Below are positions 1 through 29,590 of a stretch of DNA of 29,590 nucleotides, in pieces. The translations under genes and the position numbers were made by a program. The stretch comes from a virus. The DNA lies in the IMG/VR virus record IMGVR_UViG_3300021185_000427, positions 1 to 29,590 of that record, one strand, 5' to 3'. Under the pieces are notes generated by a model, which saw nothing but the letters and a program-made list of their open reading frames with translations, did not search any database and was not told the DNA's origin. The number at the start of each line of letters is the position of its first letter. Position 1 is the first letter of the stretch.

Positions 1-8
1 TTGCTCAT
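1..8 (-). CDS. Start of a gene running off the left edge
   Basis: An ATG at 8-6 reads leftward out of the window. It is preceded by a good ribosome binding site (GAGG, 7 bases before the ATG) that overlaps the end of the upstream gene. Only two full codons are visible (Met-Ser), so nothing can be said about the product. The tight spacing fits the operon style of the whole window. Confidence 0.45.
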
Positions 9-10
9 AT

Positions 11-181
11 TTAATCCTCTATTAAACTATTTATAAGGTTTTTATCTTCTTTTCTCTGGTTTTGTTTCTTTTTATTAGGTACTACCTTGTGATTAAATGG
101 CAGGTCTTTATCCCATAATACTTTATGGTATCTAGTTCTTAGTCTCTTTGACTTTTGCGGCGTTCTTATTTTCTTCGCCAT
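11..181 (-). CDS. Small basic protein, unknown function (56 aa)
   Basis: A short, very Lys/Arg-rich protein beginning MAKKIRTPQKSK, with no recognised domain. I chose the ATG at 181 because GGAG lies a few bases upstream in the minus-strand sequence; an in-frame ATG four codons earlier (193) has weaker support. It overlaps the end of the upstream gene (132-332) by about 50 bases in another frame, so one of the two could be spurious, but both have plausible starts and the overlap style is common here. The high positive charge suggests contact with nucleic acid or acidic protein; this is a guess. Confidence 0.5.
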   Translation of the reverse strand: MAKKIRTPQKSKRLRTRYHKVLWDKDLPFNHKVVPNKKKQNQRKEDKNLINSLIED

Positions 182-332
182 CTTCATCTCCATCCCAATT
201 TAATTCTGTCATTGACTTCTGTTTAACTTTTTGATTTTTCTTACCAAAGATGGCATCATAGTTATCCAAATATTTTTTACTCGTCACCTTTGTCTGTATA
301 CTGTCTCCAGTTACATCATTCTTTGTTACCAA
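132..332 (-). CDS. Small hydrophilic protein, unknown function (66 aa)
   Basis: No family recognised. The N-terminal half is mixed and polar, and the C-terminal third is very acidic, then Lys-rich. The frame is open back to an ATG at 365, but that start has no ribosome binding site. I prefer the TTG at 332, which lies 10 bases after AGGAG and overlaps the stop of the upstream gene (TTGGTAA), a typical coupled junction. It overlaps the next small gene at its 3' end. Confidence 0.5.
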   Translation of the reverse strand: MVTKNDVTGDSIQTKVTSKKYLDNYDAIFGKKNQKVKQKSMTELNWDGDEDGEENKNAAKVKETKN

Positions 333-496
333 TTGTGTATTACTCCTGACATGATAAAGAAGCATGTTATAAAATTAACTAGTACTATTATAGTTCTAAT
401 CAGTGCAATAACATCTGCTTCTTTATTAGATTTACCTTCTTTTTCTCCAAGTGATTTGGCCCAAAGTCTCCAAGCCTTACTTAGTATTCCAAACAA
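326..496 (-). CDS. Small membrane protein of marine T4-like type (56 aa)
   Basis: This short frame contains WRLWAKSLGEKEGK, then an acidic-basic linker, then a hydrophobic segment of about 20 residues (IRTIIVLVNFITCFFIMSGV) and a short C-terminal tail. That looks like one membrane helix with a charged N-terminal cytoplasmic part. I recall similar short proteins from marine T4-like phages but could not check. There is no ATG start. A TTG at 496, eight bases after GAGG, is the best choice, and another TTG at 502 is possible. It overlaps the stop of the upstream gene by 20 bases and the next gene by 7. The function is unknown. Confidence 0.6.
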   Translation of the reverse strand: MFGILSKAWRLWAKSLGEKEGKSNKEADVIALIRTIIVLVNFITCFFIMSGVIHNW

Positions 497-680
497 TTTC
501 AATGCCTCGGCTAACTAATTCATTTTGGCATTTCTGTTTAATCTTAGGCTTACCATTAGAACTATTGATGTAATCAAACAATTCTTGCTTGGGGGTTGAC
601 TTCATATAGAAGTTTTCTGTTTTATTCTTTCCAGTTTTTTTATCTCTTATGGTTTGAGATGGTTTAAATTTTATTGGCAT
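477..680 (-). CDS. Conserved small phage protein, unknown function (67 aa)
   Basis: A basic protein starting MPIKFKPSQTIRDKKTGK and ending in a segment rich in Lys and Glu (KPKIKQKCQNELVSRG). The overall pattern matches a short protein common in marine T4-like phages, where it is annotated as hypothetical; this is from memory, not a search. It follows the upstream gene after two bases, so translation is probably coupled. Confidence 0.7.
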   Translation of the reverse strand: MPIKFKPSQTIRDKKTGKNKTENFYMKSTPKQELFDYINSSNGKPKIKQKCQNELVSRGIEIVWNTK

Positions 681-682
681 TT

Positions 683-1273
683 TTATATACTCACAAATCT
701 TATATTAGGATATCCTTTCATTATTTTATTACGCTCTTCTACCCAGTGATTTCTCGGAGTAGAATTTTCGTAACCCTTAGTATTTATATATATGTTATCG
801 TGACCCACTCCATCAAAACCTAATAAGTAGATTTCATTGTATAGACCCGATTCACATGCTATTTTCAAAGCTCTTGACCCACTAGATATATCCTCATCTA
901 AAATAGGAATTACTTTATCTTTATCTTCAACGTGTGTAATATAGATAGCTCTTTCTGTACCTCTTATAACACATTTATCTTTTCTTGAATTATAAACTAA
1001 TGGTAGTTCATACTCTGACTCATACTGTAACATAGTAACTAGATTACCAACTGCTGCAGTAGGTATTGTACTCCACTCATTAAAATAACAAGTATTATCT
1101 TTACAATATCCTGACTCATATATAATATGTTGCATGTATATATCAACACATACCAAGAAATCTATATCTTCGTTATATGCACCATTGCATCCATATACAT
1201 GTGCATCAGGAAATGACTTTCTATAATCCGTATTCTTTCTGGATAATCCATTTCCTAATATAACTGCCTTCAT
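683..1273 (-). CDS. MptE/DUF115- or CST-like Rossmann-fold enzyme, possible glycosyltransferase
   Basis: The protein (196 aa) begins with a nucleotide-binding-like strand-loop (MKAVILGNGLSRK), then a YGCNGAY segment. Near residue 130 it has SSGSRALKIACESG followed by IYLLGFDG. This order (GNGxS at the N-terminus, a C-N motif, then S-G-x-x-A...G-F-D) resembles the sialyltransferase-like fold of Campylobacter CST enzymes and the DUF115/MptE group. Family assignment is inference from motifs. A possible role is sugar transfer onto host surface glycans or phage components. The start ATG overlaps the stop of the upstream HAD gene (TAATG), so the two are likely made together. Confidence 0.5.
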   Translation of the reverse strand: MKAVILGNGLSRKNTDYRKSFPDAHVYGCNGAYNEDIDFLVCVDIYMQHIIYESGYCKDNTCYFNEWSTIPTAAVGNLVTMLQYESEYELPLVYNSRKDKCVIRGTERAIYITHVEDKDKVIPILDEDISSGSRALKIACESGLYNEIYLLGFDGVGHDNIYINTKGYENSTPRNHWVEERNKIMKGYPNIRFVSI

Positions 1274-1854
1274 TAGATTTCGCCTACTATATGCTTATAG
1301 ATATCTTTCCATTTCCAATACCTTGGAATATCACCTTCATAATAAGCATTATGTTCATGAGCCACAAGGATTGAATTAAGACCAAATCTCTTTCCAACTT
1401 CTGCATTCTCTACTTTATCTTCTACCCAGAAGCATTCTGTGCCTTCATACTGTTTTAGTACTTCATCTTTATCCGCACCACATGCAAGGTAGATATAATC
1501 ATCAAATAATTCTTTTCCAAAAAGTAATTCTAAGTTTTGTGTTCTTAATCTTTGAGCATACTTATTATCACTTAAAGATGTAATACAGTGAAACCTATAA
1601 CCATGTAACATATTAAGTCTTTTCATGTAATAGACTGCATCTCTTAATGGTGGTAAGAAAGCAATTGCGGCAGACTCATTAAACTCTTGAACACATTTCT
1701 TACTAAACTCTTTGGTTAAGTTAAATCTTTTTGCGACATTGTATTCGTTATACTTACTTGTAGGATATCCCTTATGGTTCATCCATTGTGTAAATGAATA
1801 TTCCCAGTCGCAGAGAACTCCATCACAATCTACTAATATTATATTTTCTTTCAT
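1273..1854 (-). CDS. HAD-superfamily hydrolase, 5'(3')-deoxyribonucleotidase-like (193 aa)
   Basis: The HAD motifs are clear: LVDCDGVL with nucleophile D9 and D11, a motif II Ser/Thr at about residue 92-93 in ITSLSDN, a Lys near residue 129, and an acidic motif IV at WVEDK (about residue 146). A cap-like insertion lies between motifs I and II. The pattern fits the nucleotidase group that removes phosphate from deoxynucleoside monophosphates, consistent with pool control in a phage that also carries NrdAB and ThyX; the exact substrate cannot be read from sequence. The frame is open to 1905, but the ATG at 1854 has GGAG five bases before it and avoids overlap with the upstream gene. Confidence 0.75.
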   Translation of the reverse strand: MKENIILVDCDGVLCDWEYSFTQWMNHKGYPTSKYNEYNVAKRFNLTKEFSKKCVQEFNESAAIAFLPPLRDAVYYMKRLNMLHGYRFHCITSLSDNKYAQRLRTQNLELLFGKELFDDYIYLACGADKDEVLKQYEGTECFWVEDKVENAEVGKRFGLNSILVAHEHNAYYEGDIPRYWKWKDIYKHIVGEI

Positions 1855-1870
1855 CTTTTCTCCAAACATC

Positions 1871-2089
1871 TTAATGAAAGACCTTCTCCTTGCCATTAAT
1901 AACAAGGTGGTCTATATGTACGTTTTCTCTTGGGTCCATAATGTTATGTTCTACTAACATATCACATAGTTTATCCCAAGCATCTACATCTTTACTTATT
2001 GCTAGTTCCACCATTTCTGGTAGTGGTAATGGTAGATGAACTTCACAATCTTCCTTTCTAACTAATCTTCCTACTATTTTATTTTTCAT
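1871..2089 (-). CDS. Hypothetical protein (72 aa), first gene after a promoter
   Basis: No family recognised. It has a basic start (MKNKIVGRLVRKED), a Pro-Leu-rich stretch (LPLPLPEM), then a mostly helical acidic middle. It is the first gene after the promoter at 2113-2141, with a predicted leader of about 17 bases that carries a weak AAGAG-type ribosome binding site. It probably shares a message with the HAD gene downstream. Confidence 0.65.
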   Translation of the reverse strand: MKNKIVGRLVRKEDCEVHLPLPLPEMVELAISKDVDAWDKLCDMLVEHNIMDPRENVHIDHLVINGKEKVFH

Positions 2090-2112
2090 AATTTTCTCTT
2101 TTCTATAGTACT

Positions 2113-2141
2113 ATTATACTACATAAATAGTTGCTTGTAAA
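2113..2141 (-). promoter_or_regulatory. Sigma70-like promoter P1
   Basis: On the minus strand TTTACA (2141-2136) is followed by 17 bases and TATAAT (2118-2113), with GTAG just before the -10 box. It drives the operon that starts at 2089. The same design recurs in front of seven other genes. Confidence 0.85.
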
Positions 2142-2160
2142 GTGTTTTTTTAAATTATTT

Positions 2161-2622
2161 TTAAAAATTACCATCGGCTCTATCTATAGTTTGTATTACT
2201 GGAGTCCCTCTTGACTTCCACATATCAACTACTTGATTTCTATCATCAAACACTAAATCTATTTTACCGAATTCTTTTTCTACAGTATCTGCAGTTTCTG
2301 CCTTGAAAAGAGCATCTTGTATGAAACAGTCATCTGGTCTCATAAAGATAATTGGTTGCTCTATTCCAATAAAGTTTTGAATTTGTTGAGTAGTTATAGG
2401 TCTTTCCCTATTCATTCTTGCTGTAAAGAATACTACTACATCACCAGCATCGTGGTGTTCTTTGGCTTTATCACAGACCCATTGTATTGGTGTATCATGT
2501 ATTGCATTCTCTCTAAACTTTACCCAATCTTTTTGTTGAGTGCCGTCTACGAAATGCCTTCTATGGTTTACATCTACAATGGTTCCGTCTACATCAAATA
2601 CTATAAATTTCTTCTCTTTCAT
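2161..2622 (-). CDS. Polynucleotide 3'-phosphatase-like HAD enzyme (PseT C-terminal domain)
   Basis: The 153-aa protein has HAD motif I FDVDGT (D10, D12), a TAR motif at T67-R69, an Arg at 95, a Lys at 107 and a C-terminal block DDRNQVVDMW (D126, D127). The C-terminal block closely matches what I remember of the phosphatase domain of T4 polynucleotide kinase/phosphatase (IDDRTQVVEMW). Only the phosphatase domain is present; the N-terminal kinase P-loop of PseT is absent. The likely role is to remove 3'-phosphates from nicked nucleic acid, making 3'-OH ends for ligases. It is a single-gene unit with its own promoter, whose -10 box is only six bases from the ATG. Confidence 0.8.
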   Translation of the reverse strand: MKEKKFIVFDVDGTIVDVNHRRHFVDGTQQKDWVKFRENAIHDTPIQWVCDKAKEHHDAGDVVVFFTARMNRERPITTQQIQNFIGIEQPIIFMRPDDCFIQDALFKAETADTVEKEFGKIDLVFDDRNQVVDMWKSRGTPVIQTIDRADGNF

Positions 2623-2628
2623 AATACT

Positions 2629-2657
2629 ATTATACTACAAAAGAAAAGAAATGTAAA
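2629..2657 (-). promoter_or_regulatory. Sigma70-like promoter P2, predicted leaderless transcript
   Basis: TTTACA (2657-2652), 17 bases, GTAG immediately before TATAAT (2634-2629). The expected start of transcription, about seven bases after the -10 box, falls on the A of the ATG at 2622, so there is no room for a ribosome binding site. Confidence 0.85.
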
Positions 2658-2661
2658 GTGT

Positions 2662-2871
2662 TTATTTAAAATATTTTAATAACATTTCAAGTTTATCGTG
2701 ATATTCTGCCATTAACCCTAGTTCTTTTTCTAGTGTTTCCATTTGGTCTGAATGTTCGCCAACAGATACTTGATTACTTAAGATGATTTCGGCATTCATT
2801 TTATGTTTTTCTGCCTGTGCTTCCATATACTTCATAGAAGTCGCTACCATTTGGTCTCTAAAGTTTTTCAT
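2662..2871 (-). CDS. Conserved small phage protein, unknown function (69 aa)
   Basis: A short, probably helical protein: MKNFRDQMVATSMKYMEAQ, then a hydrophobic-polar middle and C-terminal LLKYFK. It resembles a hypothetical protein frequent in marine T4-like phages (from memory). I chose the ATG at 2871 because GGGAG lies just upstream, at the 3' end of the exonuclease gene; the frame is open to 2988 but that part would sit inside the exonuclease gene. The two genes overlap slightly or abut, which suggests coupled expression. Confidence 0.7.
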   Translation of the reverse strand: MKNFRDQMVATSMKYMEAQAEKHKMNAEIILSNQVSVGEHSDQMETLEKELGLMAEYHDKLEMLLKYFK

Positions 2872-2875
2872 ATTA

Positions 2876-3568
2876 TTATCTCCCGAATATATTTTCCATG
2901 CGTTTTTCTTTTTGATACTGTTTAATAGTATCCCATAATTTATCAGTCCAGTTATCTCTGTGCTCGATAAAAACTTGTGGGTCTTCATTATCTACTGCAA
3001 TCATAATTACTAATTGAGTAATAGGAACCCCTGTTCGTTCTTCCCACATAATTGCATACGCTGCACATTGTAAGAAGTATCCAGTAATCCATTCTTTCTT
3101 TTTAGGTTTACGGGAAGTTTTATAATCAACTATTGAATTTACACCATTCCATACACCAACACAGTCTACTCTACCAGCTAGTCCTAAGTGTGTAGAATAT
3201 AAAGGTGCTTCTTGAGCATATACTTTATCTAGGTTATTATCTAGTATGTGTTTTACATCTTGAAATGATTGAATAATATGTGGCATATAACCTTCGGTAT
3301 AGTTCGGATCATTATCTACATACTTTTCAAGTATCGCGTGGACGGCTGTACCTCTTGAAGAAGCAACTCTACTAATCTTGTTTGCCTCTTCTTCCCCTAC
3401 TCGCGCTCTCCACGCTTGTATGGCCTCTCTACTTAATATAGAAAGAACAGTTGTAACACTGGGAAGTTGGTTACCGTCCGGCGTCTTATATACCCTTCCT
3501 TTCCCTTCGGAAGTGGTCGCTGTTAAGTCACTATAACCTAAATCAACTGGTTCATGTATAAAATTCAT
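2876..3568 (-). CDS. PD-(D/E)XK exonuclease, RecB/Cas4/MGME1-like
   Basis: A 230-aa nuclease. Visible landmarks are RGTAVHAILE (H77), E120, GRVDCVG (D135), VDYK (D148, K150), and a QxxxY-type helix (Q167, Y171). This order is typical of the PDDEXK_1 group, which includes RecB nuclease domains, Cas4 and mitochondrial MGME1. The probable role is degradation or end-processing of single-stranded DNA during phage replication, recombination or host DNA breakdown. It overlaps phoH by four bases (ATGA), so the genes form one operon. Confidence 0.85.
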   Translation of the reverse strand: MNFIHEPVDLGYSDLTATTSEGKGRVYKTPDGNQLPSVTTVLSILSREAIQAWRARVGEEEANKISRVASSRGTAVHAILEKYVDNDPNYTEGYMPHIIQSFQDVKHILDNNLDKVYAQEAPLYSTHLGLAGRVDCVGVWNGVNSIVDYKTSRKPKKKEWITGYFLQCAAYAIMWEERTGVPITQLVIMIAVDNEDPQVFIEHRDNWTDKLWDTIKQYQKEKRMENIFGR

Positions 3569-4254
3569 AATTTCCCCTGGTCTACTAAGTCTTTTGTCAT
3601 TAAGAAATCTCGCACTAGGCCTGACCTTACAATGTCATTCCAAGTAAAATCAATAATATCAAAGTACTTCATGTGTTTAAGAATGTAAAGGAAACCATTA
3701 AGGCCTTCTTTATCTTTCTCCGTTTTAAAATCTGATTGGTAATGGTCACCACATACTAGAATTTTAGTATTATTACCAAGTCTTGTTATAACCGAACATA
3801 ATTCGTGGTAGTTACAATTCTGTGCTTCATCAATTATAATGATTGCATTCTGAATAGTTAATCCCCTTATATAAGAAGTTGTTAAGTATTCAATGCTTTT
3901 CATTGTAACTAACTTATCCCATGCAGTAGGGTCTTCAAATAGTTCGGTTGTAATTGCCTTATATGGTGCCTTATAAGCTTCTTCTTTTTCTTCCTGAGTG
4001 CCTGGTAAGAATCCCATATCTCTAGTCGGTACTGCTGACCGAACAAAGATTATCTTTTCATAGTTCGAACTTTTATCCAAGACTTCTTCTAGTGCCAGAT
4101 AAGATGCAATGAATGTTTTACCCGTACCTGCTGCACCTATGAGAGCCAGATTCTGGCCTGACTTATAAGAATCAAATACTTTCTTTTGATTTGCAGTAAG
4201 AGGTTCTCTTGTGTGTAGATGTTCTAGTCTTAACTTTGCTGGTAGTTTATTCAT
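3565..4254 (-). CDS. phoH: PhoH-like P-loop ATPase
   Basis: The 229-aa protein carries Walker A GAAGTGKT (K46, T47) and Walker B IIIIDEAQN (D142, E143), followed by RLGNNTKILVCGDHYQSD, which is typical of PhoH. The length is usual for the ATPase domain alone. PhoH proteins are RecD-like ATPases, common in marine phages, with a poorly defined role in RNA or phosphate-stress metabolism. The gene overlaps its neighbours on both sides by four bases. No Pho-box-like repeat is obvious upstream, so direct phosphate control is not supported by this sequence. Confidence 0.92.
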   Translation of the reverse strand: MNKLPAKLRLEHLHTREPLTANQKKVFDSYKSGQNLALIGAAGTGKTFIASYLALEEVLDKSSNYEKIIFVRSAVPTRDMGFLPGTQEEKEEAYKAPYKAITTELFEDPTAWDKLVTMKSIEYLTTSYIRGLTIQNAIIIIDEAQNCNYHELCSVITRLGNNTKILVCGDHYQSDFKTEKDKEGLNGFLYILKHMKYFDIIDFTWNDIVRSGLVRDFLMTKDLVDQGKL

Positions 4255-4499
4255 TTTGTTTTAATGTTCTTATGTAATGATTTAGGAATATTTGATTTAA
4301 TCTTATCCTGTACTTCTTTCCAGCCATCACCAGCCTTCTGTAATGCTCCTTGAGTACCTTTAGATACGATAGCAGGTGCACCTACTTTTTGTACATTTTC
4401 TGGATTATCTTTTAAATATTCTTGTAAAGAAGCCCAACTCATAAAGACTGTTTCCACATCTTCACCAGTTTTTTTATTTATGATATCATACAGAGGCAT
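4251..4499 (-). CDS. Small conserved phage protein with FmdB-like N-terminus (82 aa)
   Basis: It begins MPLYDIINKKTGEDVE, reminiscent of the start of FmdB-type zinc ribbon proteins (MPxYDF...), but the Cys pairs are absent, so zinc binding is not expected. The C-terminal half is rich in Lys and Gly. I chose the ATG at 4499; the frame is open to 4601, but that extension lies inside the upstream gene. It overlaps the upstream gene by 14 bases and phoH by four. Function unknown. Confidence 0.65.
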   Translation of the reverse strand: MPLYDIINKKTGEDVETVFMSWASLQEYLKDNPENVQKVGAPAIVSKGTQGALQKAGDGWKEVQDKIKSNIPKSLHKNIKTK

Positions 4500-5061
4500 A
4501 ATTAAACCACTCTGGTATATTTCTTTTAGTCCAATCCATTTTGAATCTCTCTTGTTTTGTGTGATAAAAATTTCTATATGATTGTACAGCATCGGTGCCA
4601 CCTAAACCATGTACTACACATTCTGGGTTTGAACCCATTGCAAGTTTGAAGTGTGTTCTACCACCTGCTCTATTAATATTGTTTGGCATTGTTTTTAATA
4701 TATTTCTTAATTTAGTATCGGTTGAATGTACTTTACCATACCTATATGTATACTCGTCACAAAGGGCAATAAAATGGTCATAGTGCCAAGAATAATTACA
4801 ACAAGACTCGCGAGACCATACTGTACATGGATGGTTATGATGAACCGCCTTGTATAGTATATCTTCTCTTATGTCGGAAAGTTTGTAATATTTTAGAATT
4901 CTTTTACCTGACTTAGATGGTCTTTTTTCTATAGTGCCATCAAGCATTCTATGGACTGTAGATAACATCTGTGCTGATTCTACAATCATTTTTACTACGT
5001 GTTTGTCACACTGGTCTTGTGCTGCTTTGATAGGGTCTTCGTTTAAAATAAATATATTCAT
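4486..5061 (-). CDS. Conserved phage protein with CDKHVVKM motif, unknown function
   Basis: A 191-aa protein with a characteristic N-terminus: MNIFILNEDPIKAAQ then CDKHVVKMIVESAQML. Further on it has HHNHPCTVWSRES and a conserved Trp/His-rich middle. I recognise this pattern from many phages and some large viruses, where it is annotated as hypothetical. The clustered Cys, His and Asp residues suggest a metal-binding or enzymatic centre; this is inference. It is the first gene of the PhoH operon, behind promoter P3 with a leader of about 30 bases that has no clear ribosome binding site. Confidence 0.75.
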   Translation of the reverse strand: MNIFILNEDPIKAAQDQCDKHVVKMIVESAQMLSTVHRMLDGTIEKRPSKSGKRILKYYKLSDIREDILYKAVHHNHPCTVWSRESCCNYSWHYDHFIALCDEYTYRYGKVHSTDTKLRNILKTMPNNINRAGGRTHFKLAMGSNPECVVHGLGGTDAVQSYRNFYHTKQERFKMDWTKRNIPEWFNYASV

Positions 5062-5099
5062 AGTATAATTTGGTTTACTTTTTTCTTTATATGAGTACT

Positions 5100-5128
5100 A
5101 TTATACTATATATTGAATGAAAAGTAAA
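5100..5128 (-). promoter_or_regulatory. Sigma70-like promoter P3
   Basis: TTTACT (5128-5123), 17 bases, TATAAT (5105-5100), with ATAG before the -10 box. It drives the operon 5061-2662. Its -35 element directly follows a hairpin that could terminate the upstream operon. Confidence 0.8.
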
Positions 5129-5159
5129 CCCCTTTTTAAAATTAATTTCGCAAAGGGGT
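5128..5159 (-). terminator. Possible intrinsic terminator between the rnh and phoH operons
   Basis: Two perfectly complementary 8-base arms (5152-5159 and 5128-5135, ACCCCTTT with AAAGGGGT) flank a 16-base AT-rich loop. Reading on the minus strand, the hairpin is followed by TTTACTTTT, a T-rich tail that is also the -35 box of promoter P3. It lies 19 bases after the last gene of the upstream operon. The loop is long and the T run is broken, so strength is uncertain. Confidence 0.45.
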
Positions 5160-5177
5160 CACTTCATAACCTCCTAC

Positions 5178-5336
5178 TTAACTGGCTTGCTGCATAAATC
5201 GAATTGTTTCTGTTATATAATCTGCTTTCTTTTGCATCTTATATGCCAAATCTGATTTACCTTTCTTTAATAATCTCTTCTGATAGTATAATGTCTCACG
5301 TTTATCACGCTTTAGACGTTCAATTTCTTTACTCAT
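5178..5336 (-). CDS. Small helical, charged protein (52 aa), unknown function
   Basis: MSKEIERLKRDKRETLYY continues in a Lys/Glu-rich pattern that looks like one long helix or coiled coil. The ATG at 5336 has a very good AAGGAG six bases before it; the frame is open further upstream without such a signal. It is the last gene of the operon that begins at 7025, and a possible terminator follows. No family recognised. Confidence 0.7.
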   Translation of the reverse strand: MSKEIERLKRDKRETLYYQKRLLKKGKSDLAYKMQKKADYITETIRFMQQAS

Positions 5337-5385
5337 AAACAGCTCCTTAAAATAAGTTGAAATTAAAACCATCATATAAATCACT

Positions 5386-5811
5386 CTACTTCGTTATCAA
5401 ACCAGGAAATGCATCCTGACAAAGCTTCTTAGTGATGCCAGTAAACTTCATCTTCTTGTCTTTCGCCAATACTAGCATTTCAGCCTCTGAAGCATGTAAG
5501 GACTCCAATAGCTGAATAAACATTGTTTCTCTTTTAATAGGGTTGACTGCGCGGCCAGTTGGGCCGTTAAAGAAAAATTTAAACTTAGTGTATCTTTTCT
5601 CTAATCTGGAAATGTTTTTACCCATAGGAGCATCGTCAGGCTCATAAGGTGGTGGGCCTTTGGGTAAGAGACAAGTAATTGTCTCGTCATAGTTAATTCT
5701 AATTAAGTCCTTCATTGCTGGACTTTGATTTGCTCTTAGATAAGCAACTCTTTCTTTTTTAGTTTTTAATTTACTTGCTTCAGTAAATATCTCACTTAGT
5801 AATCTTTTCAT
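5386..5811 (-). CDS. DUF6433-like conserved phage protein (141 aa)
   Basis: The sequence pattern (early KTKKERVAYLRANQSPAM, then LLPKGPPPYEPDDAP, later LLESLHASEAEMLVLAKDKK and GITKKLCQDAFPGLI) matches a protein found across marine T4-like phages, which I know as DUF6433; the family number is from memory. No catalytic motif is visible. The start overlaps the end of the RNase H gene by 20 bases. Its N-terminus ends in FTE|A, slightly similar to the leader sequences described in the findings, but it lies outside that cluster. Confidence 0.75.
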   Translation of the reverse strand: MKRLLSEIFTEASKLKTKKERVAYLRANQSPAMKDLIRINYDETITCLLPKGPPPYEPDDAPMGKNISRLEKRYTKFKFFFNGPTGRAVNPIKRETMFIQLLESLHASEAEMLVLAKDKKMKFTGITKKLCQDAFPGLITK

Positions 5812-6667
5812 TGTTGTAAAATTCCTCCACTACTTCAATCAATAATTTGCATCTTTTCTTAATAAGATAATTCAGAACTTTCATCCTCATAGGAAGTTTC
5901 TGTTCGTTATAGTTATTTATAATACTTTCTTGAATGTCCTCAGGGATTTCAGTTAAGTCTATAAGTTTTTTATTTCTTTGATAATTTCTAAATAACTCTT
6001 CTGGCATAATTCTTCTTAGGTCTTCTGCATTATTTATCCATTCATCAATTCTAGTTTGTCTTAGTGGTGTTTGTTTTGCACCTTCCGTAATAAAGGTATC
6101 ATCATTAGATAATACATTTGGAATTCCATCACCACCATCGCCTCTAAAGATATGATTCCAAAGATATGTTACTGGATTTTCATCTAATACTTGTTTCTTT
6201 TGAATAGGTGAGAATTGTTTAACATTCTTATATCTCTGTAGTTGAATAAAGTCTTTATCTGATGAAACAATCATTACTGGTTCATGTTGACCAAACTCTT
6301 GGGTTTGCATGGCAAGAGTACCGATGATATCATCTGCCTCACAACCTTCCATATGTAATACTTTATAAGGTAAGTTCTCAGCAATCTCTTCTCTTACTAG
6401 ATTAAGTATTCTAAAGATTTCATTCCAATCAGTGCCCGTATCTTCACTACGACCCTTTCTACGATTTGCCTTATACTCTGGAAAGTACTTTCTTCGCCAA
6501 GTATTCATGCCGTCAGCACAGATTACCATCTGTCCGTATTCATCACGGTATCTTTTATTATACATTCTAATACTGTTCAGTATCATATGCCTTATCATAT
6601 CTTCATCATTTAATTTTTGCACTATGATGTTTGATAGTGCGATCTGACTATAATCAAGTAGTATCAT
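5792..6667 (-). CDS. rnh: T4 RNase H-type 5'-3' exonuclease (FEN family)
   Basis: The 291-aa protein starts MILLDYSQIALSN with the first active-site Asp at D5. It continues with acidic clusters typical of flap/5' nucleases: ICADG, EGCEADD, SSDKDFIQL and GDGGDGIPN. In T4 this enzyme removes RNA primers and 5' flaps on the lagging strand. I chose the ATG at 6667: the frame is open to 6790, but that part is encoded inside the upstream gene and is unlike the family. The genes overlap by 14 bases, and the ribosome binding site (AGGAAG) is rather far from this ATG. Confidence 0.88.
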   Translation of the reverse strand: MILLDYSQIALSNIIVQKLNDEDMIRHMILNSIRMYNKRYRDEYGQMVICADGMNTWRRKYFPEYKANRRKGRSEDTGTDWNEIFRILNLVREEIAENLPYKVLHMEGCEADDIIGTLAMQTQEFGQHEPVMIVSSDKDFIQLQRYKNVKQFSPIQKKQVLDENPVTYLWNHIFRGDGGDGIPNVLSNDDTFITEGAKQTPLRQTRIDEWINNAEDLRRIMPEELFRNYQRNKKLIDLTEIPEDIQESIINNYNEQKLPMRMKVLNYLIKKRCKLLIEVVEEFYNNEKITK

Positions 6668-7025
6668 TATCTGGTTCTTCTTCCTTAGGCGACGATTGTG
6701 CCTGTTGCATTTTTTTAATTTTAATATAGAGTTTATCCATATCTTTCTGTAAACTATGGGGTAAGTCAATGTATCTAAGTAGCATTGCATAAATCATATT
6801 TGCAATTACAAATGCATCTCTACTTTCACAATATTGTTCATCACGAATATCAAAGCCTTCTAACCAGCCTAAATCCATATCTAATACTTCATACTCTATC
6901 ATATTTAATAAGTGCTGAGATATTTCCATAGATTCTTGTGTGATAGTATCAATCACTGATGGATGACTACCATCTGAGTCTATTGTTATTTCTTTTCCTG
7001 TCGGAAACTGTATTAACTTTCCCAT
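6654..7025 (-). CDS. Hypothetical acidic protein (123 aa), first gene of the rnh operon
   Basis: It starts MGKLIQFPTGKEITIDSDGS, has a largely helical acidic middle, then a Lys-rich stretch and a very acidic tail. It resembles unnamed marine T4-like phage proteins found beside rnh (from memory). The -10 box of its promoter ends nine bases before the ATG, so the message should have a leader of about three bases or none. Confidence 0.7.
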   Translation of the reverse strand: MGKLIQFPTGKEITIDSDGSHPSVIDTITQESMEISQHLLNMIEYEVLDMDLGWLEGFDIRDEQYCESRDAFVIANMIYAMLLRYIDLPHSLQKDMDKLYIKIKKMQQAQSSPKEEEPDNDTT

Positions 7026-7034
7026 AATATGTAT

Positions 7035-7063
7035 ATTATACTACAAATCCCTCTGCTTGTAAA
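7035..7063 (-). promoter_or_regulatory. Sigma70-like promoter P4, nearly leaderless
   Basis: TTTACA (7063-7058), 17 bases, GTAG directly before TATAAT (7040-7035). The expected transcription start is near 7028, only about three bases from the ATG at 7025. Confidence 0.85.
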
Positions 7064-7070
7064 GTGTTTT

Positions 7071-7496
7071 TTATAAGTTTTTTACTGCATTTCCGCCTAG
7101 TCTTATCTGAATGATACCATTATAATAGTCATCAGTTAGTAAAACATCTCGGTCAAATTGTTCTTTGGCTTCTAAATATGCACATTCACCCTTGGTCTTA
7201 CATAGATGTAATATCTCTCTGGTAAAATTATCTTCACCATATTTATCAATGTCTTCCTGTAAGTGCTTACTAGAGCCCCAGTATTTTCTCCAATCAGATT
7301 CAACAAGAAGTCTTTTACGGCGCTTTCTTGTTTTTGTTATTGGTAGAGTTTTCTTGCTCCAAAAGAATTTCTTTCCAACGTATTTCTGATTGGTTGTTTT
7401 GTTCGTTATCAGATAAACAAAACCGTACGCGTCTTCGTGACTGAAGTCCTCTGGAATTTGCCATTCTTTGTCTTGATAGTGCCATACTGTACTCAT
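7071..7496 (-). CDS. GIY-YIG-family nuclease-like protein (141 aa)
   Basis: The N-terminal part has GFVYLITN...YVGKKFF (Y28, Y39, G41), matching the GIY-YIG core spacing. A basic patch follows (RKRRKRLLVESDWRKYWGSS), then a conserved Glu (YLEAKEQF) and an Asn near the C-terminus (YYNGII), as expected for the family. It lacks a separate DNA-binding domain of the homing type, so it could be a structure-specific or host-DNA nuclease. The gene is the last of the ribonucleotide reductase operon. No intron or interrupted gene is seen nearby, which argues against an active homing element. Confidence 0.7.
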   Translation of the reverse strand: MSTVWHYQDKEWQIPEDFSHEDAYGFVYLITNKTTNQKYVGKKFFWSKKTLPITKTRKRRKRLLVESDWRKYWGSSKHLQEDIDKYGEDNFTREILHLCKTKGECAYLEAKEQFDRDVLLTDDYYNGIIQIRLGGNAVKNL

Positions 7497-7504
7497 ACTC
7501 TTAT

Positions 7505-7675
7505 TTAGTAGTTAAAATTTAGTTCTGTAGTTTCTTCTTCTTCGGTCGCTGTACCACATACTGGGCAAAAGACCGGCTTAGGTTTATCTTCACCTAAGAA
7601 ATGAATTTGAGTTTTTGCATAACACATCTCGCAGTTGTGAGTATACCAATGGGTAGGTTCGTGTGGATTATGCAT
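7505..7675 (-). CDS. Small zinc-ribbon protein (56 aa)
   Basis: The protein starts MHNPHEPTHWYTHNCEMC and continues to VFCPVCGTATEEEE. Two CxxC pairs (C15/C18 and C37/C40) about 20 residues apart are the classic zinc-ribbon layout; the tail is acidic. The ATG overlaps the stop of the glutaredoxin gene, and the gene ends nine bases before the GIY-YIG gene. The role is unknown; similar small ribbons often bind nucleic acid or polymerase. Confidence 0.75.
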   Translation of the reverse strand: MHNPHEPTHWYTHNCEMCYAKTQIHFLGEDKPKPVFCPVCGTATEEEETTELNFNY

Positions 7676-7895
7676 TATTAGATACCCATTCTTTTAGTTC
7701 CTGAAATCCTCCAATATTATCTTCAGCTATTCTTACTTGAGGGAAAGTTCTTGCCTTAGGAAATGTTTTAAATAATGTATCTCTATCAAAATCTTTACCT
7801 AAAGACTTGTAAACGTAATCTAATTTATGTTCAGTCGCTAGGTTTACTGCCATAATACAGTATGGACAATTAGGTTTGCCATATATTTCTATCAT
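7668..7895 (-). CDS. Glutaredoxin (75 aa)
   Basis: MIEIYGKPNCPYCIMA has the CPYC active site at residues 10-13, followed by a cis-Pro-type segment TFPQVRI and a GG motif (NIGGFQEL), all in the usual order. It would reduce the disulfide formed in ribonucleotide reductase, and it sits just downstream of nrdA and nrdB. The ATG at 7895 has GGAG eight bases upstream and overlaps the stop of the preceding gene as ATGA; an in-frame ATG at 7919 is less likely. Confidence 0.9.
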   Translation of the reverse strand: MIEIYGKPNCPYCIMAVNLATEHKLDYVYKSLGKDFDRDTLFKTFPKARTFPQVRIAEDNIGGFQELKEWVSNNA

Positions 7896-8095
7896 TGTAC
7901 TACTCCATTTATTACCCAAAATGATAACAACATAAAACCAAACACTGCAACCTGTATAATTGCGGCCCAGAATATTTGTTTCATTGGGTGTACTTCTGTT
8001 AATTTTTCTATAATGTCTTCACTTGGTGAAAGGTTAACTACTTGTAATACTTTTTTTTCAGTTTCGGGTTTTGTGAACCATGGTACGTGCATCAT
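7892..8095 (-). CDS. Small single-pass membrane protein (67 aa)
   Basis: A hydrophilic N-terminal part of about 40 residues is followed by a hydrophobic helix (IFWAAIIQVAVFGFMLLSFW) and a short tail, so a membrane anchor is likely. The ATG overlaps the stop of nrdB (ATGATG). Its place between nrdB and glutaredoxin suggests co-expression with nucleotide reduction, but the sequence gives no direct functional clue. Confidence 0.7.
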   Translation of the reverse strand: MMHVPWFTKPETEKKVLQVVNLSPSEDIIEKLTEVHPMKQIFWAAIIQVAVFGFMLLSFWVINGVVQ

Positions 8096-9165
8096 AAACT
8101 CATTCCTGATAATGTCGACGAGTCAACATCTTGTTTTACCCCACCTGTTACATAAGAAGTGATTTCAGTTTCTTGTGGTGCCACTTGGACATTACCACCA
8201 CCAATCCATTTCTCTGTCCATGGTAAGGGATTCATTTTACTTACAGTATAAGGACATGGCAAACTTAGAGCCCTCATCCTTTTACAACCTATCCATTCTA
8301 TATAGTCTTTTAGAATACTTGTGTTAAGACCAATCATAGAACCGTCTTTAAAAAGATAATCAGCCCATTGTTTCTCTTGTTCTATAACAGATTGGAATAA
8401 TTTAATTGCATCTGGTTCCATTTCCTTTGCAATCTTCTCAAAGTCTTTATCTTCTTTTACTAGATTTTTTAACATAACTGTAGTAGATGCGAGGTGGACA
8501 TTTTCATCTCGTGCAATAAATTTAATAATCTTTGCATTACCTTCCATCTTTTTAAGTTCAGCGAATGCCCATGAACACGCAAATGATACATAGAATCTAA
8601 TACCCTCTAAGGCATTTGCACTTAACATGGCCATATAGAGAGAGCGCTTATGGTCCATCTTGTTAGTAGGGCCATGATTTGCATCTATTAAATCATCATA
8701 GTATTTTGCAATATCTTTACCACAATCAAGTATTTCTTTTACATCTAGTAAACCATCGAATACAATAGAAGGATTACTATAGACATTTCTAATAATATGA
8801 GTATAGCTTCTGCTGTGGATAGTCTCAAAGAAAGACCAGGTTTCAATCCAGTTTTCAACTTCTGGTAATGAAGCGATAGGTAAGAAAGCCATATTAGGAG
8901 CTCTACCCTGAACAGAATCAAGTAGAATTTGCCTTTTAAGGTTAGATGTGAAAATATGTTGTTCATGTTCTGTAAGTCCTTCAAAATCTTTTTTATCTTT
9001 TGAAATATCTACCTCTTCGGGTCTCCAAAAGAATCCAAGTTGTTTTTCTGTAATCTTATCTAGTTGAGGATATTTTAATATATCGAATCTTTGCACGTCT
9101 ACTGCTTCATCTAAAAACATATTCTTATCCATGTGGGATTTTCTATTCTTCTTCAATACTGCCAT
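8092..9165 (-). CDS. nrdB: Ribonucleotide reductase class Ia, beta subunit
   Basis: The 357-aa protein has all metal ligands and the radical tyrosine in the expected places: D83, E114, H117, radical Y121 in HSRSYTHI, then E187, E221 and H224 (RDENVHL). Compared with E. coli NrdB the first group is offset by one residue. It forms the diiron-tyrosyl radical used by NrdA to reduce ribonucleotides. The start has AAGGA at good distance and overlaps the small gene between nrdA and nrdB by 23 bases. Confidence 0.96.
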   Translation of the reverse strand: MAVLKKNRKSHMDKNMFLDEAVDVQRFDILKYPQLDKITEKQLGFFWRPEEVDISKDKKDFEGLTEHEQHIFTSNLKRQILLDSVQGRAPNMAFLPIASLPEVENWIETWSFFETIHSRSYTHIIRNVYSNPSIVFDGLLDVKEILDCGKDIAKYYDDLIDANHGPTNKMDHKRSLYMAMLSANALEGIRFYVSFACSWAFAELKKMEGNAKIIKFIARDENVHLASTTVMLKNLVKEDKDFEKIAKEMEPDAIKLFQSVIEQEKQWADYLFKDGSMIGLNTSILKDYIEWIGCKRMRALSLPCPYTVSKMNPLPWTEKWIGGGNVQVAPQETEITSYVTGGVKQDVDSSTLSGMSL

Positions 9166-9316
9166 TCACTTTTCCTTTTTTTCTAAATCTTTTATTATAA
9201 CCTTTTTTAATACTCTTAGTAACACCCGGCTTTGTTAGATAACAATACCATTTACGAGCACTAGTTAGAGCATCCCATTCCGCACCACCCTTTAAGGGTA
9301 TTCTTTCTTTCTTCAT
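9143..9316 (-). CDS. Small basic protein between nrdA and nrdB (57 aa)
   Basis: It begins MKKERIPLKGGAEWDALT and has a basic C-terminal half (KPGVTKSIKKGYNKRFRKK). I recall similar proteins near nrd genes in marine T4-like phages. Its ATG overlaps the stop of nrdA as ATGA, and it runs 23 bases into nrdB, so all three are translationally coupled. The function is unknown; the charge suggests a nucleic-acid-binding protein. Confidence 0.75.
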   Translation of the reverse strand: MKKERIPLKGGAEWDALTSARKWYCYLTKPGVTKSIKKGYNKRFRKKGKVNGSIEEE

Positions 9317-11613
9317 ATCTTACAACTATCACAATCATCTTCATCAATAATTGTCTGTTCTAGTTCTGGTAAATCTTCTTTCATTTCTCCAGCTCCATCA
9401 TAGGTGTTAAAGTAATAAAGTTGTTTCAATCCATACTTATATGAGGTTACTAAATCTTGTAGCATAACAGACATAGGTATTTTATTATCCTCATAGTGTT
9501 CTGGATTATAAGAAGTGTTAACACTAATACCTTGGTCAACATACTTCTGTAAGATAGCACATATCTTTAGATAACCATCTGGAGATTCTTGTTCCCAGAG
9601 TAGGTCATATTTATTTCTAAGGTAATGATAACCTGGAACTACTTGTGCCAGAACACCATCCTTAGACTGTTTATATGATACTAAAGCACGTGGTGGTTCA
9701 ATACCATTAGTACTATTAGAGATTTGTGCAGATGTTTCAGCGGGCATTAATGCCATTAGAGTACTGTTTCGAATCCCTGTGGTTTTGAGTTGAGTTCTCA
9801 GCTCGTCCCAAGGTAGTCTTTCTTTATGCTCTATTAAATTATCTACTGCACTCTTATATGTAGTATTTGGCGTATCTCCAAACGCGTATTTTGTCTGATT
9901 ATTTAAAGGTATTTTGCCTTTTTCTTCAGCTAAGTTTGCAGATGATTTAATAAGATAATAACTCCATGCTTCTGCATATTCATCTACTACTTCGAATGCA
10001 TTTTCATTATATTTAAGACCTCTTTTAGCCAAGAAGTATGCTAGATTAATAATACCAACACCCAATGGTCTACGATTCATTGTAGATATCTGTGCAGCAG
10101 GTATAGGATAATCTTGGTAATCAAGTAACTCATCAAGAGCTCTTACAGATAAATCACAATACTTTTCAAATTCAGATGGTTCATTTATTAAACCCCAATT
10201 AATTGCACTGAGTGTACATAAAGATATTTCACCCTCTGGATCATTAACATCATTTAAAGCTTTAGTAGGTAAGTTAATCTCACAGCATAGATTAGATTGT
10301 TTGATAGGAGCTTCTTCTGCAATAAAAGAACCATGGTCATTTGCGTGGTCAACATTCATTACATATATTCTACCAGTATCTTTTCTTTCTGTAAGTAATT
10401 TTTGGAATACTTCTAGTGCAGGTATAGTTTTCTTTCTAACGGAATATGCTCTTTCATACTTCTCATAGAGTTCTTTAAATTTATCTTGGTCATCAAAGAA
10501 CGCTTCATATAACCCTGGCACGTCATTAGGGTCGAATAGCGTGATGTTCCCACCTGATAGTAGTCTTTCATACATTAACTTGTTAAGTTGGAATGCATAG
10601 TCCATGTGACGGACTCTATTCTCTTCAGTACCTTTATTATTCTTTAATACTACTAGGTCTTCAAACTCATAATGCCATATAGGTAGATAGACTGTAGCCG
10701 CCCCACCTCTAACGCCACCTTGGCTACAAGACTTAACTGCAGACTGAAAGTACTTTAAGAATGGTATAAGTCCTGTATGTACTACTGACCCGTCACCAAC
10801 TCTTGCACCTTCTGCTCTTATCTGCCCTGCATTGATTCCGATACCTGCTTTCTTACTTATATACCTTACAATAGAAGAGGCGGTAGAATTAATAGAATCA
10901 AGACTATCATCAGATTCAATAAGCACACAGGAGGAAAACTGCCTAGTCGGAGTTCTAACTCCAGCCATAATTGGAGTAGGTAATGAAATATAGAATTGAG
11001 AAATCGCATCATAATATTCCTTTACATATTTCATGCGTTCTTCTATTGGGTAATTACTAAAGAGTGTTGCCGATACCATCATATATAACATCTGAGGTGT
11101 CTCGTAATGTTCTTTAGTCTTTCTATCTTGTACTAGATACTTACCTCTAAATTGTTCCATACCAGCATATGTAAATGTATCATCACGTTCATGCTTAATA
11201 TAAGAACCCAATTCACCTAGCTCCTCATCGGTATATTTTTCTAATATACCACTATCATAAACTCCACTTGATACATTATATGCAATTAGTTTTTTAAGAG
11301 TCCAAGGTTCATAATCTCCATAAACTTCTTTTCTTAACTTATAAGAGATAAGTCTTGCAGCAACGTATTGATAGTTGGGTGTGTGTTCTGAAATAAGTTC
11401 TGACGCTGACTTAATAAGTAGCTCATGAATATCATATGCTGGAATCTTATCATAGAGTTGAATATTAGATTTTAATTCTATCTCAGACATAGACACGCCG
11501 GTAAGACCAGCAGTTGCCCATTCTAATACTTTATGTACTTTATCTAAATCAAATTCTTGGCTGTCGCCGTTTCTTTTTGTAACCTTTATGGTCATAGTGT
11601 TAGTGCCTATCAT
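9313..11613 (-). CDS. nrdA: Ribonucleotide reductase class Ia, alpha subunit
   Basis: 766 aa, the usual length. An ATP-cone domain covers about residues 8-98. Catalytic residues are in place: C229 (FSSCV), N441-C443-E445 (SNLCCEI), C466 (SLCTL), the radical-transfer pair Y733-Y734, and a C-terminal CxxC (C761, C764) that is re-reduced by glutaredoxin. It makes deoxyribonucleotides for phage DNA. The ATP-cone suggests dATP feedback control is kept. The ATG at 11613 is used here; an in-frame ATG at 11595 would remove only six residues. Confidence 0.96.
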   Translation of the reverse strand: MIGTNTMTIKVTKRNGDSQEFDLDKVHKVLEWATAGLTGVSMSEIELKSNIQLYDKIPAYDIHELLIKSASELISEHTPNYQYVAARLISYKLRKEVYGDYEPWTLKKLIAYNVSSGVYDSGILEKYTDEELGELGSYIKHERDDTFTYAGMEQFRGKYLVQDRKTKEHYETPQMLYMMVSATLFSNYPIEERMKYVKEYYDAISQFYISLPTPIMAGVRTPTRQFSSCVLIESDDSLDSINSTASSIVRYISKKAGIGINAGQIRAEGARVGDGSVVHTGLIPFLKYFQSAVKSCSQGGVRGGAATVYLPIWHYEFEDLVVLKNNKGTEENRVRHMDYAFQLNKLMYERLLSGGNITLFDPNDVPGLYEAFFDDQDKFKELYEKYERAYSVRKKTIPALEVFQKLLTERKDTGRIYVMNVDHANDHGSFIAEEAPIKQSNLCCEINLPTKALNDVNDPEGEISLCTLSAINWGLINEPSEFEKYCDLSVRALDELLDYQDYPIPAAQISTMNRRPLGVGIINLAYFLAKRGLKYNENAFEVVDEYAEAWSYYLIKSSANLAEEKGKIPLNNQTKYAFGDTPNTTYKSAVDNLIEHKERLPWDELRTQLKTTGIRNSTLMALMPAETSAQISNSTNGIEPPRALVSYKQSKDGVLAQVVPGYHYLRNKYDLLWEQESPDGYLKICAILQKYVDQGISVNTSYNPEHYEDNKIPMSVMLQDLVTSYKYGLKQLYYFNTYDGAGEMKEDLPELEQTIIDEDDCDSCKI

Positions 11614-11639
11614 TATATTTCTCGGTTTTAATAGTATAT

Positions 11640-11668
11640 ATTATACTACACTTTACGTGCAATGTAAA
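11640..11668 (-). promoter_or_regulatory. Sigma70-like promoter P5 for the nrd operon
   Basis: TTTACA (11668-11663), 17 bases, GTAG before TATAAT (11645-11640). The -35 box lies in a 16-base near-palindrome (GTAAATA-AC-TATTTAC) that also includes the stop codon of the upstream gene; it could be an operator or chance. Confidence 0.83.
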
Positions 11669-11671
11669 TAG

Positions 11672-11989
11672 TTATTTACTATTTTTTTCTAATTTCTCTA
11701 TCCTTTTCATAAGCTTTGGGTAAGCTTCGAATTCATGTAACTCTTTACATGGATGAGAATTGGCCTCAAGGGCATCTAACCTCTCTGCGGCGAGAGGGTA
11801 TTGTTTTCTGAACTTGGCGTCTTTCTTTATTAGTTCAAGTTCATATTTATCGGCAAAATATTCCATAAATCTATCTACTTGCTTTTGGAACCAGATACCA
11901 ACTGTAGTATCTTGGAACCACTTATAGAAAGAACTACCAATAATTGATGATAATATAGATTTAAGTGTAAGGATTATTAGCCAATGCAT
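11672..11989 (-). CDS. Membrane-anchored helical protein (105 aa), unknown function
   Basis: The N-terminus is hydrophobic (MHWLIILTLKSILSSIIGSS), a probable membrane anchor or uncleaved signal. The rest is Lys/Glu-rich and looks helical. It lies two bases downstream of the lipase and near the spanin genes, so a role in lysis or at the membrane is possible but not shown. It is the last gene before promoter P5. Confidence 0.65.
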   Translation of the reverse strand: MHWLIILTLKSILSSIIGSSFYKWFQDTTVGIWFQKQVDRFMEYFADKYELELIKKDAKFRKQYPLAAERLDALEANSHPCKELHEFEAYPKLMKRIEKLEKNSK

Positions 11990-11991
11990 GA

Positions 11992-12750
11992 TTACTTCTC
12001 CTTAGTACTTAATCTTTTAATTGCCTTAACATAGTTAGGCATTCCATGGTCTACAACTCCGTCAAAGAATTTAAATCTTTTCCATGAGTTAAAGATACCA
12101 TAGAACATATCACCCCAAGTTGGTTTAAGTTGCTTATCACCATTTCTATTAAAGTAAATCATTTGACCATGGTGTCTAAATCCTAGCCATGCTGGTGGGA
12201 TTCTACATACTATATCATTATTATTCATAAATCTATAGTGATTACATTTTATATTTTTAATAAATCTCTTACCTCCAACTCTTGGTGAGCCGAATGTGAA
12301 AAGTTCATGTGGTTGATAGCGGGTAGCACTAATTGTAGCCATAGCAGCACCTAATGAATGACCAGTATAATATACATCTTTTCTTACCTTTAGTTGGTCA
12401 TTATGCTCTAGTTCTTTTACGATTTCCATCCATAAATCATCTACTTCTTGTTGGAATCCACCATGTACTTTACCACCTGCCATTGCAGAATTCTTAAATA
12501 CTTTTAAGTCTGCCATAACATCATTCAGTTTACTTGGTTCAGTTCCTCTAAATGCAAACCATAAATCATTTCTATCTTTAGCAATAAGTACTTCTGCACC
12601 ATCCTTAGATATTAATTTAACCCATGCAAAGCCTAATTTCTTTGCTGCTGTTATAGCAGGTTTTTCGTTCATATATGCAATTGCGGATAACTTAGCGGCT
12701 ATTACTGCCCTATCCCATTTACTCCCTTCTTTCATTCTAGTCGTTGCCAT
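11992..12750 (-). CDS. Class 3 lipase-like hydrolase (252 aa)
   Basis: A typical alpha/beta hydrolase of the Lipase_3 group: FAFRGT oxyanion region, then YTGHSLGAAMA with nucleophile S132, FGSPRVGG, NNNDIVCRIPP (D179) and VVDHGMPNY (H235), giving a full Ser-Asp-His triad. There is no signal peptide. The substrate is probably a lipid or ester in the host membrane. The ATG at 12750 has GGAG seven bases upstream and overlaps the end of the upstream lipoprotein gene; in-frame ATGs up to 12795 lie inside that gene. Its position directly after a spanin pair suggests a function in lysis. Confidence 0.85.
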   Translation of the reverse strand: MATTRMKEGSKWDRAVIAAKLSAIAYMNEKPAITAAKKLGFAWVKLISKDGAEVLIAKDRNDLWFAFRGTEPSKLNDVMADLKVFKNSAMAGGKVHGGFQQEVDDLWMEIVKELEHNDQLKVRKDVYYTGHSLGAAMATISATRYQPHELFTFGSPRVGGKRFIKNIKCNHYRFMNNNDIVCRIPPAWLGFRHHGQMIYFNRNGDKQLKPTWGDMFYGIFNSWKRFKFFDGVVDHGMPNYVKAIKRLSTKEK

Positions 12751-13237
12751 TTTCATTCTCCACTTTAATTTCAACTGCTCCAGCGTCTTCATCATTTATC
12801 GTTACATTCCTATAGTAAACTATCACCTCGCCGAGCTGATTAATATATCTTTTAATTTCCTGAGTATTATAAGACATAAGCTCATAATCATCAACCGTCA
12901 TGGCAACAAAAACAATATCACCACCATGTTTCTTTTTAATATCATCTATAAACCTATCGAGATATGTATACCCTTCAGGATATAAATCTTCTCTACCTAA
13001 CTTACAGTCGGCCTTTTTGGTTTCTGGATTCTTTAAACAGTTTTCAATGATAACAGTATCTGATACTACATACCATTTAGGTTCTTTTAAATCTATTGCT
13101 CTAGGCATTACTGGCTGAACAATATCTATCTTAACAGGTTTTGTAATTATTTCAACTTCCCTTGGGGCTTGTTGAAGTAGTGAACAACCACTAATCGTTA
13201 AGAGTGCTAATACGCTGACTATCTGCTTCAATCGCAT
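12737..13237 (-). CDS. Outer-membrane spanin-like lipoprotein (o-spanin, Rz1-like)
   Basis: The signal peptide MRLKQIVSVLALL ends in a lipobox TISGC (C18), so the mature protein should be lipid-anchored. The C-terminal part has VFVAMTVDDYELMSYN and EIKRYINQLGEVIVYYR, similar to o-spanin-like proteins of many phages (from memory). It is longer (166 aa) than the small Rz1 of lambda. It begins inside the end of the i-spanin-like gene (47-base overlap), a known spanin arrangement. Together they would join inner and outer membranes in the last step of lysis of a Gram-negative host. Confidence 0.75.
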   Translation of the reverse strand: MRLKQIVSVLALLTISGCSLLQQAPREVEIITKPVKIDIVQPVMPRAIDLKEPKWYVVSDTVIIENCLKNPETKKADCKLGREDLYPEGYTYLDRFIDDIKKKHGGDIVFVAMTVDDYELMSYNTQEIKRYINQLGEVIVYYRNVTINDEDAGAVEIKVENENGND

Positions 13238-13583
13238 CGAATGCCTCCTTTGTTCTAGTGTTTGCTCTAAGTTCTATTAGGCCAGGTTTTGCACTTGCCA
13301 ACTTAGTTAAGTTATGGCGTCTGAATATATCTAAGTATTCGGCCATCTCTGCTTCTATATTTTGATTCTTTACTTGTAACCCAGAAAGGGCTTGAGTTGT
13401 TTTTGTGAGGTTATTCTGAATAGATTCAATAGTTGCTTTCTGTTCTTGGTCTCTTAGGTCTTGTGCTAAGATAACTTTTGTCTGTTCCTCAATTTTATTT
13501 TTCATAGGAACTACTGATAAATTATAATATAAGGTACATGATAAACCCATAGCAAATATAATTCCCAACCAAATTTTTGTCAT
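13191..13583 (-). CDS. Inner-membrane spanin-like protein (i-spanin, Rz-like)
   Basis: The N-terminal segment WLGIIFAMGLSCTLYYNL is a membrane anchor. A long coiled-coil-like region follows, and the end carries YLDIFRRHNLTKLASAKPGL then IELRANTRTKEAFDAIE, a pattern I associate with phage Rz-like proteins. The topology (N-in, periplasmic coiled coil) is right for an i-spanin of 130 aa. The 3' end overlaps the lipoprotein gene. No holin or endolysin is visible in the window. Confidence 0.75.
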   Translation of the reverse strand: MTKIWLGIIFAMGLSCTLYYNLSVVPMKNKIEEQTKVILAQDLRDQEQKATIESIQNNLTKTTQALSGLQVKNQNIEAEMAEYLDIFRRHNLTKLASAKPGLIELRANTRTKEAFDAIEADSQRISTLND

Positions 13584-13600
13584 AATATTATTCTCTCTTC

Positions 13601-13846
13601 TTACTTAGGTGTTATAGACTGTAAGTGAAGCTTCTGTGCCTTTAATTCTTTTTTGGCCTCATTAGCTTTACGTCTAGCTAGCATTCTTTCTACAAACTTT
13701 CTACCTTCTTTAGTACGACCATCGTACACTTTCTTTTTATGTTTCTTAACTTGTGCGGGAGTTAGTGCATCGGATGGCATAGAAACTCCGCCACCTGCAA
13801 CTGAATTGGCTGCTGCATCTTCCCAAATATCTTTAAATGATTTCAT
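13601..13846 (-). CDS. Small basic protein with leader-like N-terminus (81 aa)
   Basis: It begins MKSFKDIWEDAAANS, then a Gly/Ser-rich stretch, followed by a strongly basic C-terminal part (KKHKKKVYDGRTKEGRKF). The first ten residues resemble the leader shared by several proteins of this block, here ending IWE|D, which fits the proposed protease site only partly. The basic mature part would suit a DNA-associated head protein. It overlaps the upstream gene by four bases (ATGA). No named family recognised. Confidence 0.7.
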   Translation of the reverse strand: MKSFKDIWEDAAANSVAGGGVSMPSDALTPAQVKKHKKKVYDGRTKEGRKFVERMLARRKANEAKKELKAQKLHLQSITPK

Positions 13847-14421
13847 CTTTTTATATTCCTATTACTTATATATATCTTCTGCGCAGTTTGAACATGATGC
13901 ACTTCATATATATTTTGGTTAAAGAATGAACCAACTGGGTCTAAAAATTCTGTAACCTTTACTTTAGTCTTTTCTCTGGCAATAATCTCTCCTGTAATAG
14001 GAGATGCTATATCTTCGGATAGTATGTAAACACCTGGTCTTAATTTATTATCTTCTTGGAACCAAGTTGATTCTTCCAATATATCTTCTTCAAAATCACC
14101 AATAACTTTAGTTAGAACCTTTTTAATTGATTCTTCTGACATACCGGTTTCTTCTTTAATGAGGAAGAGTGCAGCTGCATAACTAGCTAGTTTACTTTTA
14201 CCAAATGGTAATTTACCAAGTACTCTTTTAATATTAAATACTAATCTATGGAAAACAGTGTATGAGCTTTTCTCTTCTGGAGTTGTAGCCTTCTTGAGCT
14301 TTTTACCATTCTCATCTACTAACCCTAGTTCAAAGGCCTTAGACTTTTCCCACGGCGTAGTTAGTAGCCTTAAAAACCTAAAGGCATATACTAAATCACC
14401 TGTTCTGGATAAAACTCCCAT
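13843..14421 (-). CDS. Conserved phage protein (192 aa), unknown function
   Basis: It starts MGVLSRTGDLVYAFRFLR and continues LLTTPWEKSKAFELGLVD, then FHRLVFNIKRVLGKLPFGKS and ASYAAALFLIKEETG. The sequence is typical of a protein conserved in marine T4-like phages (from memory) without an assigned function. The C-terminal half has a beta-rich look with PGVYILSEDI and SPITGEIIAREKTKV. It is coupled to both neighbours by overlapping start and stop codons, within the likely late block. Confidence 0.72.
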   Translation of the reverse strand: MGVLSRTGDLVYAFRFLRLLTTPWEKSKAFELGLVDENGKKLKKATTPEEKSSYTVFHRLVFNIKRVLGKLPFGKSKLASYAAALFLIKEETGMSEESIKKVLTKVIGDFEEDILEESTWFQEDNKLRPGVYILSEDIASPITGEIIAREKTKVKVTEFLDPVGSFFNQNIYEVHHVQTAQKIYISNRNIKR

Positions 14422-14792
14422 TAAATTTCCCTTAATCTTTTAATAATAAAATCATCCATAGGTATTTCTACCCACTCATCTTCTCTTAAATAATTTAAAA
14501 ATACTAAAAATGGTTTAAGGTAGGGATAATGTTCTTCCTCTACCTTAAATTCAATCATTCTATTTGCATTCTTTATACCAAATACATTATATAAGACTAT
14601 TAAATGGTTTAAAATTAACCTTTCTTGTAAATCGTCATGCATTTCATAACGACTTAATAGTCTTTTAATATATTTAAATCTATTTAAGTCCTCTTCAAAT
14701 TCTTCTACTTCAATACATTCTGGATTGTCATAGTTATTCATTGCAAAGAGCTTAAAGTTCTTATTCGTCAGTGTGTCAAATATTTTCATCAT
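14421..14792 (-). CDS. Conserved phage protein (123 aa), unknown function
   Basis: The N-terminus MMKIFDTLTNKNFKLFAMNN is followed by an acidic, helical protein with RFKYIKRLLSRYE, ERLILNHLIVLYNVFG and a C-terminal DDFIIKRLREI. Similar small proteins are common in marine T4-like phages (from memory). No catalytic residues stand out. It starts 32 bases after the upstream gene and overlaps the next by one base. Confidence 0.72.
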   Translation of the reverse strand: MMKIFDTLTNKNFKLFAMNNYDNPECIEVEEFEEDLNRFKYIKRLLSRYEMHDDLQERLILNHLIVLYNVFGIKNANRMIEFKVEEEHYPYLKPFLVFLNYLREDEWVEIPMDDFIIKRLREI

Positions 14793-14824
14793 ATATTATA
14801 TATACTTCCAAAAAAGGCCAGTAG

Positions 14825-15646
14825 TTACTTATTTGAAGTTGGTCCGTTTACCTTAGCCTTATATTTTTTAACAATCTTTTGTACATTTCTATCAGCAAGA
14901 AACTTAGTTAAAGAAGCTTCATCGCCGTAAAATTCTAAAGACGCTGGAGCAGAAGAACCACCATCAAAACTTGCTACATGCATTTTTTTAATTTTACTAA
15001 TTAGTTTATCCATCTGATCCATTTCAGCTTTAGTAAATCCAAAGTCATCGTTAAATTTATTAGATGAATTACCTTTAATTACATGAATAAACATATATGC
15101 TTCATGGCCTTTTCTATCTCGATCTTTATAGTTTTTCATGTCTCTAACATCTTCTTGAACATCTTCATTTTTTGCTTTATAGTTCTTATCTACATAGTTA
15201 AAGAATTCTTTTCTTTTTTCTTTATCTAATTCAGCTGGAGATTCAGCACCAAACTTTTTAAGAGCCTTTGCAAAGAAAAGTTTATACTTCTCTTCTTCGG
15301 AAAGTTTAGCCTCTTCTTGAGATTCTTCTTCCTCATGTTTGGTTTCTTTAACTACTGTACCATCCATATCTTTCTCGCCAGAAGATTTAACTTTATGTAA
15401 AGCTTTAAAATCTTTCTCACCCTTTGCTCTAGGCTCTTCAGGCGATTCATTTTTTGGCTTGTCGTGAGTATAACCTTTCTTAGAAAGTTCTTTATGGTCT
15501 TTCTCATCTTTAGCTACTTTCTTCTCACCAGTTTCGGGATGAAACATATCGTGAGGATATTTAGCCTCTTCTTTTTTTACTTTACCCTCTACTACGTCCC
15601 TTACAGTCGCAGCAATATCTAGGGTTGCTTGGTCATTAATTTTCAT
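14825..15646 (-). CDS. Highly charged Lys/Glu-rich protein (273 aa), candidate internal virion protein
   Basis: It starts MKINDQATLDIAATVRDVVE with a VVE|G site at residue 20, then a long low-complexity Lys/Glu region that includes YPHDMFHPETGEKK. The middle has LSEEEKYKLFFAKALKKFG and AELDKEKRKEFFNYVDK, which resembles segments repeated in marine phage structural proteins (from memory). Further sites of similar type are at QEE|A (112) and VQE|D (165). The C-terminal 100 residues look like a small folded domain. Function unknown; its composition would suit a packaged, DNA-neutralising or scaffolding protein. Confidence 0.7.
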   Translation of the reverse strand: MKINDQATLDIAATVRDVVEGKVKKEEAKYPHDMFHPETGEKKVAKDEKDHKELSKKGYTHDKPKNESPEEPRAKGEKDFKALHKVKSSGEKDMDGTVVKETKHEEEESQEEAKLSEEEKYKLFFAKALKKFGAESPAELDKEKRKEFFNYVDKNYKAKNEDVQEDVRDMKNYKDRDRKGHEAYMFIHVIKGNSSNKFNDDFGFTKAEMDQMDKLISKIKKMHVASFDGGSSAPASLEFYGDEASLTKFLADRNVQKIVKKYKAKVNGPTSNK

Positions 15647-15655
15647 ATTATTCTC

Positions 15656-15955
15656 CTATGTTATGAAAAGCATTCCTGTAATCCCTGTGGCTGCTGCCGC
15701 TATGATTATCCAGAATAATTTATTAATTATCGTTACTGTTGATGCATTGTCTCTTACCAATGTATCTAATTTATCTACTCTATTTATAAGAGATAGAATT
15801 TGTTCACCTTGTTGTTTACCGAATTCGGTCAACGTAATGATTTTTTCTTCAGCCCGAGCTAGGGCTATAATAGCTTCTGACATCTGGTCAATCTTAGTTT
15901 CGATTCTATCCAGACGTGCGGCCTGTTCTGCTCTTTGTTCAGCTGCTGTTGCCAT
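15656..15955 (-). CDS. Coiled-coil protein with C-terminal membrane helix (99 aa), XhlA-like
   Basis: A long amphipathic helix (EQRAEQAARLDRIETKIDQM onward) is followed by a hydrophobic C-terminal segment (LFWIIIAAAATGITGMLF). This tail-anchored layout is like XhlA haemolysin-type phage proteins that associate with holins. It could be a lysis accessory, but it lies 2 kb from the spanin genes and the similarity is in architecture only. It overlaps the upstream gene by 17 bases. Confidence 0.68.
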   Translation of the reverse strand: MATAAEQRAEQAARLDRIETKIDQMSEAIIALARAEEKIITLTEFGKQQGEQILSLINRVDKLDTLVRDNASTVTIINKLFWIIIAAAATGITGMLFIT

Positions 15956-16220
15956 GTTTATAAACCCTACATTTAAGGGGTGTTGCCCCTTTGATTAATC
16001 TATGGTACTCTTCTTTCTTAATATCAAATACCATTCCTTTTTTAAGTAGCCAAGGTAGACATTTTTGTAACTGAAATTGCCAACCTTCACCTTCTAATAT
16101 TTCTATTTCTCTATCTTCCATATCTCGGTGCCAAACAAATTCTCTATCTTCTATAGATGGGTCAAAGGTTCTAACTTCACCATCTTCCCAATAAGGTTTA
16201 CCAAAAGTAATTTCCACCAC
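15939..16220 (-). CDS. Small cupin-like protein (93 aa), GTG start
   Basis: FVWHRDMEDREIEILEGEGW followed by WLLKKGMVFDIKKEEYHRLI fits a small beta-barrel of the cupin type with a possible metal site (His and Asp/Glu in the first motif, His in the second). I recall such proteins in cyanophages and related phages. The start is GTG at 16220 (a second GTG follows), with AGGA upstream; it overlaps the preceding gene by 23 bases. Function unknown. Confidence 0.68.
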   Translation of the reverse strand: MVEITFGKPYWEDGEVRTFDPSIEDREFVWHRDMEDREIEILEGEGWQFQLQKCLPWLLKKGMVFDIKKEEYHRLIKGATPLKCRVYKHGNSS

Positions 16221-16587
16221 CTGAGAGTCCTAAGCTTTTAGCATAACGCGGTAATCGACATGCCCAATAACCAGATGACATTTTATCTGTCTTAGTATCA
16301 CAGTTATGTCGGGCTGCAAAGGAAGCAGCGGCTCCCTTATCGTTAATCTTACTAGTGAGGCCGCCTTTAGCATCACCGAATTCTATTTTCTTTACGTTTC
16401 CTGTTTTAGGGTTCTTAACGTAAACAACATATTTCTTCTTACCACTAGACCTTTTAGGTGAGTTAAGTTCTACATCTCTACCCTGATAGTCTGCTTCAGA
16501 CAATTCAATCATTGGTTGCTCTAGAGGTACTTGTTGACCTTCATAGATACCGAATCTTTCTTCTATATGTTCTAAAAAACTATGCAT
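16198..16587 (-). CDS. Conserved phage protein with C-terminal GYWxCRLPRYAKxLGL motif (129 aa)
   Basis: The N-terminus MHSFLEHIEERFGIYEG holds an IYE|G site at residue 16, similar to the proposed packaging leaders. A basic, Ser/Lys-rich middle (KRSSGKKKYVVYVKNPKTG) leads to a conserved C-terminal domain with RHNCDTKTDKMSSGYWACRL and PRYAKSLGLSGGGNYFW. I know this C-terminal pattern from many phage and marine viral proteins of unknown function. Cys and His residues could bind a metal. The ATG overlaps the stop of the upstream gene (TAATG). Confidence 0.72.
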   Translation of the reverse strand: MHSFLEHIEERFGIYEGQQVPLEQPMIELSEADYQGRDVELNSPKRSSGKKKYVVYVKNPKTGNVKKIEFGDAKGGLTSKINDKGAAASFAARHNCDTKTDKMSSGYWACRLPRYAKSLGLSGGGNYFW

Positions 16588-17033
16588 TAAAATATACTCT
16601 TTAATGTTCTTACTACTTTACTTAATATCATCTTAACAGCAGTATAGTATGCAAATCCATGACCCCATACTATATGAAATGTATGGTTCTTTTCTATTTC
16701 TGATTTTGGTCCGAACTTCTTAGTCCAGTTATCTACATATTCACCCTTATATCTTAATACAGCATGTGATACTTTCCACTTACTTGGACCAACACAACAT
16801 ATACCTGCTTGATGTGTAATTAGCATCCACCACATTTTAATATGGCTTTCACCACATAATCTATAAAGAATAGATAGTGCGTAGTCCTCACAATCACCAA
16901 CTAACTTGCCTTCTGCATTTTCGGAATATATAATTTTCCATGCATCTGCCATACCGTACTGTTCTTTATCATATCTGTATTTCCATTTACTATTGAATGA
17001 ATCTACAATTGCATCTTTATTTAATTTTGTCAT
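16587..17033 (-). CDS. Transglutaminase-like cysteine protease/peptidase (148 aa)
   Basis: The motif GDCEDYALSILYRL gives a catalytic-type Cys (C48), followed by VSHAVLRYKG with His (H90) and YVDN with Asp (D101). This Cys-His-Asp order fits the bacterial transglutaminase-like cysteine proteinase group. The C-terminus is basic with a short hydrophobic stretch. I chose the ATG at 17033 because it overlaps the stop of the upstream kinase-like gene as ATGA. It may cut a protein or peptidoglycan cross-link; the substrate is unknown. Confidence 0.72.
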   Translation of the reverse strand: MTKLNKDAIVDSFNSKWKYRYDKEQYGMADAWKIIYSENAEGKLVGDCEDYALSILYRLCGESHIKMWWMLITHQAGICCVGPSKWKVSHAVLRYKGEYVDNWTKKFGPKSEIEKNHTFHIVWGHGFAYYTAVKMILSKVVRTLKSIF

Positions 17034-17698
17034 TTTTTTTGTCCCTTTATCCATTGTTGTGCTAATCTATTCTCGGGTGGTTTCTTAGCCCAAGTCATAA
17101 TATCTTTATACGCCTCTAATGTAGACCTTTCAATATCTGCATCATCTGAATTATCAACAATGGTCATTCTGTTTCTAAACAATCCTTGAAATTTACCTAT
17201 ATTCTTTTGTACAGCATCCCACATTTTCTTAACTGCAGGTGTTGGTAAAACTCTATCTCTACTCTTATTTCTTTTTTGTGCAGTCTCTAAATCTGTATTA
17301 ACAAATATCATGTGTACTGCATAACCTAAATCTCTTAACTGATTCACACTCTTTTGAATCTTACCATAATCCTTGCCAGTTCCATCTATAACTACACCCA
17401 ATCTTCCTTTTAAAGCTAACTCTAATTGTAGGCCAGTAATTTTCTTAGCCTTATCTCTTAATGCTTGACCTTGAGCAGAAAATATATCTTCAGGCTCCAT
17501 TGTTAGTCCAGCCTTTTTAAGAGCATTTTCATAATTAATATCAGAGTTAATAAGTTTAAACCCTAAGCTTAATAAAGAAGTCTTACCAACTACAAATGAT
17601 TTACCTGAACCAGGGCCACCTGCAAGGAATACTGCTTTAAATATTGCTGGGTCGTTAACCCCTTCATCTATATTAAAGTGTTCTTTAAACTTTATCAT
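17030..17698 (-). CDS. Zeta-toxin-like P-loop kinase (222 aa) with leader-like N-terminus
   Basis: The leader MIKFKEHFNIDEG has an IDE|G site after residue 12. The enzyme domain follows with FLAGGPGSGKS (Walker A, K33), LINSD and DGTGKDYGKI, then HMIFVNTDLETAQKRN and an Arg-rich lid (RDRVLPTP). This layout is that of zeta-toxin or polynucleotide/nucleotide kinases. The real substrate is unknown: it might phosphorylate a nucleotide sugar (zeta), a 5'-OH end or a small nucleotide. If the leader is cut, the mature kinase would be delivered inside the head. Confidence 0.8.
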   Translation of the reverse strand: MIKFKEHFNIDEGVNDPAIFKAVFLAGGPGSGKSFVVGKTSLLSLGFKLINSDINYENALKKAGLTMEPEDIFSAQGQALRDKAKKITGLQLELALKGRLGVVIDGTGKDYGKIQKSVNQLRDLGYAVHMIFVNTDLETAQKRNKSRDRVLPTPAVKKMWDAVQKNIGKFQGLFRNRMTIVDNSDDADIERSTLEAYKDIMTWAKKPPENRLAQQWIKGQKK

Positions 17699-18042
17699 TT
17701 CTTTAAATCGTACCTAAATGATTTATTCTTACCTTGGCCAGACTTAGTAATACCATACCCAGCAATTTTAGCAAGTTGTTGTAATACTGGCCAATTCTTT
17801 TCTGACTTCTTACTTCTATTATTCTTTAACATATCATTTTCAATTTTATTAAATAAAGTTTTAATCATATCACTATCATGCATGACTAATGGTGCTTCAT
17901 CAATATCTTCACTTCTTGACCTTTCAAAATCTTGTTTGGTCGGAGCTCCTTTTGACCCAGGTTTACGCATAGTCTTTCCACTCTTTCTTTTCTTGTGGAT
18001 ATTATCCCAGAGACTTTCGTTAAACTCTTTAAAGGTATTCAT
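17695..18042 (-). CDS. Small basic protein with MNTFKEFNES leader-like start (115 aa)
   Basis: After MNTFKEFNESLWDNIHKKR the protein is Lys/Arg- and Ser-rich (KSGKTMRKPGSKGAPTKQDF). I remember this start from marine T4-like phages. The C-terminal half (WPVLQQLAKIAGYGITKSG) may be a small folded domain. The leader shares the F-K-E-F signature of its neighbours but has no clear I/L-x-E|A/G site; an IDE|A occurs later at EDIDEAPLV. It overlaps the next gene by ATGA. Function unknown. Confidence 0.7.
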   Translation of the reverse strand: MNTFKEFNESLWDNIHKKRKSGKTMRKPGSKGAPTKQDFERSRSEDIDEAPLVMHDSDMIKTLFNKIENDMLKNNRSKKSEKNWPVLQQLAKIAGYGITKSGQGKNKSFRYDLKK

Positions 18043-18281
18043 TATTTCATACCCATAACTTTTTGTGCAATGTGTACTAAAGTTTCAATGTTTGAATTTT
18101 CCATCTTCTTCTTATTTGCATCACTTACTTTATCATAAACTGATATAATCATAGATGCAGTAAACATATCTAACATAACTCCACCAACTTTCTTAGCTCC
18201 CTTACTCTTAACTATAGTCTGAATTACTGGGATTAAGTTTTTGGCTTCATCTACTTGTCTAAACTCTTTAAATTTTTTCAT
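18042..18281 (-). CDS. Small protein with MKKFKEFRQVDEA leader-like start (79 aa)
   Basis: The leader ends in VDE|A after residue 12, exactly the position seen in three other proteins of the block. The rest is a helical, partly hydrophobic protein (KVGGVMLDMFTASMIISVYD) ending in a Lys-rich and amphipathic stretch. No family recognised. Start and stop codons overlap with both neighbours. Confidence 0.7.
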   Translation of the reverse strand: MKKFKEFRQVDEAKNLIPVIQTIVKSKGAKKVGGVMLDMFTASMIISVYDKVSDANKKKMENSNIETLVHIAQKVMGMK

Positions 18282-19555
18282 TATCCGAACTTCCTTGCGA
18301 ATGCCTTTAAATCTAGTGTTTCGAAATCACCAAATTGATTTGTTATTTTATAACCTAACTTACCCTTATAGTCTACGGGTTTAGCCGTCCACTTATTTAC
18401 TCTATTCTTTGGGTCAATTAGTCCTTTAATTTCTGAACCATAGAAAGATACTTTGGCTTCTGCAATGGTATCTTCTTTCATATTTTCTTTTTCTCTTTCA
18501 TGCTTCTTTTTAAGAGTTTCTAATTCTTTGGCATGTTTTAGAGCAAGTTGTGCTTTCTCTTCTGGAGAAACAACTTCTTCAATGTTCTGTACTAACCAAT
18601 CATCAAAATCATCTGGGTCATCGCCAACACCATCATTATCCATTGCATATTTCATTAAATCTTTTTCTACATTACTAGGTAAGTCTTTATTTCTTTTATT
18701 GAAATTATCAATGTGACGTTTATGTTTTCTTTTTAATTGAGCCAAGGTAGCTTCTTCAACTGTATCTTCCTTAATCATCTTATCTACACTTAGACCACTT
18801 TTAAGATTACCCTTATTGTCTACTGCCTTAGGATACATTTTAGCAATTAGGTCATTATAACCTACTAATATATTTAATAAGTCAGCTTGAATCTCTTTTG
18901 TTGAAATACCTTTGATTACTTTCTTAACTGCACCAAGGTTACCTTGAGCAAGTGCACGAGATACTGCCTGATAGTCTTTCTTATCTTGACCAGTTTCTTT
19001 ATTAGAAAGTCTTGCTATGTTCTTAGTAGCAAGAGTTAAGTCTTGGTTGTAATTTTCATTAACAGATTCATATTTATAAACACCCTTACCATCATCCCAA
19101 TGGTCATAAAATTTCATAATAGCATTGGCCAATGAAGTGTTATTAACAACACCAAAATTACTAACAACGTGTTTATATAAATATGGAATATTCTTTTCGG
19201 CTTGTTTTACTGTCATGGCTTTTCTAGGGTCACCATACTTTCCACCCATAGACTTATAAAACTTTTCTATATCTTTTTCAATCTTTTTATCTTTTCTTAC
19301 AATTCTCCATTCAGCTGGTGACCAGCCCTTTTTAAAAGGTCTTACTTCACCCAACTCTTCATTAACTGATTCGTTAGCTTGTTTTAATGCATCCTTAACA
19401 ATAGGGTCATCCGCAAGACCTCTTTTCATTGCTTCAATCTTTTTATAGGCCCCGGTCATATTACCGCCCATATCAATTGCAATTTTTACTGCTGCGGCTA
19501 CTAAAGACGCAGGGTATTTACTTCTATATTTTTCTCTTAGTTGTTTAAACTTCAT
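18281..19555 (-). CDS. Modular 424-aa protein with regularly spaced repeated junction motifs
   Basis: A hydrophilic protein starting MKFKQLREKYRSKYPASL. It carries ESVNE at residues 62-66 and 163-167, and KEDT-V/I-x-E-A at 262-269 and 360-367. The four Glu residues at the possible cut points (66, 167, 268, 366) are 101, 101 and 98 residues apart, dividing the protein into five parts. The last two motifs (TVEE|A, TIAE|A) fit or nearly fit the T4 prohead protease consensus. The fourth part has a long charged helix; the fifth is a small basic domain. I recognise no enzyme motif. Best guess: a polyprotein of internal head modules. Confidence 0.75.
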   Translation of the reverse strand: MKFKQLREKYRSKYPASLVAAAVKIAIDMGGNMTGAYKKIEAMKRGLADDPIVKDALKQANESVNEELGEVRPFKKGWSPAEWRIVRKDKKIEKDIEKFYKSMGGKYGDPRKAMTVKQAEKNIPYLYKHVVSNFGVVNNTSLANAIMKFYDHWDDGKGVYKYESVNENYNQDLTLATKNIARLSNKETGQDKKDYQAVSRALAQGNLGAVKKVIKGISTKEIQADLLNILVGYNDLIAKMYPKAVDNKGNLKSGLSVDKMIKEDTVEEATLAQLKRKHKRHIDNFNKRNKDLPSNVEKDLMKYAMDNDGVGDDPDDFDDWLVQNIEEVVSPEEKAQLALKHAKELETLKKKHEREKENMKEDTIAEAKVSFYGSEIKGLIDPKNRVNKWTAKPVDYKGKLGYKITNQFGDFETLDLKAFARKFG

Positions 19556-20824
19556 TTAATTTCCCCTTACTTTTGCGGCTAAGTCTTTATCTGCTTTACC
19601 CCATGTTCCTGATGATTTGGTTACAAAAGAATTGACTCTTGCTAACCCCCATTGTGTTGGATTCGTTCCTGGTCTATGGCCTGTTCTCCATGCGGCAAAT
19701 CCTCTATCAAATACTTTCTTTAATATAGCTAATGGCATTCCTGACTTGTCTGCTTTCTTCTTTAAAGCATCATCAGCCTTACCTTCATTAACTACATAAT
19801 CTTCAAAACTTAAATGTTTGGCCATTTCACCATACATATCTTTATATTTCTTAGTGTGTTTGGATGGCTTTGTTTTTGCTCTTGCATCTCCAGGAGCTGG
19901 TTTATATGCCGCTGGATTATTATCATCTTTTTCAGCACCCTTCTTAAAGTGGGCTTTTCTTTTAGCTGAAGTTGACTTTGCAAGACCAGAGTAATAGTTC
20001 TTACTCTCTACTTGTTCTACTTGTTCTAACCAAACTTTTTTATTACCATTAGAGAAAGATACTGTAAGATAATTTGCACCTTTGGTGATAATCTTACCCT
20101 CTTCTTTATTCTCTTTTAATCTTACTATATCACCAATATTAAATAAGTTTCCTAAGATAAACTTTTCTCTTGTTTCTGATACTGTAGGTAGTTCTATATG
20201 AGACCTAAAGCTTTTCTCTTCTTTAAGACCCATCCCCTTTCTTACTGCATTAAATAACTCAGCTGAACCAGTGTAACCACTTGGAAGACCACTAGAAAAT
20301 AATTGTAAATCTCCTTCTGCAGCCGCTGCTCTCATTTTAGAGGCGGACATCCCTGTCACTCCTTCTGCATCCGGGTCTCTTTGCCCTGCAGAGATAACTT
20401 TAATACTTCCTTCAAATTGATAGAAGCCATGTCTTGCCTGAACACCATTATATTTGTTTAGTAAAATTTCAAATTCTTTTACTCTATCTGAACCTGCAAC
20501 CATTGCCATTTTAGTAAACCCTTGGTCATATAACTTAGTTGCAATTTCAATTATAGTACGCACGTCTCCGTCTGCCATGATACTTCTGGCATGTCTAGGA
20601 AACATTTTTCTTAGGAACTTAATCTTATCTTTGAATTTAAGAGGATTCTTTTTAGGGTCTTGGGATTGTGATGCATATATTCTATACTGACCACCACGTG
20701 ATACTTTTTTGAGTGTCTCAAATAGTTTTTCGTGGCCAGTTGTCGGTGGATTAAATCTACCAAACACGACCGTTATTTCTTTAGATGCTTCGACTATGTA
20801 GTCACTGAAATTTTTGACTTTCAT
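19556..20824 (-). CDS. Cytidylyltransferase-like protein with C-terminal GHRPG domain (422 aa)
   Basis: The leader MKVKNFSDYIVEA gives an IVE|A site after residue 12. An HxGH-family nucleotidyltransferase domain follows: FGRFNPPTTGHEKL (21-34), VAGSDRV (109-115) and GMSASKMR (158-165). A KOW/SH3-like stretch lies at about 228-272. A second leader-like sequence, SFEDYVVNEG at 339-348, comes just before a C-terminal domain with GFAAWRTGHRPGTNPTQWG and ARVNSFVTKSSGTWGKADKD (possibly DUF5824, from memory). It may transfer a nucleotide to a small molecule such as NMN or a phospho-alcohol. Two domains separated by a possible cleavage site suggest two packaged products. Confidence 0.8.
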   Translation of the reverse strand: MKVKNFSDYIVEASKEITVVFGRFNPPTTGHEKLFETLKKVSRGGQYRIYASQSQDPKKNPLKFKDKIKFLRKMFPRHARSIMADGDVRTIIEIATKLYDQGFTKMAMVAGSDRVKEFEILLNKYNGVQARHGFYQFEGSIKVISAGQRDPDAEGVTGMSASKMRAAAAEGDLQLFSSGLPSGYTGSAELFNAVRKGMGLKEEKSFRSHIELPTVSETREKFILGNLFNIGDIVRLKENKEEGKIITKGANYLTVSFSNGNKKVWLEQVEQVESKNYYSGLAKSTSAKRKAHFKKGAEKDDNNPAAYKPAPGDARAKTKPSKHTKKYKDMYGEMAKHLSFEDYVVNEGKADDALKKKADKSGMPLAILKKVFDRGFAAWRTGHRPGTNPTQWGLARVNSFVTKSSGTWGKADKDLAAKVRGN

Positions 20825-20842
20825 TTATCCCTGGTTCCCATA

Positions 20843-22087
20843 TTAGTTAGGACTATCCCAACCTTTTATTATATCTTTACTGAAGTTATTATAGGAGAAT
20901 TCTAACCTATCAACTAACTTTACAGCGCCACCTTCCATTCTATCTATAGCAACAAAACCTTCTTGGTTGGTTACTTTAAATCCGGATTTAGTTTTAACAA
21001 ATGTATTAATTTTGTTAAGACTATTAAGTTTATTTATAAGAATTAATTTACTATTTACAACAAAATTCTGTAAATCGAAGATTAATTTTAGGTTCTTTAT
21101 ATTACCTTTACTAAAGAATTTAAGTAATGCATCTCGTTTATCTACTTGAGTCTGTTTACCTTTGTCTGAACTTCTTTTATCAATCTCTTTTTGATATCTA
21201 TTATTAATCCACATTACTAAACCAGTTGCATGTTTCTTAGTATCAGTAATTCTTTGACCTTCTCTTACCTTTGAATTGTTATATACATTAAGTAACATAT
21301 TTAATTCAGCATTAGACTCTAACTCTTTTAGTGTAGTAGAAGCAATCTTTTTAAATACTTTACCAGCCTCTGAAAGATTTTTATTTAGTTCTTCTGTTTC
21401 TGATTTAGTAAGAGTTGCCGTACCAGAAAGGTCGGGTAATGTAGCATCTTGCATCCATATATCCTTTGACTTCTTTAACTTAGGTACTATCTCTTTACCA
21501 AACTCGGCTCTCATTGTCTCAAACGTTGCTCCACTATACGTTGTATGCCAAACAATTCCAATCTTAGCTGCTCCAATCTCCTTAGCGAGAGCACTGTCAG
21601 TAGGTACTGCGTAAGCGATAGTGTTAGGATGAAACACAATATGACTAATTCCATTTATCTTCTCCTTTTTAAGGTCTGACTTATCGAACATAAAGTCACC
21701 CTGTATAACTCCTTTGATTCCTATATTTTGTAAAGTATCGAATGCCATTATAAGTTTCTTAGTTAGGTCACCCGATGTGTCTGCTTTAATATCTTCATGT
21801 GATTTATATATTTTTGGATTGGCATTGAAGATACCTTTTTTAGCAACAAAGAATTCACCCGTCTCTGGGTGTTCTCCAGCAAATACGGCGGGGGCTCCGT
21901 CCCATTTCACGGTAACATCCACTGGTGCCTTGGTGTTACCTGATAGCATATCCCGTAGACTTCTAAGCGCTAGGATAGCTTGGCGAGCCCCCTTGACTCC
22001 TCCATCGATAATTAAATCTTCAATGTGGGTCATGTGAGTATTCTTTGCTGCCTCGTGTAGAGGTGTATAATTACTTAATCTTCTCAT
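20843..22087 (-). CDS. Divergent ligase-like nucleotidyltransferase (414 aa), DUF6267-like
   Basis: The leader MRRLSNYTPLHEA has an LHE|A site after residue 12. Next comes VTVKWDGAPAVFAG: K61-W-D-G64 is a ligase motif I (KxDG), with FVAKKGIF (80-87), GVIQGDFMF (126-134) as possible motif III, and near the C-terminus EGFV (376-379) and VKLVDR (K390) as possible motifs IV and V. The order is that of ATP-dependent DNA or RNA ligases and capping enzymes. I recall the protein as DUF6267 in marine phages. Activity is untested. It overlaps the upstream gene by four bases. Confidence 0.72.
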   Translation of the reverse strand: MRRLSNYTPLHEAAKNTHMTHIEDLIIDGGVKGARQAILALRSLRDMLSGNTKAPVDVTVKWDGAPAVFAGEHPETGEFFVAKKGIFNANPKIYKSHEDIKADTSGDLTKKLIMAFDTLQNIGIKGVIQGDFMFDKSDLKKEKINGISHIVFHPNTIAYAVPTDSALAKEIGAAKIGIVWHTTYSGATFETMRAEFGKEIVPKLKKSKDIWMQDATLPDLSGTATLTKSETEELNKNLSEAGKVFKKIASTTLKELESNAELNMLLNVYNNSKVREGQRITDTKKHATGLVMWINNRYQKEIDKRSSDKGKQTQVDKRDALLKFFSKGNIKNLKLIFDLQNFVVNSKLILINKLNSLNKINTFVKTKSGFKVTNQEGFVAIDRMEGGAVKLVDRLEFSYNNFSKDIIKGWDSPN

Positions 22088-23544
22088 TTATATAACCTCT
22101 TAAATTCATCTGTCATCATTGCGTTGAAATTAGGTGCACTTGAAAAGTTACCTTTGTATCTTAATATAATATTACATACTGCAACTGGGCCAATAAATAA
22201 AGTAAACTTTAAATTAGCCGCTCCTGAGCCTGGGTCGAATGCTTGTTTTGCACCCGGAGTATATTTCATTATTGGTTTACCTTGAGAAAATAAATCATCT
22301 AGTTTGCTTGATACTGAATCAATGTCTTTATACTCTCCGCCTTCTACTACAACGCCTTTCTTAGGGCCGTAGTCACCAACTCCCGTAACTAATGCAAAAT
22401 CAAAATTAACTTTCTTTAGTTCTTTTAAGTCTGATTTAAATATTAACTGAACTAGAATATTTGAAAATAAGTCTGACTTAGATAATATCGTTTCGCCCAT
22501 CATTTTAAATAATGTTCTTTTACCCTTTAATACTCTATTAATAAGGTCATTAGGAATTCTATTAACATACTTTTTCCAATTCTTAGTAGTTACTGGATTC
22601 TTATTAAGGTCATCAAATAGTTCATCAGACATCATATCAGGATATCTTTTTCTTAGTCTCTGAGCTAATTTAATTACATGAACATAAAACCTACCAGCAT
22701 CTTCTTCAACTGCTTCTTTAAGTTTTTTAAGTTTTGGCTCATTAAGTAATTTTGTGAATGACTTATTAATAAGTGTTGGGTCTTCCTCTGTGACTCTTTT
22801 CTTTTTCTTTAAAGATACCCCTAGGAATTTATTACCTTTCTTAATAATAAAGTCAGATGAATTAAAATCTTGCATTCCATATTTTGACATTTGGAATTGT
22901 TTTACATCATTATCCCATGCTTGACCAGTAAGATAAACCATGTCAGCATTACCATATCCTGCATCGATAATAACATTAGCGGCCGATACTGCTTGTGCTA
23001 GATTAGAATAACTACCAACTAGTGAATCTACTTGGCTTTGTTTATATCCTTTTACCTTCTTTAATTGTGCTCTTACTAATTCAATCATTTTATCCATTTC
23101 ATCTGAATTAGTAATTGTATGTTTCTTAGGGAATAGACATAAGGCAGCAGTCATAAGTTCATGTGGATCATCACCTAAAGAACTACGACCACCTTTGGGT
23201 CTAGCATTTACATATATGGCTTTTTCCATATCTTTATGTTTAAAGTAATAATCTTTTTCTGCTCTTGCACCTGATATCTTAATGAGTTCTAAGTTAGGTT
23301 CTTTTTCAATAATTTCTCTTGCAAGTTGTGAGAAGTTTCTACGGGACTTATCGTCCATTAATTGTGAAATTCCAATCTTTTTAGAATTAGATTTACCTGC
23401 TCTTAGGTCTAATTCCACTTCAGTGTCTATAGATGAAATTGCATCATCTATTGCTTGTACTAACTTTACAGCGTTGAGATTATCATCAGTAGTTGATAGA
23501 GCACTAAGCTCTTCTGTCATAAAACTGTTTTTAAATCTTATCAT
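22084..23544 (-). CDS. Large PD-(D/E)XK-like protein (486 aa), candidate packaged nuclease
   Basis: It begins MIRFKNSFMTEE, a leader-like start. A possible nuclease core runs from PHEL (E129) through GNADMVYLTGQAW to SSDFIIKK...GVSLKKK, with D231 and S244-x-K246. This is a D-x12-SxK variant of the PD-(D/E)XK pattern, as seen in some restriction-type nucleases. The rest is Lys-rich and unassigned. It is the first gene of the 12-kb block and lies behind promoter P6 and a possible late promoter. I know similar proteins from marine T4-like phages as hypothetical. The nuclease call is inference from motifs. Confidence 0.7.
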   Translation of the reverse strand: MIRFKNSFMTEELSALSTTDDNLNAVKLVQAIDDAISSIDTEVELDLRAGKSNSKKIGISQLMDDKSRRNFSQLAREIIEKEPNLELIKISGARAEKDYYFKHKDMEKAIYVNARPKGGRSSLGDDPHELMTAALCLFPKKHTITNSDEMDKMIELVRAQLKKVKGYKQSQVDSLVGSYSNLAQAVSAANVIIDAGYGNADMVYLTGQAWDNDVKQFQMSKYGMQDFNSSDFIIKKGNKFLGVSLKKKKRVTEEDPTLINKSFTKLLNEPKLKKLKEAVEEDAGRFYVHVIKLAQRLRKRYPDMMSDELFDDLNKNPVTTKNWKKYVNRIPNDLINRVLKGKRTLFKMMGETILSKSDLFSNILVQLIFKSDLKELKKVNFDFALVTGVGDYGPKKGVVVEGGEYKDIDSVSSKLDDLFSQGKPIMKYTPGAKQAFDPGSGAANLKFTLFIGPVAVCNIILRYKGNFSSAPNFNAMMTDEFKRLYK

Positions 23545-23571
23545 ATTGTCTCCGTTTTATTTAATAAAGAT

Positions 23572-23600
23572 ATTATAATATACTTTTAACGCTTTGTAAA
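23572..23600 (-). promoter_or_regulatory. Sigma70-like promoter P6 for the 12-kb block
   Basis: TTTACA (23600-23595), 17 bases, TATAAT (23577-23572), here preceded by ATAT rather than GTAG. It reads into the 486-aa gene starting at 23544. It is the only clear promoter of this type for genes 23544 to 11672. Confidence 0.78.
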
Positions 23601-23614
23601 GTATTTGATATAAC

Positions 23615-23622
23615 TATTTATA
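23615..23622 (-). promoter_or_regulatory. Possible T4-type late promoter box
   Basis: TATAAATA on the minus strand, followed by G, in the gap before the 486-aa gene. It equals the T4 late promoter consensus. The match is short, and in AT-rich DNA chance copies also occur inside genes, so support comes mainly from its intergenic place upstream of likely virion genes. Confidence 0.4.
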
Positions 23623-23634
23623 ATATTTGGAGAC

Positions 23635-23796
23635 CTAGTTATTTCCGGCTTTTAGATTTCCGTCGTTGTCTACATGAATAACTTTTATCTTTAGAAGTTC
23701 TTTTAAACAGCCTTCGGCACCAGTCTTAACACCTATGTTATAAGAAGTATAACTGCAACCTACCATTAGTATCATTATAATAAAATATTCTAGCAT
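23635..23796 (-). CDS. Small lipoprotein-like protein (53 aa)
   Basis: It starts MLEYFIIMILMVGCSYTS: a short hydrophobic stretch and a lipobox-like LMVGC (C14). The rest is polar with one more Cys. The signal lacks the usual basic residues at the N-terminus, so export is uncertain. The ATG overlaps the end of the upstream gene by seven bases with GAGAG upstream. It is the last gene before promoter P6. A role in superinfection exclusion is conceivable for a small phage lipoprotein but not shown. Confidence 0.6.
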   Translation of the reverse strand: MLEYFIIMILMVGCSYTSYNIGVKTGAEGCLKELLKIKVIHVDNDGNLKAGNN

Positions 23797-23945
23797 TTTA
23801 TTCTCTCTATTGTTGAAAGATATCCTTTATACACCATATCCTTATGAAATCTATTTGCATCATCTTCTACGGCAAATATATATTCGGCAACTACTTTGCC
23901 CCCACCCTTTTCTTGGGCGAGGACTTTCCAACTATATACTTCCAT
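23790..23945 (-). CDS. Small hypothetical protein (51 aa)
   Basis: MEVYSWKVLAQEKGGGKVVA continues with EYIFAVEDDANRFHKDM and ends in Lys-Cys. It looks like a small alpha/beta fold with two strands and a helix. The ATG overlaps the stop of the upstream gene (TAATG). No family recognised. Confidence 0.65.
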   Translation of the reverse strand: MEVYSWKVLAQEKGGGKVVAEYIFAVEDDANRFHKDMVYKGYLSTIERIKC

Positions 23946-24172
23946 TACACTAGTTCCAAGAAGTCATCAAACATGCCAGGGTTATCCGAGACAACTCTTT
24001 TGATATTCTTCTTAATTGTGGCAACATCATCAGTAAATCCTGCCTGTTCTGCAGTTTCAATTCTTGCCTTTACTGTATCATAATCAAACTTGAAAGGGTC
24101 GTCATATACTTTTGGCTTCCACACGATACTTGTGTCTTTTTCAATACCTTTATATTCTATTCTGCTTTTCAT
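23945..24172 (-). CDS. Small hypothetical protein downstream of DNA ligase (75 aa)
   Basis: It begins MKSRIEYKGIEKDTSIVWKP and has a helical C-terminal half (ARIETAEQAGFTDDVATIKK). It overlaps the ligase stop by four bases, so it is co-translated with the ligase. No domain or catalytic motif recognised; it might be a ligase partner, but only position suggests it. Confidence 0.68.
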   Translation of the reverse strand: MKSRIEYKGIEKDTSIVWKPKVYDDPFKFDYDTVKARIETAEQAGFTDDVATIKKNIKRVVSDNPGMFDDFLELV

Positions 24173-25437
24173 AGTTTTTCTCCTGGGACGAACCCTCTAA
24201 ATGTTTTAAATCTTGGGAATCTTAATGAATAAGTCCCATCTTGGTTTTGTGAAATAGAGTCTGCTCTAACTTCCACCAACTGGCCTAATACAGCATCTTG
24301 GTTTTTCCAAATACTATCTCTAATCTTATCAGTTAAACCACCACCGACATTGACTTTAATATCAACACCTTCATCGTGGCCTTCACAAACTAGAGCACCT
24401 GTTGTTCCTTCGAATTTACCCTGTCCTTCTTCTATACTTTCTACCGATAGGGTTACTTCTATAAATGGCTTGATTTTAAACCAAGCATTACTTCTTTTAC
24501 ATTCGTATAAACCATCTACTGGTTTAACCATAATTCCTTCATAACCATTTTCTATGGCCTCTTTATTAATCTGCATGAATACATCATATTCTTGTTCTAG
24601 GTTAATAAATTCATAATCAACTAATCTAATACAATCTGGTAATAGACCAAAGAGTGAATCTTCCATATTAAGTTTTCTATCGTAACAGCCGTCTATGGAA
24701 ACTCCTGTATTAAATTCTTCTAAACTAATCATATCAAAGAGAGCTAGATAAGCATCTTCTGTTTGAGCTCCTTCTTTTCTATGTACTTGTTTCATAAGAC
24801 TTGTAAAGTTATCACTCATAATCTCACCATCGAATACCATTCCCTCAAATTCTGGTTGACTTAGGGCTTCTTCAATATGAGGGAAGTTGGAATATACTTT
24901 ACCATTCCTAGAATAGATAGTGGCCTTTCCGTTATTTACTATAGTAATAGCTCTTACCCCATCATACTTGTACTCGATAAGGCAATCACCTTTCATGTGT
25001 TTATTATTTTCACCATTACTCGCCAACATACAATGGAATCTTGGAATCTCAAAGCCAATATCTTTACCCATCTTGTTAATAGTCTTTTCTGATACACCAC
25101 ATTTTAAATCTTTAAGAAGAATCCTACGATACCAATAGTTCCACTCATCCATGGTGGCTTTATTCATTGTCTCTTCTATTGAATCTTTAGCGGCGTTACC
25201 TGTTAAACATCTATGTTGTAATGATAGTGCTAGTTTCCAAAAATCACTTGTCTCAAGCCCTTCACCATCCTTCTTAGAAATAGGTATCAATTTAACGCCG
25301 AATGTATCGAAGGGATTGAGAGCAAGTTTTACTCCGTCTTGGAATTCTTTATTGTCAATATGTTGGGAAACTACATCTTCCTTAAATAACCTTGAGTTAT
25401 CTGTTTCTAGTTTTTGTATTACTTCCCAAGGTTTCAT
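24169..25437 (-). CDS. 30: ATP-dependent DNA ligase (T4 gp30-like)
   Basis: The 422-aa protein has motif I EYKYDG with the adenylated Lys at K157, then an SRNG motif (YSRNG), VFDGEI (motif III), YEGIMVK (motif IV) and WFKIK (motif V). An N-terminal helical domain precedes the catalytic core and an OB-like domain follows. The length is a little below that of T4 gp30. It joins Okazaki fragments and nicks in phage DNA. The start overlaps the stop of the upstream small gene by four bases. Confidence 0.95.
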   Translation of the reverse strand: MKPWEVIQKLETDNSRLFKEDVVSQHIDNKEFQDGVKLALNPFDTFGVKLIPISKKDGEGLETSDFWKLALSLQHRCLTGNAAKDSIEETMNKATMDEWNYWYRRILLKDLKCGVSEKTINKMGKDIGFEIPRFHCMLASNGENNKHMKGDCLIEYKYDGVRAITIVNNGKATIYSRNGKVYSNFPHIEEALSQPEFEGMVFDGEIMSDNFTSLMKQVHRKEGAQTEDAYLALFDMISLEEFNTGVSIDGCYDRKLNMEDSLFGLLPDCIRLVDYEFINLEQEYDVFMQINKEAIENGYEGIMVKPVDGLYECKRSNAWFKIKPFIEVTLSVESIEEGQGKFEGTTGALVCEGHDEGVDIKVNVGGGLTDKIRDSIWKNQDAVLGQLVEVRADSISQNQDGTYSLRFPRFKTFRGFVPGEKL

Positions 25438-25643
25438 GCTGACTCCATATATTTTTCTACTGGTTTTAATTCTATGAACTTTCTCCTAGACTTGGAGAAT
25501 TGCTTCATAGGTGATTTGAATTGTTTGTACTCTTTACTGATAGTACTTCTAAAGCCAACTAGGTGGCCGTGTTCGTTAAGAATGTAGGTGTGATTAAGTG
25601 TATTATCTTCCCATTTAGTGATTTCTTTAAAAGCTCTTAACAT
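25434..25643 (-). CDS. Small conserved phage protein (69 aa), unknown function
   Basis: It starts MLRAFKEITKWEDNTLNHTY and has ILNEHGHLVGFRST, then a basic end (KQFSKSRRKF). I recall this pattern from marine T4-like phages, without function. It begins immediately after the stop of the preceding gene (TAGATG) and overlaps the ligase start as ATGA, linking the three genes. Confidence 0.7.
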   Translation of the reverse strand: MLRAFKEITKWEDNTLNHTYILNEHGHLVGFRSTISKEYKQFKSPMKQFSKSRRKFIELKPVEKYMESA

Positions 25644-25793
25644 CTAAACTCCGTGGGTCATGTGTTCATAATTATCTGGACATAGTTCTAGTGAAGCGCC
25701 ACAAGCACATGTCTCTTCTTCTTGGATTGATGGGGCACCTACTAAGTCCCTCATTTCTGACTCGGTCATTGGGAATAAGTCTAACTGTTTCAT
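25644..25793 (-). CDS. Very small Cys-containing protein (49 aa)
   Basis: MKQLDLFPMTESEMRDLVGA is followed by CACG and a third Cys (C29, C31, C38), which may bind a metal. The ribosome binding site (AAAGGAG, seven bases from the ATG) is very good, and promoter P7 is just upstream, so it should be well expressed as the first gene of the ligase operon. No family recognised. Confidence 0.68.
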   Translation of the reverse strand: MKQLDLFPMTESEMRDLVGAPSIQEEETCACGASLELCPDNYEHMTHGV

Positions 25794-25817
25794 AATATAT
25801 CTCCTTTTAATAAGTTT

Positions 25818-25846
25818 ATTATACTACACTTTAGGTATAAAGTAAA
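25818..25846 (-). promoter_or_regulatory. Sigma70-like promoter P7 for the ligase operon
   Basis: TTTACT (25846-25841), 17 bases, GTAG before TATAAT (25823-25818). The start of transcription should be near 25811, giving a leader of about 18 bases with a strong ribosome binding site. Confidence 0.84.
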
Positions 25847-25871
25847 GTGTTTTGTTGAATTAATTTGCACT

Positions 25872-26213
25872 TTATACAGCACCTGTCCATCTGATGGTGT
25901 AATCTTCGAAGATGTTTCCTCTGGCAAAATTAGTAGCTGGAGCGGCCCATGATTTGGCCATTAAAATATCTCCTTCTTTAAAACCTTTAGTGGGTTTAGC
26001 TACTATGAATGAATGAGTTGAATGACCAGAACTAACTTTGATATAGTTTCTTCCAGCCTTATAAGATAGACTTTCACAAAAATCATCAAACATTTGGGTT
26101 TTGATTTTGATACAACCTTCTGTTATATCTTGCCATCTGTGATAGTCAGCTTTAATCTTGGTAAGATAATTACCTAGCTCTTGTACGTTCTGTTCGTGGA
26201 ATTTGTTTTTCAT
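25872..26213 (-). CDS. Hypothetical protein (113 aa), single-gene unit
   Basis: It begins MKNKFHEQNVQELGNYLTKI. The C-terminal half, IKVSSGHSTHSFIVAKPTKG then GDILMAKSWAAPATNFARGN, looks beta-rich and compact. No family recognised. It has its own promoter (P8), a good AGAGGA ribosome binding site, and is followed directly by promoter P7, so it may be transcribed alone. Confidence 0.7.
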   Translation of the reverse strand: MKNKFHEQNVQELGNYLTKIKADYHRWQDITEGCIKIKTQMFDDFCESLSYKAGRNYIKVSSGHSTHSFIVAKPTKGFKEGDILMAKSWAAPATNFARGNIFEDYTIRWTGAV

Positions 26214-26243
26214 ATTATGTCCTCTTAATTAATTTATACTACT

Positions 26244-26272
26244 ATTATACTACGCATAATCGTGCTTGTAAA
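26244..26272 (-). promoter_or_regulatory. Sigma70-like promoter P8
   Basis: TTTACA (26272-26267), 17 bases, GTAG before TATAAT (26249-26244). It lies between the tRNA and the 113-aa gene. Confidence 0.85.
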
Positions 26273-26291
26273 GAGGTTTCTTAGACTTTTT

Positions 26292-26320
26292 TGTTACAAT
26301 TGTGTTACATTCTTGTAACA
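26292..26320 (-). repeat. Hairpin with three copies of a GTTACA/TGTAAC unit, downstream of the tRNA
   Basis: Seven complementary bases (26303-26309 and 26314-26320) enclose a four-base loop. A third copy (26292-26299) can instead form eight pairs with 26313-26320. The two structures exclude each other. On the minus strand the end is followed by A, not T, so it is not a standard terminator; it could be a trailer for tRNA processing. Confidence 0.5.
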
Positions 26321-26334
26321 TTTAGTTATAAGAA

Positions 26335-26410
26335 TGGTGGAGCTGGAGGGAATCGAACCCCCGACCTTCTGGTTGCAAACCAGACGCTCTCCCTACTGCG
26401 CTACAGCCCC
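26335..26410 (-). tRNA. tRNA-Ala(UGC)
   Basis: A complete cloverleaf of 76 bases including an encoded CCA end. The anticodon loop is TTTGCAA with anticodon TGC. The acceptor stem has a G3:U70 pair, the identity element for alanine, and the T-loop is GTTCGATTC. It would read GCA and, by wobble, other GCN codons. It lies on the minus strand directly after thyX, and a -10 box overlaps the thyX stop codon. It is the only tRNA seen in the window. Confidence 0.97.
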
Positions 26411-26417
26411 ACGCTTC

Positions 26418-26423
26418 ATTATA
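26418..26423 (-). promoter_or_regulatory. Possible tRNA promoter (-10 box overlapping thyX stop)
   Basis: GTAG-TATAAT, identical to the -10 region of the other promoters, ends eight bases before the mature 5' end of the tRNA. The TAG stop of thyX is part of it. The -35 region at 17 bases distance (AATCTT) is poor, so strength is uncertain. Confidence 0.55.
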
Positions 26424-27075
26424 CTACATCATCCACTGGGAAGATTTTATAGATTACATCACCAACTGCTTTGGCAATATCCATATGCTCTTTTTGAGTA
26501 CCATTGGCACTTCTTAGTTCTATATAATGAATCCAAGAGCGAAGGGTTCCATTAACGTACATACGGGACATTGTTAATCCCTCGGGCAGTACGGCCCTGG
26601 CTTGTTCTTTGGCAATACCTGCCTCGATAGCCCAATTATAAGCTTGTTTAGTTCTTTCTATAATAACTTCTTGATAAGATTCCCATATATAATTGATGGA
26701 CTCATCCAAGTTTTCAATAGAGTTCTGCCTATTCTTTTTATCTTGTAATCTAGCTTCTCTTGTAACGAAATTTAAATCCTCAGTTGGATCTGCATATCGC
26801 TGAGAGAATTCTTGGAAAGAGAATGACCTATGGCGAAGAATTTGTCTTGCAATGTCTCGTGGACAATTAATCTCAATACAAGCACTGACCATCTCTAATG
26901 GTGACCAATGTTTATGTTTAATTAAATACTTAACGAGTTTCTCGGAAGTTTCTTCATTGTTCTGATTACTAGGATTAGATACCCTAGCACAGTAAGCGAC
27001 CATCTGCAAGAGGTCGGGATTTAACTCGACCTCCGCAGGTGGCTGCGAATATGATATAAGTTTCACGTCAAACAT
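26419..27075 (-). CDS. thyX: Flavin-dependent thymidylate synthase
   Basis: 218 aa, with the signature RHRSFSFQEFSQR at residues 81-93 (RHR, seven residues, then S-x-R), an N-terminal region typical of ThyX, and a C-terminal YVNGTLRSWIHYIELR segment. It methylates dUMP to dTMP with FAD, NADPH and methylene-tetrahydrofolate, feeding phage DNA synthesis together with NrdAB. The stop codon is used twice, also as part of the -10 box before the tRNA. Confidence 0.95.
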   Translation of the reverse strand: MFDVKLISYSQPPAEVELNPDLLQMVAYCARVSNPSNQNNEETSEKLVKYLIKHKHWSPLEMVSACIEINCPRDIARQILRHRSFSFQEFSQRYADPTEDLNFVTREARLQDKKNRQNSIENLDESINYIWESYQEVIIERTKQAYNWAIEAGIAKEQARAVLPEGLTMSRMYVNGTLRSWIHYIELRSANGTQKEHMDIAKAVGDVIYKIFPVDDVV

Positions 27076-27078
27076 ATT

Positions 27079-27258
27079 TTAGTCACTCTTTACCAGTGTG
27101 TAAATTCCCCATCCAAGGCCTAGCCAAGCAAGTAACTTAGCAACACCACCGAATAAAATAACTGAACCACATAGTACGATTAGTCCGATACCATCTAATG
27201 AGGTTCTTTCTTTTAGTCTATCTAATGACCAGTCTTTTAGTTTAAGTAACATATTCAT
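27079..27258 (-). CDS. Small membrane protein (59 aa) of marine T4-like type
   Basis: It starts MNMLLKLKDWSLDRLKERTS, then two hydrophobic stretches (GLIVLCGSVILFGGVAKLL and AWLGLGWGIYTLV) separated by a short turn, likely a membrane hairpin. I recall similar proteins beside gp41 in marine T4-like phages. The ATG at 27258 has AGGAG six bases upstream. It ends three bases before thyX. Function unknown. Confidence 0.75.
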   Translation of the reverse strand: MNMLLKLKDWSLDRLKERTSLDGIGLIVLCGSVILFGGVAKLLAWLGLGWGIYTLVKSD

Positions 27259-27267
27259 ATATTTCTC

Positions 27268-28659
27268 CTATATTTTAAATTCAGCAAACGTGTCTTTATT
27301 TTCTCTGTCACCCCACGTTGCAATTGGTTTATCCGGCACGACTTCTGTGACAAGGTCTTGTTGTGCACTTTCTTCTACATCAAATAATTTCATTCGGCTC
27401 CTATCAATACCAACAACAAATCTTTTGTATTTGGTCGGATCATTATAACGATTTTTCAATTGTTTCACCATGAGTTGGCCTAATTCTTCTAGTTCCTCTG
27501 TTGATATAAGAGCGAACATAAGGTCAGCCGTAGCAGGTAGGCCGAATGATTCTGATGTGTCTTCAAGACCGACATCCGTATTACCAAATCCTGACCTGGT
27601 AGTTTGGGTTGCCGATACTATCGGAACATTAAACTCTACAGCAAGACCACGCAGTTCTTCTGCAATGGCTTTGATGTAAGAGTAACTATTTATACTTCCG
27701 CCCAGGCCTTTCATACGACTAGATGAACAAATATTCAAGTAGTCAATGTATATCATATCTGGGTTAAAGTTCTTTTTCATTTTAAGCTCATTAAGTAGAG
27801 CCCTAAAGTGACCTGTATGAGCGGCACCTGTAGGATATTCTTTGATAATAAGTTTACCTATAGATGCTTGTGCAATCTTTTGTATTTTACTATCAAAGGT
27901 TGATTTATTAATTCTTGCGAGTTGTTCTATTGGTAAGTCCATTAGATTAGCATCGATACGTTCTGCAATTCTTTCTTCAGCCATTTCCATAGTAATGTAA
28001 AGAACATTCTTGCCCTGTTGTAATACTGATGCAGCACAATGACACATAAAGAGGGACTTACCCACGCCCGTTCCGGCCAGAGCAATATTCAAGGTCTTAT
28101 TGGGTAAGCCTCCCTTAGTAATCTTATTGAAGTAATCTAAATCAAATGGTGTTCTATCTTCTTTGGTGTTATAGAAATCAAATCTTTCTTCTGAATTATC
28201 AATGTAATCATGGCCAATTGCTTGGTCGAATGATACACCGAGAGCATTTGAAAGTATTTCCGGTATTGCACCTTCTGATTGTTCGGCATCTTTACCATCT
28301 ATGATACCGATAGAATTCATAATAGCAAGATAGACTGCTCTATCTCTGCACCATTTCTCTGATTCTTTAATAAGATAATCTGTATCTATTTCTTCACTTT
28401 GTACTAAGACTTTAACCAACTGAGATGCACTATTAAGTGTATCATCATGAGCACTTGTCTTTCTAAGTTCTAATTCTAATACACTTGCTGTTGGTAGTTT
28501 ATTATGTTTTCCAACGAATGCAGTTATTAGACCAAAGACAGTTCTGTGTTCACCCTCAAAATATTCGGGTTTGATATACGGAATAACTCTCCTGCAATAA
28601 CTTTCGTTATTGAGTAGGTTGCTCAGTATGTGTGTCGGTAGTTGATGTTTTATGTCCAA
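27268..28659 (-). CDS. 41: Replicative DNA helicase (T4 gp41/DnaB-like)
   Basis: 463 aa. The N-terminal domain (1-150) is the helical gp41/DnaB type. The RecA-like motor has Walker A AGTGVGKS (195-202), ITMEMAEERIAERI (motif H1a), MIYIDYLNIC (Walker B) and SATQTTRSGFGNTD. It would unwind DNA at the phage replication fork with primase. The start is TTG at 28659, six bases after GAGG, and overlaps the upstream gene by 53 bases; the next ATG would cut into the conserved N-terminal domain. Confidence 0.95.
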   Translation of the reverse strand: MDIKHQLPTHILSNLLNNESYCRRVIPYIKPEYFEGEHRTVFGLITAFVGKHNKLPTASVLELELRKTSAHDDTLNSASQLVKVLVQSEEIDTDYLIKESEKWCRDRAVYLAIMNSIGIIDGKDAEQSEGAIPEILSNALGVSFDQAIGHDYIDNSEERFDFYNTKEDRTPFDLDYFNKITKGGLPNKTLNIALAGTGVGKSLFMCHCAASVLQQGKNVLYITMEMAEERIAERIDANLMDLPIEQLARINKSTFDSKIQKIAQASIGKLIIKEYPTGAAHTGHFRALLNELKMKKNFNPDMIYIDYLNICSSSRMKGLGGSINSYSYIKAIAEELRGLAVEFNVPIVSATQTTRSGFGNTDVGLEDTSESFGLPATADLMFALISTEELEELGQLMVKQLKNRYNDPTKYKRFVVGIDRSRMKLFDVEESAQQDLVTEVVPDKPIATWGDRENKDTFAEFKI

Positions 28660-28963
28660 TCTGTGCCTCTTCTTTTTCTAGGGACTGTGTTACAATATAT
28701 TGTAAAATAGAGCCTAAGTAATCATTAAATTCTTCATCTTTTTCTAAAGCTTCTACATCATATTCATTAGGGTCTTGAATATTGTAGGTAAAGGAAATCG
28801 TTGCTGTATCTTCAACAGTATCTTCTTTGATAGACACCTTGCCGAATACAAAAACAACATTTTTCCATTTACCCGTCTTTAATCTTATCCCATAGAAGTC
28901 CGATAACTCTCCAGTTTCTTGTTCTACTAAAGTATAATCTTTATCTGTTATATTATACATCAA
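28607..28963 (-). CDS. Conserved protein between uvsX and helicase (118 aa)
   Basis: It has a beta-rich N-terminal part (DYTLVEQETGELSDFYGIRL, KWKNVVFVFGKVSI) and an acidic, helical C-terminal part ending in Thr-rich sequence. Proteins of this kind sit between recombinase and helicase genes in marine T4-like phages (from memory). The start is a TTG at 28963 or the next codon, ATG at 28960, both just after the UvsX stop; the ATG is the more normal choice. Its 3' end is shared with the helicase start. Confidence 0.72.
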   Translation of the reverse strand: MMYNITDKDYTLVEQETGELSDFYGIRLKTGKWKNVVFVFGKVSIKEDTVEDTATISFTYNIQDPNEYDVEALEKDEEFNDYLGSILQYIVTQSLEKEEAQIGHKTSTTDTHTEQPTQ

Positions 28964-28964
28964 T

Positions 28965-29590
28965 TTACTCTTCTTGTAAAGTGGTTTCTAAATCAATTTC
29001 TAATAAAGGTTTGTGGCCGATTTGATAATATGATTTAATAAATTTAGCAAAGTCCGTACCTGTTAGGATAGGTTCCCAGAATTCTTTAGTAAGAGTATCT
29101 TTCTGTCTTACTTTGGGCTGTACTACTTCACCCGTTGATTGGTCAACTCTAGCATACCAACCCATAGTTGGTTTAACTACATAGTTACCAGCCAAGGCAA
29201 TTTCTAGTAGACCTGAGTATGGTTCTATTCCACCTTCCCATGATACTGATACTGGAATCTTTGATTTCTCTTTAACAAATCTTGACTTCTCTACATTAAT
29301 AATAAAATCATAACCAGTAACATCACTGCCAGTTTTATTTTGTCTACGGCCTAGAATCCAAATGTTATCAGCTGAGTAGTAAATACCCGTACCGCCTGAT
29401 ACGATAGCTTTAGGGAAGAGTCCAATCTCTTGGTAAGTATGATTGACTGCAAGTAGTGGCACGTTTTTCATAGTAAGATATGGAGTAACCATTCTGAAAA
29501 GTCCTTTCAAAGCCTTAGCCCTGGACATATCAGCAACACCTTTTTCATTTAAGGCATCTTCTAGTTCTTTCTTAGATGCAAGGTTACCAA
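28965..29590 (-). CDS. uvsX: UvsX/RecA-like recombinase, C-terminal part (cut by the right edge)
   Basis: The frame is open to the window end, so the N-terminus with Walker A is missing. Visible are RAKALKGLFRMVTPYLTMKN, VPLLAVNHTYQEIG, VSGGTGIYYSADNIWILGRR and YDFIINVEKSRFVKEKSKIP, the order seen in T4 UvsX. It promotes strand exchange in recombination-dependent replication and repair. It stands at the head of the run of replication genes in this window. Confidence 0.93.
   Translation of the reverse strand, partial: GNLASKKELEDALNEKGVADMSRAKALKGLFRMVTPYLTMKNVPLLAVNHTYQEIGLFPKAIVSGGTGIYYSADNIWILGRRQNKTGSDVTGYDFIINVEKSRFVKEKSKIPVSVSWEGGIEPYSGLLEIALAGNYVVKPTMGWYARVDQSTGEVVQPKVRQKDTLTKEFWEPILTGTDFAKFIKSYYQIGHKPLLEIDLETTLQEE

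What the first reader, a model, noticed from the sequence alone, without database searches (positions are those of the whole stretch)
20843..22087. Second, unusual ligase-like enzyme: KWDG motif in a DUF6267-like protein
Seen: K61-W-D-G64, FVAKKGIF, GVIQGDFMF, EGFV at 376-379 and VKLVDR with K390, in the order of ligase motifs I to V. The phage already has a clear gp30-type ligase at 24169-25437, so this one probably does another task such as RNA joining, end adenylation or capping. Its leader suggests head packaging.
Basis: partly seen in the sequence, partly recalled or inferred. Interest (0 to 1): 0.62.

Follow-up and report, generated by a model that had tools for sequence, protein, structure and literature searches.

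The report
Hidden ligase-type enzyme, probably head-packaged
A marine phage gene of "unknown function" (family DUF6267) very probably encodes a distant RNA-ligase-type enzyme with all its catalytic residues intact; in this phage it carries a short tag like the one T4 uses to load proteins into its head, and in related ocean cyanophages, which have no recognisable ligase, it is the only ligase-like gene found.

Summary
Observation confirmed. The 414-aa minus-strand ORF at 20843-22087 is Pfam DUF6267 (E 3e-101). K61-D63-G64, K84, D131, H181, E376-G377 and K390 lie in the order of ligase motifs I, Ia, III, IIIa, IV and V, and are 99.7-100% conserved in about 370 homologues. Sequence profiles do not find the ligase relationship. 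A predicted structure of a short homologue (pLDDT 92) does: 49 of its 50 best PDB matches are RNA or DNA ligases, led by Naegleria RNA ligase, although no single match is significant alone (best E 0.012, TM about 0.35). No OB domain follows motif V, which argues against a canonical DNA ligase or capping enzyme and for an RNA-ligase-like layout. The first 12 residues are disordered and resemble T4's capsid-targeting sequence: 165 of 166 relatives of the window's kind have such a leader, 0 of 159 cyanophage-type relatives. Neighbouring enzymes have it too, including a polynucleotide-kinase-like protein. The neighbouring cytidylyltransferase family was detected in cyanophage virions by others. 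Ten complete Kyanoviridae genomes with DUF6267 lack any Pfam-recognisable DNA or RNA ligase. Best reading: a new family of ligase-type nucleotidyltransferase, most likely sealing RNA ends and, here, delivered from the head. Substrate and activity are untested.

The parts
20843..22087 (-). DUF6267 protein, 414 aa; predicted ligase-type covalent nucleotidyltransferase
   Evidence: PF19782 E 3.3e-101; AlphaFold2 pLDDT 93.3, pTM 0.89
22052..22087 (-). N-terminal leader MRRLSNYTPLHE (residues 1-12), capsid-targeting-like, with LHE|A as possible prohead protease site
   Evidence: pLDDT below 50 only at residues 1-12; PWM score 16.1 against a null 99.9% of 7.8
22016..22036 (-). invariant HxxHxED motif (residues 18-24), role unknown
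   Evidence: H18 and H21 100%, E23 99.2%, D24 99.5% of 368 sequences
21896..21907 (-). motif I, K61-W-D-G64; K61 the predicted nucleotide-accepting lysine
   Evidence: K61, D63, G64 100% of 371
21827..21850 (-). motif Ia region F80VAKKGIF87 with K84 (compare K119 in FKSKGS of T4 Rnl1)
   Evidence: K84 99.7% of 372
21686..21712 (-). motif III, G126VIQGDFMF134; Q129 and D131 invariant (ligases have Glu)
21536..21547 (-). motif IIIa, H181-T-T-Y184
   Evidence: H181 100%, T182 and Y184 99.7%; RLIG1 also has a motif IIIa His (PMC11494293)
21023..21406 (-). helical insert, residues 228-355, between motifs IIIa and IV
   Evidence: helices H228-247 to H327-355; shortened in cyanophage homologues
20951..20962 (-). 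motif IV, E376-G-F-V379
   Evidence: E376 and G377 100% of 370
20906..20920 (-). motif V, K390-L-V-D-R394 (KxVxR in place of KxK)
   Evidence: K390 100%, V392 99.5%, R394 99.2%
22084..23544 (-). upstream conserved protein (phrog_3060, unknown) with capsid-targeting-like leader, overlapping the ligase-like gene by 4 bases
   Evidence: leader score 9.5; homologue directly upstream in 37 held loci
19556..20824 (-). downstream HIGH-type cytidylyltransferase plus DUF5824; leader MKVKNFSDYIVEAS; its family (T4-GC190) was detected in S-SM1 virions
   Evidence: PMC3037559
17030..17698 (-). P-loop kinase similar to the T4 PseT kinase domain, with capsid-targeting-like leader
   Evidence: AAA_33 8e-11, Zeta_toxin 9e-10; phrog_505 polynucleotide kinase 9e-7; BLASTP to T4 PseT E 3e-5; leader score 8.0
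2161..2622 (-). stand-alone PNKP-type HAD phosphatase; possible 3'-end healing partner, far from the cluster and without leader
   Evidence: PF25109 3e-16; Pnkp1 4xrp 1.2e-6; T4 PseT E 5e-7
24169..25437 (-). gp30-type ATP-dependent DNA ligase with OB domain, no leader
   Evidence: PF01068, PF14743

Best explanation
DUF6267 is a previously unrecognised family of ligase-type (covalent lysine) nucleotidyltransferases with an RNA-ligase-like layout. Most likely K61 takes AMP from a nucleotide cofactor, with D63, K84, D131, H181, E376 and K390 holding nucleotide and metal, and passes it to a 5'-phosphate end that is then joined to a 3'-OH. RNA, for example cleaved tRNA, is the most likely substrate. 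In this phage a 12-residue capsid-targeting-like leader would load the enzyme into the prohead and be clipped after LHE by the prohead protease, so that the enzyme enters the cell with the DNA, together with neighbours that carry the same kind of leader, including a polynucleotide-kinase-like protein. Shown by computation: family, residue conservation, a confident model of ligase type, the leader pattern and its distribution. Inferred: AMP as the adduct, end joining, RNA as substrate, packaging and injection of this protein.
For: Catalytic set 99.7-100% conserved over about 370 divergent homologues. Confident models (pLDDT 93.3 and 92.4). Fold search with the short homologue: 49 of the top 50 PDB hits are RNA or DNA ligases, best 5cou Naegleria RNA ligase E 0.012, prob 0.93. 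Ligases or capping enzymes are also 7 of the 50 weak hits of the window protein. E-to-K spacing of motifs IV to V is 14 here and 13 in T4 Rnl1 (E227, K240) and RLIG1 (E240, K253). The chain ends 24 residues after K390 with one helix: no OB domain, as in RNA ligases. Leader: 165 of 166 relatives of the window's kind; a PWM from 71 of these leaders ranks T4 IPII and IPIII 2nd and 3rd of 360 T4 ORFs. IPIII positions 4 and 7 target, 8 and 10 govern processing (PMC9026906). The adjacent cytidylyltransferase family was found in S-SM1 virions (PMC3037559). PseT-like kinase and PNKP phosphatase in the window; kinase next to DUF6267 and cytidylyltransferase in cultured HTVC008M; one kinase-DUF6267 fused ORF (L316).
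Against: No PDB fold match reaches E 0.001, TM is only 0.2-0.37, and superpositions are poor. Sequence profiles find no ligase, and hhalign was no better than decoys. Motif III has Asp and motif V lacks the second Lys. The kinase is missing from C48C1, DLP6 and all cyanophages tested, and the PNKP phosphatase from all ten Kyanoviridae tested, so a fixed repair kit is not general. Cyanophage DUF6267 has no leader. No mass-spectrometry evidence for DUF6267 itself was found.
Confidence: 0.6

Rival explanations
1. DUF6267 is a DNA-joining enzyme: the cryptic DNA ligase of T4-like cyanophages and pelagiphages, kept as a second ligase where gp30 is also present.
For: Ten complete Kyanoviridae genomes with DUF6267 have no PF01068 or PF01653 ligase and no Rnl1/Rnl2 match. 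The absence of g30 from cyanomyoviruses was noted in 2010, with undetected distant homologues named as one explanation; S-PM2_138, the DUF6267 gene, stands in the same paper's signature list as Unknown (PMC2984593). The gene lies in the replication cluster gp43-uvsX-gp41-MazG.
Against: No OB domain after motif V, which canonical DNA ligases have; best fold match is an RNA ligase; the window phage, its near kin, DLP6, XaC1 and XG4 carry both DUF6267 and a gp30-type ligase; the host ligase can substitute in T4 (PMC2984593).
Confidence: 0.2
2. It uses the same fold for another transfer: RNA capping, 5'-end adenylation only, or nucleotidylation of a protein or small molecule, perhaps together with the adjacent HIGH-type cytidylyltransferase.
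For: Altered motifs III (Asp) and V (KxVxR) and an invariant HxxHxED of unknown role; tight linkage or fusion with the cytidylyltransferase; human mRNA guanylyltransferase among the weak matches of the window model.
Against: Capping enzymes carry an OB domain after motif V, absent here; no PF01331 match; RNA ligases fill the best matches of the short homologue.
Confidence: 0.15
3. A structural head protein that keeps a dead ligase fold.
For: Capsid-targeting-like leader in many homologues.
Against: Catalytic residues 99.7-100% conserved across divergent phages, with and without leader.
Confidence: 0.04
4. Chance resemblance of short motifs; the fold is unrelated to ligases.
For: No individually significant sequence or fold match.
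Against: Order, spacing and conservation of six motifs and 49 of the 50 best fold matches from one superfamily.
Confidence: 0.05

Closest known systems
Naegleria gruberi RNA ligase (5cou, 5cot; Rnl5 type)
   Same: Best PDB fold matches; K-x-D-G nucleophile motif and RNA-ligase core
   Different: Low TM (0.33-0.37), 11-12% identity; by my own knowledge it has an N-terminal OB domain, absent here; no helical insert between IIIa and IV
T4 RNA ligase 1 (RnlA, PF09511)
   Same: By eye KEDG...FKSKGS...NFEFV...IEGYV...FKIK matches K61WDG...FVAKKGIF...IQGDF...QEGFV...VKLVDR in order
   Different: No PF09511 match; Asp for Glu in motif III; KxVxR for KxK; T4 RnlA has no such leader
T4 RNA ligase 2 (RnlB, PF09414)
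   Same: Fold matches 2hvr, 1s68 (E about 0.1)
   Different: No PF09414 match; no separate C-terminal helical domain
RLIG1 (C12orf29, Yasminevirus RLIG1)
   Same: Lys/Asp of motif I, His in motif IIIa, Glu of IV, Lys of V; nucleotidyltransferase domain without an added RNA-binding domain (PMC11494293)
   Different: Motif Ia Arg there, Lys here; motif III Glu there, Asp here; large helical insert here
ATP-dependent DNA ligase (gp30) and mRNA capping enzymes
   Same: Same superfamily of core
   Different: OB domain after motif V missing; no PF01068 or PF01331 match
T4 internal head proteins IPII and IPIII (capsid-targeting sequence)
   Same: Leader pattern MKxF/YxxY/FI/LxEA with hydrophobic 4, 7, 8 and Glu at 10
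   Different: IPs are small proteins; here the cargo is a 414-aa enzyme; packaging not shown; window leader two residues longer

Membership tests
DUF6267 (PF19782) | profile match over most of the model | tested here: met
   E 3.3e-101, model positions 1-373 of 376
Covalent nucleotidyltransferase (ligase/capping) superfamily | motif I K-x-D-G | tested here: met
   K61, D63, G64 100% of 371
Covalent nucleotidyltransferase (ligase/capping) superfamily | acidic motif III, motif IIIa, E-G of motif IV, K of motif V, in order | tested here: met
   D131, H181, E376-G377, K390 100%; Asp in place of Glu in III, no second Lys in V
Covalent nucleotidyltransferase (ligase/capping) superfamily | nucleotidyltransferase fold | tested here: inconclusive
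   49 of the top 50 PDB matches of the homologue model are ligases, but best E 0.012 and TM 0.2-0.37; window model no match below E 0.001. I read this as very probably met, but not formally significant.
Covalent nucleotidyltransferase (ligase/capping) superfamily | lysyl-NMP intermediate | not testable with these tools
   needs purified protein
T4 Rnl1 family (PF09511) | profile match | tested here: not met
   no hit in Pfam scan up to E 1
T4 Rnl2 family (PF09414) | profile match | tested here: not met
   no hit; hhalign to T4 RnlB uninformative
ATP-dependent DNA ligase | OB domain after motif V; PF01068 match | tested here: not met
   chain ends 24 residues after K390, one helix; no PF01068 hit
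mRNA capping enzyme | OB domain after motif V; PF01331 match | tested here: not met
T4-type head-packaged internal proteins | N-terminal capsid-targeting-like leader ending in a prohead protease site | tested here: met
   leader score 16.1 against a null 99.9% of 7.8; 165 of 166 relatives
T4-type head-packaged internal proteins | protein present and clipped in the virion | not testable with these tools
   only the neighbouring cytidylyltransferase family has virion mass-spectrometry support; the supplementary table was not readable here

The most novel reading that the evidence does not exclude
DUF6267 is the long-unidentified ligase of T4-like cyanophages and pelagiphages, and in the phages of heterotrophic bacteria it has been turned into a head-packaged, co-injected end-repair enzyme that acts, with a packaged kinase, before any phage gene is expressed.
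Probability: 0.25. Interest if true: 0.82.

Novelty: new variant of a known kind. Interest (0 to 1): 0.62.

Why it matters
The family is in 461 phage records, mostly cyanophages, and is annotated as unknown in Pfam, in PHROGs and in the records read here. If it is a ligase, it gives a function to a signature gene of marine cyanomyoviruses, bears on the question, left open in 2010, of whether these phages have an unrecognised ligase (PMC2984593), and, with the leader, would be the first case I know of in which a polynucleotide-sealing enzyme is packed in a phage head for delivery (my knowledge; the paper searches here found none).

Tried and rejected
phmmer and hmmsearch of PDB sequences with the protein, A1 and A2: no ligase; the ankyrin/DARPin hits are a chance match of TPLHEAA in the leader region (Ank_3 E 0.15), the others coiled coils. 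hhalign of DUF6267 against T4 Rnl1, Rnl2 and gp30 profiles: DUF6267-Rnl1 E 0.032, shuffled decoys down to 0.075, known pair Rnl1-Rnl2 only 0.008, so no power. Foldseek with the full window model: long helical insert, no significant hit; the short homologue was therefore modelled. Foldseek against viral models: only DUF6267 relatives significant. Plasmids: no match. Bacterial and archaeal genome contigs: 36 hits, many in metagenome bins and looking like phage contigs; this was not checked contig by contig. A kinase-ligase fusion as proof of pathway: only one case (L316), possibly a read-through; not relied on. Leaders listed for P-SSM4-type homologues are start-codon artefacts (true start MPNKH) and were not counted.

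Full report
OBSERVATION. It belongs to Pfam DUF6267 (E 3.3e-101) and PHROG 455 (unknown function). A gp30-type ligase with OB domain is separate, at 24169-25437. The window is an IMG/VR virus fragment of 29590 bases.

CONSERVATION. From phage records, viral contigs and genome contigs I collected 364 homologous ORFs. Over these plus cultured phages (372 sequences), K61, D63, G64, P66, Q129, D131, Y159, H181, E376, G377 and K390 are 100% conserved where aligned, and K84 99.7%; H18 and H21 are also 100%. W62 varies. Thus the motifs are under strict constraint in proteins down to about 24-26% identity, with and without leader.

FOLD. AlphaFold2 with 92 homologues gave a confident model (pLDDT 93.3, pTM 0.89); only residues 1-12 are disordered; a helical block at 228-355 interrupts the mixed alpha/beta core between motifs IIIa and IV. 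Foldseek found nothing below E 0.001 in the PDB; seven of the 50 listed weak hits are ligases or a capping enzyme. I then modelled a short homologue, L366 (296 aa, 30% identical to the window protein), where the insert is reduced (pLDDT 92.4, pTM 0.87). Of its 50 best PDB matches 49 are RNA or DNA ligases; the best is Naegleria gruberi RNA ligase (E 0.012, prob 0.93), with T4 Rnl2 and archaeal RNA ligases following. TM-scores are low (0.2-0.37) and no single hit is significant, so the fold call rests on the enrichment plus the motif match, not on any one alignment.

LAYOUT. The chain ends 24 residues after K390, with one short helix. DNA ligases and capping enzymes have an OB domain there (established knowledge); RNA ligases of the Rnl1, Rnl2 and RLIG1 types do not. 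RLIG1 also has a motif IIIa His next to the motif III acid (PMC11494293), as H181 here. This favours an RNA-ligase-like enzyme. Deviations: Asp for Glu in motif III, KxVxR for KxK in motif V, an invariant HxxHxED at the N terminus.

LEADER. In relatives of the window's kind the reading frame starts with M-x-x-F/L-x-x-Y/F-I/L-x-E-A/Q/S directly before the conserved KNTHMTHIED. A PWM from 71 such leaders, containing no T4 sequence, ranks T4 IPII and IPIII second and third of 360 T4 ORFs. In T4 IPIII positions 4 and 7 matter for targeting and 8 and 10 for processing (PMC9026906), the same positions conserved here. The window leader MRRLSNYTPLHEA is two residues longer and was not in the training set; it scores 16.1 against a shuffled 99.9% level of 7.8. 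165 of 166 homologues of this kind have the leader, 0 of 159 cyanophage-type ones; the tree forces at least five changes of the trait. Other window genes with such leaders: 22084-23544, 16198-16587, 18042-18281, 17030-17698 and, at the level of the null, 17695-18042; 19556-20824 has MKVKNFSDYIVEAS, which my scoring does not fit. The cytidylyltransferase family T4-GC190, whose gene overlaps the DUF6267 gene (T4-GC71) in S-SM1, was detected in S-SM1 virions (PMC3037559). Whether DUF6267 was detected is in a supplement I could not read.

CONTEXT. The gene lies downstream of gp41 and MazG in cyanophages, with a cytidylyltransferase after it. The window adds a P-loop kinase similar to the T4 PseT kinase and a PNKP-type phosphatase. 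In cultured HTVC008M the kinase lies between DUF6267 and the cytidylyltransferase. But the kinase is missing from C48C1, DLP6 and the cyanophages, so RNA end repair as a pathway is an inference, stronger for this phage than for the family.

LIGASE COMPLEMENT. Ten complete Kyanoviridae genomes with DUF6267 (C48C1, S-SZBM1, S-PM2, ACG-2014d, ACG-2014f, P-SSM4, P-SSM5, S-CAM4, Melnitz-3, HTVC008M) have no PF01068, PF01653, PF09414 or PF09511 match; T4 as positive control has gp30, Rnl1 and Rnl2; DLP6, XaC1 and XG4 have other ligases as well. The lack of g30 in cyanomyoviruses was noted in 2010, with undetected distant homologues as one of two explanations, and S-PM2_138 (DUF6267) stands in that paper's signature list as Unknown (PMC2984593). 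Near kin of the window do have gp30, so simple replacement does not explain the family.

VERDICT. A new family of ligase-type nucleotidyltransferase (fold about 0.9, end joining about 0.65, RNA as substrate about 0.5, head packaging in this phage about 0.7; all my estimates). I found no paper that names it; subscription papers and preprints were not searched.

Noticed in passing
L434:15966-16130 (T4 gene 61.1): The leader PWM trained on marine phages ranks T4 gp61.1 (MKTFKEFIKED..., 54 aa) first of 360 T4 ORFs, above IPII and IPIII: a possible further T4 head-packaged protein.
   Followed up: no
window 16198-16587, 17695-18042, 18042-18281, 13601-13846: Small unknown genes with the same capsid-targeting-like leader (scores 9.3, 7.8, 8.6, 5.4), suggesting a cassette of head-packaged proteins.
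   Followed up: partly
L362:1828-4635, L363:288-3101: 936-938-aa proteins joining DUF6267, a cytidylyltransferase and a C-terminal domain with GDVKIGDYQVEVKS, which resembles a PD-(D/E)xK nuclease motif by eye.
   Followed up: no
L316:3936-6182: One ORF holding the P-loop kinase and DUF6267 (749 aa); a fusion or a lost stop codon.
   Followed up: partly
L273:420-1949, L276:4728-6242: DUF6267 preceded in the same ORF by a domain resembling window ORF 15939-16220, cupin-like by eye.
   Followed up: no
L083:5004-6783 (S-PM2, AJ630128): DUF6267 is split between two frames in this record (S-PM2p138 and p139), while an intact 591-aa S-PM2 protein (A0A0M6VVW4) that joins it to the cytidylyltransferase is in BFVD.
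   Followed up: partly
window 22084-23544: Conserved upstream protein of unknown function (phrog_3060), leader-bearing, overlapping the ligase-like gene by 4 bases.
   Followed up: partly
window 11992-12795: Class 3 lipase (PF01764 E 1.6e-20) in a phage.
   Followed up: no
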